From Pseudodesulfovibrio aespoeensis Aspo-2 (GTDB lineage: Bacteria; Desulfobacterota; Desulfovibrionia; Desulfovibrionales; Desulfovibrionaceae), in assembly GCF_000176915.2 (NCBI RefSeq), contig NC_014844.1, positions 1,054,001 to 1,118,000 on the forward strand: a stretch of DNA of 64,000 nt, in the 5' to 3' direction. Below are positions 1 through 64,000 of the stretch, one piece after another (the stretch's first letter is position 1; the number at the start of each line of letters is the position of its first letter). A program made the translations under genes and the position numbers. The notes below the pieces were generated by a model. The model was not told the origin of the DNA. It did not search any database and saw only the letters and a list, made by a program, of their open reading frames with translations.

Positions 1-121
1 CTGGCCTACCTGCCAGGGCAGGGCAGTGTGCCGCGATGAGTTCATTTTTCCGGTTCATCGTGTCCGACGGGCCGGGAGCGGGTCTGGTCCGCCTTGGCCG
101 AGTCTTCTTATGGGGGCGAAT

Positions 122-994
122 GTGAGCGACGATTGCGAGGTCATGGGGGTCTACTCCCACAGCACCAAATACGAGTACAAGGTGGGCGAGCGCGGCTCGC
201 GCTACCGCAACGGCACCTTCTGGTTCGTGCGTCGGCGCAGCGACGACATCTACGAGGTCCGCCCGCTCAACGCCAACCATGTCCCCTCTGGCGTCACCCG
301 GCTCATAAGTCGCGACGACTTCCTGAAGCAGTACACGCCTGAACTGTCCTATTATCAGGACAACACCCTGCCCTGTCTCGACGCTTTGCAAAAAAAGGTG
401 CGCCTGGGACGGCGCTACTTCAACCTCGGCCAGCTGGACAGGGCCGAGCAGGAATTTTGCAGCGCGGTGCTCATGCAGGAGGACTCGGCTGACGCCCACA
501 TGGGATTGTCCGAGGTCTATGCCGAGCAGCAGGAGTTCACCAAGCTGCGCACCGTGCTCGACAAGCTGCTCAACATCGACGAGGTGTTTCGCGAGGAGCA
601 GCGTCACCGTTTCAACGAGTTCGGCATCAACCTGCGCAAGCAGGGGCGGTTTGACGACGCCATCCGCTTCTACGCCAAGGCGCTCGAAGTCAACGACGAG
701 GACGAGAACCTGCATTTCAACATCGCCCGCGCCTTTCACGGGCGGGGGCGGTGCGAGGAGTGCCGCACACATCTGGCCCGCGCCCTGGCGCTCAATCCTG
801 CCATGCCGGAGGCCAGGAGCTTCTTGCGCGCCCTGGAAGCGGAGCAGGCCGATGCGGACGAACTGGCCCGCAGAACCCGCGAGGGCATGGCCGCACAAGG
901 GGAGCGGGCGGCCCTGGAGCGCAACCGGCAGCGCGCCTCGGGCGATGGGGCCGCATCCGGCGGCAAAATGGATTACGTGCTCTCGTTGAAATAG
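122..994 (+). CDS. TPR-repeat protein, Desulfovibrio type
   Basis: A roughly 290-residue soluble protein. The N-terminal part carries the conserved-looking stretch MGVYSHSTK...PLNANHVPSG, followed by at least three tetratricopeptide-like helical pairs (about residues 110-240; for example RFDDAIRFYAKALEVNDEDE) and a charged Ala/Glu/Arg-rich tail. TPRs normally mediate protein-protein contacts; no enzymatic motif is visible and the partner is unknown. The frame stays open upstream to 26. I prefer the GTG at 122 because a GGGGGCG ribosome-binding site precedes it and related proteins, as I recall them, carry only about ten residues before MGVYS. An ATG at 143 is the alternative. Its 3' end overlaps the convergent hydrolase gene by 22 bases. 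Function unassigned. Confidence 0.8.
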   Translation: MSDDCEVMGVYSHSTKYEYKVGERGSRYRNGTFWFVRRRSDDIYEVRPLNANHVPSGVTRLISRDDFLKQYTPELSYYQDNTLPCLDALQKKVRLGRRYFNLGQLDRAEQEFCSAVLMQEDSADAHMGLSEVYAEQQEFTKLRTVLDKLLNIDEVFREEQRHRFNEFGINLRKQGRFDDAIRFYAKALEVNDEDENLHFNIARAFHGRGRCEECRTHLARALALNPAMPEARSFLRALEAEQADADELARRTREGMAAQGERAALERNRQRASGDGAASGGKMDYVLSLK

Positions 995-1695
995 GCCAGG
1001 GTGGCCGCCCAGGCGTGACGGCAGGTCTTGGCGCAGTGCCACGACCCGGTGGCCGGATCGCCCGGCTGGGTCGCGTTGGCGAATCCGTGGCCCGCATCAG
1101 GGTAGGTGATGACGCGAAAGTCCACCCCGGCCCCGCGCATCTCCTGCTCGAAGACCGGGATCTCGGTCATGGGCACCACCCGGTCGTGGACGCCGTGCAG
1201 CACCAGTATCCTTCCCTTCACATCCCCTGCCGAACAGGGCAGCGGCGTGTTCAGGTAGCCGTAGAAGCTGGCCGTGGCCAGCAGCGGCGCGCCCGAGCGG
1301 GCCAGCTCCAGGGCCGTGCATCCGCCAAAGGAGAAGCCCACGGCATGGAGCCGGGCCGGATCGGCCAGTCCGTGTCCGGCCAGGGCTTGGAGCCCGGCCA
1401 GGGCGCGCTGGCGCATGAGCCGCCTGTCGGACCGGTAGATGCGTGACTGGGCCGATGCCTCCTGCGGGGTCCTGGGGCGGACACCCGCGCCGTACATGTC
1501 GCAGAGCAGGGCGGCAAAGCCGTGTCGGGCCAGCATCTCGGCATGGGGGAGCATGTATCCGCCCGGCCCCATGAACTCGTGGAAGACGAGCACGCCCGGC
1601 AGCGGACCGGACCGGGTCAGGGCATCGTCATGCACGAGCGTCCCTTCAAGGGGCGTCTGGCCGTGCCGGTAGGGCAGGGTCGTGTATGTGATCAC
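973..1695 (-). CDS. Dienelactone hydrolase family protein
   Basis: A 240-residue alpha/beta hydrolase of the dienelactone hydrolase family. The nucleophile elbow reads GFSFGG (Ser122), with Asp171 in GVHDRVVP and His203 in AGHGFAN completing a triad. Classical dienelactone hydrolases use Cys as nucleophile, so the Ser here suggests a general esterase-like member. No signal peptide is seen, so it is probably cytoplasmic. The start is GTG and overlaps the stop of the upstream sialidase-like gene by four bases (GTGA), indicating translational coupling in the operon PaaK-like, sialidase-like, hydrolase. The substrate cannot be read from sequence. Confidence 0.85.
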   Translation of the reverse strand: MITYTTLPYRHGQTPLEGTLVHDDALTRSGPLPGVLVFHEFMGPGGYMLPHAEMLARHGFAALLCDMYGAGVRPRTPQEASAQSRIYRSDRRLMRQRALAGLQALAGHGLADPARLHAVGFSFGGCTALELARSGAPLLATASFYGYLNTPLPCSAGDVKGRILVLHGVHDRVVPMTEIPVFEQEMRGAGVDFRVITYPDAGHGFANATQPGDPATGSWHCAKTCRHAWAATLAYFNEST

Positions 1696-3227
1696 TTGAA
1701 ATCATCCAGGCAAAAGCGCGTGCCGACCACATGGGCGCAGTGCATGGGCTCGTAGCCGTCCTCACTGCCGCCGCCATGGTGGTAGGCGCAGAAATATTCG
1801 TCGTTGCCCAGAGACACCCAGCCCGAATAGCCGAAATCCGGCGATGCGGCCTGCCGGTCGTTGCGCAGCTCCAGCACATGGTCCTGCACCCACTGGTCGG
1901 GCAGGCCATCGTTGGCTTCCCATTCCCAGGCAGAGTCGCGCAGCAGGGTCGGCTCGTGGATGACCAGCCGGACCCGCTCCCAGGTGCAGTCCACCGCGTT
2001 GTCCTCAAAGGGATAGGGCGCGCCGAAGAGGATGGGCCGCGTGTCCGCGTGGTCGTCGTCCACCGCCATTTCGGCCCTGCGCTCCCCGTTGACCAGGAGG
2101 GTGACGCACCCCTTGGCATAGTCGAGCCGGATGGCGTTGAACCGGCCCGGTTCGATGGGGATTGGCGGCTGCCCGTCCTCAGGCTCGATGCGGTCGGGAA
2201 AGATTCGGAACCAGACGCCCAGGCGCAGGCCGCAGCCGTTTGGCCCGGCCCGGTCCACGCGCACCGAGGCTTCCAGGCTGGCCGTGGCCGAGCGCGGGTC
2301 GGTCATGGGCCGCAGGGCGTAGCGGACCACGCTGTCCGGCCCGGCTTCATTGCACACGCGCAGGCCGTGGGGCGTCAGGGTCGGATTGTCCGGGTTGGGG
2401 TGGCGGCCATGGGGCTTGAAATCCCCGGCCAGTTCGGCCTCGGTGCCGAGCCAGGCACAGGTGCCGCCGTCCGGCCCCACGTTGCGGTAGGTGACGAGCA
2501 GCCTGCCGCAGTCCGTCAGCCCCAGGGTGGGGCGGTGGCCGATGAGCGGGGTGGGGACCGGGTCGGACCATGTCCGGCCCAGGTCGTGGCTGGCGCACAG
2601 GTACATGGGCTCGTAGACAAAGCTGTTCTCGCGCATCAGGGCCAGCAGCCGGTTATCTGGCAGCAGGACCATGGACGCCTCGCAGAGCACGAGGTTGCGC
2701 TGGCGGGCCATGACCGAGAGCGGGGTCCAGGTGCGGCCCGAGTCCCCGGAGCAATAGACCATCTGCTCGGTATTGGCCTGCCGGATGGCCGGGTGGGGCG
2801 CGGTGCCCCGGTGCAGGTGCCCGGTGGTCAGCAGCGTGCCGTTGCCAAGCTCGATGGGCCGGTCCATGATGCCGTGGATCAGGCCGGTCGGTCGGGTGGT
2901 CTGCCAGGAGCGTCCTTTGTCCTCACTGCGGTGCAGGAACGGCCCGGCGTCGTCGAGGATGAGCAGTTCGCCGTCCTTGAGCCGGGCCAAGCGCGGGCAA
3001 TGGCTCTGGGGCGCGTCCATGCGCCGGGCCTTGCCGAAGGTGCGTCCCCCGTCCTTGCTCTCCTTGAGCAGCAGGGCGCGGCGCGTGCCCACATGTTGGT
3101 CGAATTCGTTGTAGGCCACCAGCAGGCCCCGCTTGCCCATGCGGATCACGTCAGGGAAGCAGAGGTAGTGGTCCTGCCTGCGGTCGATGACCGTGTGGCG
3201 GGTTGGATCAAGGGTCAGGCTCGGCAT
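1692..3227 (-). CDS. Sialidase-like BNR/Asp-box protein
   Basis: A 511-residue six-bladed-propeller type protein with four clear Asp-boxes: SKDGGRTF (57-64), SEDKGRSW (101-108), SGDSGRTW (160-167) and SHDLGRTW (213-220). Residues about 300-440 look like an inserted or appended beta-sandwich, lectin-like domain (SASVRV...GRFNAIRLDYAKG...VTLLVNGERRAEM), after which the propeller seems to resume. Family members hydrolyse terminal sialic acids or related glycans, but Asp-boxes alone are structural and occur in non-sialidases. No signal peptide or membrane segment is visible, which is unusual for a secreted sialidase. It lies 24 bases downstream of the CoA-ligase-like gene and is coupled to the hydrolase gene. 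Specific function uncertain. Confidence 0.8.
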   Translation of the reverse strand: MPSLTLDPTRHTVIDRRQDHYLCFPDVIRMGKRGLLVAYNEFDQHVGTRRALLLKESKDGGRTFGKARRMDAPQSHCPRLARLKDGELLILDDAGPFLHRSEDKGRSWQTTRPTGLIHGIMDRPIELGNGTLLTTGHLHRGTAPHPAIRQANTEQMVYCSGDSGRTWTPLSVMARQRNLVLCEASMVLLPDNRLLALMRENSFVYEPMYLCASHDLGRTWSDPVPTPLIGHRPTLGLTDCGRLLVTYRNVGPDGGTCAWLGTEAELAGDFKPHGRHPNPDNPTLTPHGLRVCNEAGPDSVVRYALRPMTDPRSATASLEASVRVDRAGPNGCGLRLGVWFRIFPDRIEPEDGQPPIPIEPGRFNAIRLDYAKGCVTLLVNGERRAEMAVDDDHADTRPILFGAPYPFEDNAVDCTWERVRLVIHEPTLLRDSAWEWEANDGLPDQWVQDHVLELRNDRQAASPDFGYSGWVSLGNDEYFCAYHHGGGSEDGYEPMHCAHVVGTRFCLDDFK

Positions 3228-3251
3228 GGTCGTTAGGCAGCCGGATCGGGG

Positions 3252-4541
3252 TTAGTCATCGCCGCGTTCGTCCTGGACCCGCTTTGTCTTGGCGAAGCTG
3301 CGCGGCAGCTCGCCGGGGCCGAGGATGGTCACGTCGCTGCGCACCAGGATGTGCTTGCGGATTTCCGTGGCCACGGTCCGGGCAAGCCCTTCGTCGCTGC
3401 CCGCTCCGGCTTCCGGGGCGCGCTCGACGCGCACGGCCATGTGGTCAAGGCCGTCGTGGCGGGTGAGGGATATCTGGTATTCGGCGGACAGTTCCGGGAA
3501 GCCTTCGAGCACCGAGCCGATCTGGCCGGGGTAGATGTTGACGCCCCGGAAGATGAACATGTCGTCGCTGCGGCCCATGATCCTGTCCACACGCGGCATG
3601 GTCACCCCGCAGGGGCAGGGGCCGGGGATGAGCCGGGTCAGGTCGCGGGTGCGGTAGCGGATGAGCGGCGAGGCCTCTTTTTTGAGCGAGGTGACCACCA
3701 TCTCGCCCACCTCGCCCGGTGCCACGGGCGTGAGGGTCTCGGGGTCCAGGATTTCAAGGATGAAGAGGTCGGCCCAGTAGTGGATGCCCTCATGGGCCAC
3801 GCATTCGAGGCCGGTGCCGGGGCCGTAGAGTTCGGTCATGCCGATGATGTCGAAGCTGTGCTCAAGCCCCAGGGCTTCCTCGAACTGGCGGCGCATCTTC
3901 GGGGTATGGGTCTCGGCGCCGAAGATGGCCCGCTTGAGGGCTATGCGGTCCGTCAGCCCCTGTTTCTGCACCTCTTCGCCCATGAGCAGGGCCATGGACG
4001 CAGTGGAACACAGGCAGGTGGGTTTCAGGTCGGTCAGCATCTGGAGCTGAATTTCGAGCAGGCCGGGGCCGACAGGCAGGGCCATGGCCCCGAAGCGCTC
4101 ACAGCCGAGCTGGAATCCCGCCCCGGCGGTCCACAACCCGTAGCCCACGCAGATCTGGACGCGGTCCTCCACGGTCAGTCCGGCCAGCTCGTAGCAGCGG
4201 GCGAACATGTCCTTCCACACATCGATGTCGTTCTGGGTATAGGCCAGGATCTTGCGCTTGCCCGTGGTGCCGCTGGAGCCGTGGATGCGCACCACGTCCG
4301 CCTCGGGCACAGCGAGCAGGGGCAGGGGGTAGCCGTCCTTGAGGTCGTCGGCAGTGGTGAAGGGGAGCTTGCCAAGGTCGTCCAGGGAGGTGATGTCGCC
4401 GGGCTCAAGGCCCATGCCCTGCATCCGCGAGCGGTAGAAGGGGCTGCCCTGAAAGGCGTGGTTCACGGTCCAGGCCAGCCCTTGCAGCTGGATGTCGCAT
4501 ATCTGGCCCTCGGTCAGGTCCGGGATGAAACGGTGGCGCAT
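3252..4541 (-). CDS. Phenylacetate-CoA ligase family protein
   Basis: A 429-residue adenylate-forming enzyme of the PaaK type, which activates an aryl acid with ATP and CoA. The phosphate-binding motif HGSSGTTGKR lies at about residues 87-96, followed by family-typical IGMTELYGPG and the C-terminal hinge region with RSDDMFIFRGVNIYP. Length matches the family. In Desulfovibrio-like anaerobes such ligases are common and their acid substrates are mostly unknown (arylacetates, indoleacetate, benzoates), so I give no gene symbol. It is the first gene of the minus-strand operon with the sialidase-like and hydrolase genes and is divergent from the prepilin peptidase gene. Confidence 0.9.
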   Translation of the reverse strand: MRHRFIPDLTEGQICDIQLQGLAWTVNHAFQGSPFYRSRMQGMGLEPGDITSLDDLGKLPFTTADDLKDGYPLPLLAVPEADVVRIHGSSGTTGKRKILAYTQNDIDVWKDMFARCYELAGLTVEDRVQICVGYGLWTAGAGFQLGCERFGAMALPVGPGLLEIQLQMLTDLKPTCLCSTASMALLMGEEVQKQGLTDRIALKRAIFGAETHTPKMRRQFEEALGLEHSFDIIGMTELYGPGTGLECVAHEGIHYWADLFILEILDPETLTPVAPGEVGEMVVTSLKKEASPLIRYRTRDLTRLIPGPCPCGVTMPRVDRIMGRSDDMFIFRGVNIYPGQIGSVLEGFPELSAEYQISLTRHDGLDHMAVRVERAPEAGAGSDEGLARTVATEIRKHILVRSDVTILGPGELPRSFAKTKRVQDERGDD

Positions 4542-4673
4542 CAGTAACTCCTTGGTGCGTTCGGCGGCGATGCCCTTGTGCGCAGGGCAGGAATCCGGTA
4601 GCCTTCAGGGTGGCCGCCCAGTGGGTATTCATGCAGTAAAAGCGGCCGATCATCAAGTGTTCAAGGGAGATTC

Positions 4674-5453
4674 ATGGAGAGCGTGCCCGGCTGGCTGTTT
4701 TTTCTGGTCGCTGCCGTCGCCGGTCTGGAACTGGGCGGGTTGGCAACCATTTTCATCCAACGGTGGATAGACGAGCGGCCCATCTTCAGGCCGGGCCGCT
4801 CGGTGTGCCCGTCGTGCAGGCACACCCTGTCCTGGCGCGAGACCATCCCGGTGGTCAGCTTTTTCATGCTCAGGGGGCGATGCCGCCACTGCGACACGCC
4901 CATCGGCGGCCAGTACATGCTGGTGGAGCTCTCCTGCCTGGCCTGGTCCCTGGCCCTGGCCCATCACTTCGGGCCGGGTCTGACCTGGGGGGTCTATCTG
5001 ATCCTCGGATGTCTGCTGGTGGCCGGGAGCTTCATCGACTTCGAGACCTTCATGCTTCCCGACCGCATCACCCTGGGCGGCGCGGTTCTGGCCCTGGGCG
5101 CGGGCATCATCCTGCCCGAGCCGGGCTGGCGCGACAGCGTGGCCGGGGCAGCCTGCGGCGGGGCATTCTTCTGGCTGCTGCAACGCGCCTACCGGCTGTG
5201 GCGCGATGAGGAGGGCCTTGGCACCGGCGATGTCAAGCTCATGGTCATGATCGGGGCCATGACCGGCCTGACCGGCCTGCCCCTGACCATCCTGGCCGCT
5301 GCGGCCACCTCCGGCCTCGCCTGCGTCGTGTACATGCTGCGCCCCGGCGCAAAGGGGCTGAAGACCCGCATCCCCTTTGGCCCGTTCCTGAGCCTTGGCT
5401 GCATGTTTTATGTCCTCTACGGTCAGCAGGTTCTGGGCTGGCTGAATCTCTAG
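4674..5453 (+). CDS. pilD: Prepilin peptidase (type 4 prepilin-like leader peptidase)
   Basis: A 259-residue inner-membrane aspartyl protease that removes the leader from type IV prepilins or type II secretion pseudopilins and N-methylates the new end. Both hallmarks are present: the cytoplasmic zinc-type cysteine pairs CPSC (45-48) and CRHC (70-73) of the methyltransferase domain, and the catalytic aspartates in SFIDFET (Asp122) and GTGDVKL (Asp186). About seven to eight hydrophobic segments span the protein. A ribosome-binding site AAGGGAG precedes the ATG. No pilus genes are adjacent, so the substrate set lies elsewhere. The downstream hydrolase starts 17 bases later and is probably cotranscribed. 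Confidence 0.93.
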   Translation: MESVPGWLFFLVAAVAGLELGGLATIFIQRWIDERPIFRPGRSVCPSCRHTLSWRETIPVVSFFMLRGRCRHCDTPIGGQYMLVELSCLAWSLALAHHFGPGLTWGVYLILGCLLVAGSFIDFETFMLPDRITLGGAVLALGAGIILPEPGWRDSVAGAACGGAFFWLLQRAYRLWRDEEGLGTGDVKLMVMIGAMTGLTGLPLTILAAAATSGLACVVYMLRPGAKGLKTRIPFGPFLSLGCMFYVLYGQQVLGWLNL

Positions 5454-5470
5454 CCTCAAGGGGAGAAGCC

Positions 5471-6373
5471 GTGGTCCGTCGCCCGTTACGTCCTGTGATT
5501 CGCCCGGTCTTGCGTCTGCTTTTGGCGCTCCTGACGCTTCTGGTCCTGATTTCCTGCGCGCACGGGCGGTACATCTCCGTGCCGCTGCTGCCGGTGCACA
5601 CCGTGCAGGTGGATGATGTGCGCCTGGGCTATCGCATGGTCGGATCGGGCGAGCCGCTGCTCATGGTCATGGGCTATGCCGGGACCATGGACGCCTGGGA
5701 CAGCGTCTTTGTCGCCCGGTTGGCCAAAACCCGCCGGGTGATCCTCTTCGACAACCGGAATATGGGCCATTCCTCGACCTCGGACGCGCCGGTGACCATT
5801 GAGCGCATGGCTTGGGACGCCTTGGGCCTGCTCGACGCACTGGGCATCAAACGGGCCGATGTCCTGGGCTGGTCCATGGGCTCGATCATCGCCCAGGAGA
5901 TGGCCCTGGCCCGGCCCGACAAGGTGGGCAAGCTGGTGCTTTACGGCACGGTCTTTGAGCCCGGCCCGGTGCTGGCCGCCCTGGACCGCTTCGACTCAAT
6001 GACTCATGAACAACTGGTGGCGAGCCTGTTCCCCGCCCAGTGGGCGGAGCAGCACCCGGAGGTTTACGCCGGGCTGCCGTCCCCGGCCCTGCCGCCCGCT
6101 CCAAAGGCCGTGGCCCGACAGCGCGAGGCCCTGACCCTGTGGCCGGGAACCGGCGACAGGCTGCCCGGCCTGCCCAGCGACGTGCTCCTGCTGGTGGGCG
6201 AGGACGACAGCGTGACCGAGGCGTGCCAGAGCGTGGCCATGGCCTCGCTGATCCGGGGCGCGTGGCTCGCCCGCTTCGACGGCGGCGGGCACTGGCTCAT
6301 GTACCAGACCCCGGCAGACATGGCCCGGCTGGTGGAGACGTTTCTTTCAACGCGGCAGGATTTGATCAATTAG
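5471..6373 (+). CDS. Alpha/beta hydrolase, predicted lipoprotein
   Basis: A 300-residue alpha/beta hydrolase. The N-terminus is basic, then strongly hydrophobic, and ends in a lipobox-like LISC (Cys29), so it is probably anchored to the outer face of a membrane. The nucleophile elbow is GWSMGS (Ser135); an acidic residue in VGEDDS and a histidine in GGGHWLMY complete the likely triad. The start is GTG with GGGGAG upstream. Family members include esterases, lipases and epoxide or haloalkane hydrolases; the substrate is not readable here. The gene ends 60 bases before the convergent GT39 gene. Confidence 0.83.
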   Translation: MVRRPLRPVIRPVLRLLLALLTLLVLISCAHGRYISVPLLPVHTVQVDDVRLGYRMVGSGEPLLMVMGYAGTMDAWDSVFVARLAKTRRVILFDNRNMGHSSTSDAPVTIERMAWDALGLLDALGIKRADVLGWSMGSIIAQEMALARPDKVGKLVLYGTVFEPGPVLAALDRFDSMTHEQLVASLFPAQWAEQHPEVYAGLPSPALPPAPKAVARQREALTLWPGTGDRLPGLPSDVLLLVGEDDSVTEACQSVAMASLIRGAWLARFDGGGHWLMYQTPADMARLVETFLSTRQDLIN

Positions 6374-6433
6374 CGCCTGGATAAACCATTGGTTCGGCCC
6401 CGCTGGTGTTGTCCCGATGGGTGTCGGGCCAGT

Positions 6434-8014
6434 CTAGTAGCGGCCCGACGGGGTGTCCGGCCACAGTCCCTTGAACCCCTTGCACAGGTGCAGGGTGAAC
6501 TTGCGCGCGGGCTGGCCCCGGAATTCGGCCTGGAAGTGGAGGGGCGGGCCGACCGACTCGAACAGGGCGTGGGCCTCGCCAGGGGCGTCGCCCTGATGCT
6601 CCTTGCGGACCATGATCGCGTCCCAGCCGGTGCGCTCCGCGCCGGGGCCGGGCCAGAGATCGTACTGGTTCATGCGCCGGTCCGGGGTCCACAGGCAGTA
6701 GGTCACGGGCTGCCCCGGCGTGTAAAAGGCCAGCTCCGCCGTCACATCGTACTTGTCGCTGAAGATGAAGACCTGGGCCGGATTGTCAAACTCGGCGTCC
6801 ATGAGCCGCTGCACCTCAAGGCCCAGCCCGTCCCACCCCTTGAGCCGGTTGGTGATGTTGTACTCGGCAGGCAGCGGGGCCAGGGGCGAGACAAAAATGA
6901 GCAGGGTCACAGCCGTGGCAATCCCGGCCAGCGCCAGCCGGGCTTTTTTCGTGCGCTCCGGGTTCTCCCACCATGCCTTGAGGGCCATGCCGCCCAGCAC
7001 GCTTGCGGCCATGAAGGCAACGGCGGTCCAGTTGGCCTCGGTCTTGGACTTGAGCGCCCACAGGGTGATCGCCCCCCACAGCGGCCAGAAAAAAAGGGCC
7101 GATTGCAGATCACGCCGGTACGCACGATCAAACGCGCCGATAGGCCCGAAAAAGCTCTTGCGCACCGCGCGCCAGCCGCCGATCATCACCAAAACAAACC
7201 ACCACGGCCCCAGTAGCCCGATCTGCGCCCCAAACATCTCCAGAAACGGGACGATGCGCAGGCTGAAAGGCTTTGGCTCGCCCGTGGACAGCCTGGCCAC
7301 ATGCCTGAAGCCCACCCAGTCGTGCTGCATGTTCCAAAGGATGATGGGCAGCATGCCCACGGCCACGCCGATCACGCCAGCCAGCACAAAGTTCCGCCAG
7401 AATCTCGGCGGCAACTGCCCGCGCAGATGGAGAATCACGGCATACACCTGGGCCAGGCCCATGAAGGCGAGCATCATGTACTTGGCCCAAATGCCCACGG
7501 CCAGACACGCCCCAAGCACCACGAATGGCACGCTCGACGGCACATGGTCCGGCCTGTTGCGCGTGGCCGCGGCCAGGGCGAAGAACCCCACGGTCCAGCA
7601 CAAAATAAGCGGATTGTCCGTGGTCATTAGGATGCCCAGCCCGCTGAACAGCGGCATGGTGGCGGCCACGAACAGCACGAACACCGCCAGCCGATACTCG
7701 CGCCAGACCCGCGAGACGCCCACGTACAACGCCGCCTGGATCGCGCTCATGCCGATCACCGAGCCGAACCGGACCCCAAGCTCGACACTGCCGAACACCT
7801 TGCACCACAGCCCGATGATCCCGGCTATGAGCGGCCCCTTGGAATAATACGAGAGCTGCGGCCTGCGAATCCAGTCCCAATACTGGGCCTCGTCCTGCAC
7901 CAGATTGAGCTGGCCCGTGGCCACAAACCAGTACCGGACCGCAAACGACACCGCGATCACCACAAAGGCGATCACGTCCAGACGCGGAGAATATGATTCA
8001 TTGATGGGCTGCAT
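6434..8014 (-). CDS. GT39-family membrane glycosyltransferase (ArnT-like)
   Basis: A 526-residue integral membrane protein with about ten to twelve hydrophobic segments and a short soluble C-terminal domain. The first periplasmic loop contains VQDEAQYWDW, matching the DE(A)xY catalytic-acid motif of dolichol- or undecaprenyl-phosphate-sugar-dependent transferases, and YYSKGPL follows, as in ArnT-like proteins. Such enzymes transfer sugars from a polyprenyl-phosphate carrier to lipid A, other glycolipids or proteins on the periplasmic side. No lipid A modification operon is adjacent, so the acceptor is unknown. It stands alone, convergent with the lipoprotein hydrolase gene and separated from the CBS gene by a large hairpin. 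Confidence 0.88.
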   Translation of the reverse strand: MQPINESYSPRLDVIAFVVIAVSFAVRYWFVATGQLNLVQDEAQYWDWIRRPQLSYYSKGPLIAGIIGLWCKVFGSVELGVRFGSVIGMSAIQAALYVGVSRVWREYRLAVFVLFVAATMPLFSGLGILMTTDNPLILCWTVGFFALAAATRNRPDHVPSSVPFVVLGACLAVGIWAKYMMLAFMGLAQVYAVILHLRGQLPPRFWRNFVLAGVIGVAVGMLPIILWNMQHDWVGFRHVARLSTGEPKPFSLRIVPFLEMFGAQIGLLGPWWFVLVMIGGWRAVRKSFFGPIGAFDRAYRRDLQSALFFWPLWGAITLWALKSKTEANWTAVAFMAASVLGGMALKAWWENPERTKKARLALAGIATAVTLLIFVSPLAPLPAEYNITNRLKGWDGLGLEVQRLMDAEFDNPAQVFIFSDKYDVTAELAFYTPGQPVTYCLWTPDRRMNQYDLWPGPGAERTGWDAIMVRKEHQGDAPGEAHALFESVGPPLHFQAEFRGQPARKFTLHLCKGFKGLWPDTPSGRY

Positions 8015-8066
8015 GATTGTGAAGAGTCAGGTATAATACCTCCGCCCCCATGGCAAGTGTGGACAT

Positions 8067-8165
8067 GCCTCCGGCGGCCGGGGGAAGGGAGCGGGGAACC
8101 TTTTGAGAAAGGTTCCCCGCTCCCTTCCCCCGGACCCCCATCCCTCACCCCTCCAAAACTTTTTA
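8067..8165 (+). repeat. Palindromic intergenic element, left copy
   Basis: A roughly 100-base element: it opens with GCCTCCGGCGGCCGGGGG, then forms a 23-bp perfect stem (8078-8100 with 8111-8133, loop TTTTGAGAAA), then reads GGACCCCCATCCC and ends in AAAACTTTTTA. The same modules occur in inverted orientation at 10845-11021. It lies between the CBS gene stop (8200) and the GT39 start (8014) and would act as a transcript-end hairpin for the CBS operon, although no T-run follows the stem on the minus strand. I recall similar hairpin elements as common after Desulfovibrio genes. Confidence 0.8.
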
Positions 8166-8199
8166 TGTCGCTTCGCGAGGGGCTTGGAGGGGCTGGCCG

Positions 8200-8595
8200 T
8201 TACAGCAGGTTGTTGTCGAGCACCAGCGACGAGAGGGTGACCACGCCGACGACTTCGCCCAGGTCTTCGACGGGCGCGCTGCGCACGCTGGTCCTGTTCA
8301 TCAGGCGGATCGCGTGGCGAATGTCCATCTTGGCCGGGACGGTGATGATCGGCTTGGTCATGATCTCGTAGATGCTGACGTCCTTGCCGTCGAGGCCGGG
8401 CACGATGACTTTCTTGACCAGGTCGGTGATGGTGACCATGCCCCAGGCGTCGTCATCGTTGCGCCGGGCGACCAGCAGCTCCGAGACGCGTGCGGTGCGC
8501 ATCATCGCGGCTGCGTCCGATGCCGTAGCCATACCGTCGATGCTCAGCACCTCTTTCTTCATGACATCGCCTACGCGCACAATGGGTGCAGACAT
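8200..8595 (-). CDS. Two-CBS-domain protein
   Basis: A 131-residue soluble protein consisting almost entirely of a tandem CBS (Bateman) pair: about residues 6-65 (VGDVMKKEVLSIDGMATASDAA... WGMVTITDLV) and 75-131 (IYEIMTKPIITVPAKMDIRHA... VVGVVTLSSLV). CBS pairs bind adenosine nucleotides (AMP, ATP, SAM) and regulate partner proteins, often transporters. It is the last gene of the minus-strand module DUF1538-DUF1538-PII-like-CBS, 48 bases after the PII-like gene, which suggests a nucleotide-sensing subunit for the membrane proteins. That role is inference. Confidence 0.9.
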   Translation of the reverse strand: MSAPIVRVGDVMKKEVLSIDGMATASDAAAMMRTARVSELLVARRNDDDAWGMVTITDLVKKVIVPGLDGKDVSIYEIMTKPIITVPAKMDIRHAIRLMNRTSVRSAPVEDLGEVVGVVTLSSLVLDNNLL

Positions 8596-8643
8596 GACTC
8601 CTCCTGTGCCGGGCCGATTTGGTCGGCGCGGTTCGATTGTCGT

Positions 8644-8991
8644 TTACAGATACTGTTCCCTGACTTCTTCCTTGAACCGTTCGATCTGGCTTTCCATGCC
8701 GATGACCTGCTCGATGGGCAGGACAAAGGCGATGCCGGTACCCGGCTTGTGGAATTCCCCCGCCTCTCGGATGGCCTCAAGGACGGGTTTGACGAGATGC
8801 TCCTCCAGCAGGAACATGACAATGTCGGTCTGATCTTCCAGGGCAAGGCCGAAGAAGGTCATGGCCTCGCGCATGCCTGTGCCGCGTCCGGGAATGATGG
8901 TTGCCCCGGTGGCGCCGACAGCCTTGGCCGCATCCACGATGGGATCGGTCTTATGCGTTTTGACCGGCGCGAGTATCAGCTTGAATTTCAT
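8644..8991 (-). CDS. PII-like regulatory protein
   Basis: A 115-residue protein with the PII ferredoxin-like fold pattern: strand MKFKLILAPV, helix TDPIVDAAKAVGATG, a shortened T-loop region IIPGRGTGMREAM, and the B-loop-like KPGTGIAFVLPIEQV. It has no Tyr in the loop for uridylylation. PII-like proteins bind nucleotides and control membrane transporters by direct contact. Its start, with a strong AGGGGGT site, lies 41 bases inside the end of the DUF1538 gene, so the two are tightly coupled. Context indicates a dedicated regulator of the DUF1538 pair, distinct from the canonical glnK at 25.6 kb. Confidence 0.88.
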   Translation of the reverse strand: MKFKLILAPVKTHKTDPIVDAAKAVGATGATIIPGRGTGMREAMTFFGLALEDQTDIVMFLLEEHLVKPVLEAIREAGEFHKPGTGIAFVLPIEQVIGMESQIERFKEEVREQYL

Positions 8992-9772
8992 GTTTTACCC
9001 CCTGAAATTTATTCTTTCTGCGCCCGGCAACCCATTGGGTCACCTGGGCGTATGCCATGACCGCGATGATCGGGAACAGGCTGGCAAAGGCGATGAGCCC
9101 GAAGCCGTCCAGGGCCGGGTTGCTTCCGGGCACGGCCTCGGACAAACCCAACCCCAGCGCGGCCACCAGAGGCACGGTGACGGTCGAAGTGGTGACACCG
9201 CCGGAGTCGTAGGCCAGGGCGATGATTTTTTTGGGCGCAAAGAACGTCTGTGCCATAACGACGACATATCCAACGAGAATATAGATATATAAGGGCGTGC
9301 CTGTGACGATGCGAAAGGTTCCGAGGGTTATCCCCACGGCCACGCCCAGGGCAACGGTGATGCGCAGCCCCCATTGGCTGATGCCGCCGCCCGAGACCTC
9401 CTTGGCCTTGAGGGCCACGGCCAGAAGCGTGGGTTCGGCGATGGTCGTGGAAAACCCGATCATGGCGGCGAAGAGATATATCCAGCCGTAGGCGGTCCAA
9501 TCGGAAGCGGCGGCCGCACCGCCCAGCAGGAAGGCGGGATCGGCCAGCTGTTCCGCCATGAGCCGCCCTATAGGAAACAGGGCTTTCTCGAGCCCCATCA
9601 GGAACATGGCCAGCCCGATGACCACATACACGCCGCCGATGATGAGGCTTTTGGGCCTGGGGATCGGGGAGCGCAGGACAAAGACCTGACACCCCACCAG
9701 CAGGACGACGATGGGCAGCACGTCGCGACACGTGGAGAGGAGGGCGGTGGCGAAATCTGTCAGAAAATCCAT
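8951..9772 (-). CDS. DUF1538 membrane protein (second of pair)
   Basis: A 273-residue polytopic membrane protein with about seven hydrophobic segments. Two motifs shared with the preceding gene stand out: GFSTTIAEPTLL near residue 95 and AYDSGGVTTSTVTVPLVAAL near residue 200, the latter in a probable re-entrant or pore-like stretch. I recognise this as DUF1538, a family without an established function; the repeated polar TTSTVTVP within a membrane segment suggests ion or solute transport (inference). It follows its paralogue by 23 bases and overlaps the PII-like gene. The C-terminal tail is basic and cytoplasmic in character. Confidence 0.85.
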   Translation of the reverse strand: MDFLTDFATALLSTCRDVLPIVVLLVGCQVFVLRSPIPRPKSLIIGGVYVVIGLAMFLMGLEKALFPIGRLMAEQLADPAFLLGGAAAASDWTAYGWIYLFAAMIGFSTTIAEPTLLAVALKAKEVSGGGISQWGLRITVALGVAVGITLGTFRIVTGTPLYIYILVGYVVVMAQTFFAPKKIIALAYDSGGVTTSTVTVPLVAALGLGLSEAVPGSNPALDGFGLIAFASLFPIIAVMAYAQVTQWVAGRRKNKFQGVKHEIQADTRAGQNA

Positions 9773-9795
9773 CTGGCACCTTGTCCTTGACGGTC

Positions 9796-10566
9796 TTAGC
9801 CGAAAACGATCAGTCCGTATCCGATGACGGCGATTATCGGAGCCAGCGCAGCTAAAGCTATAAGGCCAAAGCCGTCAATGAGTGGGTTGCGTCCTTTGAT
9901 AATTGATGCGACTCCTATACCGAGGGCTGCAACCAGCGGAACGGTCACGGTGGACGTGGTTACGCCGCCCGCGTCATAGGCGATGCCCACGATTGCCGCC
10001 GGAGCGAAAATGGTCATGATCATGACCAGTACGTAGCCGCCAATAATAAAATGTTGCACCGGCCAACCTTTCAAGATGCGAAGCACGCCGATCAGAATGG
10101 ATAATCCAGCTGAAAACGCAACCGACAACCTCAACCCAAGCGCATAGTTAGCCATTGCAGTTTCCCCTGAGGCGATAAAACCTCCCTGGGATACGACTCT
10201 GGCTGCCTCGGCTGATACGGCGATGAGGGCCGGTTCGGCCACGGTAGTCGAAAAACCGAGGGCAAAGGAAAAGGTCAGGAGCCAGAAAAGGCTACCCTTG
10301 CGTGCCAGGGCGTGCGCCATTTGCTCGCCGATGGGAAACAACCCCATCTCCAACCCCTGCATGAACAGGGTCAGCCCGATGATGACGAGCAGCCCGCCCT
10401 GCAGGACGCTGAATACGTCCGGCAGCGGTTGCCGGAGTACCACACCCTGGAAAAAGACGATGACCAGAATGATGGGCAGCAGATCCTTGAAGGAGGACCA
10501 CAACCTGCCCGCTATGATCCGGGAAAAGGTCCGGACCAGCATTGCCGTCCTGGATGTCTGGTTCAT
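9796..10566 (-). CDS. DUF1538 membrane protein (first of pair)
   Basis: A 256-residue polytopic membrane protein paralogous to the next gene. It shares LLPI at the start of the first segment, GFSTTVAEPALI and AYDAGGVTTSTVTVPLVAAL, so the pair probably arose by duplication and may form a two-half pseudosymmetric complex. About seven membrane segments. It is first in the four-gene minus-strand module, which must be transcribed from the gap 10567-10844. I see no convincing promoter there. The middle part of this gene (9850-10200) is somewhat less GC-rich than its neighbours. Function unknown; transport is the likely class. Confidence 0.85.
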   Translation of the reverse strand: MNQTSRTAMLVRTFSRIIAGRLWSSFKDLLPIILVIVFFQGVVLRQPLPDVFSVLQGGLLVIIGLTLFMQGLEMGLFPIGEQMAHALARKGSLFWLLTFSFALGFSTTVAEPALIAVSAEAARVVSQGGFIASGETAMANYALGLRLSVAFSAGLSILIGVLRILKGWPVQHFIIGGYVLVMIMTIFAPAAIVGIAYDAGGVTTSTVTVPLVAALGIGVASIIKGRNPLIDGFGLIALAALAPIIAVIGYGLIVFG

Positions 10567-10844
10567 GCTGTGCCCCGGCAGGGTGGGGTGGATGGCGGGT
10601 AGCCGTTGTTGGTATCCTTATGGGACATATCTGAGAAAATTCCTGTCACGGCGTGGTTTGGGGGCAAGCATCATTCTTTCCTGGCAGTTGAGTTCTTGAG
10701 TAGCCCTATGCGAATTATGCCCATTGCGTCAATGAGCATCGAAAACCGCGGGGCTTGCGCTTTGCGAAATCGCCAAGAATGAACCCAAGCCAACCTTGCC
10801 ATTTTCATCGAAAGCCTTGGTCAAAGTTGTTTTGTCCCCACGCC

Positions 10845-11021
10845 AAAAAGTTTAGGAAAAAGGGGGATGGGGGTCCGGGGAAGGGGGAAAAGAACCCTTT
10901 TCGACAAATCCGCAGGACAGCGGATTTGGACGTTGCGGCTGCCGCAACGCCCCGAAGGGGTGCGGGCCAAGGACGGCCCGCATCAAAGGGTTTTTTCCCC
11001 CTTCCCCCGGCCGCCGGAGGC
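10845..11021 (-). repeat. Palindromic intergenic element, right copy, multi-hairpin
   Basis: An inverted relative of the element at 8067-8165. It reads AAAAAGTTTAGG, GGATGGGGGTCC, then a near-perfect 26-bp outer stem (10875-10900 with about 10985-11010), and closes with CCGGCCGCCGGAGGC. Inside the outer stem lie further hairpins: AAATCCGC/GCGGATTT (10906-10927), CGTTGCGG/CCGCAACG (10931-10949), CCCCGAAGGGG (10950-10960) and GCGGGCC/GGCCCGC (10962-10981). It begins directly after the trpA stop (11029) and probably terminates the trp operon. The remaining gap 10567-10844 shows no gene. Confidence 0.8.
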
Positions 11022-11028
11022 ATCCCTC

Positions 11029-11790
11029 TTATTGCCACGGCTCCATGAACTGGGCGCTGGTGTGGCCGGTGGCGATGTGGGTGATGAGAGCGGAGCCGAA
11101 CACGGCGGCGTCCATGAGCCCGGTGAAGTTGGCGAGCTGGTCGGGGTGTTTGATGCCAAAGCCCAGCGCAATGGGGATGGTGAAGATGGAGCGCGCCTCG
11201 GCGAGTTTTTCGCGGATGCGTTCGGGCAGGGAGTCACGCTGGCCGGTGGTGCCCAGCACCGAGACGAAGTAGCAGAAGCCTTGGGCGTTTTGTGCGTAGA
11301 GGCGCATGCGCTCCGGGCTGGTGTTCAGGCCGATGAGCGGGACCAGGGCCACGTTGTGGGGGGCCATGGCCTGTTTGACGAAGTCGGATTCCTCGTGGGG
11401 CAGATCGGCGATGATCAGGCCGGAGACTCCGGCGGCGGCGCAGTCTGCGCCAAAGGCGTCGAGACCGTACTGGTAGACGGGGTTGAGGTAGCCCATGAGC
11501 AGCAGGGCGGCGTTGAATTGGCCTTTGCGCGCCTTGAGCCCGTCAAATATCCAGGTCAGGTTGATGCCGTCCTCAAGGCACTTGAGGGACGCTTTTTCCA
11601 CCACCGGGCCGTCGGCCACGGGGTCGGAGAAGGGCATGCCTATCTCGATGACTGCCGCGCCTGCGGCGTCGAGCTGTTCAAGTTCCTTCCAGAATTGTTC
11701 CCGATTGGGGAATCCGGCGGGCAGGAACGGGATGAGGGCGACCTTGCCCTTGGCCTTGGCTGCTTCTATTTTCGATTGCATTGGATTCAT
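11029..11790 (-). CDS. trpA: Tryptophan synthase alpha chain
   Basis: A 253-residue TIM-barrel subunit that cleaves indole-3-glycerol phosphate to indole and glyceraldehyde 3-phosphate; indole is channelled to TrpB. Diagnostic stretches are PFLPAGFP, the catalytic-Glu region VIEIGMPFSDPVADGP, and GFCYFVSVLGTTGQR. Length is typical (about 250-270). It is the last gene of trpEGDCFBA on the minus strand, 11 bases after trpB, and is followed by the large hairpin element. Confidence 0.96.
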   Translation of the reverse strand: MNPMQSKIEAAKAKGKVALIPFLPAGFPNREQFWKELEQLDAAGAAVIEIGMPFSDPVADGPVVEKASLKCLEDGINLTWIFDGLKARKGQFNAALLLMGYLNPVYQYGLDAFGADCAAAGVSGLIIADLPHEESDFVKQAMAPHNVALVPLIGLNTSPERMRLYAQNAQGFCYFVSVLGTTGQRDSLPERIREKLAEARSIFTIPIALGFGIKHPDQLANFTGLMDAAVFGSALITHIATGHTSAQFMEPWQ

Positions 11791-11801
11791 TGCATATTCT
11801 C

Positions 11802-12965
11802 CTAGAGGATGGAATCGACGATGCCCATGTCCTTGTCGCCGCGCCCGGACAGGCAGACGAGGACGGACTTGCCCTTGAGTTCTGCCCGGTGCTCAATGGC
11901 GTAGGCCACGGCGTGGGACGATTCGAGGGCCGGGATGATGCCTTCGCGCCGGGAGAGGGTCTTGAAGGCGTTGATGGCTTGGGCGTCGTTGATGGTCACA
12001 TAGGTGGCGCGGCCCGTGTCGTGCAGGTGGGCGTGTTCGGGTCCGACGCCGGGGTAGTCGAGGCCGGGGGCGATGGAGTGGGAGGGCTTGATCTGGCCTT
12101 CGGAGGTCTGGAGCAGCTTGGTTTTCATGCCGTGCAGCACGCCGTTGGTGCCGAGGTTGAGCGGGGCGGAGTTGTCGCAGCCCGGCTCGCCGGTGCCTGC
12201 GGCCTCGACCCCGATGATGGTCACCGAGGGATCGGGCACGAAGTGGTGGAACATGCCGATGGCGTTGGAGCCGCCGCCCACGCAGGCCACGACCACGTCG
12301 GGCAGCGCGCCGTTGTTGCGCTCCATGAACTGCTGGCGCGCCTCGCGCGAGATGACCTGCTGGAAGGTGCGCACCAGGGTGGGGAAGGGATGCGGTCCGG
12401 CTGCGGTGCCAAAGCAGTAGTGGGTGGTTTCCTGGTCCGAGAGCCAGCGGCGCAGCGCCTCGTTGATGGCGTCCTTGAGGGTCTTGGTGCCGGACTGAAC
12501 AGGCACGATTTCCGCGCCCATGAGGCGCATGCGGTTGACGTTGGGCGACTGGCGGACCACGTCGGTGGCGCCCATGTAGACGAGGCATTTCATGTCGAGC
12601 ATGGCGGCGGCCACGGCGGTGGCCACGCCGTGCATGCCCGCGCCGGTCTCGGCCAGCAGGGTGGTCTTGCCCATCATCTTGGCGAGCAGCCCCTGGCCGA
12701 GCGTGTTGTTGATCTTGTGCGCGCCCGAGTGGTTCAGGTCTTCGCGCTTGAGCCACAGGTCGAGCCCGAGGTCGCGCGAGAGGTTGGGGCAGTATGTGAT
12801 GGCCGAGGGGCGGCCCACGTTTTCCTTGAGCATGCCGATGAAGCGGGTCTGGAACTCCTCTGTGGGGAGGATGGTCTCCATGGCCTGCTCAAGCTCCAGA
12901 AGGGGCGGCATGAGCAGCTCGGGGATGAACTGGCCGCCGAAATCGCCGAAGTATCCTTTTTTCAT
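11802..12965 (-). CDS. trpB: Tryptophan synthase beta chain
   Basis: A 387-residue PLP enzyme condensing indole with L-serine to tryptophan in complex with TrpA. The N-terminus MKKGYFGDFGGQFIPELL and the PLP-lysine motif HSGAHKINN are typical of TrpB1, as are GGGSNAIGMF (phosphate-binding loop) and the C-terminal CLSGRGDKDMG. Length matches the family. It starts two bases after the trpF stop, consistent with tight operon coupling. Confidence 0.97.
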   Translation of the reverse strand: MKKGYFGDFGGQFIPELLMPPLLELEQAMETILPTEEFQTRFIGMLKENVGRPSAITYCPNLSRDLGLDLWLKREDLNHSGAHKINNTLGQGLLAKMMGKTTLLAETGAGMHGVATAVAAAMLDMKCLVYMGATDVVRQSPNVNRMRLMGAEIVPVQSGTKTLKDAINEALRRWLSDQETTHYCFGTAAGPHPFPTLVRTFQQVISREARQQFMERNNGALPDVVVACVGGGSNAIGMFHHFVPDPSVTIIGVEAAGTGEPGCDNSAPLNLGTNGVLHGMKTKLLQTSEGQIKPSHSIAPGLDYPGVGPEHAHLHDTGRATYVTINDAQAINAFKTLSRREGIIPALESSHAVAYAIEHRAELKGKSVLVCLSGRGDKDMGIVDSIL

Positions 12966-12967
12966 GA

Positions 12968-13594
12968 TTATTCCACCTTGTCGAGCCGGTCGAAGACCGC
13001 TCGCAGCTTTGTTTCGTCCTTGATTCCCGGTTGCGTCTCCACGCCGGAGTTGATGTCCAGGCCAGGGGGATTCACGGCCAGGGCAGCGTCGAGATTGTCC
13101 GGTCCAATTCCTCCAGCGAGAAACCAGGGTGTTTGTATTTCAATATGTTGCAGAAAGCCGAAATCAATGGACCGGCCTGTGCCGCCCTGGCCCTTGCCGC
13201 CCGCGTCGAGCAGGAAGTGGCCGCAGACTTCGGCGTAGTTTTCCATGTCGCGCAGCAGGGCCTCGGGCGAGGCGTAGGTCTCGGGCCAGAAGGTCCGGAT
13301 GACCCGGTCCGGCCCAACGGCCTCGCAAAAGGCCATGTCCTGGCCGCCGTGCAGCTGGGCCGCGTGCAGGCCGCAGCGGTCCATGATCGCCACCACTTCC
13401 TGGGCGGACTGGTTGACGAACACGCCCACCTTGACCACGCGCCCGGTCTTGACCGAGGCCGCGAAGTCCGGGTCGGCGTTGCGCGGGCTGGCCGGGTGGA
13501 AGATGAACCCGAGCAGATCCGCGCCGAGGCTAGTGCACAGGGCAACATCCTCCATGCGGGTCATGCCGCAGATCTTGATCAGCGGGCGGGCCAT
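12968..13594 (-). CDS. trpF: Phosphoribosylanthranilate isomerase
   Basis: A 208-residue TIM-barrel enzyme performing the Amadori rearrangement of phosphoribosylanthranilate. Motifs: KICGMTRMEDV at the N-terminus (catalytic Cys), GFIFHPASPR, QLHGGQD, and LAGGIGPDN near the end. The frame is open 48 codons further upstream, but that extension reads as an off-frame shadow of trpC. The ATG at 13594 overlaps the trpC TAA by one base (TAATG), a classic coupled start. Confidence 0.95.
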   Translation of the reverse strand: MARPLIKICGMTRMEDVALCTSLGADLLGFIFHPASPRNADPDFAASVKTGRVVKVGVFVNQSAQEVVAIMDRCGLHAAQLHGGQDMAFCEAVGPDRVIRTFWPETYASPEALLRDMENYAEVCGHFLLDAGGKGQGGTGRSIDFGFLQHIEIQTPWFLAGGIGPDNLDAALAVNPPGLDINSGVETQPGIKDETKLRAVFDRLDKVE

Positions 13595-14364
13595 TACGCG
13601 ATGCCTGCCAGTTCGGCCAGGGTCTGGCCGGGGTTTTTGGCCTGCATCAGGCTGGTGCCGATGAGCACGGCGTCGAAGCCGAGGGCCGCCATCTCCTCCA
13701 CCTGGGCGCGGGTGGACACTCCGCTGGCGCTGATCCACAGCTCATTGTCCCGTTTCTGGCGGATGAACTTGCGGCTCTGGTCCAGGGTGGTGGTCAGGGT
13801 GTCCAGGTCGCGGTTGTTGACCTGGATGATGTCTGCCCCGGCCTCGCGGGCCGTGTCCAGGTCCGCCTGGTCGAATATCTCCACCACCGGGGCCAGGCCG
13901 GGCATTCGCGCCAGGTCCACCATCTGCTTCAGCTCCTTGGCCGAGCCGAACATGCGCGCGATGAGCAGCACTGCCGAGGCCGGGCTGGACGCGGTCATGG
14001 CCACCTGGAGCGGGTCGAAGATGAAGTCCTTGCGCAACAGCGGCAGACCGGGGCCGGTCATCAGGAACAGGGAGTCCGGATGGCCGCCGAAGTAGACGTG
14101 CTCGGTCAGCACCGAGATGGCCGCCGCGCCGTTCTTGGCGTAGATGTCAGCGAAATCCAACGGGTTGGCGTTTTCGCGGATGACGCCCAGGCTGGGGCTC
14201 GACGGCTTGAACTCGGCGATAACGGCTCCTGGCCCCTTGGCCCGGATGGCGTCGACGAACGAGGGGCGCTCGCCCTGGTACATGGCGGGCACGCGGCCCT
14301 CAATGAAGTCTTTGCGCAGGCTGTCTATCTCTGCCTGCTTGGCTTCCCTGAATTTATCCAGCAT
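13594..14364 (-). CDS. trpC: Indole-3-glycerol phosphate synthase
   Basis: A 256-residue TIM-barrel enzyme that closes the indole ring from carboxyphenylaminodeoxyribulose phosphate. The substrate-binding motif IAEFKPSSPSLG is present near residue 53, along with LLRKDFIFDPLQV (catalytic lysine) and VNNRDLDTL. Monofunctional, not fused to TrpF. Its start overlaps the trpD end by 11 bases. Confidence 0.96.
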   Translation of the reverse strand: MLDKFREAKQAEIDSLRKDFIEGRVPAMYQGERPSFVDAIRAKGPGAVIAEFKPSSPSLGVIRENANPLDFADIYAKNGAAAISVLTEHVYFGGHPDSLFLMTGPGLPLLRKDFIFDPLQVAMTASSPASAVLLIARMFGSAKELKQMVDLARMPGLAPVVEIFDQADLDTAREAGADIIQVNNRDLDTLTTTLDQSRKFIRQKRDNELWISASGVSTRAQVEEMAALGFDAVLIGTSLMQAKNPGQTLAELAGIA

Positions 14365-15367
14365 TGGGAATTCCCTTGGTAAGTCCTTGGTTTACGATAT
14401 CGCGGGCCATGTCCGCGCACTGGCGCATGGTGCCCTGTTCCAGAAGATGCAGGCACCCTGCCAGATTGAGGGTCACCATGTCCATCATGGCGCGGGGGCC
14501 TGCGCCAGCGAGGATTTCGCGGAGTTTCGTCACGGCGTCGTCCTTGTTGCTGACGCGCACGTCCTCTGGCGCGTGGGCGTCAAAGCCGAGTTTTTCGGGA
14601 TTGACCGTGACCTTTTCCATGACATCGTCGTTGATCAGATAGCCCCGGTTGACACCCCAGGTGGTCAGCTCGTCGAACCCGCCCGCGCCCGCAAAGATGA
14701 GCGCGCGCCGCACCCCGGTCAGGAGCAGGGTCTCGCCCATGAGGTGGAGCTTGTCGGGCGCGCCAACGCCGAGCAGCTGGTGCGAGGGCCGGGCCGGGTT
14801 GAGCAGCGGCCCCATGAAGTTGAACAGGGTGCGGATGCCGAGCTGCCTGCGCACGGGCATGACGAACCTGAAGGCCGGGTGGTAGGCCGGGGCGAAGAGG
14901 AAGGCGAAGTGATGCTCCTCAAGGCTTTTGGCCGCCTCTTCCGGCGACTGTTCAAGCGGCACCCCCAAGGCTTCGAGAGCGTCGGCAGAGCCGCAGGATG
15001 AGGACAGGGCGCGGTTGCCGTGCTTGGCCACGGTATGCCCCATGTCGGCCAGGAAGAGCGACACCGCCGTGGAGCAGTTGAAGCTGCACTGGCCGTCGCC
15101 GCCCGTGCCGCAGGTGTCGATGACCGGCTCCTGGCGGCTGCCGTCGAAACCGGGAATCTTCACGGCGGCTGCCAGCCCGGCGCGCACCCCGGCGGCCAGA
15201 TCCGTGGAATCCTCGCCCTTGGCGCGCAGCCCCATGAGAAAGGCGCCGGTCTGCCCCTCGGTCATGTTGCCGGTCATCAGCTCGGAGAACATGAACCCGG
15301 CCTGCTCGTCGGTCAGCGCCTGTTTTTGGGCCAGCAGTTCGAGCACTTCGGATACAGTGACTGTCAT
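14354..15367 (-). CDS. trpD: Anthranilate phosphoribosyltransferase
   Basis: A 337-residue enzyme transferring phosphoribose from PRPP to anthranilate. Signature elements: the PRPP motif DTCGTGGDG, then FNCSTAVSLFLA, KHGNRALSSSCGSAD, and FNFMGPLLNPA. Monofunctional: TrpG is separate and adjacent (4 bases apart), unlike the enterobacterial TrpGD fusion. The length is normal. Confidence 0.96.
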   Translation of the reverse strand: MTVTVSEVLELLAQKQALTDEQAGFMFSELMTGNMTEGQTGAFLMGLRAKGEDSTDLAAGVRAGLAAAVKIPGFDGSRQEPVIDTCGTGGDGQCSFNCSTAVSLFLADMGHTVAKHGNRALSSSCGSADALEALGVPLEQSPEEAAKSLEEHHFAFLFAPAYHPAFRFVMPVRRQLGIRTLFNFMGPLLNPARPSHQLLGVGAPDKLHLMGETLLLTGVRRALIFAGAGGFDELTTWGVNRGYLINDDVMEKVTVNPEKLGFDAHAPEDVRVSNKDDAVTKLREILAGAGPRAMMDMVTLNLAGCLHLLEQGTMRQCADMARDIVNQGLTKGIPNAG

Positions 15368-15371
15368 GTGG

Positions 15372-15944
15372 CTATCCCTCCACGGTCAGAAAGTTCTTGA
15401 GTATTTTCGGGCCGTCCGGGGTCAGGATGGATTCGGGATGAAACTGCACCCCGAACCACGGCCTGTCCTTGTAGGCCAGACCCATGACCTCGCCCTGGTC
15501 AGTGCGGGCCGTGACCTCGATGACATCCGCCGCCTGCTCCGCCGGGACCAGGAGCGAGTGGTAGCGGCAGACCTCGAAGGGGTTGGGCAGCCCCAGGAAG
15601 AGGCCGGTCCCATCGTGATGGACCATGGAAGTCTTGCCGTGCATGATCCGCTCGGCCCGAACCACGGGCGCGCCCGCAAAATGCCCCAGGGTCTGGTGGC
15701 CCAGGCACACGCCCAGGACCGGCACGCGCGCCGGGAGCCGCTTGAGGAACTCCAGGCAATGCCCGGCATTCTGCGGATTGCTCGGTCCGGGTGACAGGCA
15801 GACGCGGGTCAGTTTGCCGCTCTCGGCCAGGGGCAGCACCTCGTCCTCGTCGTTGCGGATGACCACCGGGTCGGCCCCCAGCTGCTGGAACGCCTGCACC
15901 AGATTGAAGGTGAAGGAGTCAAAGTTATCTATCAGCAAAAACAT
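15372..15944 (-). CDS. trpG: Anthranilate synthase glutamine amidotransferase subunit
   Basis: A 190-residue class I glutamine amidotransferase that supplies ammonia to TrpE. The triad is visible as the nucleophile Cys in GVCLGHQT and His-Glu in QFHPESI; LIDNFDSFTFNL at the N-terminus and LSPGPSNP are family hallmarks. A dual role with p-aminobenzoate synthase (PabA) cannot be excluded, but position inside the trp operon and a 20-base overlap with trpE support TrpG. Confidence 0.95.
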   Translation of the reverse strand: MFLLIDNFDSFTFNLVQAFQQLGADPVVIRNDEDEVLPLAESGKLTRVCLSPGPSNPQNAGHCLEFLKRLPARVPVLGVCLGHQTLGHFAGAPVVRAERIMHGKTSMVHHDGTGLFLGLPNPFEVCRYHSLLVPAEQAADVIEVTARTDQGEVMGLAYKDRPWFGVQFHPESILTPDGPKILKNFLTVEG

Positions 15945-17382
15945 CGGTGCCTCCCTTGCCGGTGATCACTTCCAGGAGCACGCGGGCCTTGTTGTGGCAT
16001 TCGTTCCATTCGGCCTCGGCATTGGAGTCGTAGACGATTCCAGCCCCGGCCTGCCAGTGGCACACTCCCTTTCGTATCCACATGGAGCGGATGGTGATGC
16101 CCGTGTCCAAATTGACCACGCCGTCGTCCAGCCCCATCCAGCCGATGCAGCCGCCATACGGCCCGCGTTCCTGGGGTTCGGTCTCGGCGATGATCTCCAT
16201 GGCCCTGATCTTGGGCGCGCCCGAAAGGGTCCCGGCAGGGAAGGTGGCCTGGAGTACGTCCACGCCGTCCAGCCCGTCCTTCAACTCCCCTTCCACATAG
16301 GATGTCAGGTGCATGACATGGGAGAACCGTTCGACATTCATGAACTTCTCCACCGTGACCGTGCCCGGTTTGGAGATGCGGCCCAGGTCGTTGCGGCCCA
16401 GGTCCACGAGCATGACGTGCTCGGCGCGTTCCTTGGGATCGGCCAGCAGCTCCGTCTCCAGGCGCATGTCCTCCTTCTCGGTCTCGCCCCTCCAGCGGGT
16501 GCCAGCAATGGGCCGGACCTCAAGCCTGCCAGCGGCGCAACGGACCATCATCTCCGGCGACGAGCCGAGCAGGGTCGTGCCGCACGTCCTGCCCATGGAG
16601 GCGCAGTCCGGGAATTTCATGTAGAACATGAACGGCGACGGGTTGGCCTGCCGCAGCCGCCGGTAAATGCGGAACGGATCGTCCGGCACCGGCACCGTGA
16701 ACCGGGTGGACAAGACCACCTGGATGCATTCGCCCTGGGCGATCAAGTCCTTGCACTTATCCACTCCGGCCATATACTCGACCTTGCCCGGATGGACCGT
16801 GGGCGTTCCGGCCTCGGGAGCCTTCAAGTCCGCGCCCCACTGGATGGGTGCGGGCACCGGCGTGGCCCCCTCGTCCAGGCTCAGATAGCAGCACGAATGG
16901 CGCAAATGGTCGAAGAGCACCATCTGGCCCGGCAGCACCAGACACGCCTCGGCGTCCTCAGGCTTGCACACGTCTTTGAGCTTGCGCTCGAACATGCCGG
17001 CCACGCCGTAGCCGAAATAACCGTACAGCCCGCGCGTTAGTCCCGGCAGCCCGTCGCGGCTGTTGCCGCCCTTGGTCACCTGGGTCACGCTCAGAGCTGC
17101 GATCACCTTCTTCAACCCCGCCAGATAGTCCATGCCCGCGAATTCCCTGAGCGGGGCCAGCCGTTCGTCCGTGGCCTCGACCACCAGCTTGCCGTCCACC
17201 GGGTGGAGCATCAGCCGGTAATCCCAGACAATCAGGCTGTACCGCCCCAGGCGGCCATCCACCTCGGCGCTCTCCAGCAAAATGCCCGGCTGGTCGCCCA
17301 CGAGCCCCATGTACAGGCTGATGGTCGTCTGCACGTCCGCCGGGAGCCATTTCCCGTGCTGCGTCAATTGTATTTTCTGCAT
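15925..17382 (-). CDS. trpE: Anthranilate synthase component I
   Basis: A 485-residue chorismate-utilising enzyme converting chorismate and ammonia to anthranilate. The C-terminal chorismate-binding domain shows PIAGTRWRGETEKEDM, ELLADPKERAEHVMLVDLGR and FPAGTLSGAPKIRAMEII. The N-terminal region contains LLESAEVDGRLGRYSLI, resembling the LLES Trp-feedback motif. It is first of trpEGDCFBA, with a GAGGAA site before the ATG. The upstream 860 bases separate it from tyrA, so an independent promoter is likely, but I could not find a leader peptide with tandem Trp codons. Confidence 0.96.
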   Translation of the reverse strand: MQKIQLTQHGKWLPADVQTTISLYMGLVGDQPGILLESAEVDGRLGRYSLIVWDYRLMLHPVDGKLVVEATDERLAPLREFAGMDYLAGLKKVIAALSVTQVTKGGNSRDGLPGLTRGLYGYFGYGVAGMFERKLKDVCKPEDAEACLVLPGQMVLFDHLRHSCCYLSLDEGATPVPAPIQWGADLKAPEAGTPTVHPGKVEYMAGVDKCKDLIAQGECIQVVLSTRFTVPVPDDPFRIYRRLRQANPSPFMFYMKFPDCASMGRTCGTTLLGSSPEMMVRCAAGRLEVRPIAGTRWRGETEKEDMRLETELLADPKERAEHVMLVDLGRNDLGRISKPGTVTVEKFMNVERFSHVMHLTSYVEGELKDGLDGVDVLQATFPAGTLSGAPKIRAMEIIAETEPQERGPYGGCIGWMGLDDGVVNLDTGITIRSMWIRKGVCHWQAGAGIVYDSNAEAEWNECHNKARVLLEVITGKGGTDVFADR

Positions 17383-18169
17383 CGTCGTTTCCTCGTGATG
17401 TCGTCGTTAGTGTCAATTCCGTTGCCAGGAGCCTCCGGTGGCCCCTTCGGGGGGGTAAGCGAAAGGCAAAGAGCCGTCGCTTGCGCTCCTCCAAGTTTTA
17501 AGAGCCCTCCCGGCGGGGTTCTTTCTTTTGCTTCGCCCAAAAGAAAGAACCAAGAAAAGGGCGTTGTCAGCTTGGCCGCCTGCACTCCACGGCCAAGAAG
17601 CTGATCCAATCGGCTGCGCTCCCCGAATCAAGTCCTCCGCTTCGCTCCGTCCGTGATTCGGAAGAGCCGCTCCGCTCGATTGGTCAGCTTCTAAGCCTTA
17701 GGAGGCTTAAGGGCTGGAGCAGGCGGAGGCCGGAAGAACTTCGGTCGCGGTAGGCGGATGGGCCTGCGATCTCGTCAGACCTTCTTTGTCTCCGCACTGG
17801 CCACACCCTCACGGGTTTCACTCACGTCAGCCCCGCAATGGGCGGGAGCGTCGCAGCGCCAGTTGCGTCGGCCCGCGTCCAGAGCGAAACCCGGCGGAAG
17901 CGGAGTCTTCGACGCTTCCAACTGTTTCGCCAGCGGGTCGATGCTACTGGCGCGCGGCGCGGGAGACCCGATCACACGTTTTCAAAGAGCGATTTTTGCT
18001 TACTTTTGGGCGCTCCGGTCCAAAAGTAAGTCGGCCCGAAGGGACGAAATCATCCTCTATCAATCCCGCCGAAGGCGGCTTCCTCTCCTGCCTTTCTCTT
18101 CATCTTCGTCTTCATCTTCTTTCCCCAATTCTTTCATGTGTCCCTCATGGTTCCCTCCCGAAAACAATG
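17383..18169. repeat. Palindrome-rich non-coding gap between tyrA and trpE
   Basis: No convincing gene is seen in this gap. It holds several strong inverted repeats: GGTTCTTTCTTTTG/CAAAAGAAAGAACC (17517-17530/17538-17551), a long interrupted stem AGAAGCTGA(T)CCAATCG (17596-17612 with 17677-17692, enclosing CCGAATCA/TGATTCGG at 17623/17654), and CTTACTTTTGG/CCAAAAGTAAG (17999-18009/18020-18030). It looks like an accumulation of intergenic palindromic repeats. It must also contain the trpE promoter if trpE is transcribed separately from tyrA. Confidence 0.7.
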
Positions 18170-18197
18170 AGGCCGCACCCTGTTCGGGGTGCGGCCT
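18170..18197 (-). terminator. Hairpin downstream of tyrA
   Basis: AGGCCGCACCC and GGGTGCGGCCT form an 11-bp stem with a short loop, 46 bases after the tyrA stop; on the minus strand it is followed by CATTGTTTTC, a weak T-tract. It probably ends the aroA'-...-tyrA transcript. A perfect 14-base palindrome TTGCGTATACGCAA sits beside it at 18201-18214. Confidence 0.6.
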
Positions 18198-18243
18198 TCG
18201 TTGCGTATACGCAATCGCGCGTCCGGCTTGATAAGCCGCACCC

Positions 18244-19014
18244 CTAATATGATTCGTTACGCCACCACCACTGCGCCCTTTCGGCAAGCAGATCCAGATC
18301 GCCGCCTGCAGCAAGGCTCAGATAGGACATGAACTTGCGGTTGGTCTCCTGCAAAAACGGGTTTGCCTCGGAGATGACCTCGAAAAGTTCGGTGTCCATG
18401 GTGAGCATCTTGTGCGCGGAATCCAGCCTGCGTCGAAAGGACGGGGTGACGTAATTCTCGATGGAATCGACATCCCTGGCAGCGGCCAGGAAGGCCACCG
18501 TGGAAGTGAAATTGAGTCCCTGCACGATGGCCATGGCCCGGTCATGCTCTTCTGCCGTGGAATCAAAGCAGGAATAGCCGCACGCCGCGAACAGCGCGGA
18601 CACCGCGTCGGCGGCAGCCCTGTCCGTGTCGCGGCCCGGCACCACGGCCACCTTGGGCTCGAACCCGGCGGGAATGACCGGCCCGAACAGCGGATGGGTG
18701 CCTACCACCGGGCCGTCATACCGGTCGAGCATGGCCTTCATGGGCAGCATCTTGACCGAGCCGACATCGCACAGGATGGTGGGCGGCGCGAGAAAGGGCA
18801 ACACGCGGTCCAGCACCGCGTCCATGGCCGTGACCGGCACACTGAGCAGGAGCAGGTCGCAGCCGGTCAGGGCGGCCTGGATGGCCTCGTCGGTCAGCGG
18901 GCGGTTGATGGGCGTGACCGAGCATCCCAGCGCGGAAAATTTCCCGCTGAAGAGGTTCCCCATCTGGCCCTTTGCGCCCACGATGGCGATGGATGTGATG
19001 CCCGGTCGGTTCAT
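18244..19014 (-). CDS. tyrA: Prephenate dehydrogenase
   Basis: A 256-residue NAD(P)-dependent enzyme oxidatively decarboxylating prephenate to 4-hydroxyphenylpyruvate for tyrosine. The Rossmann glycine motif is IVGAKGQMGNLFS at the N-terminus, followed by LLLLSVPVTAM, CDVGSVK and the substrate His in VGTHPLFGP. No chorismate mutase or ACT domain is fused. The frame is open further upstream to 19119, but residues before MNRPGITSI overlap aroA and look spurious, so I start 17 bases after the aroA stop. It is the last gene of the upper aromatic segment. Confidence 0.92.
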   Translation of the reverse strand: MNRPGITSIAIVGAKGQMGNLFSGKFSALGCSVTPINRPLTDEAIQAALTGCDLLLLSVPVTAMDAVLDRVLPFLAPPTILCDVGSVKMLPMKAMLDRYDGPVVGTHPLFGPVIPAGFEPKVAVVPGRDTDRAAADAVSALFAACGYSCFDSTAEEHDRAMAIVQGLNFTSTVAFLAAARDVDSIENYVTPSFRRRLDSAHKMLTMDTELFEVISEANPFLQETNRKFMSYLSLAAGGDLDLLAERAQWWWRNESY

Positions 19015-19030
19015 TGCGAATGTCTTGCGG

Positions 19031-20389
19031 TTACAGGGCTGCTTTGTACGCTTCGACAATGGCGTTCCATTGGTCGAAAAAGCCTGGGAATGATTTGCCG
19101 ACGCAGCCCGGATTGTCAAGGACCACGTCCACCCCGGCCAGGGCGAACAGGGACATGGACATGGCCATGCGGTGGTCGCCGTAGGTGGTGAATTCCACGG
19201 TTTTCCCTCTGGGCAGTAGGCTCGGCCTGATGATCAGGGAGTCGTCGGCGATGTCGGTGCGGCAGCCGGTGCGTGCCACCTCCACGGCGCAGGCCTCAAG
19301 CCGGTCGGTCTCCTTGAGTCGCAGGTGGGCCACGTTCCTGATGGTGGTGGGCGTGGCGGCAAAGGCGGCCACAGCGGCCACGGTGGGCACCAGGTCCGGG
19401 CAGCGGCCCATGTCGATATCGATGCCGTGCAGGGGGCCGGGCTCCACCAGGATGCCGGTAAACGACACCTTGATGGTCGCGCCCATCTGGCTCAGGATGT
19501 CCATGATGGCGCGGTCGCCCTGGAGCGAGTCGGCGGCCAGCCCCTTGAGCAGCACGGGCTGCCTGCCCACGGCCCCGGCGGCCATGAAGTAGCTGGCGTT
19601 GGACCAGTCGCCCTCCACGCGGTAATGGGCGGGCCGGTAGCCCGTGGGCTTGACCACGAAGCGGATGGAGCCTGGGGTCACGGTCTTGACCGAGCGCCAG
19701 GGCACGGCCTGCCAGCGGTTGTCCTTGCGGATTTCCACCTCGAACCCGGCTTTGAAATCTTCCATGATGCGCAGGGTCAGGGCCACATAGGGCCAGGACA
19801 CGGCCTTGTTGCCGGTGACGCTGATGACCGTCTCGTGATCGGCCAGGGGCGCGCCCAGGAGCAGGCCGGAGAGATACTGGCTGCTCTCTTCGAGGGTGAT
19901 CTCGATCTTCTTATTGGAATACCCCTTGGTGGTCATGACAAAGGGGAGGTGGCCGGGCTTGTCCTCGAAGGCGAACCTGACGCCGAGTTTGGCCAGGGCG
20001 TCGGTCAGCTCGGCCATGGGCCGCTCGTGCATGCGCGGTGCGCCGTGGACGCGGAACGTCCCGCGTCCGGCAGCGGCCACGGCGGTCATCAGCCGGCAGG
20101 TGGTGCCGGACTCGTGCATGAACAGCTCAGCCGGGGGCTCGTCCTTGTGCTTGCCGTCGGCATTGCCGCCGCGCGGGCCGTCCTCCATGCCGGTGACTGT
20201 GAGCATGTCGCCGTGCTCCTCGATGGTCGCGCCGCAGGCCGCGAGGCAACCCCTGGTGCGGGTGATGTCGTCGCTGTCCAGCGCGCCGGATATCTCGGAC
20301 ACTCCGTTTGCCAGGGCCGCGGCGATGAGGGTGCGGTGCGACAGCGACTTGGACGGCGGCGCGACGACGGTGACGGGCTCTGGGGTCAT
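19031..20389 (-). CDS. aroA: 3-phosphoshikimate 1-carboxyvinyltransferase (EPSP synthase)
   Basis: A 452-residue enzyme joining phosphoenolpyruvate to shikimate 3-phosphate. Start motif APPSKSLSHRTLIAAALA, then ESGTTCRLMTAVAA, RPMAELTDAL, LKETDRLEACA and YGDHRMAMS, all typical. The frame extends 45 codons upstream, but the ATG at 20389 overlaps the pheA stop as ATGA and has a GGAGGAGAG site, so it is preferred. A small insertion GGNADGKHKDEPP near residue 85 is lineage-like. Confidence 0.95.
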   Translation of the reverse strand: MTPEPVTVVAPPSKSLSHRTLIAAALANGVSEISGALDSDDITRTRGCLAACGATIEEHGDMLTVTGMEDGPRGGNADGKHKDEPPAELFMHESGTTCRLMTAVAAAGRGTFRVHGAPRMHERPMAELTDALAKLGVRFAFEDKPGHLPFVMTTKGYSNKKIEITLEESSQYLSGLLLGAPLADHETVISVTGNKAVSWPYVALTLRIMEDFKAGFEVEIRKDNRWQAVPWRSVKTVTPGSIRFVVKPTGYRPAHYRVEGDWSNASYFMAAGAVGRQPVLLKGLAADSLQGDRAIMDILSQMGATIKVSFTGILVEPGPLHGIDIDMGRCPDLVPTVAAVAAFAATPTTIRNVAHLRLKETDRLEACAVEVARTGCRTDIADDSLIIRPSLLPRGKTVEFTTYGDHRMAMSMSLFALAGVDVVLDNPGCVGKSFPGFFDQWNAIVEAYKAAL

Positions 20390-21489
20390 GGTCTCTCCTC
20401 CTGGGTGGGGTAGGTGCCGAGCACCCGCAGGGTATGGCATTGTTGCCTGATGTCCTCCAGGACCTCTTCGTACTTGGCCTTGCCCAGGTCGCATTCGAGA
20501 TCGGTGAAGAAGACGTATTTCCATTTTTCGCCGCGGAAGGGGCGCGATTCAAGTTTGGTCATGTTGATGGACTGGTGGGCGATGGTGGTCAGCACCCTGG
20601 CCAGCGCGCCGGGCTTGTCGGGCAGGGTGAAGAGCAGGGTGGTCTTGTCCCGCCTGCCTTCCTTGGAGGGCGATGCGCCGATGATCAGGAACCGGGTCCA
20701 GTTGTCGGGGATGTCCTCTATGGACTGGGCCAGAACGTTCATGCCGTGCAGATCGGCCAGCTTGATGTGGCCGATCACGGCGGCGGCCTTCTTGCCCGCC
20801 ACCACCTTGGCGGCCTCTGCCGTGGACTCCATGGGGATGGTCGGCACGTCGCGCAGGTGGGTGCGCAGCCAGTCGCGGCATTGGCCCAGCGGCTGCGGGT
20901 GGGAGTAGACCACCTCCACGTCCTCGGCCTTTTCCGCGTTTGAGATGAGGCAGTGGCTGATGCGGCTGAAGACCTCGGCCTGGATGTAGACCTTGTACTT
21001 CATGAACAGGTCCACCACCTGGCCCACGGTGCCCTCGATGGAGTTTTCGAGCGGGATGACGCCGAGTTCCGCGCCTTCTTCGGCCACGGCCCGGAATATT
21101 TCCTCGAAATTGTTCTTGGGGGTCAGGGCGGCGGCGCTGCCCATGTGCTCAATGGCCGCGAAGTAGGAGAAGGTGCCTTCGGGACCGAGATAGACGACCC
21201 GCTCCGGGCGTTGCAGATGGCGCGAGGAGCTCATGATCTCGCGATAGATGGTGCGCAGGTGCTTGTCGGGCAGGGGACCGGGGCTGGAGTCCGCGATCTT
21301 GTTGAGCACCTCCTGCTCGCGAAAGGGCTTGTAGATGGCCTCGCCGTGCGCGGCCTTGTACCGGCCCACGCCAAGGCTCACGTCGGCCCTCTGGTTGAGC
21401 AGGTCCACGATCTGTCTGTCGATCCGGTCTATCTTCTCGCGCAACTCCCCCAGGTCGGGGATGTTGCCGTTGTCGGTCGTGTCAGCCAT
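20386..21489 (-). CDS. pheA: Bifunctional chorismate mutase / prephenate dehydratase
   Basis: A 367-residue P-protein for phenylalanine synthesis. Domain order: chorismate mutase helices at about 10-95 (LREKIDRIDRQIVDLLNQRA), prephenate dehydratase at about 98-275 (YLGPEGTFSYFAA... IPLENSIEGTVGQVVD... TRFLIIG) and a C-terminal ACT regulatory domain (LFTLPDKPGALARVL and the ESRP phenylalanine-sensing motif), suggesting feedback inhibition by Phe. It is followed by aroA with a 4-base overlap. The 311 bases between it and aroB' hold tandem repeats. Confidence 0.95.
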   Translation of the reverse strand: MADTTDNGNIPDLGELREKIDRIDRQIVDLLNQRADVSLGVGRYKAAHGEAIYKPFREQEVLNKIADSSPGPLPDKHLRTIYREIMSSSRHLQRPERVVYLGPEGTFSYFAAIEHMGSAAALTPKNNFEEIFRAVAEEGAELGVIPLENSIEGTVGQVVDLFMKYKVYIQAEVFSRISHCLISNAEKAEDVEVVYSHPQPLGQCRDWLRTHLRDVPTIPMESTAEAAKVVAGKKAAAVIGHIKLADLHGMNVLAQSIEDIPDNWTRFLIIGASPSKEGRRDKTTLLFTLPDKPGALARVLTTIAHQSINMTKLESRPFRGEKWKYVFFTDLECDLGKAKYEEVLEDIRQQCHTLRVLGTYPTQEERP

Positions 21490-21550
21490 GACGTATCTCC
21501 AAGTTTCTAGCCCGTTATGCCGAGTTCAAAGCCGGACGCGGTCCTGCGTC

Positions 21551-21801
21551 CCGCAGGATGTTCAAACCGTGCCGGATGCGAGGCGCGAGGGTGTTCCGGG
21601 ATCGCAGCGTATTCTTCATACGCAAGAGTCCGGGACAGCCGAAGCAACGAAGCAGACGGTGCATTGCCATATTCCGCAGGATGTTCAAACCGTGCCGGAT
21701 GCGAGGCGCGAGGGTGTTCCGGGATCGCAGCGTATTCTTCATACGCAAGAGTCCGGGACAGCCGAAGCAACGAAGCAGACGGTGCGGTTTCAACATCCTG
21801 C
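21551..21801. repeat. Tandem 112-bp palindromic repeat, two copies
   Basis: Two identical 112-base copies (21551-21662 and 21674-21785), period 123, between pheA and aroB'. Each is internally palindromic around GCGTATTCTTCATACGC. The second copy carries a complete outer stem: GCAGGATGTTCAAACCG pairs with CGGTTTCAACATCCTGC at 21785-21801 with one mismatch. The first copy has lost its right arm. The outer arm abuts the aroB' stop codon. It has the same architecture as the element at 45085-45206 and could fold in the operon mRNA between aroB' and pheA. Confidence 0.9.
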
Positions 21802-22784
21802 TAGGCTTCTTTTATGTCTTCCTGGATGCGCATGCCAAAATGGCGGCCCGCCTCGTCGGTCTTGACCAGGATCTTGTCGCCGACCTTGAGGGTGACCACC
21901 GAGACCGGGTCGCCCTTGTCGCTGACCACGCGGATGGTCTCGGCGTTTTGCAGGAAGACCTGTCCCTGGCGGGCACCGTTCTTGTCCTTGACCTCGGCGG
22001 TGACGAGCAGCATGGGGCGGACCTCCACCTTGACCCGGCCCACGGTGGCCAGGGAGCTGGAGCCGTCCGCGCCGACGATGAGCACGTCGGTTCCGGCGGC
22101 CAGTTCTTCGAGATAGGTGGTCTTGTCGCCGGGCATCCGGGTGTAGGCGTGGACCGCGCCCGCGTTGACCCGGAAGGGCCGCGCGGCCACATAGGGGTTG
22201 GACTCGGTTTCAGCGTGCACCAGAAAGGTGAAGGCGCTGGAATTGCCCACCAGCATGCCCTGGCCGCGCCTCAGCATGGAGATGGTGTCCACGCAGACGC
22301 GGTGGCCGAGCCCGGCTGGCTTGATGGCGGTAATGGTGGCGGTCTCGAGTTCCATGGTTCCCTGCGAGAGTTTGAGTTCCGCGACGATGCGTTTCAGGTC
22401 GGTCGCGCCTTCGGGCAGGACCACGATGGTATCGCAGCCGCGCTCCAGGATGCCTGCGGCCAGGATTGCCCGGTCCAGATTCTCGCATTCCAGGGCCAGG
22501 GTGTCCACCTGGGCCAGGATGTTTTCCACCGGGATGATCTCCCACCCCTTGGCAAGGACGATGTTCTCGCCCTTTTTGATGCGCGCCACGGCCTCTTCCT
22601 CGTCGGATTTTTGGGTCAGGGCGACCACAGGCAAGTCCTTGGGGGTGATGACCGTGACCCGGCCCAGGGCCTGGACCGCCGCCACCTGCTCCTTTTCGAC
22701 CATGACCGCGTCCACGCCCGACTCCAGGGCCAGGGTGAGCAGGGTCTTGTCAAAGGGGATGGCTTTGAAGATGATGGTTTTCAT
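21801..22784 (-). CDS. 3-dehydroquinate synthase II (archaeal type)
   Basis: A 327-residue protein of the AroB-prime (MJ1249) family, which converts 2-amino-3,7-dideoxy-D-threo-hept-6-ulosonate to 3-dehydroquinate by NAD-dependent oxidative deamination and cyclisation. Family-typical stretches include VDTISMLRRGQGMLVG, NAGAVHAYTRMPGDKT and YLEELAAGTDVLIV. It is unrelated to classical AroB. It follows the ulosonate synthase by 15 bases, the expected partner. This archaeal-type route replaces DAHP synthase and AroB in some delta-proteobacteria. Confidence 0.93.
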   Translation of the reverse strand: MKTIIFKAIPFDKTLLTLALESGVDAVMVEKEQVAAVQALGRVTVITPKDLPVVALTQKSDEEEAVARIKKGENIVLAKGWEIIPVENILAQVDTLALECENLDRAILAAGILERGCDTIVVLPEGATDLKRIVAELKLSQGTMELETATITAIKPAGLGHRVCVDTISMLRRGQGMLVGNSSAFTFLVHAETESNPYVAARPFRVNAGAVHAYTRMPGDKTTYLEELAAGTDVLIVGADGSSSLATVGRVKVEVRPMLLVTAEVKDKNGARQGQVFLQNAETIRVVSDKGDPVSVVTLKVGDKILVKTDEAGRHFGMRIQEDIKEA

Positions 22785-22799
22785 TGTTTTTCCGGTAGA

Positions 22800-23597
22800 T
22801 TATTCGTTGATGTGGGCGAGGGCGGCTTCCACTGTCTCGTCGCCGTGCACGACCATGTTCAGGGCCTCGACCAGTCGGGTGGGGTTGGCGTGCTGGAACA
22901 CGTTGCGGCCCACGGAGAGCCCTGCGCCGCCCGCCTGCAGGGAGTCATGCACCATCTGAATGAATGCCTGCGTGCTGTCAAGTTTCGGCCCGCCCGCGAT
23001 GACGATGGGCACGCAGCAGGAGTCGCAGACCCTGGCGAAGGATTCGATGTCGCCGGTGTAGGGAACCTTGACCACGTCCGCTCCCAGCTCGGTGCCCACG
23101 CGGGCGCAGTGGGCCACCACGGACGGGGCGTATTCGTCGCTAACCTTGGGGCCGCGGGCGTAGACCATGGCCAGCAGCGGCATGCCCCAGTTGGCGGCGT
23201 CCGAGGCCACTTTGCCGAAATCGGCCAGCATGGCGGCTTCGGTTGCGTCGCCGAGATTGCAGTGGATGGAGACCGCATCGGCACCCAGGCGCACAGCGTC
23301 TTCCACAGAGGCGACGAGGCTTTTTGCATTGGGGAAGGGGGAGAGGGAGGTGGAGGCGGAGAGGTGGACGATCAGGCCGACGTCGCGCCCGGTGGCGCGG
23401 TGGCCGCATCGCACGAGGCCTTTGTGCTCTATGACCGCGTTGGCCCCGCCGTCCACCACCTTGCCCACGGCTTCGCGCATGTCCACCAGCCCGTCGATGG
23501 GGCCGACGGTCACGCCGTGATCCATGGGCACCACAATGGTCCGGCCTGTGTTCCGGTTGAAGATTCTTTCGAGTCTGATCGCTTTGCCGATATGCAT
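22800..23597 (-). CDS. 2-amino-3,7-dideoxy-D-threo-hept-6-ulosonate synthase
   Basis: A 265-residue class I aldolase-type TIM barrel of the DhnA/MJ0400 family. It condenses L-aspartate semialdehyde with a 6-deoxy-ketohexose phosphate, the first step of the archaeal-type dehydroquinate route. Visible motifs: [15 protein letters not shown] near the N-terminus, [20 protein letters not shown] and VIAGGPK. The ATG has a GCAGGAGAACG site. It is the first structural gene of the aromatic cluster, about 65 bases downstream of a strong intrinsic terminator in the leader. Confidence 0.92.
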
Positions 23598-23661
23598 GTC
23601 GTTCTCCTGCGGTTGTCCCTTGCAGGCTGCGGGTCTGCCTGATCGCCGTCACGTCCCTTGG

Positions 23662-23699
23662 AAAAAACAAGGGCCGCCGGCTTTCGCCCGCGGCCCTTG
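23662..23699 (-). terminator. Leader intrinsic terminator / candidate attenuator
   Basis: On the minus strand CAAGGGCCGC (23699-23690) pairs with GCGGCCCTTG (23677-23668), with further GC pairing in the loop, immediately followed by TTTTTT (23667-23662). The next gene upstream is divergent amtB, so no transcript ends here; it lies about 65 bases before the first gene of the aromatic cluster. That position fits transcription attenuation. A possible outer pairing AGAGGT (about 23755-23750) with ACCTCT (about 23706-23701) could form a competing structure. No clear Trp/Phe/Tyr-rich leader peptide is visible. Confidence 0.7.
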
Positions 23700-24084
23700 A
23701 AGAGGTTTGTCTTTGTTTTTCGGTTGTAACCCACCACCTGGCTTACAGTGTACCTCTCCCGAGACCGCGCGTGCGGCTATACCAATATCCAAAATAAAAG
23801 GAGGTAAAGGAGGAGGGGAGGCCAGTGGTGATGTTCATGGAGACAAGAGCTACACCGTGAAGAAAATTCTGTCAACAAAAACTTTCATCAGGATTTCATG
23901 GGGATGGAGCCTAATACCATATAATCGTGCGACCGGCGGTCATTTTTCCATGGTTCCTCATATTGACATATTTTGTCGAAAATGCATGTTTCAAAAATGC
24001 ATCTAGTTACAATTTTGAAAAATTATAACTATAAAAAAACTGTCTTTTGGAGCAATTTTACATGAACAGCAATACTTGCCGTGT
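23700..24084. other. AT-rich divergent intergenic region
   Basis: No gene is seen between the aromatic-operon leader and the amtB promoter. The sequence becomes AT-rich from about 23860, unlike its flanks, as expected for divergent promoters. A purine-rich GGAGGTAAAGGAGGAGGGGA stretch lies at about 23800-23820. The minus strand has TATTGGTATAG (about 23790-23780) that could be a -10 region for the aromatic operon, without a clear -35. Confidence 0.5.
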
Positions 24085-24100
24085 TTGGCACGGGTTTTGA
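24085..24100 (+). promoter_or_regulatory. Sigma-54-like promoter of amtB
   Basis: TTGGCACGGGTTTTGA matches the -24/-12 consensus TGGCACG-N4-TTGC, with GG and the TTG at correct spacing and only the final C replaced by A. It lies about 50 bases before the amtB ATG, consistent with nitrogen-responsive control of amtB-glnK. Confidence 0.65.
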
Positions 24101-24149
24101 TATGGGGAGCGCAGGTAGAAACGCATTTCATCCAAGGAGGAGTATCCAA

Positions 24150-25508
24150 ATGTTTCTGAGAAAGTCCCTGACCCCCGTTTATGCAAAGGTCGCCATCGGG
24201 ATGGCGGCCATGATGGCCGTCCTCGCCCCGGCCCTGGCCCATGCACAAGAGGTGGAGTACCTCACCCAGTCCAACGCCAACATCCTGTGGACGCTCGTGG
24301 CCGCCTTTCTGGTCATGCTCATGCAGGCCGGGTTCGGCTGCGTCGAGGCCGGTTTCACCCGCGCCAAATCGGCAGGCAACATCATGATGAAGAACTTTCT
24401 GGATTTTTCCGTTGGTTCCATCTGCTTTTTCCTGTTCGGGTTCGCCCTCATGTTCGGCATTGACGCGGGCGGTTTCATGGGCACCTCCGGCTACGCCTTA
24501 AGCGGCGTGGGCGAGGCCGACCTGCCCTGGTCCTACACCTTCTGGTTCTTCCAGTCCGTGTTTGCCGCCACCGCCGCCACCATCGTTTCGGGCGGCATGG
24601 CTGAGCGCACCAAGTTCGGGAGCTACGTCCTGGTTTCCATCGTGGTTACCGGCATCATCTACCCCATCTCCGGCCACTGGGCCTGGGGCTCGCTGTGGCT
24701 GGGCGATGACGGCGCGGGCTGGCTCGAAGGCCTCGGTTTCGTCGACTTCGCCGGTTCCTCGGTGGTCCACTCCGTGGGCGGATGGATAGCCCTGGCCGGT
24801 GCCCTGGTCCTCGGCCCGCGCGTGGGCAAGTACACTGAAGACGGCAAGGCCAAGGCCATTCCCGGCCACAACATCCCGCTGGCCGCTCTGGGCGTGTTCC
24901 TCCTCTGGTTCGGCTGGTTCGGATTCAACCCCGGTTCCACCACCACTGCCGACGACACCATCGGCCTGATCGCCATGAACACCTCCCTGGCCGCCTGCGC
25001 GGGCGTGCTCGGAGCCATGTGCATCTCCTGGTTCCGCTTTGGCAAGCCCGACATCTCCATGACTCTCAACGGCGCCCTGGCCGGTCTGGTGGGCATCACC
25101 GCCGGTTGCGCCACGGTCAGCCCCGGTTCCTCCATCGTCATTGGGCTTATCGCCGGTTTGCTGGTGGTTCTGTCCATTGAGTTCATCGACAAGGTTCTCA
25201 GGATCGACGACCCGGTCGGCGCGGCGTCCGTGCACGGCGTGTGCGGCGCGTGGGGCACCATTGCCTGCGGTCTGTTCAACACCGACGGCGGTCTGCTGTT
25301 CGGCGGTGGATTCGCCCAGCTGGGCGTGCAGCTCATCGGCGTGGGCGTGTTCTTTGCCTGGGCCTTTGGCGCGGGTTTCATCCTCATGACGGTGATCAAG
25401 GGCGTGTTCGGCCTGCGCGTGGAAAAGGAAGAGGAGCTCAAGGGCCTGGACATTGCCGAGCACGGCAGCGAGTCCTACAGCGGATTCCAGCTCTTCAGCA
25501 ACGAGTAG
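24150..25508 (+). CDS. amtB: Ammonium transporter
   Basis: A 452-residue Amt/Rh channel with an N-terminal signal sequence (MFLRKSLTP... APALAHAQ) and eleven expected membrane helices. The twin conducting histidines lie in SSVVHSVGG and [26 protein letters not shown] and [10 protein letters not shown] are family signatures. The frame is open to 24081, but the ATG at 24150 is preceded by AAGGAGG. It is followed by glnK 43 bases downstream, the usual regulatory partner that plugs the channel under nitrogen sufficiency. Probably transcribed from the sigma-54-like promoter. Confidence 0.96.
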
Positions 25509-25551
25509 GCGACATCCGCGATCATCAGACATCATCAAGGAGATTAGTGAA

Positions 25552-25884
25552 ATGAAGCTCATCATAGCATACATCAGGCCCGAAAAGCTCAACGACGTGA
25601 AGCAGGCGCTTTACGCCAAGGAGATATACTCCCTGTCCGTGACCAATATCCTTGGCTCCGGTCGGCAGAAGGGATTTACCGAGACCTATCGCGGCGTGCA
25701 GATGGAGGTGAACCTGCTCAAGAAGGTGCGCCTTGAGATCGGCGTCAACGACGACTTCGAGGCCAAGGCCATCGAGGCCATCAAGGCCGCCGGACAGACG
25801 GGCAAGGAAGGCGACGGCGTCATCTTCGTGACCGAGCTGGCCAAGGCCATGCGCATCAGAACGGGCGAGGACGGAATCCTCTAG
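25552..25884 (+). CDS. glnK: PII nitrogen regulatory protein without Tyr51
   Basis: A 110-residue PII protein ([20 protein letters not shown] start). The T-loop reads [20 protein letters not shown]: position 51, normally the uridylylated Tyr, is Met. The B-loop [11 protein letters not shown] has Val at position 90 in place of the usual Lys, while Arg101 and Arg103 remain. It therefore probably responds to ATP/ADP and 2-oxoglutarate but cannot be uridylylated at the standard site. NifI-type PIIs also lack this Tyr, but its place behind amtB indicates GlnK. An AAGGAGATTAG site precedes the start. Confidence 0.92.
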
Positions 25885-25911
25885 GAACGGAAATGCGATG
25901 ACATACGGGAT

Positions 25912-25935
25912 CCGGGGCGGCCCAAGCCGCCCCGG
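25912..25935 (+). terminator. Hairpin after glnK
   Basis: CCGGGGCGGC and GCCGCCCCGG form a perfect 10-bp stem with loop CCAA, 28 bases after the glnK stop. No T-run follows, so termination may be partial. If the EAL gene started at 25898 it would have to be translated through this stem, which argues for the later start. Confidence 0.55.
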
Positions 25936-25987
25936 CCCTTGCCCGAAGAATATCCATGAATCAAGCCCGCCCGCGGACAACGCTGAA

Positions 25988-27250
25988 ATGACGACAGACA
26001 CCCTTATGCCCATCACTGTGACCGACCTCCACGAAATCATCGAGACGGGCGCCATCGTCACCCATTTCCAGCCTCAGGTCTCGCTCAAGCGCAAGGCCGT
26101 CATCGGGCTTGAGGCGCTCAGCCGGGGGTTTGATGGGGCCAGCGGCGAGATCATCCCGCCGTCGGTCCTGTTCGGCCTGGCCAGCGACCCGGAGACGCGG
26201 CTCGCCCTGGACCGTGTCTGCCGCACGCGGGCTGCGGAATCATTCGCCGCCCTGCATCGGCGCGACAAGAGCGTCATGCTCTCCATGAACATCGACGCCG
26301 CCTGTATCAGCGAGGACACCAGGGGGTCCAACCACCTGCTCAAGCTGATCAAGCGGTGCGACATCAGTCCAAACAACGTCATCATCGAGATCATTGAATC
26401 CCGGTGCGAGGACATGGACGCCCTGCTGGAGTTCGTCCGCTTCTACCGGAAAAAGAACTTCCTCATCGCGCTTGACGACGTGGGCGCGGGTTTCTCCAAC
26501 CTGGACCGCATTCCGCTGCTCAAGCCGGACGTGCTCAAGCTCGACCGTTCGCTCATCAGCGGGGTCAACGAGCAGTTCCACAAGCTTGAGGTGGCGCGCA
26601 GTTTCGTGCAGATGGCCAACCGGCTGGGCTGCCTTGTCCTGGCCGAGGGCGTGGAGACGAGCGAGGAGACCATGTGCCTCCTGGCCAACGGGATCGATGT
26701 CTTTCAGGGGTTCTTCTTTGCCCGGCCCGCGCCCGGGCTGGACGCCGTGCCCGGCATGGCCGACAAGGTGGACGCCCTGGCCGAGAAGCACCGGCACAAC
26801 CGCACCCGGCGCATCGCCGAAGAGAAGCGTCTCTTCTCCAGCTACGATCTGACCATCCTGACCATGTGCCAGGGGCTGTCCGAAACCCCGTCGCGCGGGC
26901 TCAACCAGGCGCTGACTCAGTTCATCGATCAGCACGAGGGCGTGGAGTGCGTCTATGTGCTCGACATGAAGGGGCGGCAGGTGTCCGACACCCTGTGCGA
27001 TCCCCTGAAGCTCAAGAAGAGCAAGCGGTTCCTCTACGAACCCGCCCGTGTGGGGGCCGACCACTCCCTCAAGGAATACTTCCTGCCCATCCAGGCCGGG
27101 CTTGAGAAGTTCACCACCGATCCGTACATCTCCCTCGCCTCGGGCAACTTGTGCACCACCATCTCGCGGGTCTTCTATCACAAGTGCTGTGGCCGCCACC
27201 TGATCCTGTGCACCGACATGAGCCGCGAGGACATGGCCTGCGGACTGTAG
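25988..27250 (+). CDS. EAL-domain c-di-GMP phosphodiesterase with C-terminal sensor region
   Basis: A 420-residue cytoplasmic protein. The EAL domain (about 15-255) carries the catalytic set: EAL at 42-44, Asn in MNIDAA, Glu in IIEIIES, the double Asp in LDDVGAGFS, Lys in LKLDRSLI, EGVET and FQGFFFARP, so it is probably active in hydrolysing c-di-GMP to pGpG. Residues about 270-420 form a second domain resembling a small-ligand sensor (GVECVYVLDMKGRQVSDT... YISLASGNLCTTISRVF), PAS/Cache-like by pattern. ATG at 25988 is chosen; an in-frame ATG at 25898 would run through the glnK hairpin. It lies downstream of glnK but a functional link is unproven. Confidence 0.87.
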   Translation: MTTDTLMPITVTDLHEIIETGAIVTHFQPQVSLKRKAVIGLEALSRGFDGASGEIIPPSVLFGLASDPETRLALDRVCRTRAAESFAALHRRDKSVMLSMNIDAACISEDTRGSNHLLKLIKRCDISPNNVIIEIIESRCEDMDALLEFVRFYRKKNFLIALDDVGAGFSNLDRIPLLKPDVLKLDRSLISGVNEQFHKLEVARSFVQMANRLGCLVLAEGVETSEETMCLLANGIDVFQGFFFARPAPGLDAVPGMADKVDALAEKHRHNRTRRIAEEKRLFSSYDLTILTMCQGLSETPSRGLNQALTQFIDQHEGVECVYVLDMKGRQVSDTLCDPLKLKKSKRFLYEPARVGADHSLKEYFLPIQAGLEKFTTDPYISLASGNLCTTISRVFYHKCCGRHLILCTDMSREDMACGL

Positions 27251-27274
27251 CCTCCTGTCAGGGTGGGGCCATGC

Positions 27275-27874
27275 TCAGGGAGTGTCCAGCGTCCCAAAGA
27301 CGTAGGCGACCGATCCGGGCAGGAGATGGTCGAGCATCCGCTTGTTGCGTTCATTGTTGCAGGCGTCGGATGCATAATGGTCATTGACGGCCAGACCGGC
27401 CAGGGGCAGTCCCTTGGATGCCAGGAAATGCGCCGAGAGCAGGGCGTCATTGATGCATCCCAGGCGGTTGGGAACCACGAGGATGGTGCGCAGGTCGCAG
27501 GCGCGGGCGATTTCGTACATCTGCCTGTTCATGTCCAGGGGCACGAGCAGTCCTCCGGCCCCCTCGACGAGCAGGACATCGCACTCGGAAACGGCGTTGA
27601 TCGTGTCCGCCACCGCGTCAAAGGGGAACGTCTCCCAGAGAAAGCAGGGGGCCACCGGCTCGGTGCCGGTCATGATGACTCGGGCGTCTGCCGGAGCGAG
27701 CCCCGTATGCGTGCGGACAAAGGCGGCGTCGTCGTCGGCAGGGAAGCCGGTCTGCACGGGCTTGACGTAGGTGACGCGTTTCCCTTCGGCCATGAATCGT
27801 TTTGCCAGCCATGCGGAGAAGACCGTCTTCCCGACTTCGGTATTGGTGCCGGAGATGAAGTAGCGTTCCATCAT
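27275..27874 (-). CDS. bioD: Dethiobiotin synthetase
   Basis: A 199-residue ATP-dependent carboxylase forming the ureido ring of dethiobiotin from diaminopelargonate and CO2. The P-loop is GTNTEVGKT at residues 9-17, and VEGAGGLLVPL and VVPNRLGCIN are typical. Slightly shorter than the E. coli protein (about 225), with no missing core motif. Its ATG overlaps the bioA stop by four bases. Confidence 0.94.
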   Translation of the reverse strand: MMERYFISGTNTEVGKTVFSAWLAKRFMAEGKRVTYVKPVQTGFPADDDAAFVRTHTGLAPADARVIMTGTEPVAPCFLWETFPFDAVADTINAVSECDVLLVEGAGGLLVPLDMNRQMYEIARACDLRTILVVPNRLGCINDALLSAHFLASKGLPLAGLAVNDHYASDACNNERNKRMLDHLLPGSVAYVFGTLDTP

Positions 27875-29211
27875 TCCCCCAGCACTTCGACCATGGCGGC
27901 ATGGGCAATGTCCACCAGCCGGGTGATTTCGTCCTGCGTGATGACGTAGGGCGGCAGGAAGTAGATGCAGTCGCCGAGGTTGCGCAGCAGCGCGCCCCGC
28001 TTGAGCGCTTCCCGGAATATCCTGAACCCGGTCCGCTGTTTCCAGTCAAGAGGAGTCCTGGTCCCCGGGTCGGCCACCAGCTCGACGCAGGTGATGAAGC
28101 CCAGGGAGCGGACCTCGCCCACATGGCGGTGCCCGGCGAACCGCTGCGCGGCATAGTCGGCCAGATGACGATATTTCGGCTTGTTGGTTTCGAGGACATT
28201 CAGTTCTTCGAACATGGACAGCGTCTCGTTGGCCACGGCGCAGGCCAGGGGATTGCCCATGTAGGTGTGGCTGTGCATGAACGCCTTCAGTTCGGTGAAG
28301 TCGCCCAGAAACGATTCGTAGACCGCATCCGTGGTCATGACCACCGAGAGCGGGAGCGTGCCCGAGGTGATGGATTTGGACAGGGTCACGAAGTCCGGGG
28401 TGACCCCGGCCTGCTCCATGGCGAACATGGTGCCGAGGCGACCAAAGCCGACCGCGATTTCGTCAAACGCGAGGTGGATGTCATGGTGCCGCGTACACTC
28501 GCGCAGCTTGTGCAGATAGCGCGGGGGGTAAAACCGCCAGCCCGCGGCTCCCTGGGCCAGGGGCTCGACAAAGACCGCCGTGATTTCCCGGCCTCGCTCC
28601 TCCAGGGTCCGCTCCATGGGCTCGAAGCATTCGGCGTCGCAGTCGGTGCGCGTCCGATCGTATGGGCAGCGGTAGCAGTCCGGTCCGGTGACGCTGATGT
28701 TGTCCGGCATGAGTGGCCGGTAGATGTCGGAAAAGGCGTCGTGTCCACATATGGACAAAGCGCCGAGAGTTTCGCCGTGATAGCCGCCGGACAGGCCGAC
28801 GAACCGCCTTTTTTCCGGCTGGCCCGTGTTGCGGCGGTAGCCGTAGCTCATCTTCATGGCGATTTCCACGGCGCTCGCCCCGTCTCCGGCAAAGAACACC
28901 TTGGTCAGTTCGTCCGGCGTCAGGTCGGCCAGGCGGCGGGCCAGCTCCTCGGCCGGGGGATGGATGACGCCAGCGAACAGGACGTGTTCCAGTTGCGCCG
29001 CCTGTTTGGCCAGCGCATGGGTGATGCGCGGGTTGGCATGGCCGAAAATATTGGTCCACCATGAACTGATGGCGTCGATGTACGGTTTGCCTTTGGCGTT
29101 GTATACATATATTCCTTTCCCGGAGCAGATCCTGAGCGCCGGGTGTTCCTCAAGGTCTTTCATCTGAGTGACCGGAAGCCAGAGAGCCTGTGGTATCCTA
29201 TCCATCGTCAT
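27871..29211 (-). CDS. bioA: Adenosylmethionine-8-amino-7-oxononanoate aminotransferase
   Basis: A 446-residue class III PLP aminotransferase converting KAPA to DAPA with SAM as amino donor. Motifs: SSWWTNIFGHANPRI, GDGASAVEIAMKM, FDEIAVGFGRLG and the PLP lysine in LSKSITSGTLPL. Length fits the family. The start is either ATG at 29211 or ATG at 29205; either way it lies on top of the divergent bioF start at 29210, leaving no intergenic promoter space. A TATACT hexamer on the minus strand near 29237 inside bioF could be its -10. Confidence 0.94.
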   Translation of the reverse strand: MTMDRIPQALWLPVTQMKDLEEHPALRICSGKGIYVYNAKGKPYIDAISSWWTNIFGHANPRITHALAKQAAQLEHVLFAGVIHPPAEELARRLADLTPDELTKVFFAGDGASAVEIAMKMSYGYRRNTGQPEKRRFVGLSGGYHGETLGALSICGHDAFSDIYRPLMPDNISVTGPDCYRCPYDRTRTDCDAECFEPMERTLEERGREITAVFVEPLAQGAAGWRFYPPRYLHKLRECTRHHDIHLAFDEIAVGFGRLGTMFAMEQAGVTPDFVTLSKSITSGTLPLSVVMTTDAVYESFLGDFTELKAFMHSHTYMGNPLACAVANETLSMFEELNVLETNKPKYRHLADYAAQRFAGHRHVGEVRSLGFITCVELVADPGTRTPLDWKQRTGFRIFREALKRGALLRNLGDCIYFLPPYVITQDEITRLVDIAHAAMVEVLGE

Positions 29212-30382
29212 GTCTGAACATTCCTATAAAGAGTATATCGCGAGAGAAGTGGCGAAGCTTAGGGAAGGAAACCGCATCCGTCAAATACCGCCCGTGGACC
29301 ATGGCGCGGACAAGATTTTGCTCTATGACGGTCGGGAACTGCTCAACCTCGCGTCCAACAACTATCTCGGACTGGCCGGCCATCCCGCGCTGCGGCAGGG
29401 AGCCATCGAGGCCGTGGAGCGGTATGGCACGTCAAGTGGCGCGTCAAGGCTCGTCAGCGGCAACTTTGCCCTGCTCGACGAGTTGGAGCGGGAGATGCGC
29501 TCCTTCAAGGAGCAGGAGGACGCGCTGGTGGTGGGGGCGGGCTTTGCCGCCAACCTGATGATCCTCTCCGCCCTGGCCGACCGGCATACCGTGGTTTTTT
29601 CGGACCGGCTCAACCACGCCAGCATCGTGGACGGCATCCGGCTGTCCGGCGCGAAGCATGTCCGCTATCGCCATAACGACACGACCCATCTCGCGGAACT
29701 GCTTGAGGCGCATGCGGCTGTGCCCAGGAAGCTGCTGGTCACGGATACGGTCTTTTCCATGGACGGCGACATCGCCGATCTTGCAACTCTTGTCGATCTT
29801 TGCCAAAATCACGGCGTCCTGTCCGTGGTGGACGAAGCCCATGCTGCCGGAATCTTCGGTAATGGCAGGGGCTTGGCCGCCGAACTCGGCCTGGCGGACC
29901 GGGTGGACATCCATATGGGAACCTTCAGCAAGGGGTTCGGCTCCTACGGCGCATACGTCGCGGGCAAGGCGGACATCATCGGATACCTGCGAAATACCGG
30001 CAGGCCGTTCGTTTTTTCCACGGCCCTGCCGCCCGCAGTCGTGGGCGCGAGCCTCGCGGCTGTGCGTCTGGTGCGCGAGACAGGCACGATGGGGAATCGG
30101 CTGCTCGGCATGGCCCGCGATGTTCGCGAGTTCCTCGGTTCGCTGGGCCTTGATGTCGGTTCGTCGCAGACCGCGATCATTCCGGTGATGCTCGGCTCCA
30201 ACGACGCGGCCCTGGCCGCGCGGGACGCGCTCATGGAATACGGTGTTCTTGTCGGGGCCATCCGCCCGCCCACGGTGCCCCAGAACACGGCCCGCCTGCG
30301 CATCAGCCTGCGGGCGGACCTGACCGATGCGGACCTGACGCTTTTCAAGACGGCTGTGGTGCAGATGACGGAGCGAGAGTGA
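29210..30382 (+). CDS. bioF: 8-amino-7-oxononanoate synthase
   Basis: A 390-residue alpha-oxoamine synthase (PLP) condensing pimeloyl-ACP with alanine to KAPA. Motifs: NLASNNYLGLAGHP, YGTSSGASRLVSGN, VVDEAHAAGIFG and the PLP lysine in TFSKGFGSYGAY. The ATG at 29210 gives MSEHSYKEYI; an upstream in-frame ATG at 29168 would extend it 14 residues into bioA. The start codon overlaps that of bioA head to head. Its TGA overlaps the next gene's GTG. Confidence 0.94.
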   Translation: MSEHSYKEYIAREVAKLREGNRIRQIPPVDHGADKILLYDGRELLNLASNNYLGLAGHPALRQGAIEAVERYGTSSGASRLVSGNFALLDELEREMRSFKEQEDALVVGAGFAANLMILSALADRHTVVFSDRLNHASIVDGIRLSGAKHVRYRHNDTTHLAELLEAHAAVPRKLLVTDTVFSMDGDIADLATLVDLCQNHGVLSVVDEAHAAGIFGNGRGLAAELGLADRVDIHMGTFSKGFGSYGAYVAGKADIIGYLRNTGRPFVFSTALPPAVVGASLAAVRLVRETGTMGNRLLGMARDVREFLGSLGLDVGSSQTAIIPVMLGSNDAALAARDALMEYGVLVGAIRPPTVPQNTARLRISLRADLTDADLTLFKTAVVQMTERE

Positions 30383-30981
30383 TCGACGATTTTCTTTTTG
30401 TATCCGGCTGGGCGGGCTACCCGGAGCTCTTTCCTTCCCTGGCTGGAAAGGGTGAATTCTTGCTGCCCTTTGTCCGCCATGCCGAGCGTGAGGTCTTTGA
30501 CCGGTTGGATGCGTCCGCCGCTTCCACGCTCATAGGCTGGTCCACGGGCGCGCACATGATCCTCAAGCGATGGAGCCGCGTGGTGAACCGGTTTGAACGG
30601 ATCATTCTCCTGGCTCCGTTTCTGGCCTTCACCGACTATACTCCGGAAAAGGCGGTACGGCTGATGATCCGCGAGATGCGCCGGGACCCGGAGCAGGTGG
30701 TGCGCCGCTTTCACGCCAACTGCGGATACAACGGGCGGCCCGTGCACTGCCATGGCGACGCCGAGGGGTTGATCGCCGGTCTGGAGTATCTGTGCGTCTC
30801 CCGCGCCATGCCTTCGCACCTGGGCGGAAGGAAAACGATCCTCGTCCACGGCGAGCATGATCGCATCGTGCCGCCCCACGCCACAGAGGATATCCGGGAG
30901 GTCATGCCGGACGCATCCTGCCAGACCCTTGCGTGCGGTCATTACATTTCAGGACACGATCTTGTCGATACCGCTGTCTAA
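30379..30981 (+). CDS. BioG/BioH-type alpha/beta hydrolase
   Basis: A 200-residue alpha/beta hydrolase between bioF and bioC. The nucleophile elbow is GWSTGA (Ser near 55), with Asp in HGEHDRIVPP and His in CGHYISG. By position and size it is the likely pimeloyl-ACP methyl ester esterase that releases pimeloyl-ACP from its BioC-methylated form, the gatekeeper step filled in different bacteria by BioH, BioG, BioJ and others. Sequence alone does not say which family. The start is GTG, overlapping the bioF stop (GTGA). Confidence 0.8.
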   Translation: MIDDFLFVSGWAGYPELFPSLAGKGEFLLPFVRHAEREVFDRLDASAASTLIGWSTGAHMILKRWSRVVNRFERIILLAPFLAFTDYTPEKAVRLMIREMRRDPEQVVRRFHANCGYNGRPVHCHGDAEGLIAGLEYLCVSRAMPSHLGGRKTILVHGEHDRIVPPHATEDIREVMPDASCQTLACGHYISGHDLVDTAV

Positions 30982-31732
30982 GGAGAGCATCCGCCGGGCT
31001 TTCGAGCGGGCCAGGAACACCTATGCCGAGGCCGCTCAGGTCCAGGATCGGGCGGCGCTGCGGTGCGCCGAGCACGTCCCGACGGGCGAGTATCCGGCCA
31101 TTCTCGAAATCGGCGCGGGCGGTGGCGTACTGACCCGGCACATCGCCGAACGCTGCACCCATTCCCGTTACGTGGCCGTGGACATCTCCCCCGGCATGCT
31201 CGCCCAGGTGAGCCGGGACGGATTGACCAATCCCGAGTTCGTCGCCGCTGACGGCGAGTACCTCTGTTTCCCTCAGGAGAGCTTCGAGCTGTTGGTCAGT
31301 TCGTCCACCATGCAGTGGTATCGTTCGCCCGAGGTGTCCATCCACGACAACCTCAGGCTGCTCAGGCACGGCGGTCGGTTCTCCCTGTCCATTTTTGTCG
31401 AGGGGACTTATGCCGAATTCGCCGAGGCTTCGGCTGCATCCGGTTTCGGTTCCATGCTCCCCATGCGTCCTGCTCAGGATTTTGTGGAGATATTGCAGGA
31501 CGCCTCGCCCATGGTTCTTGAGTCGGAGATCGTGACCCATGTGGTCCACTATCCGACCGTGGCGGACATGCTGCGCGCCCATCGCGCCACCGGGGCCACG
31601 GCCACGCCCGGTGCCAAGCAGCCGTCCCGGCAGGCCTACCAGCGGTTTATCGACTATTACGAAGGCAACCATCGCGCTCCCGAAGGCATCAGGAGCACGG
31701 TCTTCATCCTCCATCTCTGGGGCCGCCGTTGA
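30962..31732 (+). CDS. bioC: Malonyl-ACP O-methyltransferase
   Basis: A SAM-dependent methyltransferase of about 256 residues. SAM-binding motif I is ILEIGAGGGVLTRHI, followed by YVAVDISPGML, and the BioC-typical SSSTMQWYRSPE and the N-terminal SIRRAFERARNTYAEAAQVQ. It methylates malonyl-ACP to start pimelate synthesis by fatty-acid enzymes. No ATG fits the N-terminus; I propose the TTG at 30962 (MSIPLSKESIRR) with AGGA eleven bases upstream, overlapping the hydrolase gene by 20 bases. The reading frame is open to 30857. Confidence 0.85.
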   Translation: MSIPLSKESIRRAFERARNTYAEAAQVQDRAALRCAEHVPTGEYPAILEIGAGGGVLTRHIAERCTHSRYVAVDISPGMLAQVSRDGLTNPEFVAADGEYLCFPQESFELLVSSSTMQWYRSPEVSIHDNLRLLRHGGRFSLSIFVEGTYAEFAEASAASGFGSMLPMRPAQDFVEILQDASPMVLESEIVTHVVHYPTVADMLRAHRATGATATPGAKQPSRQAYQRFIDYYEGNHRAPEGIRSTVFILHLWGRR

Positions 31733-31751
31733 GCGATTTCGGCACATGCAG

Positions 31752-31777
31752 GCTCGCCCGCTCCAATACGGGCGAGC
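31752..31777 (+). terminator. Hairpin after bioC
   Basis: GCTCGCCCG and CGGGCGAGC form a perfect 9-bp stem with an 8-base loop, 19 bases after the bioC stop. No T-run follows. Probably the end of the bioF-hydrolase-bioC transcript. Confidence 0.5.
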
Positions 31778-31910
31778 GGACACTCTGCCAGCACTGGTTG
31801 TCCATCTTCGTGACCCGGCGGCGAGCCATTGCGGATTGTGCGCCTCTTGTCCCAGGCGGGCCACTCCCGGATGGGCGTTTGACTTGGCGGCAGGGGGCCA
31901 ATAAACTGTG

Positions 31911-32666
31911 ATGATGCGCAACTTTATGCCTTGTATGCGTCGTGTCCTTCCTGGATTCTGTCTTGCCCTGAGCGTCCTGCTGGTCGGCGGCCAAGTCCTG
32001 GCTGAAGAGGTGCGTCTGGTCTACGAGGATTTCCCGCCCTTTGAGTACCAACAGGACGGCGAGGCGCAGGGCGAAAGCGTGGCTCTGATCCGGCAGGTGT
32101 GCGCCGAACTGGGACTGACTCCGGTCTTCATGCACCGCCCTTGGGCACGGGCCTTGGACGACGTGCGCACGGGCCACGCGGACGGGATCTTTTCGCTCTT
32201 CCGGTCCGAGGAGCGCGAAAGATCGTTGATTTTCGCGCAGCAGCCGCTTGCCCATGACGAAACCGTGGTGTTTGTGGCCCGGGGTGATCTGCATCCCGAG
32301 TCCCTGGAGGATCTCGCAGGTTTGCGGGTGGGACTGGTCCGGGGCCACCATTACGGTTCGGGCGTGGTCGAACGGATTCCGGGATCACTCCAGTTGTTCA
32401 AGGATGTGCGGACAATGTTCGCCATGCTGTGCGAGGGACGCATCGACGCGGCCATGGTTGCCCGGAGCCCTGGAGAGCACTTCCTGAAGCAGTTGGATTG
32501 CGGCGACCAGGTGCGGGAGGTCCTGGTGCTGGCGCAGATGTCTCTGCACATAGCTTTCTCCAGGCTGGACGAGGCGCACGGCAAACGGCTGGCCGAGGCC
32601 TTTTCACGCGAGCTTGCCCGCATGGAGGCCGCGCGGAGGGGCGGGCGGGAGGCTGCGTCGGAGTAG
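31911..32666 (+). CDS. Periplasmic solute-binding protein, SBP family 3-like
   Basis: A 251-residue exported protein. The signal peptide ends near GGQVLAEEV. The mature part begins RLVYEDFPPFEYQQDG and continues with GESVALIRQVCAELGL and FSLFRSEERERSLIFA, as in family 3 (amino-acid-type) binding proteins. No permease or ATPase gene is adjacent, so it may be an orphan binding protein or sensor-like protein. GTG at 31908 is an alternative start; the GGGGG upstream suits either. Ligand unknown. Confidence 0.82.
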   Translation: MMRNFMPCMRRVLPGFCLALSVLLVGGQVLAEEVRLVYEDFPPFEYQQDGEAQGESVALIRQVCAELGLTPVFMHRPWARALDDVRTGHADGIFSLFRSEERERSLIFAQQPLAHDETVVFVARGDLHPESLEDLAGLRVGLVRGHHYGSGVVERIPGSLQLFKDVRTMFAMLCEGRIDAAMVARSPGEHFLKQLDCGDQVREVLVLAQMSLHIAFSRLDEAHGKRLAEAFSRELARMEAARRGGREAASE

Positions 32667-32713
32667 CTGCAATGGCGGCGCGGCAGCCGGACCTGGAAAG
32701 AGAGAAGCAAAAA

Positions 32714-32740
32714 GGGGCGGGAACAGCATGTTCCCGCCCC
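32714..32740 (-). terminator. Rho-independent terminator of metK
   Basis: GGGGCGGGAACA and TGTTCCCGCCCC form a perfect 12-bp stem with a 3-base loop. On the minus strand TTTTTGC follows, 25 bases after the metK stop. It separates metK from the convergent binding-protein gene. Confidence 0.9.
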
Positions 32741-32764
32741 TTGTGCGTGGACAGAGGGAGTCGG

Positions 32765-33934
32765 TCAGATCTTGCAGGCGGTGCGCAGGTCGTCCACCGC
32801 GTCGGTCATTTCCCAGGTGAACTCCGGGCGTTCGCGGCCAAAGTGACCGTAGTTGGTGGTCAGCTGGAAGATGGGGCGGCGCAGGTTGAGCCGCTCCTGG
32901 ATGAAGTAGGGGCGCATGTCAAAGACCTCTTTGACGGCCTTGGTCAGCTGTTCGTCAGTCACCTGGCCGGTGCCGCGCGAGCAGACGACCACGGAGACCG
33001 GCTCGGCCACGCCGATGGCGTAGGCGATCTGGACTTCGCACATGTCGGCGAGGCCTGCAGCCACCACGTTCTTGGCCACATAGCGGGCCATGTACGCGCC
33101 GGAGCGGTCCACCTTGGACGGGTCCTTGCCGGAGAACGCGCCGCCGCCGTGGGCACCGGCTCCGCCGTAGGTGTCGTTGATGATCTTGCGGCCAGTGAGT
33201 CCGCAGTCGCCGACCGGACCGCCGATGACGAAACGGCCCGTGGGGTTGATGTAGGTCTTGAGCTTCTCGTCGATCAGCTCCTCGGGCAGGGTCTTCATGA
33301 TGACTTCCTGCAGGATGGCTTCCTTGAGGTCGGCGTAGGCAATGCTCTCGGAATGCTGGGAGGAGACGACCACGTTGTCGATGCGCACGGGTTTGCCGCT
33401 GTCGAACTCGACGCAGACCTGGGTCTTGCCGTCCGGGCGCAGGAAATCGAGGATGCCCTCCTTGCGCACATAGGTCAGGCGGCGGGAAAGCTTGTGCGCG
33501 TAGTAGATGGGGGTGGGCATCAGGGTCGGGGTCTCATTGGTGGCAAAGCCGAACATCATGCCCTGGTCGCCAGCGCCCTGTTCCTCGGGCTTGGTGCGGT
33601 TGACGCCCTGGGCGATGTCCGGGGACTGCTTGTCGATGGAGGAGATGACCGCGCAGGTCTGCCAGTCAAAGCCCATGGTGTCGGAGCTGCAGTAGCCGAT
33701 GTCCTTGATGGTGGCCCGGACGATCTCCGGGAAATCGGCAAAGGCGGTGGTGGAAATTTCCCCGGCGATGAAAGCCAGGCCGGTGGTGACCAGGGTTTCG
33801 CAGGCCACGCGGGCGTTAGGGTCCTGGCGAATGATGGTGTCCAGGATGGCGTCGGAGATCTGGTCGGCGACCTTGTCGGGATGGCCTTCGGTCACGGATT
33901 CCGAGGTGAACAGGTACTTTCCTTCGATCTGCAT
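32765..33934 (-). CDS. metK: S-adenosylmethionine synthetase
   Basis: A 389-residue enzyme forming SAM from methionine and ATP. Motifs: [36 protein letters not shown], and the P-loop-like [16 protein letters not shown]. Length is standard. It lies 36 bases downstream of panD in the order panC-panD-metK. The short gap has a GGAGGAT site but no room for a SAM riboswitch. It ends at a strong intrinsic terminator. Confidence 0.97.
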
Positions 33935-33970
33935 TGAATCCTCCTTAAAGAGTCCTACGGTAATACGCGC

Positions 33971-34348
33971 CTAAAAATCCGGGTCGAGTTCGCACTCGAG
34001 GATCTGGTCGACGCCGTTGTTGTTGTCTGCGATGACGACCCTGGGCTTGCGCGTCCGGGCCTCTTGCTCGTCAAGCCACACATAGGAGGCGATGATCACC
34101 CGCTGGCCCGGCGCGCCCTTGTGGGCGGCGGCTCCGTTGAGGCATATCTCGCCTTTAGCGCCGGGGATGGCGTAGGTGGTCAGTCGTTCCCCGTTGTCCA
34201 GGTTGTACACGTCCACCTGCTCGTAGGGCAAAAGGCCCACGGTCTTCATCAACACGGTGTCGATGGAGATGCTCCCCCGGTACTCCAGGTTCGCGCAGGT
34301 GATGGTCGCGCCGTGAATCTTGGCGCTCAAAAAGCATCGTTGTGCCAC
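33971..34348 (-). CDS. panD: Aspartate 1-decarboxylase proenzyme
   Basis: A 125-residue pyruvoyl enzyme decarboxylating aspartate to beta-alanine for pantothenate. The self-cleavage site Gly-Ser lies in EYRGSISID, where the Ser becomes the pyruvoyl group; KIHGATITCANL and CLNGAAAHKG are characteristic. The GTG at 34348 (MAQRCFLSAKIHG) has GAGG at good spacing; a second GTG at 34357 overlaps the panC stop as GTGA but its Shine-Dalgarno would be too close. It pairs with panC. Confidence 0.94.
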   Translation of the reverse strand: MAQRCFLSAKIHGATITCANLEYRGSISIDTVLMKTVGLLPYEQVDVYNLDNGERLTTYAIPGAKGEICLNGAAAHKGAPGQRVIIASYVWLDEQEARTRKPRVVIADNNNGVDQILECELDPDF

Positions 34349-34353
34349 AGGGC

Positions 34354-35202
34354 TCACACCTCTATCAAAATATTGTCTATAAGTCTTGCCTTGCCCATGC
34401 CCACGGCGACAGCGGCCAGCACAGGGCCGGTCACGGCACCCACCGGGGTAATGTCGTCCGGGTCGACCAGCTCGATGTAGTCGATCTTGCCCATGGGCAG
34501 GGTGGCGGCGAATTCGTCACGCAAAAACCGCTTGGCGACCTCGGGATCGCGCTCGCCCTTGTGCAGCATTTCGGCCAGCTTCACAAGCCCCTGGCGGATG
34601 GCCGGGGCAGCGGCGCGCTCCGTCGGCGTGAGGTAGGCGTTGCGCGAGCTGAGGGCCAGGCCGTCGTCCTCGCGCACGATGTCGTGGCCGACCATGGTCA
34701 CCGGGATGTTCAGGTCGCGGACCATGCGTTGCAGGATGGCCAACTGCTGCCAGTCCTTGCGGCCAAAGACCGCCACCTCGGGCTGGGCGAGCATGAAGAG
34801 CTTGTTGACCACCGTGCATACCCCCCGGAAATGACCGGGCCGTCTGGCCCCGCACAGGTGGCGGCCAAGGTCGGGCACGTCTATCCAGGTGGCGTGGTCG
34901 GGCGCGTACATGGCCGACGGTTTGGGCATGAAGAGCAGGTCTGTCCCGCACGCCTCAGCCTTGGCCCTGTCGCCTTCGGGGTCGTGGGGGTATTTGTCCA
35001 GATCCTCGCCCGGACCGAACTGGGCGGGGTTCAGGAAGATGGAGGTCACGAGCCGGTCGCACAGGGTGCGGGCGTGGCGCATGAGCGCCATGTGGCCGTC
35101 ATGCAGATAGCCCATGGTCGGCACAAGGCCGGTGCGCAGGCCCTGGCGTCGCCAGGCGAGGCATTGTTGTTGGAGTTCTTGCGGGTCGGTGATGATGTTC
35201 AT
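34354..35202 (-). CDS. panC: Pantothenate synthetase
   Basis: A 282-residue ligase joining pantoate and beta-alanine with ATP. Motifs: LVPTMGYLHDGHMALM (HIGH-like), TSIFLNPAQFGPGEDLDKYP and LALSSRNAYLTPTER (KMSKS-like region). Standard length. It is first in the panC-panD-metK operon and divergent from the GGDEF/TPR gene; the 195-base gap between them has no recognisable operator. panB is not in the window. Confidence 0.96.
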   Translation of the reverse strand: MNIITDPQELQQQCLAWRRQGLRTGLVPTMGYLHDGHMALMRHARTLCDRLVTSIFLNPAQFGPGEDLDKYPHDPEGDRAKAEACGTDLLFMPKPSAMYAPDHATWIDVPDLGRHLCGARRPGHFRGVCTVVNKLFMLAQPEVAVFGRKDWQQLAILQRMVRDLNIPVTMVGHDIVREDDGLALSSRNAYLTPTERAAAPAIRQGLVKLAEMLHKGERDPEVAKRFLRDEFAATLPMGKIDYIELVDPDDITPVGAVTGPVLAAVAVGMGKARLIDNILIEV

Positions 35203-35397
35203 GATCTCATGCTGCTAGCACGGCAGCTGTCGGCCTAGCTATGACTATTCGGATGAAATGTCAATATCCAAATGTATTGATATAGTCCTCGCGCCCTTTG
35301 TGCGCAGCGGGGTCGGGGGTGGGGCGGGATGTGTCGGATCGTGCCGGGGCAAACTTTTATTTGAGTAAAACAAGCGTGCGTTGTAAGCTCCCGGATT

Positions 35398-37857
35398 ATG
35401 AGGACGATAAAAGACATTTTCGCGGACGGGAGCCTGTCGTTCACTCCTCAGGAGCTGATCGACTTCGAGCATACGATCAAGGATTGCATTGCCGAGTTTC
35501 TTCCCTTCAGTTCGTACAGCCTGTTCTTCCCCAGGCAGGAGGCGGAAGGCCCGATCCCTGAGCCCGAGTTCCGGCGTGACGATGGCGAGCTGATCCTGCC
35601 GCTGGTCTTCCAGGGCCGGATGCTCTGCTATTTCATCGCCAAGGGCGTGAAGCTCAAGGCACCGTCCGTGGCCCCGCGCTACATCATGGCCCTGGCCTCC
35701 GCCGTGCTGGAAAAGCTCGCCCTGTACAAGAAAAGCGTCACCGATCCGCTGACCGGGCTCTTCACCCGCGACTATTTCGTGGCCGAGCTCATGAAGGCCA
35801 TCGATCAGGTGCAGGGATGTCTGGCCACCGGCAACTGCCGGGCCGGGGCCGCCGCGCGCAACGGAACCGTGGTGCAGGGTGTGGTCGGCACGCCCGTCTG
35901 CGAGGTCGAGCAGGTCTTTTCCGGCACTCTTGGCGTGCTCTATGTCGATCTCGACAACTTTCTCTGGATCAATGAACACTACGGCTACCTCATCGGCGAC
36001 GACATTGTGGCCGAGGTGGGCCGCCTGCTCGATCTGGTCTGCCCCAAGTACACCACGGTCTCGCGGCTGGCCAACGACAAGTTCGCCGTACTCGTTCCCG
36101 ACGCCAAGCCGCGCGCCTGCTTCCAGCTTTCCGAGGTCATCCGCTCGGGCATCGGCAAGCTCTCCTTTGTGGACGACATCACCAACGACATCATCACCGT
36201 GACCACCAGCGTGGGTTTCGTCAACTATCCCCAGGGGCTTGAGGGCGGCCAGTTCCGCCGCGCCCCCTCGGAGCAGGCGCGGATGCTCGTGCGCAAGGCG
36301 CGCAAGAGCGTGAGCGTGGCCAAGGACCTGGGCCGCAACCGGGTCTTCAGCTATGCCGACATCCTGGCCAAGGGCGGGCGCGTGCTCGAAGCCTTGCCCA
36401 TGAACCGCGTGGTCGTCAGTCTCGGCGAATCGTCCGGGGCCAAGGTCGGCCTGCGTTTCCTGGTGCGCGCCCCCAAGGCCTCCCAGTCCGGCGCGGAACC
36501 CGCTGTCCAGGCAGGGCGCTCCCCGGCCATGTTCAAGGCCGAGGTGGTCCTGGTCGAGGTGCAGAGCGAAACCGCGGTGGCCGAAATCCTCCACCTGGGC
36601 GACGCCAGTTGGAACGTGAAGCCCGGCGACCTGCTCAAGCTCGTCACAGGCGATGAGCCCCATTTCAGCGACCGGCCCGGAGTGTCGGTTCCGGGCGCGC
36701 CGCCGCGCAAGGACGCGGCTACCAGACTCGTCAGCTACAGCGATTTCGTGGCCACTCTGGCAACGGCGCGGCTCAAGCCCGAAACCTTCGGCCTGTCCCT
36801 CATCCGCGTGCTCGATCAGCCCGCCGATGCCGATGCAGCGTATCAGGAGGCCATGGATCAATTGGTGGCCGATGTGGCCGGGCTGGCGCGCGGCGGCTTT
36901 GGCGAGGGCGCGTTCGGGGGCCGTTACGGACTCAACGGCATGATCTTTTTCCAGGAGGGCGTGGACGGGCCGACCCTGCGCGCCCGGTCCCTCGAAATCG
37001 CCAAGCTGGCGGCAGACACCCTGGGCGTGTCGGTCTCCATCGGCTCGGCCTGCCATCCCTTTCTCAATTTTGACCGCGCGGACATTCTCGAAAACTGCCG
37101 CAAGGCCTTGGAGCACGCCCTGTTGCTTCCGGAGCCGCGAGTGGCCGTGTTCGATTCCATCTCCCTCAACCTCGCTGCGGATCGCCGGTTCATGGACGGC
37201 GACATCTACGGGGCCATTGAGGAGTTCAAGCTCGCGCTCCTGGACGACGAGCACAACCTTCTGGCCCGCAACTCGCTCGGCATCTGCTACGCCCAGCTTG
37301 GCCGGTTCGAGGACGCCCGCCGACAGTTCGAGCAGGTCTCGGCCATTGACAAGAAGGATGTCCTGGCCCTGTACAATCTCGGCTGGGCCAACCACCGCCT
37401 GGGTGATCTCAAGAAGGCCGAACAGGCGTATCGTCAGTGCCTCAAGGCTGACCCCGGCCATGTCTACGCCCTGATGCGGCTTGGTTCCATCAGCGAGCAG
37501 GCAGGGCATCTCAAGAAGGCGGCCAACCATTACAAAAAAGCCGCTGCCCAGCCCGGCGGCGAGCGCATGGTGCTCAGGCCGCTGGCCCGCATCGCCTACA
37601 GGCAGGGCGACATCGACGCCACCCGCGAATACCTGCATCTCGCCCTCAATGCCGACCACAACGATCATCAGGCCATGCACATGCTGGCCCGGCTCTACCT
37701 CGACCAGGGGGAGGACCCCCAGATCGCCGAGGTGCTGGCCCGGCAGTCGTCGGCCCTGTCGCCGGACAAGGACGTGTATTGGGAGACGCTTGTGGAGGCC
37801 CTTGAGGCCCAGGGCAAGGTTGAAGAAGCGGTGAAGGTGGCGGCGCGGGCCGGGTAG
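35398..37857 (+). CDS. Double degenerate GGDEF / TPR protein
   Basis: An 819-residue soluble protein. Residues about 1-105 form an N-terminal domain of unknown type. A GGDEF-like domain follows (about 112-345: SVTDPLTGLFTRDYF, LYVDLDNFLWINEHYGYLIGDD), but the signature is RLANDKFAVLV, so the GGDEF loop is lost. A second, more divergent copy spans about 435-595 (FGGRYGLNGMIFF, VSVSIGSACHPF). The C-terminal third holds at least five TPRs (about 600-800: LLARNSLGICYAQLGRFEDARRQF). Both cyclase sites look inactive, so it is probably a nucleotide-sensing or scaffolding protein. A strong terminator follows. Confidence 0.85.
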   Translation: MRTIKDIFADGSLSFTPQELIDFEHTIKDCIAEFLPFSSYSLFFPRQEAEGPIPEPEFRRDDGELILPLVFQGRMLCYFIAKGVKLKAPSVAPRYIMALASAVLEKLALYKKSVTDPLTGLFTRDYFVAELMKAIDQVQGCLATGNCRAGAAARNGTVVQGVVGTPVCEVEQVFSGTLGVLYVDLDNFLWINEHYGYLIGDDIVAEVGRLLDLVCPKYTTVSRLANDKFAVLVPDAKPRACFQLSEVIRSGIGKLSFVDDITNDIITVTTSVGFVNYPQGLEGGQFRRAPSEQARMLVRKARKSVSVAKDLGRNRVFSYADILAKGGRVLEALPMNRVVVSLGESSGAKVGLRFLVRAPKASQSGAEPAVQAGRSPAMFKAEVVLVEVQSETAVAEILHLGDASWNVKPGDLLKLVTGDEPHFSDRPGVSVPGAPPRKDAATRLVSYSDFVATLATARLKPETFGLSLIRVLDQPADADAAYQEAMDQLVADVAGLARGGFGEGAFGGRYGLNGMIFFQEGVDGPTLRARSLEIAKLAADTLGVSVSIGSACHPFLNFDRADILENCRKALEHALLLPEPRVAVFDSISLNLAADRRFMDGDIYGAIEEFKLALLDDEHNLLARNSLGICYAQLGRFEDARRQFEQVSAIDKKDVLALYNLGWANHRLGDLKKAEQAYRQCLKADPGHVYALMRLGSISEQAGHLKKAANHYKKAAAQPGGERMVLRPLARIAYRQGDIDATREYLHLALNADHNDHQAMHMLARLYLDQGEDPQIAEVLARQSSALSPDKDVYWETLVEALEAQGKVEEAVKVAARAG

Positions 37858-37892
37858 ATATTTGGGATTTGACTGGGTTTGGGAGGAGGGTT

Positions 37893-37932
37893 CCCCCTGC
37901 GCCATTGGGTGCGCGGGGGGATTCTTTTTTTT
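37893..37932 (+). terminator. Rho-independent terminator of the GGDEF/TPR gene
   Basis: CCCCCTGCGC pairs with GCGCGGGGG (one bulged T), followed by ATTCTTTTTTTT. It ends just before the convergent small coiled-coil gene. Confidence 0.88.
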
Positions 37933-37942
37933 GGGTATGTTT

Positions 37943-38185
37943 TTACTTGCCCGTGCTCCCTGATTCGGTGCTGCCGCTCGCGATTTCAACGATTTTGTCG
38001 AGGGCCTTGCCACGATCCTGGGCGAGTTTTTTCCACTTGCGTTTCTCGTTTTTGAGGGCCTCGATGGTGTGCAGCAGGTTCTGGATGGTCTGGGCGGGGT
38101 AGCCGTGCGTTGCACGGCTCCCCCGACGAATTTCCTCGTCATTATGCTGCCGAATGGCAACGATCTGATTGGCGTCCAATATCAT
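37943..38185 (-). CDS. Small charged coiled-coil protein downstream of nrdD
   Basis: An 80-residue acidic/basic protein, helical by pattern in the middle (TIQNLLHTIEALKNEKRKWKKLAQDRGKALDKIVEIA), with no signal peptide or cysteines. It starts 22 bases after the nrdD stop with a GAGGAC site, so it is probably cotranscribed under the same riboswitch. I do not recognise the family. It is not the NrdG activase, which is larger and has a radical-SAM CxxxCxxC motif. Confidence 0.7.
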   Translation of the reverse strand: MILDANQIVAIRQHNDEEIRRGSRATHGYPAQTIQNLLHTIEALKNEKRKWKKLAQDRGKALDKIVEIASGSTESGSTGK

Positions 38186-38207
38186 CTGACGGATGTCCTC
38201 AAAAGGG

Positions 38208-40268
38208 TCAGGCGGTGCAGAATGTCTCCTGGGAGAATTCCACCCGGTCCTTGTATTCTTCCTGTTTGCCCTTGTTCCAGCGGCCCACGGGTCTATAGTA
38301 GCCCACCACGCGGGTGTAGACTTCGGTGTCCCTGTCGCAGGTCGGGCAGGTGAAGTGCTCGCCGTAGATATACCCGTGGTCGTCGCATACCGAGAAGGTC
38401 GGGGTGACCGAGATGTATGGAATCTTGGTCTTGCTCATGGCCTTGAGCAGGAAGTTCTTGACGCTTTCCTCATCGGGTGCGGCCTCGCCCAGGAAGGTGT
38501 GGAAGACAGTTCCTCCGTTGTAGAGGGGCTGCAGTTCGTTCTGGTGCTCCAGGGCGAAGAAGACATCCTGGCTGGCTCCCACGGGCAGCAGGGTCGAGTT
38601 GGTGTAGTATGGCACCTCGCCGCCCGAGGTGTGGATGTCGGCGTAGAGCTCCCTGTCGATCTTGGCCAGCCGGTAGCATGTTCCTTCGCCCGGCGTGGCT
38701 TCCAGGTTGTACAGGTTTCCGGTCTCTTCCTGAAACCTGACCACCAGCCTGCGCAGATGGTTGAGGGTGCGCTGCATGAGGCTCAGGCCCGAAGGCGTCT
38801 CCATCCCTTTGCCAAGCAGGTTGACGCAGGCCTCGTGCCCGCCGATGAGGCCGATGGTGGAGAAGTGCCCCTTGAAGCCGTTCTTCAGGTAGCGGCGGGA
38901 GTAGGGAAACATCCCGGCCTCAAGATTTTTCTCCACGATCTTGCGCTTGAATTCCAGGGACTCCATGGCCAGCTCCGCGTATTCGGAAAGCAGCTCAAAG
39001 AAGTCCTCCTCGTTGTGGGCCAGGTAGGCGAGCTTGGGCAGGTTCAGGGTGACCACGCCGACAGAGCCGGTCAGATCGCCCGCGCCGAAAAGGCCGCCGG
39101 TCTTCTTGCGGATTTCCCGAAGATCCATCTGGAGTCGGCAGCACATGGAGCGCACGTCCTCGGGGTTGAGGTCGGAATTGATGAAGTTCTGGAAATAGGG
39201 TGCGCCATATTTGGCGGTCATCTTGAGCAGCAGCTTGCCGACTTCCGACTCCCAGGGAAAATCCTTGGTCACGTTGTATGTCGGGATGGGGAAGGAGAAG
39301 ATGCGGCCAGCAGCGTCACCTTCGAGCATGACTTCAAGAAAGGCCCGGTTGATCAGAGCCATTTCAAGGGCATACTCGCCGTAGGTCGAATCCAGCAGCT
39401 TGCCGCCGAGGATGACGGCCTCGCCTGCGATGTGGGCCGGGGGCACGACGTCAAAGGTGAAGTTGGTGAACGGGCTCTGCCCGCCCCAGCGCGAGGTGGC
39501 GTTCAGGTTGAACAGCAGCTTTTGCACCTGCTGCTTGACCGCTGCATAGTCCAGCCCGTCGTGCCGGACAAAGGGCGCGAGATAGGTGTCCACATTGTTG
39601 AATGCCTGGGCGCCCGCCCATTCGTTTTGCAGGGTGCCCAGGAAATTGACGATCTGTCCGCACGCGGCATCGAAATGCTTGGCCGGGGTGGACGAGCAGC
39701 GATCGCGCAGGTTGAACCCTTCAAGCAGCAGATCGCGCAGGCTCCAGCCCGAGCAATATCCCGCCAGCCCAAAGGACAGGTCGTGAATGTGAAAGTACCC
39801 GTGGTTGTGGGCCATGCGCACTTCCTCGGGATACTTCTCCAGAACGTAGCGGGCCTGCACCGAGCCTGCCATGTGCAGAATCAGCCCCTGGAAGGAGTGG
39901 ACCATGTTCGAGTTTTCGCTGACACGCCAGTCGAGATTGTCGAGGTAGCTCTCGGTGACGCCCACGATATCCATGAATGATTGGTCCTGGGTGCGCAGTT
40001 CGCGCCGCTTTTCCCGGTAGAGGATGTACCGTTCGGCCACCTTGTACAGGCGCGCTTCCATGAGCACCTGCTGCACCATGTCCTGGACCTGCTCCTGCTC
40101 CGGGGTGTCCATGTCCGCGAGCTTGGCCTCGACCTTTCCGGCGAGCCTGTCGGCCAGCATCGGATCCTTGATGCCGCTTCCCTTGAGCGCCTTGAAGATG
40201 GCGACCCCTATGCGTTTGGTGGACCAGGTCTCGATGCGCCCGTCGCGTTTGATGATTTGAGTCGGCAT
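38208..40268 (-). CDS. nrdD: Anaerobic (class III) ribonucleoside-triphosphate reductase
   Basis: A 686-residue glycyl-radical enzyme reducing ribonucleotides without oxygen. An N-terminal ATP-cone (MPTQIIKRDGRIETWSTKR, about 1-95) gives allosteric control. The catalytic barrel includes GYCSGWSLRDLL, SRWGGQSPFTNFTFD and GGHEACVNLLGKGM. Near the C-terminus, FTCPTCDRD supplies zinc-ligand cysteines and RVVGYYRPVGRWNKGKQEE holds the glycyl-radical glycine. The frame extends to an ATG at 40343 with AGGG upstream, adding 25 residues with a CPVC motif; I prefer 40268 because the ATP-cone begins there. No nrdG is adjacent. A cobalamin riboswitch lies in its leader. Confidence 0.94.
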   Translation of the reverse strand: MPTQIIKRDGRIETWSTKRIGVAIFKALKGSGIKDPMLADRLAGKVEAKLADMDTPEQEQVQDMVQQVLMEARLYKVAERYILYREKRRELRTQDQSFMDIVGVTESYLDNLDWRVSENSNMVHSFQGLILHMAGSVQARYVLEKYPEEVRMAHNHGYFHIHDLSFGLAGYCSGWSLRDLLLEGFNLRDRCSSTPAKHFDAACGQIVNFLGTLQNEWAGAQAFNNVDTYLAPFVRHDGLDYAAVKQQVQKLLFNLNATSRWGGQSPFTNFTFDVVPPAHIAGEAVILGGKLLDSTYGEYALEMALINRAFLEVMLEGDAAGRIFSFPIPTYNVTKDFPWESEVGKLLLKMTAKYGAPYFQNFINSDLNPEDVRSMCCRLQMDLREIRKKTGGLFGAGDLTGSVGVVTLNLPKLAYLAHNEEDFFELLSEYAELAMESLEFKRKIVEKNLEAGMFPYSRRYLKNGFKGHFSTIGLIGGHEACVNLLGKGMETPSGLSLMQRTLNHLRRLVVRFQEETGNLYNLEATPGEGTCYRLAKIDRELYADIHTSGGEVPYYTNSTLLPVGASQDVFFALEHQNELQPLYNGGTVFHTFLGEAAPDEESVKNFLLKAMSKTKIPYISVTPTFSVCDDHGYIYGEHFTCPTCDRDTEVYTRVVGYYRPVGRWNKGKQEEYKDRVEFSQETFCTA

Positions 40269-40454
40269 GATCGTCTCTTGGCAGACAGGGCAACGGGGCA
40301 ACCGGTCGTCCTTCCGATGCGCGTGGGGCATGGGTGTCTGCATGGTCGCCCTTGACGGCGGGACAGCGGCGGAACCGCAGTCGCCGGGCGACGTTGGGAT
40401 GGAGTGTTTTCACAGTCCGGATGCGGGGTCCGCGCACCACATCAGGAGAGGAAT

Positions 40455-40622
40455 AGCTTCAGGCCGGTCTTCTGGCTCTCCCCACCCGGTTCCGCCTTCC
40501 CACCCCAGTGGGGCAGTGGCGTGTTGGAAACGGGCGCATAGGGGGATCACAGCGGCGGGACCGCTCCGGTTTTGCACCGGATTCCCGATTATGGCCTTGC
40601 GGCCACCTGAAGAACATCGTGA
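40455..40622 (-). promoter_or_regulatory. Cobalamin (B12) riboswitch upstream of nrdD
   Basis: Read on the minus strand, the hallmark conserved blocks of the adenosylcobalamin aptamer appear in order: AATCCGGTGCAAAACCGG, AGCGGTCCCGCCGCTGTGA, a GCCACTGCCCC...GGGGTGGGAAGGCGG segment, and the terminal GAGCCAGAAGACCGGCC (B12-box). It lies about 110-190 bases upstream of nrdD. Known B12 riboswitches repress when cobalamin is abundant, so nrdD should be expressed when B12 is scarce. Confidence 0.9.
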
Positions 40623-40874
40623 CAAGAGAAAATCTAGACCATGCTTCCGGAGAGCGCAAGCGGGTTGTCTCTGTTTTTTTGAAATCCGTGAATGTGTCGT
40701 GATTGGCAGGGTGGGATTTTCTTGATGGTGTGGATGAATGACGGCGGGGGAAATGCGTCGGCAACCAAGCCGTCATTCCCCGCGAATCACATCGCCCACC
40801 GCCATTTTCTGGCTGAGGAAATCCACCATGGCGAATCGCGGGGCAAAGACCGGTTCGCGGTCAACCAAGTCGGT

Positions 40875-41039
40875 TCATTGCAGCAGGAAGGCGAGGATCT
40901 CGCAGGCGAGAAGGCTGTTGGCCGCCTGACCGCCAGTGGCCGTGGTGGGAATGATGTCGGAGGCGCATCCTTCGGCGAGGCGCTTCGTGGCCGGACCGTT
41001 GAAGGAGTTGCCGAGAAACGATGGCAAAAACCCCGGCCA
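40875..41039 (-). pseudogene. C-terminal protein fragment, possibly E1-like
   Basis: A 54-codon open stretch ends in TGA at 40875 and has protein-like composition: FLGNSFNGPATKRL, then CASDIIPTTATGGQAANSLL and ACEILAFLLQ. The IIPTTATGGQAA pattern resembles the C-terminal part of ThiF/MoeB-type E1-like enzymes, but this is a weak visual match. There is no start codon and the upstream side is occupied by the IS5-type fragment, so it is at best a remnant. It could also be chance. Confidence 0.35.
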
Positions 41040-41130
41040 TTGGCGGGACAAAGGCGTATGGGAAAGAGTGCTGGAAACCTTGATAGATGAGCCAGGTTAT
41101 GCTTGGCTGATGATCGATGCCAGCCAGTGC
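41038..41130 (+). mobile_element. IS5-family transposase fragment
   Basis: About 31 codons read HWRDKGVWERVLETLIDEPG then YAWLMIDASQC. This strongly recalls the conserved region before the first catalytic Asp (LMIDAS) of IS5/IS427-type DDE transposases. Both ends are missing; no terminal inverted repeats are seen. The open frame continues upstream to 40936 without similarity that I recognise. It lies between the nrdD leader and pgm. Confidence 0.5.
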
Positions 41131-41139
41131 ATTTGGCTT

Positions 41140-42810
41140 TTACCGCCGGAGGCATTCCAACACGCCTGCCTTGTGGAAGGCGGCGGCGACGATGGCTTGG
41201 GCTTCCTGTTGTATGGTGCGCAGGTGGTCGGTGTTTATGAAGGATTCCGCGTATATCTTGTAGATGTTTTCAGTGCCTGAGGGTCGGGCGGCGAACCAGC
41301 CGTTTTCGGTGGTGACTTTGAGCCCGCCGATGGGGGCGTTGTTTCCGGGTGCGCGGGTGAGTTTGGCGCGGATGGGTTCTCCGGCGAGGGTGTCGGCTGT
41401 GACCATATCCGGGGAGAGGCAGCAGAAGGCGGCTTTTTGTGCGGGCGAGGCAGGGGCGTCCATGCGTTGGTAGATGGGCGCGCCGTGTTCGGCTTCAAGG
41501 TCGCGGTAGAGTTCGCCGGGATCGCGTCCGGTGCTGGCGGTGATTTCCGCAGCGAGCAGGTCCATGATGATGCCGTCCTTGTCGGTGGTCCAGACGGTGC
41601 CGTTGCGGCGCAGGAAGCTGGCCCCGGCTGATTCCTCGCCGCCGAAGCCGCAGGAGCCGTCGAGGAGGCCCTCGACGAACCATTTGAAGCCGACGGGCAC
41701 CTCGTGCAGTCGGCGGCCCAGTGTGGCGGCCACGCGGTCGATCATGGAGCTTGAGACCAGGGTTTTGCCCACAGCGGCCTGGGCGGGCCAGTCGGGCCGG
41801 TGGGTAAAGAGGTACTGGATGGCCACGGCCAGATAGTGGTTGGGGTTGAGCAGGCCGGAGCTTTTGGTGACGATGCCGTGGCGGTCGTAGTCCGGGTCGT
41901 TGCCAAAGGCGATGTCGTAGTCGTCCTTGTGGCGGATGAGCGAGGTCATGGCCCATGGCGACGAGCAGTCCATGCGGATCTTGCCGTCCCAGTCCACGGT
42001 CATGAAGGCGAAGGAGGGATCCACGACCGGGTTGGTGATAGTCAGGTCAAGATCGTACATGTCGGCCATGGGTTCCCAGTAGGCGATGCCCGAGCCGCCC
42101 ATGGGGTCCACGCCGATCTTGAGGCGGGCGTTGCGGATGATGTCGAGATCGACCACGTTGCGCAGGTCGGTGATGTAGGGGGTGATGTAGTCGTGGTGCT
42201 CCACGACGGGGTCTTTCAGGGCGCGGGCGTAGGGGATGCGGTTGACGCCCCTGAGCCCGTTTTTGAGCAGTTCGTTGGCCCGATCCTGGATGGCCCTGGT
42301 GGTTCCGGTGTCTGCCGGGCCGCCCTCGGGCGGGTTGTATTTGTAGCCGCCGTCGCGCGGCGGGTTGTGGGACGGGGTGATGACCACGCCGTCGGCCAGT
42401 CCGCTGGTGCGCCCTTTGTTCCAGGTGAGGATGGCGTGGGAGACCACCGGGGTGGGGGTGTAGCCCAGGCCGCGCTGGATGCGTACCCTGACCCTGTTGG
42501 CGGCGAACACTTCGAGCGCGGTGGCCAGGGCGGGCTCGCTCAGGGCGTGGGTGTCCATGCCCAGATGGAGCGGGCCGTCGATGCCCTGGGCTGCGCGGTG
42601 TTCGCACACGGCCTGGGTCACGGCCAGGATGTGGTCCTCGTTGAAACTGCCGTCGAGCGACGAGCCGCGATGCCCTGAGGTGCCGAAGCTGACTTTGCAG
42701 GCCGGGTCCGCCGGGTCGGGCCTGGTCTGGTAGTAGGCGGCCACCAGCCGGGGGATGTTGACGAGGATGTCCCTGGGCGCCGGTCGCCCGGCCAGTTCGT
42801 GCAGCGGCAT
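41140..42810 (-). CDS. pgm: Phosphoglucomutase (alpha-D-glucose specific)
   Basis: A 556-residue alpha-phosphohexomutase interconverting glucose 1- and 6-phosphate. Motifs in order: [11 protein letters not shown], the phosphoserine loop [16 protein letters not shown], the metal-binding [10 protein letters not shown], sugar-binding [10 protein letters not shown], and phosphate-binding [12 protein letters not shown]. Length equals the Pgm subfamily (about 546-560). The frame is open 57 codons upstream, but the ATG at 42810 has GGAGAG nearby and gives the usual N-terminus. The 311 bases to the divergent chemoreceptor contain no gene. Confidence 0.95.
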
Positions 42811-43121
42811 GAGCTCTCTCCTTCTTTGGTCTGCTCCGGCGGTTGACCGGAATCCACGCATGCCATCCCATAGCACCAATCCGCTGGGTCTGTCATGATC
42901 CCGTGTGATAAAATGATAAAGATAACCATTTCTGGATGAAAATTTATAAAAGGGTTGTTTTGCCGGAGATGGCATTGGCATATGGTGTTGTCTGAAGCTT
43001 GCACGCGTGTGCTGATTGATTGGTCATTCAGGCTCGGGGAGGCGTGTTCAAGCGTGTTGGCAGGGAGTCGGAGTTGGCCGCTCCCGCCAAGTGTTCGTGA
43101 ATGAGCAAAGGAGTATTCCCG

Positions 43122-45035
43122 ATGTTGCAAATCGTGACCGGAAAATTGTCCAGAGCGGTACTTCTCCCGGTTATCGCTTCAATTGTTCTGGGGGTGGCCT
43201 CGTTGGTCTGGTATGTCAAAACATCATCCTATGAAATGACCCTTGCGAGCGAGACCAGGGGGGCGGCGACCCAGGCCGCAAGCGTGGTAGCGGCTCTCAA
43301 TCTGTTTGTTGACGACACGCTGGCCGCGACCAGAGCCATGGCCGACCGGCGGGTCATGGCGGAGGTCCTGGCCTCTGATACGGACCCGGCCATCGTGGAC
43401 CTGGCAGACTCGGCCCTCAAGAACTACGTGGACAGCAACCCCAACTTGTATGGAGCCATGGTCTTTGACGGCAGGGGCCGTTCTCTGGCCGGGGCCATGG
43501 CCGACGGCGCGTCCTTGGCCGGGATCGACGTCTCGGACAGGGAATACGTCAGGGGTGTGCTTTCAGGCGAGCCTTCGCATGTCTCGCGCACCGTGTTCAA
43601 ATCCAAGACCGATGGCACGCTCACCTTTGCCGTCAGCGTCCCGGTGCGCGACGGTGGGGGCAGGATTGTGGGCGGAGTGGCCCTGTTCTCGGCATGGGAT
43701 GCTTTTGGCAGGGACTTTATCGATCCGGTTGCCATTGGAAACGAGGGGTATGGCTTCATTTTCGACGGTTCGGGCCGTTTCATCTATCACCCCAGGGAGC
43801 GCTCCGTCATTCTACAGGATTACAGCGGACACGAGTTTGTGCGCGATGCCATGAACCGCAGGAACGGCGAGATGGTGTACGATTGGGAGGGCCGCGCCAA
43901 GGTCATGGCCTTCCGGACAGAGCCGGACACGGGCTGGATCGTGGGCATGTCCGCCTACGAGTCGGATCTTGCAGCCGGCGCGGTGCGCCAGGGGTACGTG
44001 CTCATGGGCATCGGGCTGCTCATCGCGGCAGTGGTTTCCGGGCTGGTGGCCCTGTTCATGAATCGTCTGGTGGTGGTTCCGGTGGGACATGGCATGCAGG
44101 CCTCGGAGATGATGGCCCGGGGCGACCTGACCCTTGACCTGCGCAGCGATTCGCCCAATGAACTGGGCAATCTGATACGCGCCCTTGGCGACATGATCGG
44201 GTCGCTGCGCACCGTGGTCGGCAGGGTCAAGTCCGCCGCCGAGATCGTGGCCGCCGGGAGCGAGGAGATCGCCGCGTCCGCCGAGCAGATGAGCGAGGGC
44301 ACCACGGAGCAGGCCGCCAGCGTCGAGGAGATATCGGCCTCCATGGAGCAGATGGCGGCGAGTATCCGCCAGAACATGGAGGTAGCCCGGCAGACGCGCG
44401 ACATCGCGGTCAAGACGGCCAGCGACGCGACCGTGGGCGGCGACGCGGTGCAGCAGACCGTGGCCGCCATGCGCGATATCGCCAGCCGCACCTCGGTCAT
44501 CGAGGACATCGCCCGCCAGACCAATCTGCTGGCGCTCAACGCGGCCATCGAGGCGGCCAGGGCGGGCGAGCATGGAAAGGGGTTCGCCGTGGTCGCGGCA
44601 GAGGTGCGCAAGCTGGCCGAGCACAGCGGCGTGGCCGCGCGCGAGATCAGCGATCTGACCGGCAGCAGCCTCAAGGTGGCCGAGCAGGCCGGGACCATGC
44701 TTGAGAAGATCGTGGCCGACATCAAGCGCAACGAGCAGCTGGTGCAGGAAGTGGCCGCGGCCAGCCAGGAGCAGGACGTTGCCGCCGGGCAGATCACCAT
44801 GTCCATTCAACATCTGGACATCGTGGTCCAGAAAAACGCCTCGTTCTCCGAGGAATTGTCGGCCACGTCCGAGGAGTTGTCCCAGCAGGCCGTGCAGTTG
44901 CAGCAAACCATGGAGTTCTTCCGGGTCGGGCCTGGCGAGGCCGGTGGAGTCAGGCAGGCGGAAGGCGGCGTGAGGGTCGTCCCGGCGCGTCCTGGCGGGG
45001 CGCTGTTCCGTGGCCAGAGCCTTGAGCTGATGTAG
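43122..45035 (+). CDS. Methyl-accepting chemotaxis protein
   Basis: A 637-residue chemoreceptor. TM1 at about 8-30 ([21 protein letters not shown]), a periplasmic double-Cache-like sensor at about 35-285 ([15 protein letters not shown] is the distal Cache hallmark), TM2 at about 292-315, HAMP, and a cytoplasmic signalling hairpin with the near-invariant [20 protein letters not shown] and [18 protein letters not shown]. No C-terminal CheR-docking pentapeptide. The frame opens at 43101, but ATG 43122 sits seven bases after AAAGGAGT. The ligand is unknown; Cache domains usually bind small organic acids or amino acids. Confidence 0.94.
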
Positions 45036-45058
45036 TCGTCCGGATCGAAAAATGGATC

Positions 45059-45082
45059 GGCGCGCCCCAGGTGGGGCGCGCC
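45059..45082 (+). terminator. Hairpin after chemoreceptor gene
   Basis: GGCGCGCCCC and GGGGCGCGCC form a perfect 10-bp stem with loop AGGT, 23 bases after the stop. No T-run follows. It is immediately followed by the large palindromic repeat at 45085. Confidence 0.6.
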
Positions 45083-45084
45083 TC

Positions 45085-45206
45085 AGGCTGTTGAGAAAGG
45101 CTCGATTGCGTCGTTGCTTCAAAAAAGGCAAACCCTCGCGTATTGTATATACGCGTCGGTCTTGCCTTTTTTTCGCGCCTAGCACTCGAACCTTTCTCAA
45201 CAGCCT
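45085..45206. repeat. Large palindromic intergenic repeat
   Basis: A 122-base imperfect palindrome. Outer arms AGGCTGTTGAGAAAGG (45085-45100) and CCTTTCTCAACAGCCT (45191-45206) are perfect complements. Inner arms CAAAAAAGGCAA and TTGCCTTTTTTT pair around the centre CGCGTATTGTATATACGCG. It contains GCGTCGTTGCTTC, the complement of which (GAAGCAACGA) appears in the tandem repeats at 21551-21801, indicating one family. I recall very similar elements across Desulfovibrio and Geobacter-like genomes. It may act as a bidirectional terminator between the chemoreceptor and the convergent cNMP gene. Confidence 0.88.
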
Positions 45207-45260
45207 AGCTGAGTGGACTCTGAGGCGCGACCCGGGTCAGGGTGTCGTTTCCTGAGAAGG

Positions 45261-45752
45261 TCACTTTTTAATGGCGTCGATGTCGCGGTGCAGTTCGTCG
45301 ATCTGGTGGTTGGCGGCGCGCAGCCGGACGGCCAGGACCTCGGCAAAGACTCGGTACATGACCGCCTGGGTGAACATCTTGCCCGTCTCGCCCATGGTCC
45401 TGATGGCCGTGTCGTCCAGGGCCACCACCAGGGTGGTCTGGATCGCGGTGATGGTGGCCGAGCGTGGGCTTGCGTCGCTGATGCCCATCTCGCCGAAGAT
45501 GTCGCCCAGCCGTTGCAGGCAGCCCACCACCTTGCCCTGCACCGAGATTTCGAGGTTCCCGAAGACGAGGAAGAAGACCCGGTTGTCGAATTCCCCCTCG
45601 CGGATGACCACTTCGCTGGCGTCGTAGCGGCGGATGGACGCGGCCTTCATGGCCTGCCGGATGAGGTGGTCTGGCAGGGCGTCGAAGGCCGGGACGTTGC
45701 GCAACCGCTCCATGATCTCGTCGTTGGCCGGGTCGAATGGTATTTTTTGCAT
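45261..45752 (-). CDS. Cyclic-nucleotide-binding-domain protein
   Basis: A 163-residue protein. The cNMP-binding beta-roll spans about 20-125 (FDALPDHLIRQAMKAASIRRYDASEVVIREGEFDNRVFFLVFGNLEIS... RLGDIFGEMGISDASPRSATITA). The phosphate-binding cassette GEMGISDASPRSATI is close to the canonical GExxxL-x-RxAT pattern. No DNA-binding helix-turn-helix follows; the C-terminal helix (AVRLRAANHQIDELHRDIDAIK) is coiled-coil-like. So it is a stand-alone sensor, not a Crp-type regulator. It lies downstream of the M48 protease on the same strand, with a run of ten G (C on this strand) between them. Confidence 0.88.
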   Translation of the reverse strand: MQKIPFDPANDEIMERLRNVPAFDALPDHLIRQAMKAASIRRYDASEVVIREGEFDNRVFFLVFGNLEISVQGKVVGCLQRLGDIFGEMGISDASPRSATITAIQTTLVVALDDTAIRTMGETGKMFTQAVMYRVFAEVLAVRLRAANHQIDELHRDIDAIKK

Positions 45753-45825
45753 GGCGTGTGTCCTGGCTGTGGTTGGGTTTTTGCCCCTTTGATCATGTCA
45801 TATATCCCCGGGGGGGGGGCGACAG

Positions 45826-47064
45826 TTAACTGGAAAAGGCGGACAGGGCGCGGATGCGGTCCAGGGCCGGGGGGTGGCCGTAGTGGAGCCAGACCTCCAG
45901 CGGGTGGGGGGTCAGGTTGGTCAGCGAGCTGGCCGAGAGCTTCTTCAGGGCGGAGATCATGGCTCCGGGGTTGCCCGTGGCCCGGGCGGCAAAGGCGTCG
46001 GCCTCGTATTCATGGGCGCGGGAGATGGCGTTGGCGGCCACGGACAGGACCAGGGAGACCGGGGTGAAGAGCAGGACGAAGAAGACCAGCCCGGCGTACA
46101 CGCTGATGCGCTCCATGCCAAAGGCCGCGAACAGGCCGGGGCTGCTCATGAACAGGGACATGAGGAAGAAGACCGCGCCGGTTTGGGCCACGCCCATGGC
46201 CAGCCGCTGCTTGATGTGGCCCTTCCTGGCGTGACCGATCTCGTGGGCCAGTACGGCCACGATCTCCTCCACGGACTGCTCTTTGATCAGCGTGTCGTAC
46301 AGGGCGATGCGCCTGCGTCTGCCCAACCCGGTGAAATAGGCATTGCCCTTGGTGGATCGTCTGGAGCCATCGATGACGAAGATGCCGGACAGCTCGAATC
46401 CGGCCTGACGCGCGCAGGTTTCAAGGGCGCGGCGCAGCTCGCCGTCCTCAAGGGGGGTGAAGGTGTTGAAGATCGGCAAAATCCAGGTGGGTGCGATGTA
46501 GGTCAGCCCCAGGGAGAAGAGCACGGCCACGGCCCAGCACAGGAGCCACGCCAGCGGCCCGGCGTGCTCGAAAAAGAGCAGTACCAGGGCGATGAGCGGC
46601 CCGCCCAGGATGACTGTCAGGACCAGGCTCTTGAGCCGGTCAAGGACAAAGGTGCGCACTGTGGTGGTGTTGAAGCCGAATCGGCTCTCGTGCACAAAGG
46701 TGCGGTAGGCTTCAAAGGGCAGGCCGAGCAGCGATGCGGCCAGGGTCAGTGCGCCGATGAAGGCCAGGCCTGTGGCCAGGGGAGGCAGGTCCAGCGCGCG
46801 GATGGCCGTGTCGAGCCGGTCGAAGCCCCCGGCGAGGATGAAGGCGATGATGGCCAGGGTGTCGCAGGTGTCGGTGACGGCTGACAAGCGCATGGAGGCG
46901 CGGGCGTACTCCCGCGATTTGGCATAGGTCTGCGCGTCGAAGGCATCCGCGAATTCGGGCGGCGGGTTTGGTGGCATGTGGCGCGCGCCAAGGATGTTGG
47001 AGAGCACGCCGAGCAGCCATGAACCGGCCAGGGAGCCGATGATGACGGCGAGGTATGCGTTCAC
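45826..47064 (-). CDS. M48-family membrane zinc metalloprotease (Ste24-like)
   Basis: A 412-residue integral membrane protease. The zinc motif is AHEIGHARKGH, and the third ligand Glu lies in HEYEADAFAARA. Several hydrophobic segments at the N-terminus (SWLLGVLSNI..., ALTLAASLLGLP), plus GGPLIALVLLFFEHAG, and WTLP-like WILPIFNTFTPLEDGEL match the Ste24/CAAX-protease subfamily (410-430 residues). Bacterial members process or degrade membrane proteins; substrates are unknown. Confidence 0.92.
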   Translation of the reverse strand: MNAYLAVIIGSLAGSWLLGVLSNILGARHMPPNPPPEFADAFDAQTYAKSREYARASMRLSAVTDTCDTLAIIAFILAGGFDRLDTAIRALDLPPLATGLAFIGALTLAASLLGLPFEAYRTFVHESRFGFNTTTVRTFVLDRLKSLVLTVILGGPLIALVLLFFEHAGPLAWLLCWAVAVLFSLGLTYIAPTWILPIFNTFTPLEDGELRRALETCARQAGFELSGIFVIDGSRRSTKGNAYFTGLGRRRRIALYDTLIKEQSVEEIVAVLAHEIGHARKGHIKQRLAMGVAQTGAVFFLMSLFMSSPGLFAAFGMERISVYAGLVFFVLLFTPVSLVLSVAANAISRAHEYEADAFAARATGNPGAMISALKKLSASSLTNLTPHPLEVWLHYGHPPALDRIRALSAFSS

Positions 47065-47277
47065 GGACTCTCCTGGGTTGTTGTGGTTGGCCGGGCTGTG
47101 GGCATGCGGTGTTGATTCAGGGAATAGGGGTAGCCGCCGTGGCGGTGCGCGTCAACACTTGCTGCCGCGAAACCCGGCAGAAAGACACGGTTATTTTCAT
47201 GCCACTTGCTAAAAAGGAGACCCTGTATTAGTTTGCGTGGCAACAGTCACGTTACAACCACCGGGAAAACCTGATCG

Positions 47278-48153
47278 ATGACAGCCAAACCCGTCACTGC
47301 AAAGGAAATCCGCGAGGACATCGCGCGGGCGCGTGCCTATGCTGGCAAGAGCGACTATCTCAAGACCTTGAGCTGCTTGTCCAACGTCGCGCGCGGGCTG
47401 GTCACCAGCCAGATTTTCGGTGCGGAAAAGTTCGAGATATACGCCCACCTGGACGAGGCGTTGCGCGATCTCAACAAGATGAAGATGATCAAGCGTCTTT
47501 TCCCAGACGGGCTGACCTATGCGCGGGGCAAGGAAAAGCAGTTCTATCAGACCCTGGTGCGGCTGCACGGCAAGCTCGGCGAGGCCATGCAAAAGGCGCG
47601 GCTGACCAAGATGCGCCAGCGTCTTGCCGTGCTGGACGACAACATGATCAAGGCCGCCCGGCTGATCAAGGAAGGCAACAAGCTCGACGCCCGCAAGCTC
47701 TACCGCAAGATATCGGAATATTTTCAGGATATAGAAGGGATAAACTCGGACATCGGCAACAGGATGGCCATGTTCGGCATGTTTTCCGAGGCGGTGGAAT
47801 ATCTGGCCAAGGCCCTGGAGACCTCTCCCAACGACACGCGCGCCCACAACGCCCTCATCCTCTGCTACGAGGGGATGAACGATGCGCCCAAGGCCATGGA
47901 TGCGGTCAAGGAGGCCATGCGCCGCCTCGGCCCCAGCGAGGGGTTGTATCTGCGGCTTGCCAAGCTTCATCTGGGCAAGCGCGAGTGGGGCGAAGCCCAC
48001 AAGAACGCCCAGGCCGCCCTGGAGCGCAACCCCTTGAACTCCGAGGCGCAGAAGATCGTCAAGCAGGTGGAACCCAGGGTCTTTGCGGGCAAGCCCAGAC
48101 CCACGCCCGGCACTGCGTCCGCACCCGTCAAGCCGCTCAAGCTGGACCTCTAG
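47278..48153 (+). CDS. TPR-containing protein
   Basis: A 291-residue soluble protein. The N-terminal half is helical and basic (AKEIREDIARARAYAGKSDYLKTLSCLSNVARGL). Residues about 155-265 contain two to three TPR units (SEAVEYLAKALETSPNDTRAHNAL; GEAHKNAQAALERNPLN). The tail is Pro/Lys-rich. No enzymatic motif. It is one of three TPR proteins in this window; the function is unassigned. No strong Shine-Dalgarno is seen before the ATG. Confidence 0.82.
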   Translation: MTAKPVTAKEIREDIARARAYAGKSDYLKTLSCLSNVARGLVTSQIFGAEKFEIYAHLDEALRDLNKMKMIKRLFPDGLTYARGKEKQFYQTLVRLHGKLGEAMQKARLTKMRQRLAVLDDNMIKAARLIKEGNKLDARKLYRKISEYFQDIEGINSDIGNRMAMFGMFSEAVEYLAKALETSPNDTRAHNALILCYEGMNDAPKAMDAVKEAMRRLGPSEGLYLRLAKLHLGKREWGEAHKNAQAALERNPLNSEAQKIVKQVEPRVFAGKPRPTPGTASAPVKPLKLDL

Positions 48154-48200
48154 CCCCCGGAACAGCCAAAACTCTCCGTCCCGTGCAGACCAGCCCCAGG

Positions 48201-48620
48201 TCAGTCGAGCATGCGCCGCAGCCAGAGCTGGAAGGGTGGCTCTATCTCGTGGGGCACACGGGCGAGTTCTGGCCGCTGGCGGGTGAAGAGCACCTCGACG
48301 CGCGAGCCGGGCCGGTATCGCAGCCAGAGATCGTGCGGCAGCCGGGCCGTATGGTGCCGGGCCAGACCGTCTGAATCCACATATTTGTAATCGATGAAGA
48401 ATCGCGCGCCGTCCCGTGTGCCTGCCTCGGTCCGGACAGCGGTGACGATCCCGAAGGTGCGCGTCTCGCCGTAGATGCGGAACCGCTCGGCGCGCATGAT
48501 GTCGTAGGGGGCCATGGACAGCCCCCAGATGATGAGCGCCACTGCCACCGCTCCGATGACGGCGCGCAGGAGCCGGATTGCCGGGGTGCGTCTGACGTGG
48601 CTGCTCGAAAGGATGACCAT
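48201..48620 (-). CDS. Small membrane protein, DUF3592-like
   Basis: A 139-residue protein with one N-terminal membrane helix (LLRAVIGAVAVALIIWGLSM) and an extracytoplasmic beta-rich domain (GIVTAVRTEAGTRDGARFFIDYKYVDSDG... PGSRVEVLF), the pattern of DUF3592 proteins. The frame is open to 48776, but ATG 48620 precedes the helix directly and the extension has no membrane-protein character. It is convergent with the TPR gene. Function unknown. Confidence 0.72.
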   Translation of the reverse strand: MVILSSSHVRRTPAIRLLRAVIGAVAVALIIWGLSMAPYDIMRAERFRIYGETRTFGIVTAVRTEAGTRDGARFFIDYKYVDSDGLARHHTARLPHDLWLRYRPGSRVEVLFTRQRPELARVPHEIEPPFQLWLRRMLD

Positions 48621-48725
48621 GCCACCTGGATACACGGCGGGCAGTGTCCGTGCAAGGGGGCGAAAGCGCCGGAATGGTGATATAACCCCCTTGCGTCCCG
48701 CGTCCGGGCGGATTAGAGTGGCGCA

Positions 48726-49169
48726 ATGGGACGTAAAATTGAGAAATATCAGATAACCGGACCGCTGCAACGGCAAGGCCTCCCTGGCGGAGCCGAAACC
48801 ATCGTCCTGGTCGAGGATTGCATCCGGCGCATGACCGCCTCGGTGCGCCGGGGGCAGGCGGACGAGATAGGGCGCAGCTTCGGCGAGGAGACCGACCCCG
48901 AGGTGCGCCCCCTGGGCTGGTGGGTGCTTGTCTGCGGCGAGCCGCTGGACGACGAATCCTTAAGCGCCCGTGACGCGGCCCGCGACCGGCTGCTGGAAGA
49001 GGTCCGGGCCAGCGGACTGGTCCTGGCCGAAAACATCTGGGTCTGGGACGAAGCAGGCACGGCCCAGCTCGTGATCAGCACCGTGCCCAGCCTCCAGCGC
49101 GCCGAACGCCTTGCCAGCCACCTCCGCGGCAAGGGTCTCACCATCCGCATCCGCCGCGAGAAGTTCTAG
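48726..49169 (+). CDS. Hypothetical protein
   Basis: A 147-residue soluble protein, rich in Arg, Glu and Leu, with GLVLAENIWVWDEAGTAQLVISTVPSLQRAERLASHLRGKGL in its second half. I do not recognise it. Composition and codon use match the surrounding chromosome, which supports a real gene. It is divergent from the DUF3592-like gene. The 292 bases downstream, to the chemoreceptor stop, hold no convincing gene. Confidence 0.65.
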   Translation: MGRKIEKYQITGPLQRQGLPGGAETIVLVEDCIRRMTASVRRGQADEIGRSFGEETDPEVRPLGWWVLVCGEPLDDESLSARDAARDRLLEEVRASGLVLAENIWVWDEAGTAQLVISTVPSLQRAERLASHLRGKGLTIRIRREKF

Positions 49170-49461
49170 TCCGGCTGTTAAAAATCCCCGATTGCTGCCG
49201 CTAACTGGCCGTGGGCGAGTCTTCGAGCCGTACAGATCTCTTTTGGGATAGACCTCGCTGGGGGCTCATGGCCTGTCTGTTTGAAAAAAGAAGGCCGCCA
49301 GCCCATCCGTCTTGACGGCTTGTGCTTTGGCTGCATGCTTCTCAAAAAAAAGCTTATGATGTGTTTCCCGTCGATGTTTTCGGGAACTTCCATTTTCGCG
49401 AAGATGATCGCCTTATCCTTCTGGAGCCGCCATCTTGATCTCCGCCCGAGATTGGTGCCGA

Positions 49462-51312
49462 TCAAAAAGCGTCATCAACCTGCTCTCCTGGCAGCGGAAT
49501 CGGTTTGACCCCGCGAGGCTGAATGTCCACACTCCCGTCCAAACGGAAGTAGCTCATGGCCTCCTGAAGTCGTTTGCCGTTGGCTGCAAGCTGTTCACTG
49601 GTGGCCCCCATCTCTTCTGAGGCCGAAGCGTTCTGCTGGCTGAGGGAATCGAGCTTGGAAATTTCCGAATGTATCTGCTCGGCGCCAGCCCTCTGCTCAT
49701 TGCTTCCGGCTGCGATCTCCTGAACAAGATCAGCTGTTTTTTCTATATTGGGCACCAGCTGATCGAGCATCTCGCCCGCTGCACGTGCGGCACCGACCGT
49801 GCTGCGGGAAAGCTCGCTTATCTCATTGGCTGCAGATCCGCTTCGCTCGGCCAACTTGCGCACTTCGGCAGCGACCACTGCGAAACCCTTGCCGCTTTCT
49901 CCTGCTCGAGCCGCCTCAATGGCCGCATTGAGCGCAAGCAAGTTGGTTTGTCTGGCGATCTCTTCAATAACGGTTATTTTTTCGGCGATATTCGTCATGG
50001 CGCTAACGGCTCCCATGACGGCCTTGCCACTCTCCCGGGCGTCTTGGGCGGCCTTGGAGGCTATGCTTTCAGTCTCATGAGCATTGCTCGTGCTGCTGTT
50101 GATTCTGTCGGCCATTTGCTCCATGGAAGCCGAAATTCTTTCAATCGATGCCGCCTGCTCCATCGCCCCCTGAGAAAGGTTTTGAGCCATGCCTGCCAGT
50201 TCCTTACTGCCCAGGGCGACGTTGTCGGTCGTGGCGTCAACCTCGGAAACGACCTGACTCAATTGTTCCACCATAAAGGCCAAGGCCCTCTGCAAATCTC
50301 CAATCTCATCGGCGCGGTCAGCATCTATGGCTGTATCCAGGGAACCCTCTGCAATGCGCTTTGCCGTGGCGACCAAGTCTTTAATTGGCCGCAAGATGTT
50401 CGAGAAAAGGAGAAGCCAGATACCCAAAACCAGGACGACAACTTGTCCTATGGCCAAGCATATGATGAGTAATCCAAGAGAACGCGCAGAGGCGAATGCG
50501 ACATCCTTATCGACAGCCATGACAGTGGTCCAATCAAGCAGCGGGGATTTTTCGAAAACGATAAATTTTTCCACACCAAGGGAGACAGTGTTTTGTATGC
50601 CTTTCTTGTTGTTTGCAATGTACGGACCGTACGTCTCCTCAGTAAATATATTCTTTTTTGCAACCAGATCAGTGTTGGGATGGGCCAGCACAACGCCATC
50701 AGGGGCCAGTATGAAAGGATATGACTCTGCCGAAGCTCTTGTCAGGATAAATTTTTCAGCAAATTTCTCGATTTCAACACCTGCAGAGAGCACCCCGACA
50801 ATTTCACCTTCGTTGTATATAGGCGAAGTAACGACGAAGACGTATTTTTTTAACTGTGGGCTGAAGACTGGTGGTGAGATATAGTCATTGCCTTTGGCGG
50901 TTTCCTGGAACCATTGCCGATTGGAGAAGTCGGCGTTCACCATTTCCTTGTTGGTGGTCCCTTTGACAATGCCCGTACTAGAAACGATAAGTACGCTGTT
51001 CGCTGTTGGATTTCGCGACAAGACGCCATCGAGTAATGAAATGGCTTTATCAACGACAGCAGGGTTGTCTGAATCATGAGACAGCAGGTCTATAATATCA
51101 CTTGTGCCGGAGAGAGCTATGACTTCACTTTGTACGCCCTGTACCCACAACTCTATGGCCGAGTTCAGGCTGCCGACCGTGTTTTCGGCATTTGTTATGA
51201 CATTTGATGATATCGACTCCGTGCTCTGCTGGCATATTAGCCATGTTGTGAGGATCATGCCGATGATGATCAAAGCAAAAGTCGGTAACAGAAATTTTGG
51301 TGCCAGCCTCAT
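49462..51312 (-). CDS. Methyl-accepting chemotaxis protein
   Basis: A 616-residue chemoreceptor: TM1 at about 8-27, a periplasmic Cache-type sensor at about 35-275 ([50 protein letters not shown]), TM2 at about 280-305, HAMP, and signalling hairpin [20 protein letters not shown] then [15 protein letters not shown]. The sensor part (50.4-51.3 kb) is distinctly less GC-rich than neighbouring genes and uses AT-ending codons, hinting at transfer or a different origin from the receptor at 43 kb. No CheR pentapeptide at the C-terminus. Confidence 0.93.
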
Positions 51313-51756
51313 GTAATCCTCCAGATAATACCGATTTTGCAGCGTGAAAACCGGTTATGACTCCGACCTCAGCTCATAGTCCATACTTCAAGTCCGCATT
51401 TCAATGTGGTCAAACCAGACGACACCGTCAGCGCACCCATCTGGGTGCCTATTGTACATTTTGAGCACTTCCAGGTGGGAAGAGTCAATTATAATCAACG
51501 CATTTGATTGAAAATGAGCCAGCCGAAACAGTCTCTTCGACCTCGCCAACATTTGCTCATGCTTGATGGATGGCCCCCCCTTTGTGGAAATGAAACAGTA
51601 AGCCAAGCCGACATGGAGCGGCAAAAGTAAGCGTCTAGGAAGCCCTTGTTCAGGAGGGCAGCCCCCAGGTCGGGATCGGCAGTCCGGCTCAGAGAGAATC
51701 GTTCTTTTGCATGCCCTGCGGCAGCAAACCTTTGTGGTTGTTTTCACTAGAATACC
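51313..51756. other. Gap without a convincing gene
   Basis: About 440 bases of lower GC between the chemoreceptor and a small hypothetical gene. A 119-codon frame on the minus strand (51388-51747) is open, but it has no good ribosome-binding site and no recognisable motif. I see no repeat or clear promoter. It may be decayed coding sequence. Confidence 0.4.
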
Positions 51757-52050
51757 TCAGCGAGTACAACGAGCGGGCCACATGAAAAGATGTCCCCTGT
51801 TGATTTTGCCGCCCAGAGGGCAGTGGGATTCCACAATCTCTGGCCAACCACCAAGAAATTGCCGGAAGTGCCTATTGTTCCATTCGCGGGTGGCTCGGAG
51901 CAGGCGATGGTCCGGGGCATATTCGTAGCGCGTGTAGTTGCCGCCGTTGTTCCAGAGGATGCGCATCCCCTGTTTGTCGTGGGCATAGGTCCAACGGATG
52001 GACCGCCCCTGGACATCGTGCTGCACTGTGCAGGAATAGATGGAATGCAT
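51757..52050 (-). CDS. Small hypothetical protein
   Basis: A 97-residue protein rich in aromatic, His and Arg residues (SIRWTYAHDKQGMRILWNNGGN, then YTRYEYAPDHRLLRATREWNN). The ATG at 52050 is preceded by AGGGAGCAAGC, a good site; the frame is open to 52221 but the extension is poor. I do not recognise it. It lies between the atypical chemoreceptor and nikA. Moderately supported only by the start site and composition. Confidence 0.5.
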   Translation of the reverse strand: MHSIYSCTVQHDVQGRSIRWTYAHDKQGMRILWNNGGNYTRYEYAPDHRLLRATREWNNRHFRQFLGGWPEIVESHCPLGGKINRGHLFMWPARCTR

Positions 52051-52260
52051 GCTTGCTCCCTGGTTTTGTTCCCGAAAGTCGTTTCCGGGAATCCGGGAAA
52101 GCGTAGCATGGGGTTTTCCGCCCGCTGCCTCGCGACTGCTTGACCGACAGCGAGGCCGTTTTCCGAGGGCACCTTGGGGGGGCATGAACACTCCCAATAT
52201 CAGAGTCGGAGCAATTGACACGACAGAAAAGAGTCAGTAGGTTGTGCCACTATTTCTATT

Positions 52261-52285
52261 TTCATATGCTTTAAACTAATATGAA
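52261..52285 (+). promoter_or_regulatory. Inverted repeat upstream of nikA
   Basis: TTCATAT-N11-ATATGAA is a perfect 7-bp inverted repeat in an AT-rich segment, 16-40 bases before the nikA ATG, a typical operator or promoter-overlapping position. It does not match the NikR half-sites I know (GTATGA in E. coli; GTGTTAC-like in Desulfovibrio), so the regulator is open. Confidence 0.5.
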
Positions 52286-52300
52286 TTAAGGATTGATGTC

Positions 52301-53902
52301 ATGAAGAAAGCCTGTTTTAAATTTCTGGCCGCGTCATTGCTCCTCGCTTCTATCATGGTATTGCCGGGCTCGGCGCATGGGGCCCAGAGCGATACGCTGA
52401 ATTATTCCTGGTCGGCCAACGTGGGTCCGTTGAATCCCCATGCCTATTCGCCGAACCAGATGTTCGCGCAGGCAATGGTTTACGAACCCCTTGTCCGGTA
52501 TGCCAAGGGGGGAACAGTCGTTCCCTGGCTGGCAGAATCCTGGGACATCTCTGCGGATGGCAAGGTGTATACGTTCCACCTGCGCAAGGGTGTCCGTTTC
52601 TCGGACGGCACCCCCTTTGACGCAGCCGCCGTGAAAATGAATTTCGACGCCGTACTGAAGAGCGCCCACCGGCACGACTGGCTCGAATTTATCGCCCAGA
52701 TCGCGCAGACCAAGGTCGTGGACAGCCACACCTTCGAGCTTTCGCTCAAAAACGCTTATTACCCGACCCTCCAGGAGCTGTGTCTCATCAGGCCCATGCG
52801 TTTCCTGGCCCCCTCGGGCTTCCCTGACGGCGGCGACACGGCCACGTCGATCAAGGCTCCCATCGGCACCGGCCCCTGGAAGCTCGTGGAAACCCGCAAA
52901 GGGGAACATGACCTGTTCGAATCAAATGATCTCTACTGGGGAACCAAGCCGACCTTCAAGCGCCTGATGGTCAAGGTCATCCCCGACTCGGACGGGCGGG
53001 CCATCGCCTTTGAAACCGGAGAAATCGACCTGATCTTTGGCTCTGGCGGGCACGGGAGTGGCCAGATCGGCATTGACACCTTCAACCGTTTCGCCGCCAT
53101 GGGCAATCTGGAAACCGCCATCTCCCATCCTCAGGCGACCCGGGTGCTGGCCATCAACAGCAACCTGTTCCCCACCAACGACCTTGCCGTGCGCCAGGCC
53201 ATTCTGCACGGGGTCGCCAAGGCGGCCATCGTCAAGCATCTCTTCCTTGGTGTCGAGCCGCAGGCCGACACGCTCTTTTCGCCGGACATGCCCTATTGCG
53301 ATCTCGGCCTCTCCCCATTTGAACATGACGGGCAAAAGGCCGCGGCCCTGCTTGAGGCAGCGGGGTGGAAGCGTGAAAAAGGCGCGGAATACCTGACCAG
53401 GGACGGCAGGGAACTGGCCCTGGACATCTGCTTTGTCGGGAACGACACCCTGCAGAAGTCCGTGGCCGAGGTCATCCAGGGAGACCTGAGACGGCTGGGC
53501 ATCAAGGTCCGGCTCGTGGGCGAGGAGATGGACTCGTTCCTCACCCGTCAGAAGAGCGGCGAGTTTGGCATGATTTTCGGCGACACCTGGGGCGCTCCCT
53601 ACGATCCCCACTCCTTTTGCAGCTCCATGCGCCAGCCAGCCCATGCGGACTATCAGGCCCAACTTGGACTGCCCATGAAAAAGGAGATTGACCGCAAGAT
53701 CGGCGATGTGCTCATCAGCGTGGACGAGCAGACGCGCCAGGATTTGTACCGCGACATCCTGACGACGCTGCACGAGCAGGCCGTCTATCTGCCCCTGTCC
53801 TACATGACCAACATCACCGTGCACAGGCCGCAACTCAGGGGCGTGGAATTCGGGCCGACCAAGTACGAATTCCCCTTTGAAAACATGCACTGGGAGCGGT
53901 AG
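52301..53902 (+). CDS. nikA: Nickel ABC transporter, substrate-binding protein
   Basis: A 533-residue periplasmic binding protein of the peptide/nickel family with a signal peptide ending GSAHGAQ. It is very close to NikA in its core: NVGPLNPHAYSPNQMFAQAM, VYEPLVRYAKGG, IGTGPWKL, RAIAFETGEIDL and TWGAPYDPHSFCSSMR. The residues corresponding to E. coli NikA's nickel-complex pocket (PYDPH with the following SSMR) are kept. First gene of nikABCDE, with AAGGATTG before the ATG. Confidence 0.93.
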   Translation: MKKACFKFLAASLLLASIMVLPGSAHGAQSDTLNYSWSANVGPLNPHAYSPNQMFAQAMVYEPLVRYAKGGTVVPWLAESWDISADGKVYTFHLRKGVRFSDGTPFDAAAVKMNFDAVLKSAHRHDWLEFIAQIAQTKVVDSHTFELSLKNAYYPTLQELCLIRPMRFLAPSGFPDGGDTATSIKAPIGTGPWKLVETRKGEHDLFESNDLYWGTKPTFKRLMVKVIPDSDGRAIAFETGEIDLIFGSGGHGSGQIGIDTFNRFAAMGNLETAISHPQATRVLAINSNLFPTNDLAVRQAILHGVAKAAIVKHLFLGVEPQADTLFSPDMPYCDLGLSPFEHDGQKAAALLEAAGWKREKGAEYLTRDGRELALDICFVGNDTLQKSVAEVIQGDLRRLGIKVRLVGEEMDSFLTRQKSGEFGMIFGDTWGAPYDPHSFCSSMRQPAHADYQAQLGLPMKKEIDRKIGDVLISVDEQTRQDLYRDILTTLHEQAVYLPLSYMTNITVHRPQLRGVEFGPTKYEFPFENMHWER

Positions 53903-54847
53903 ATGCTGCGATACATCGTCAAGCGGCTGCTCATCCTCGTTCCCATGCTGCTGGCCGTCTCGATCGTGGTCTTCCTGATCCTGCGGCTTGGCCAGGGCGA
54001 TCCGGCCATGTCCTACCTCCGGCTTTCCAACATCCCGCCCACCGATGCGGCGCTGGAGGTGGCCAGACAGGAACTCGGCCTGGATCTCCCCCTGCCTGTG
54101 CAATACGTCCAGTGGTTGGGCAAGGCCGTGACCATGGATTTTGGTCGCTCCTACGTGACCGGCCTTCCCGTGCTCGGAGAAATCCTCTTCTATCTGCCCA
54201 ACACGTTGAAGCTTGCCGGGTTCTCCCTGCTGCTGACCCTGATCATCAGCCTGCCCCTGGGCATCTGGTCCGCGCTGGAAAAGGATCGCCTGCCCGACCA
54301 TCTTACCCGCGCGTTCGCCTTTGCCGGGGTGTCCATGCCCGGATTCTGGCTCGGCTTCATCCTGGTGTGGCTGTTTTCTATCCAGCTCGGCTGGCTGCCG
54401 CCGCTGGGCATGGGCGGGCTTGACCACATGATCATGCCCGCCGTGTCCATGTCCCTCATGTCCATGGCCATCAACACCCGGCTCATACGCGGCAACATGC
54501 TCGACAACATGCACGCCCGCTACGTGCTCTACGCACGGGTCAGGGGGCTGCCGGAGCGGGTGGTTGTCGGGCGTCATGTCCTGGTCAATTCGCTGATCCC
54601 GATCATAACCGCCATCGGCATGCACGTGGGCGAGCTGTTCGGCGGCGCGGTGGTCGCCGAGAGCATCTTCTCCTGGCCGGGCGTTGGCCGATTTGCCGTA
54701 TCCGCCATCTACAACAGGGATTATCCAGTCATGCAGTGCTTCATCCTCATCATGACGAGCATTTTTGTCCTGATGAACCTTGGCGTGGACATCCTCTATG
54801 CATGGCTCGATCCGAGAATCCGACTCGAAGGAGGCGGCGAACGATGA
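53903..54847 (+). CDS. nikB: Nickel ABC transporter, permease
   Basis: A 314-residue inner-membrane permease with six hydrophobic segments. The start MLRYIVKRLLILVPMLLAV and the EAA-type loop (ARVRGLPERVVVGRHVLVNSLIP) match the DppB/NikB family. It begins at the base after the nikA stop codon and ends in ATGA shared with nikC. Role assigned from the complete nikABCDE context. Confidence 0.92.
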   Translation: MLRYIVKRLLILVPMLLAVSIVVFLILRLGQGDPAMSYLRLSNIPPTDAALEVARQELGLDLPLPVQYVQWLGKAVTMDFGRSYVTGLPVLGEILFYLPNTLKLAGFSLLLTLIISLPLGIWSALEKDRLPDHLTRAFAFAGVSMPGFWLGFILVWLFSIQLGWLPPLGMGGLDHMIMPAVSMSLMSMAINTRLIRGNMLDNMHARYVLYARVRGLPERVVVGRHVLVNSLIPIITAIGMHVGELFGGAVVAESIFSWPGVGRFAVSAIYNRDYPVMQCFILIMTSIFVLMNLGVDILYAWLDPRIRLEGGGER

Positions 54848-55695
54848 ACGCAGGCGATCTTTTTCGCACGATCCGGAAACGGGGCGTCCTTGTCCTGGCC
54901 TCGATGTTGGCCGTGGCCGTGATCGCGACAGCTCTCTTTGCCCCGGTCATCGCGCCCGACGACCCATCCGCCGTGGTCCTGGAGAACAAGTTTGCCCCGC
55001 CCTCGGCGGCACACCCGCTGGGTTGCGACCATCTGGGCCGGGACGTCCTCTCGCGGCTGGTCTACGGAACCCAGACTTCCATAGGCTCCGTGGCCGCGAT
55101 TATGGGCATCGTCCTGGTTCTCGGATTCACCATCGGCACAATCTCGGGCTACGCGGGAGGCGCGGTGGACTCCTCGCTGATGCGATTCTGCGATGTCTTC
55201 CTCACCTTTCCCACCTTCATTCTCGCCATGTTCCTCATCGGCGTGCTTGGAACGGGCATGGTCAACGTCATCATCGCCGTCGCCCTCACCCACTGGGCCT
55301 GGTACGCCCGCATCATCCGCAGCATGGTGCTTTCCCTGAAAAACCGGGACTATGTCCTCGCGGCCAAGGTGGCCGGGACAGGCCGTTTCAAAACGGTCGT
55401 GCGCCACATCCTGCCGCCGATCATCGCGCAGTTGCTCATATTGTGTACCTTGGACATCGGCCACATGATGCTCCATGTGTCCGGCCTTTCCTTCCTCGGC
55501 CTCGGCGTCACGCCGCCCATGCCCGAGTGGGGGGTCATGATCAGCGACGCGCGGCAATTCATATGGACGCATCCCCTGCTCATCATGCTTCCGGGCGGGA
55601 TGATCTTTGTCACGGTCATGGCCTTCAACCTGCTGGGCGATGCGCTCAGGGATTCCTTTGACCCGGCCTTGGCCGTGCAGGAGGATATCCGATGA
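54844..55695 (+). CDS. nikC: Nickel ABC transporter, permease
   Basis: A 283-residue permease with the DppC/NikC pattern: an N-terminal helix, HPLGCDHLGRDVLSRLVYGTQTSI, and the EAA loop VLAAKVAGTGRFKTVVRHILPPI. The frame is open to 54736, but ATG 54844 overlaps the nikB stop (ATGA). It forms the heterodimeric channel with NikB. Confidence 0.92.
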   Translation: MNAGDLFRTIRKRGVLVLASMLAVAVIATALFAPVIAPDDPSAVVLENKFAPPSAAHPLGCDHLGRDVLSRLVYGTQTSIGSVAAIMGIVLVLGFTIGTISGYAGGAVDSSLMRFCDVFLTFPTFILAMFLIGVLGTGMVNVIIAVALTHWAWYARIIRSMVLSLKNRDYVLAAKVAGTGRFKTVVRHILPPIIAQLLILCTLDIGHMMLHVSGLSFLGLGVTPPMPEWGVMISDARQFIWTHPLLIMLPGGMIFVTVMAFNLLGDALRDSFDPALAVQEDIR

Positions 55696-56504
55696 CCACG
55701 CCTTTTCTGGAGGTTCAGGACCTGCGTGTCCGCGCCGCGGGCAAGGAGCTGATTTCCGGCATTAGCTTCTCGGCCATGCCTGGACGGGTTATGGGCCTCG
55801 TCGGGGCCAGCGGCAGCGGCAAGTCCCTGACCTGCCTCTCGGTGCTGGATCTGCTGCCCGAGGGCCTCACCATGGATGGGGGCATCCTCGTGGAGGGCGT
55901 GGCCCTCGACAGTCGGGCCAGCAGACGGAACATCCGCGGACGCAAGGTGGGCATGATCCTGCAAAACCCCATGAGCTGCTTCGATCCGGTCTTCACCATC
56001 CGCACCCATTTCAGGGAAACCCTCGCGGCGCACGGCATGCTTGGCCCGGACACTGACCGGCGAATGCTGGAAGCGTTGGGAGAGGTCGGGTTCGCCGATC
56101 CCGGACCGGTGCCGGGCCTGTACCCGTTTCAGATGAGCGGGGGCATGCTCCAGCGCGTGATGGTGGCCCTGGCCCTCATCCTTGAGGCTCCGTTCCTCAT
56201 CGCGGACGAGCCGACCACCGACCTCGACACCGTGGCCCAGGCGCGGGTGCTTGATCTGCTGGCCGGGCTCAAGTGTCGGCGGGGGATGGGGATGCTGCTG
56301 GTCACCCACGATCTCGGCGTGATCGCCCGTCTGGCCGATGACGTTGCCGTCATGCACCAGGGCGGCATCATTGAACGCGGCACCGTGGACGACATCTTTC
56401 GATCACCCCGGCATGACTACACCAGGGAACTGATCGCCACACACCTGCAATTCTCCGGGCAGTACCAAGGGAGCCACAGCCATGCCTGTCATCAAGCTCG
56501 ATAA
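55692..56504 (+). CDS. nikD: Nickel ABC transporter, ATP-binding protein
   Basis: A 270-residue ABC ATPase. Walker A GASGSGKS (about 37-44), signature MSGGMLQRV, Walker B FLIADEPTT, then the H-loop TH in LLVTHDLGV. It couples to NikBC. ATGA overlap with nikC and a 23-base overlap with nikE. Symbol follows from position in nikABCDE. Confidence 0.91.
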   Translation: MTTPFLEVQDLRVRAAGKELISGISFSAMPGRVMGLVGASGSGKSLTCLSVLDLLPEGLTMDGGILVEGVALDSRASRRNIRGRKVGMILQNPMSCFDPVFTIRTHFRETLAAHGMLGPDTDRRMLEALGEVGFADPGPVPGLYPFQMSGGMLQRVMVALALILEAPFLIADEPTTDLDTVAQARVLDLLAGLKCRRGMGMLLVTHDLGVIARLADDVAVMHQGGIIERGTVDDIFRSPRHDYTRELIATHLQFSGQYQGSHSHACHQAR

Positions 56505-57306
56505 TGTCACGAAAACATATGGTCGCGGGGGATTCTTCAGCAAGCAGGAGCGCATGGCCGTTCTCAAGGGAGTCAGCCTCTCCCTGCGTGCCGGGGAGTG
56601 CCTTGGGCTGGTGGGCAGGAGCGGCAGCGGCAAGAGCACCCTTGGCCGGATCATGCTCGGCCTGGAAGCCCCTGATGCCGGAAACGTCAGGATTCTCGGC
56701 CAGGACGTGACCGGTTGCAAAACCCTTTCCCCCAAGCTCAGGCGGGCCGTGCAGGTGGTTTTTCAGGATGCCATCGGCTCCACCAACCCCCGCATGACCG
56801 CCGGGGAGATCATCGCGGAGCCGCTTCGCAACTTCGACAGGCTGAAGGGGCAGAAGCTCAAGGACCGCATCGCCGAGCTGCTGGAATGCGTGGGCCTCTC
56901 GCCCGACGACGCGAACAAGCTGCCAGGACGGTTCAGCGGAGGCCAACTCCAGAGGATATGCATTGCCCGCGCCCTGGCCCCGGAACCTCGGGTGATCGTC
57001 CTTGACGAAGCGGTGAGCAGCCTCGACATGCTGATCCAGGCCCGCATCCTCGACCTGCTTGATTCCCTCCGGCACAAGCTCGGCACGGCTTACCTCTTCG
57101 TCACCCATGACCTGCGGCTGGTGCGCCGTTTTTGCGACCACGCCTTTATCATGAGCGACGGGACGCTCCACGCCTTTGACCCGAAGAAAATGACGTCTCT
57201 GAACGGCGTGCGAGCCTTGGAGGAACTTTCCCAGGCCATCCTGCCCCCCATGCCGTCCCAGGATCGGCGGGAGCCTCTTTCAGCGTCCGGTCAGTCCGCC
57301 GTGTGA
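56482..57306 (+). CDS. nikE: Nickel ABC transporter, ATP-binding protein
   Basis: A 274-residue ABC ATPase with Walker A GRSGSGKST, signature FSGGQLQRICIARA, Walker B VIVLDEAVSSLD (Ala replacing the more common Pro) and FVTHDLRLV. It starts 23 bases inside nikD, so translation is coupled. The C-terminus carries a short hydrophilic extension. Convergent with argC; only 79 bases separate them and no strong terminator is evident. Confidence 0.91.
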   Translation: MPVIKLDNVTKTYGRGGFFSKQERMAVLKGVSLSLRAGECLGLVGRSGSGKSTLGRIMLGLEAPDAGNVRILGQDVTGCKTLSPKLRRAVQVVFQDAIGSTNPRMTAGEIIAEPLRNFDRLKGQKLKDRIAELLECVGLSPDDANKLPGRFSGGQLQRICIARALAPEPRVIVLDEAVSSLDMLIQARILDLLDSLRHKLGTAYLFVTHDLRLVRRFCDHAFIMSDGTLHAFDPKKMTSLNGVRALEELSQAILPPMPSQDRREPLSASGQSAV

Positions 57307-57385
57307 CCGATGCCATGGTGTGGCTCCGCCAGATCGTTGTCCCAGCGTTGCCTCTGTTCCGGCAAACACCTCGTGCCGAACCGGC

Positions 57386-58441
57386 CTAGGGCATCATCGG
57401 GGCCATGGGCAGCCCTTCGTCAATGTCCAGGCCGCAGATGAGGTTGGCGTTCATGAGGGCCTGGCCGGAGGCGCCGCGGCAGAGGTTGTCGATGGCCGAG
57501 AGGATGATCAGCCGGTTGGTCCGGGGGTCCACCACAAGGCCCAGGTCGCAGAAGACCGTGCCGCGCACATGGCGGGTCTCGGGCAGCAGCCCCTTGGGCA
57601 GGACGCGCACCAGCGGCTTGTCAGAGTAGAAATCCGTGAAGATGTCGTGGATCTCGTCAATGGTCCGCGTGCCCTTGAGCCGGGTGTAGATGGTCGAGAG
57701 GATGCCCCGGTCGATGGGCAGCAGGTGGGTGTTGAAGGAGACCGTGATGTTGGTCTCGGCGAGCTTGGTCAGCTCCTGCTCGATCTCCGGGGTATGGCGG
57801 TGGGTGGGCAGGCCGTAGGCGCGGAACGAATCCGCCACCTCGCAGAACAGGGTGCCCACCTTGGCCGCGCGGCCAGCGCCGGACGCGCCGGACTTGGCGT
57901 CGATGACGATGTCGCCGGTCTCGACGAGGCCTGCGGTGAGCGCCGGGGCCAGACCAAGAATGGCCGAGGTCGGGTAGCAGCCGGGGTTGGCGATGAGCCG
58001 CGCGCCCATGATCCGGTCGAGATAGAGCTCTGGCAGGCCGTACACGGCCTCGGACAGCAGTCCGGCGCGGGTGTGTTCGGTGTCGTACCACTGCTCGTAC
58101 ACGGCTTTGTCGTTAAGGCGGAAATCAGCGGACAGGTCCACCACCTTGACGCCCAGCTCCAGCAACTCGGCGGCGATCTCCATGGCGGTCTTGTGCGGCA
58201 CGGCCAGAAAGACCACGTCGCACTCCTCGGCCAGATCAGCGGCGTCGGGCCGGGTGATGACCAGCTCGCCCAGGGGCAACCGGTGCAGGAAGGGGTAGAT
58301 GTCGGCCAGCCGTTTGCCCGCCTCGGCGCGGGAGGTGACACGCACCAGCTCCATGGAGGAGTGGTGGACCATGAGCCGGGCAAGCTCCATGCCGGTATAG
58401 CCGGTCACGCCGACCAGCCCCGCCTTGATCATATGGGACAT
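57386..58441 (-). CDS. argC: N-acetyl-gamma-glutamyl-phosphate reductase
   Basis: A 351-residue NADPH-dependent reductase of arginine synthesis. N-terminal Rossmann motif GLVGVTGYTGMELARL, catalytic Cys in ANPGCYPTSAILGL, then SGASGAGRAAK and HRHTPEIEQEL, with NTHLLPIDRGI. The frame is open 30 codons upstream, but ATG 58441 has GGAGACAG and yields the expected start. No other arg genes are near. The DUF1844 gene lies directly upstream on the same strand. Confidence 0.95.
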   Translation of the reverse strand: MSHMIKAGLVGVTGYTGMELARLMVHHSSMELVRVTSRAEAGKRLADIYPFLHRLPLGELVITRPDAADLAEECDVVFLAVPHKTAMEIAAELLELGVKVVDLSADFRLNDKAVYEQWYDTEHTRAGLLSEAVYGLPELYLDRIMGARLIANPGCYPTSAILGLAPALTAGLVETGDIVIDAKSGASGAGRAAKVGTLFCEVADSFRAYGLPTHRHTPEIEQELTKLAETNITVSFNTHLLPIDRGILSTIYTRLKGTRTIDEIHDIFTDFYSDKPLVRVLPKGLLPETRHVRGTVFCDLGLVVDPRTNRLIILSAIDNLCRGASGQALMNANLICGLDIDEGLPMAPMMP

Positions 58442-58534
58442 GGCTGTCTCCGTCAGGTTTGTCGTTGGGGAACAGGGGCGGCTCCGGTCGCAGGGGCCGG
58501 TCGCGCCACCGTCATGTGGCCATGGGTGCATTGT

Positions 58535-58822
58535 CTATCGGGTCTTGTTCACGTAGGCCATGCGCAGGTTGTAGACGATGTCGCACAGCAGCTTTTTCTC
58601 GCTCTCGTCCAGCCCCTTCTCGAACTTGTCCTTGAGCATGCCGAGCACGTCGATGGTGTGCTTGGCCATCTGCCGCTGGAATTCGACCTTGCCGGTGGTC
58701 GGGTCCGGGGCCTCGCCCATGGCGACCATGGCCGACGACGACAGGGAATAGATGAAGGTGGTGAAGTTGATGTCCAGCGGAATCCCCTTCATGGGGTTGT
58801 CCTTGCATGTGTTCTCGGCCAT
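58535..58822 (-). CDS. DUF1844 protein
   Basis: A 95-residue protein with the DUF1844 pattern: PLDINFTTFIYSLSSSAMVAMGE then AKHTIDVLGMLKDKFEKGLDESEKKLLCDIVYNLRMAYV. Family members are small, soluble and of unknown function, often encoded near metabolic or rRNA-processing genes. It may be cotranscribed with argC 94 bases downstream. The 311 bases to the divergent RND adaptor show no other gene. Confidence 0.85.
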   Translation of the reverse strand: MAENTCKDNPMKGIPLDINFTTFIYSLSSSAMVAMGEAPDPTTGKVEFQRQMAKHTIDVLGMLKDKFEKGLDESEKKLLCDIVYNLRMAYVNKTR

Positions 58823-59133
58823 CCTCGCCTCCGTCAGCCCGCACCCTTTCGCTGCCTGCAGCGCGCCGTGTGGTGCGGTCTGTCTCTATGGAATGTGATT
58901 GCGGATCGCGCCCGCAAGCATTCGTAGTAATTCCTGCGGGCTTCGGAGTCAACAACCGTCCGGCCCGGCGACCTTGCATCGAAAACAGGTTATTTCTTGC
59001 CAGATTTGCATATTTTATCTAATCAATTGGAGGATAGGCGAACCGCGCAGGTCTTGGAGCATCTCGTTCAGGGCTGGTGGAAGAGCGCGCGATATTGAAC
59101 GATAATTGACAGTTACCCCAGAGAGAACCCACG

Positions 59134-60371
59134 ATGACACGCACGAGAACTTTTCGGCTGACGAGTCTGTCTTTCCTCATCGCAATAGTGGCGCTGTCTG
59201 GCTGTTCTGGCGGGGACAAGGACAAAAAGGACAAGGCGGCAGCGGGGGGGCGGAAGCCACGCCCATGAAGGTGATCCGGGCCGAGACCAGGGACATGCCC
59301 GACTGGGGCGAGTTCGTGGGCCAGATCAACGCGGCGGAGACCGTGGACATCCGCGCCCGCGTGGCCGGGTTTCTGATGCAGAAGAATTTCAAGGAGGGGG
59401 CCTCGGTTGCCAAGGGCGACCTGCTTTTCGTCATCGATCCCAAGCCGTTCCAGGAGGATCTCAAGCAGGAGCAGTCCGGCCTGGACTACAACCTGGCCCT
59501 GATCAAGAAGGCACAGAAGGATTACGAGCGGTTCAAGAAACTCTACGACGAGGGCGTGGTCAGCCGTGACGAGTACGAGAGTTACCAGACCCAGCTCTCC
59601 ACCCTCAAGGCCCAGGTCAACGACAACAAGGCCAGGGTCGAGAACGCCAGGATCCAGCTGGGCTATACCAGGATATACTCGCCCATCGACGGCGTCATCG
59701 GTCGCGTGCAGGTGGATGTGGGCAACCTCGTGGGCCAGGGCGAGAATACCCTGCTGGCCACGATCTCCACCGTGGACCCGGTCTACGTCAATTTCAGCAT
59801 CAGCGAGAGCGACTATGTCCGCGCCGTGCGCGACCAGTACGCCAAGGACAGCCGGGGCAACAAGGTTCGGATGATCCTGGCCGACGGCAGCGAATACAAC
59901 CACGACGGTGCCTACGACATGGTGGACCGGGCCGTGGACCCCGGCACCGGCACCCTGGGCGTGCGCGTCACCTTCCCCAATCCGGCGCACATCCTGCGTC
60001 CGGGCCAGTATGCCAAGGTCCGGGTGCTTCTGGACACCATCAAGGACGCGGTGGTCGTTCCGGTCAGGGGCGTCATCGACACCCAGGGCATGAAATCCCT
60101 GTTCGTGGTGGATGAATCGGGCGAGGTGCGCAGCCAGCCCGTGACCCTCGGCTTTGCGGTCAATGATCTGGTGGCGGTCAAGGAAGGGCTCAAGGCGGGC
60201 GACATGGTCATTGTGGACGGCATCCGGCGGGTCCGAGCGGGCATGAAGATCAAGCCAATCGTGACCCAGGCGGACGATCAGCCGGACGCGGCGGACACCG
60301 CCACGCCGGGCGCGGGCGATCCGCAGGGCGGGGCGGGGCAGAACGCGACCAGCCCGGAACAGGCCGGGTAA
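59134..60371 (+). CDS. RND efflux periplasmic adaptor, frameshifted after its lipoprotein signal
   Basis: Encodes an AcrA/MexA-type membrane-fusion protein: biotinyl-lipoyl domain ([20 protein letters not shown]), helical hairpin ([25 protein letters not shown]), [22 protein letters not shown] and a beta-barrel ([15 protein letters not shown]). The lipoprotein signal [27 protein letters not shown] starts at ATG 59134 with GAGAGAA upstream, but its frame stops at 59268 after a run of seven G (59244-59250). The rest is in another frame from there on. Adding one G would join them. As read, only poor starts (TTG 59106, ATG 59266) lead into the body. Either a real frameshift or a sequencing slip. 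Confidence 0.88.
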
Positions 60372-60375
60372 CGGC

Positions 60376-63300
60376 ATGTTCGTCAGATTTTTCATCGACC
60401 GTCCCATTTTCGCCTCGGTGGTCGCCATCGTCATCCTGATGGTGGGCACCTTGAGCATCTTCGCCCTGCCCATCGCCCAGTATCCGGAGATTTCGCCGCC
60501 CTCGGTCAGGGTCTCGGCCTCCTACACCGGGGCGGACGCCCAGACTGTGGAGGAGTCCGTGGCCACGCCCATCGAGGAGCAGGTCAACGGCGCTCAGGAC
60601 ATGATGTACATGAGCTCCATCTCGGCCAACGACGGCTCCCTGAGCCTGACCGTCACCTTTGAGCTGGGCCGCGATCTGGAGCTGGCCACGGTGGATGTGC
60701 AGAACCGGGTCAACCTCGCCCTGCAACAGCTGCCCCAGGAGGTCCGCAACACCGGCGTCCAGGTCAAGAAGCAGTCGCCGGAATTCGTGCTGATCATCAG
60801 CCTGACCTCGGACCAGCCCCAGTATGATTCGCTCTTTCTCAACAACTACGCCAAGATCAACCTCTATGATGCCATCAAGCGCATCGACGGCGTGGGCGAT
60901 GTCAACCTGTTCGGCGATCAGGACTACGGCATGCGCATCTGGCTCAATCCAGACAAGCTCACCAGCTACGGACTGACCGTCACCGACGTGATCAACGCCG
61001 TGAACGAGCAGAACGTGCAGGCTCCGGCAGGGCAGCTGGGCATGCCGCCCGCGCCCAAGGGGCAGCAGTTTCAGATGACCCTGCGGGTCAGGGGGCGGCT
61101 GACCGACGCCGAGGAGTTCGGCAACATCATCCTCAAGGCCAACCCGGACGGGAGCACCGTCAAGGTGCATGACGTGGCCCGCGTCGAGCTGGGGGCCAAG
61201 AGCTACTACACCTTTGCCCGCCTCAACGGCCAGCCCACGGCCTCGCTGCTGGTCTACCAGCTGCCCGGAGCCAACGCCCTGGACGTGGTCAAGGATATCA
61301 AGAAGACCATGGCCGAATTGGAAACCTACTTGCCAGAGGGGATCAAGTATTCCGTTCCCTACGACACCACCCGGTTCGTCAACTCGTCCATCGAAGAGGT
61401 CATGACCACCCTGTTCGAGGCGCTCGTGCTCGTCTTCCTGGTGGTCTTCATCTTCCTGCAGAACTGGCGCACCACCATCATCCCCATGGTCTGCGTCCCG
61501 GTTTCGCTCATCGGCACCTTTGCCCTGTTTCCGCTGCTCGATTTTTCCATCAACACCCTGACCCTTTTCGGGCTCGTGCTGGCCATCGGCATCGTGGTTG
61601 ACGACGCCATCGTCGTGGTCGAGGCCACGCAGCGCATCATCGACGAGGAGGGCCTCTCGCCCAAGGAGGCCACCAAGAAGGCCATGACCGAGGTCACCGG
61701 GCCGATCATCGCCTCCACCCTGGTGCTGGTCGCGGTGTTCATCCCCGTGGCCTTCATGGGCGGCATCACGGGCCAGCTCTACAAGCAGTTCGCCCTGACC
61801 CTGTCGGTCTCGGTAGTCATCTCGTCCATCAACGCCCTGACCCTGTCGCCCGCCCTGAGCGCCCTGCTGCTCCGGCCCTATGCGCCCATCCGGGGCCCCC
61901 TTGGCTGGTTCTTCACCAAGTTCAACTCGGCCTTCGAGGCCGTGACCAGACGGTACAACGCAGGCGTCGCGGCCATGGTCAGGCGCTCGTTCATGAGCCT
62001 TCTGGCGGTGGCGGTGTTCGCCGTGGGCTGCGGCGGGCTGTTCTCCATCCTGCCGTCGAGCTTCGTGCCCGACGAGGACCAGGGGTATCTCATCGTCAAT
62101 GCCCTGTTGCCCGAGGGGGCGTCGCTCGAGCGGTCCAACGAGGTGGCCGAGCGCATCGAGCAATACCTCAAGACCGCCCCTGGCGTGCACGACTACGTCA
62201 CCCTGGGCGGTTTCAGCATGCTGACCGGGGCCTATTCTTCGTATTCGACCGCCGTGTTCGTCATGCTTGACGACTGGTCGGAGAGGACCACGCCGGAGCT
62301 CTCGTTCGACGCCATCATGGGCCGGGCGCAACAGGAGTTCAGGACCATCCAGGAGGCCATCGTGCTCGGCTTCCAGCCCCCGTCCATCCCCGGCCTCAGC
62401 TCCACGGGCGGGTTGCAGTTCGAGTTGCAGGACCGCACCGGCGGCTCCATCGCCGACCTCTCCGCCGTGGCCACGGCCTACATGGAGGCGGCGGGCAAGC
62501 GGCCCGAGGTGGCCAACCTGTTCACCTCCTTCAGTTCCCAGGTGCCGCAGTACCTGGTCGAGATCGACCGTGACAAGGTCAAGAAGCTCGGCGTGCCCCT
62601 GAACGAGGTGTTCCAGACCCTCCAGACCTACCTGGGCGGCTACTACATCAACGATTTCAACAAGTACGGACGCACCTACCGGGTCATGGCCCAGGCAGAG
62701 TCCCAGTACCGCACCCGGCTTGAGGACCTGAACAAGTTCTACATGCGCTCGGCAGCGGGGCAGATGGTGCCGCTGAACACCCTGAGCACCGCCGACCGGA
62801 CCATGGGGCCGGAGTATATCCAGCGCTACAACATCTTCCGTACCGTGGAGATCAACGCGGCCACGCCGCCGGGCTACAGCTCCGGCCAGACCATCAGTGC
62901 CATGGAGGAGGTGGCGGCCTCGTCCCTGCCCGAGGGCTACGGCTTTGACTGGACGGCCATCGCCTACCAGGAGAAGCACTCGGGCGGCCAGACCGGCCTC
63001 ATCTTCGGGCTGGCCATCGTCATGGTCTTTCTGGTGCTGGCCGCCCAGTACGAGAGCTGGGCCACGCCGTTCGCGGTCATCCTGTGCGTGCCGCTGGGCA
63101 TCTTCGGGGCCATGGCCTCGCAGTGGATTCGCGGGCTCGACGACAACGTCTATGCCCAGATCGGCCTGGTCATGCTCATCGGGCTGGCGGCCAAGAACGC
63201 CATCCTCATCGTCGAATTTGCCAAGGAGAAGCACGAGAAGGGCATGTCCCTGACCGAGGCGGCCTTGTCTGCGGCCCATTTGCGCTTCCGGCCCATCCTC

Positions 63301-63567
63301 ATGACCTCGTTTGCCTTCATCCTTGGCGTCATCCCCCTGGTCACGGCCTCGGGCGCGGGCTCGTCGAGCCGCCACGCGCTCGGCACCTCGGTCTTTGGCG
63401 GCATGATCGCGGCCACCTGCCTGGGCGTGCTGGTGGTGCCCGCCCTCTACACCTTTGTGCAGGGCATCGCCCTCAAGTACGGGAGCGGCAAGGACGGCAG
63501 TGACGGCAGGCCTGAAGACAAACCAGAAGGCAAATCTGAAGAGAGACGGGAAGAAGGCACGCTATAG
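60376..63567 (+). CDS. RND multidrug efflux permease (AcrB/HAE1 type)
   Basis: A 1063-residue proton-driven pump with twelve expected membrane helices and two large periplasmic domains. N-terminus [18 protein letters not shown] is characteristic; the proton-relay aspartates lie in [15 protein letters not shown], and the Lys partner in [18 protein letters not shown]. Length matches HAE1 pumps. It starts four bases after the adaptor stop. The C-terminus ends in a hydrophilic Lys/Glu/Gly-rich tail. No outer-membrane TolC-type gene follows before the window ends. Substrates cannot be inferred. Confidence 0.95.
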
Positions 63568-63597
63568 CCGGGCAATCGGGCCGGACACGAAATCAAA

Positions 63598-63627
63598 CAG
63601 GAAGGCGCTCGAGGGGGCGCCTTCCTG
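63598..63627 (+). terminator. Hairpin after the RND pump gene
   Basis: CAGGAAGGCGC and GCGCCTTCCTG form a perfect 11-bp stem with an 8-base loop, 30 bases after the stop. No T-run follows on the plus strand, so it is terminator-like only. Confidence 0.6.
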
Positions 63628-63730
63628 CGTGGAGACGCACGGGCAGGCTGGTCGCGGCCCGTGCATCCCGGTTGCGGCCCTGCCCCTGGCATGATACCCC
63701 ACCCCCAGATCACAAGGGGGGCGCACAGCC

Positions 63731-64000
63731 ATGTCGTATCTCAAGGAATTTCAGGCAGCGGCGAACCGCACGGCCAAATGGAAGCTGGGCCGGTATGACG
63801 TGTCCAAGGCGGCGTCGCCGCCGGATCAGGCCATCCTCAACGCGCTTGAGACTTCAAGCCATATCCCTTTTGCCGAGCGGGCGGGCAAGGGCATGGCCGT
63901 CAACTTCGGCATGTTCCACATGCTGGTGAAGCGATTCGGCCAGACCGGCTGCGTCATTACCATGGGGTCCGTGTCGCTGCACGGAATAATGCTCGTGGAC
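63731..64000 (+). CDS. Unknown protein, truncated by window end
   Basis: An open frame starts at ATG 63731 (MSYLKEFQAAANRTAKWKL) and runs without a stop to the last base, 90 codons. A GGGGGGCG stretch precedes the start. The visible part (SSHIPFAERAGKGMAVNFGMF; CVITMGSVSLHGIMLVD) has no motif I recognise and no signal peptide. Composition matches neighbours, supporting a real gene. Confidence 0.6.
   Translation, partial: MSYLKEFQAAANRTAKWKLGRYDVSKAASPPDQAILNALETSSHIPFAERAGKGMAVNFGMFHMLVKRFGQTGCVITMGSVSLHGIMLVD

Follow-up and report, generated by a model that had tools for sequence, protein, structure and literature searches.

Introduction

What is the function of a locus in which two paralogous DUF1538 membrane proteins are encoded beside a PII-like protein and a two-CBS protein, and do the two soluble proteins belong to the membrane pair? 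The question is raised by four genes of Pseudodesulfovibrio aespoeensis Aspo-2 that lie within a stretch of 64,000 nucleotides analysed here as a whole (the window). PII proteins are established regulators of transport, gating the uptake of ammonium and nitrate, and SbtB does so for the uptake of bicarbonate. The best explanation of the evidence collected below, and one we hold to be reasonably probable, is that the locus encodes an antiparallel cation/proton antiporter under the control of a PII-like protein of its own, and that in some clades the CBS protein provides a second input.

Organization of the locus

The four genes proposed by the first-pass annotation, two for membrane proteins followed by a PII-like and a two-CBS gene, were all recovered at the same coordinates, on the minus strand, and comprise the following features.

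9796..10566, minus strand: umpA-like DUF1538 half A (DUF1538-A), 256 aa; PF07556, E 1.7e-65; NCBIfam UmpA, 341 bits; loop charges
8951..9772, minus strand: umpB-like DUF1538 half B (DUF1538-B), 273 aa; PF07556, E 9.9e-66; NCBIfam UmpB, 301 bits; structural model and loop charges
9434..9436, minus strand: codon of Glu113 of UmpB, in the motif GFSTTIAEP, where the first broken helix is interrupted (alignments and model)
9206..9208, minus strand: codon of Asp189 of UmpB, in the motif AYDSGGVTTSTVTVP of the second broken helix (alignments and model)
8998..9003, minus strand: AGGGGG within umpB, a possible ribosome-binding site of the PII-like gene (sequence reading)
8644..8991, minus strand: PII-like gene, 115 aa; PF00543; PII fold; 3' of DUF1538 elsewhere too
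8200..8595, minus strand: two-CBS gene, 131 aa; PF00571 in two stretches

The two DUF1538 halves are about 46% identical to each other and score 220.7 (A) and 221.5 bits (B) against PF07556, for which the Pfam gathering cut-off is 22.6. Both contain the motifs GFSTTxAEP and AYDSGGVTTSTVTVP that had first marked them as paralogues, and the overlap between the PII-like gene and umpB is exactly the 41 bases originally counted (8951-8991). The PII-like protein matches the P-II family PF00543 in Pfam (E 2.1e-10, 41.3 bits, cut-off 25), and the two-CBS protein matches the CBS family PF00571 over two stretches (E 1.2e-21). In the genome of the organism (a single contig of 3,629,109 bases), DUF1538 matches only these two genes, and among five matches to the PII family the PII-like gene scores lowest, at 40.7 bits. 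Its start is credible from the possible ribosome-binding site just upstream and from M1, which all 79 rows of alignment A4 share but which lends weak support because the start codons of the 78 homologues were chosen near the start of the domain. A scan of positions 7950-11100 for promoters and terminators gave numbers close to those of shuffled sequence (promoters, 1 versus 1.3; terminators, 4 versus 2.7).

Relationship to the UmpAB antiporter

In NCBIfam, the two halves are matched best by the paired models for UmpA and UmpB (NF041627/NF041628). Half A scores 341 bits with its own subunit model and 198.5 with the other, short of the equivalog cut-off of 490, and half B scores 301 and 195.7 bits, respectively, short of a cut-off of 500. 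As in UmpAB, the two genes are adjacent and encode distinct A and B halves. Nor does any match reach the UmpA cut-off among the 390 genomes of the order to which an Aliamphritea record (G297) belongs, the best score there being 428 bits.

UmpAB of Halomonas zhaodongensis was described in 2017 as a two-component Na+(Li+,K+)/H+ antiporter, and the available text of that report states that E. coli KNabc regains its tolerance of salt and alkali when given umpA and umpB together, and that the two proteins form a heterodimer whose exchange is pH-dependent with an optimum at pH 9.0 (PMC5484666). The first-pass annotation, which knew of no assigned function for DUF1538, was therefore wrong on this point. 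Its wider description of a transporter of unknown substrate, made of two half-proteins and equipped with two sensors, stands as regards a two-half transporter linked to PII-like and CBS genes, and fails in that an activity for the family had already been published. The Halomonas system resembles that of the window in having two homologous DUF1538 genes side by side, with seven predicted segments per protein, and is the best NCBIfam match of both halves; the two differ in that the window pair lies under the equivalog cut-offs and in that the words PII, P-II and CBS, as well as any account of topology or antiparallel packing, are absent from the available text of the Halomonas paper (PMC5484666). 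The constructs active in E. coli contained no PII or CBS gene according to the same text, so the sensors are dispensable for transport there (PMC5484666). Within the open-licence literature searched, no DUF1538-PII link was found, nor any report of a gene neighbourhood combining a PII-like or P-II regulator, an antiporter and a CBS gene. One candidate (PMC7221264), in which both "PII" and "DUF1538" appear, was rejected, as "PII" in its available text denotes letters of a protein motif.

It is also conceivable, though we think it unlikely, that the locus encodes a PII-regulated transporter whose substrate in this branch is neither Na+ nor K+ (another cation, bicarbonate or an organic ion), in which case antiport as found in Halomonas would not be general for DUF1538. 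The best-known PII partners are carriers of nitrogen or carbon compounds, and this proposal would also sit well with scores under the UmpA and UmpB cut-offs for both halves and with the wide variation of DUF1538 systems in architecture and PII number described below. Against it, each half is matched far better by its own subunit model than by the other, and the residues Glu113 and Asp189 are invariant in both A and B types (alignment A1, 20 rows; A3, 90 rows). UmpAB homologues are moreover assigned to saltwater cable-bacteria lineages in the available text of two papers on cable bacteria.

Predicted fold and membrane topology

UmpB was modelled alone, since in the alignment prepared for prediction of a fused A-B chain (A2, discarded) the UmpB rows fell on the N-half, with 46-53% identity to the fused chain. 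The resulting model has a mean pLDDT of 93.2 and contains two broken helices, 92-111/114-126 and 181-196/199-213, with Glu113 placed at the break of the first and Asp189 within the second. Comparison with the PDB by Foldseek gave no match at E <= 0.001, and TM-scores normalised by UmpB were at most 0.22 among the 50 of 170 matches listed; a DUF1538 profile search of the PDB likewise returned nothing at E <= 1. A weak Foldseek match of a predicted model is no proof of a new fold. An internal repeat, which the likeness of the two motifs might suggest, was rejected: profiles of the N-part and C-part of one half matched each other no better than 30 column-shuffled controls, so this likeness is no evidence of a repeat.

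The positive-inside rule allows the orientation of a membrane protein to be read from the lysines and arginines of its loops. Loop charges were compared in 180 A-B pairs, a set of related sequences from which only exact repeats of half A had been removed, using segments set for both halves from the helices of the UmpB model. Each half was scored by subtracting the K+R count of L1, L4, L6 and the C-terminus from that of the N-terminus, L2, L5 and L7. Scores above zero were obtained for 179 of 180 A halves and scores below zero for 178 of 180 B halves, and this alternating division ranks first among the 35 four/four splits of the eight segments for separating A from B. The pattern is kept in 179 A and 177 B halves when acidic residues are subtracted, and in fused proteins the A halves are positive in 31/32 and 1/1 cases and the B halves in none. 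From these opposite charge patterns, UmpA is predicted to be N-in/C-out and UmpB N-out/C-in, and the two halves are thus probably antiparallel, packed head to tail.

Fusion provides a second line of argument. The two halves form a single chain in 33 of the 180 pairs, and in 25 of these 33 only 8-40 residues separate the profile matches; direct fusion of two halves with an odd number of segments would impose the same opposite orientation. Dual-topology pairs, the halves of which have opposite charge bias, are a precedent for such a pattern. The paired small multidrug-resistance antiporter PsmrAB likewise consists of two homologous halves that need co-expression; UmpAB differs from it in having seven segments per half and, in the available text of its authors, no sequence kinship with it (PMC5484666).

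Conservation of the gene order

A scan of species genomes yielded at least 589 confirmed DUF1538 stretches, the best 80 of which were kept as loci. A failure of the four-gene order to recur in other genomes had been named at the outset as one outcome that would refute the reading; the order recurs far above chance: among these best 80 of at least 589, a PII-like gene lies directly 3' of DUF1538 at 79 loci, a linkage of PII gene to transporter gene of the GlnK-AmtB type, and a CBS gene lies 3' at 68. The 12 loci without a CBS gene include two (L052 and L067) that end at most 75 bases past the PII gene and one (L047) in which PII is missing as well, no PII being found in the 669 bases after umpAB; CBS genes are under-counted at loci with flanks of 1.5 kb.

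Because the best 80 favour the window's own branch, wider surveys were added, each of which contains its own centre and three of which have a centre where DUF1538 was known beforehand, as it also was in G301. DUF1538 was found in 18 of 297 genomes of the window's phylum (centred on its own genome), 20 of 240 of the class of an Aliiroseovarius record (G304) and 10 of 247 of the phylum of a record titled Bacteroidetes (G302), with PII downstream in 15/18, 19/20 and 9/10, respectively. In the order of G297, 82 of 390 genomes match the UmpA model, and PII is downstream in all of the best 30 of these 82. Plasmids of Alphaproteobacteria and Clostridia give the same picture, with PII after DUF1538 at 7 of 7 loci from 9 matching records; in all five loci that carry annotation, "DUF1538 domain-containing protein" is followed by "P-II family nitrogen regulator". 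The misses include contig ends (L021 and L203), a locus where the profile used here detects no DUF1538 (L024), a match under the family cut-off (L227) and a partial DUF1538 gene without PII (L023). PII is therefore a near-constant partner of DUF1538, and CBS is confined to some clades and missing from many systems.

Co-occurrence in relatives follows the same rule. Among 78 genomes, comprising that of the organism and its relatives, DUF1538 is present in 39, and a PII-like profile, built from the 79 linked proteins and applied at a threshold (E <= 1e-10) chosen to exclude ordinary PII proteins, selects an identical set of 39; checked coordinates place the two matches at most 440 bases apart in 39/39. 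These co-occurrences are not independent events, as the genomes are related. Of the 39 genomes with DUF1538, 15 were also taken as loci. Three of the 42 PII-like matches are extra copies, two of which lie apart from the DUF1538 pair, in G751 and in G739, while the third adjoins a DUF1538 fragment in G755.

Around a constant core of two DUF1538 halves and PII domains, the architecture varies. The window type, with split A and B, one PII and CBS, is accompanied by a fused A-B with one PII and CBS; by a fused or split A-B that has either two PII genes or a tandem-PII protein; and by a fused A-B whose middle stretch is longer, next to a protein carrying as many as three PII domains. In two genomes (L147 and L149), split and fused modules form one row together with a PII gene. 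In one genome (L198/L216), UmpB and PII share a single frame of 387 residues, a lone case that may be an error.

The PII-like and CBS proteins could instead act on an enzyme or another transporter and only be co-expressed with the antiporter. The dispensability of CBS in many systems and the two extra PII-like copies away from the DUF1538 pair would fit such an arrangement, yet PII tracks DUF1538 one to one across the 78 genomes and is kept through split, fused and tandem architectures, and the genes overlap or almost abut, in one instance as a single UmpB-PII frame; we judge this explanation improbable. That the linkage reflects only a transfer cassette in recent horizontal spread, without functional coupling, as the patchy presence of DUF1538 in the genus (20 of 36 genomes) and the plasmid copies might suggest, is very hard to credit given that it extends across Desulfobacterota, Gamma- and Alphaproteobacteria, records titled Bacteroidetes, and Clostridia, among proteins whose identity falls to about 26-30%.

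The PII-like and two-CBS proteins

The model of the PII-like protein (pLDDT 84.7) has the PII fold, matching PII and GlnK chains in Foldseek with a probability of 1.00 and a TM-score of about 0.7, 2ns1 and 8wm7 among them. Residue numbers and roles, which we take to be those of canonical PII, identify K90, R101 and R103 as ATP-phosphate residues. All three are absent from the 79 linked PII-like proteins, none of which thus has the canonical GlnB/GlnK set; the B-loop glycines are retained in 78/79 and 79/79. Compared with the GlnB-type protein of the same genome, the PII-like protein has a shorter T-loop region. In the column of the canonical Y51, T (33), A (13), V (9), S (7) and G (7) are the five commonest residues of the 79, and Tyr is not among them. 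Loss of the three ATP-phosphate residues, together with the shorter T-loop, makes classical sensing of ATP and 2-oxoglutarate by this protein doubtful. AMP, ADP, cAMP and bicarbonate are candidate ligands. The c-di-AMP cyclase family occurs in 75 of 78 genomes of the window's order, where c-di-AMP may therefore be a ligand; it was rejected as a general one, because 0 of 14 module-bearing genomes carry the family.

The locus resembles GlnK-AmtB and PII-NrtBCD, chains of which (2ns1 and 8wm7) were matched, in that a protein of PII fold is encoded with, or acts on, a transporter; it differs in that the transporter is DUF1538 and the regulator has a shorter T-loop and has lost K90, R101 and R103 (0/79). 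SbtA-SbtB, a bicarbonate transporter and its PII-like partner, offers a likeness in the dedicated partner and in possible adenylate sensing. In this comparison the DUF1538 transporter stands apart in being unrelated by profile search to any PDB sequence, and the PII-like protein has 38 sequence matches in the PDB, none of them to a chain named SbtB.

The nearest solved relative of the two-CBS protein is CBS-CP12 (E 3.9e-20), which in cyanobacteria binds AMP according to the available text of a review (PMC9406205). The window protein differs in having no CP12 tail and in being encoded beside a transporter, and the kinship only suggests that it may bind a nucleotide.

A proposed model for PII-gated cation/proton exchange

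In the mechanism proposed here, UmpA and UmpB, as homologous halves inserted in opposite orientations, would form one antiparallel transporter that exchanges Na+ (or Li+, K+) for H+. Its cytoplasmic side would present the C-terminus of UmpB and the positively charged UmpB loops, and the PII-like protein would dock on this UmpB face and gate transport according to the small molecule held in its clefts. In the clades that have it as an accessory, the CBS-pair protein would add a second, adenylate-type input. Given the published activity of umpAB alone in E. coli, the PII-like protein would most likely serve to brake or tune the transporter, which could work without it.

If this model is correct, the published activity of UmpAB would be that of an unregulated core, and antiparallel packing would explain both the need for two genes and the frequent fusion of A and B. 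A confident UmpB model without a relative in the PDB would likewise mark a structure worth solving. More tentatively, and at slightly less than an even chance in our estimation, DUF1538 may constitute a transporter class of its own, built from antiparallel seven-segment halves with a fold not in the PDB and accompanied nearly always by one to three PII-like domains, and may be the first family of PII-gated cation/proton antiporters, linking adenylate or carbon status to salt and pH homeostasis. The pairing of DUF1538 with a dedicated PII-like sensor suggests an exchanger switched by the state of the cell. Were such a partner to act on a Na+/K+/H+ antiporter in several phyla, the reach of PII control would include ion and pH homeostasis.

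Genomic setting of the module

The DUF1538-PII-CBS module is bordered on either side by an inverted-repeat element:

8073-8138, left inverted-repeat element, with 31-nt arms that are 94% complementary and separated by a 4-nt loop
10869-11015, right inverted-repeat element, with 31-nt arms that are 81% complementary and 85 nt between them

Both elements fold strongly (fold z-scores of -8.9 and -8.6, respectively) and have in common the motif GGGTCCGGGGGAAGGG, which is matched four times in the 64-kb window when up to two mismatches are allowed (≤2), vs. 0.16 matches expected, with all four matches falling inside the two elements. Genome-wide, the motif has five matches (≤1 mismatch). Because related copies also occur at other places in the genome, this looks like a dispersed repeat.

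Upstream of the module, the minus strand at 11029-14364 carries frames that we take, from translations judged by eye, to resemble trpA, trpB, trpF, and trpC, and the module therefore appears to lie outside any nitrogen-assimilation operon.

Variant arrangements in other genomes

Among DUF1538 loci fetched from other genomes and plasmids, two genomes (L147, 2570-7600; L149, 2544-7551) contain a tandem arrangement of two modules with three PII-like genes, in the order PII, umpA, umpB, PII, CBS, fused umpAB, PII, and CBS. In one further genome, a 387-residue open frame joins UmpB and PII (L198, 2173-3333, the same gene as L216, 1432-2592); the two may be naturally fused there, or the single frame may stem from an error in the sequence.

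DUF1538-PII systems are also carried by records called plasmids (L166-L172, seven loci fetched of nine matching records), one of which is typed as conjugative and another as mobilizable, with an IS66 element close by.

At four loci (L159, L160, L164, and L236), proteins with three PII domains adjoin a fused DUF1538 protein with a long middle stretch; a single such chain could constitute a complete PII trimer on its own.
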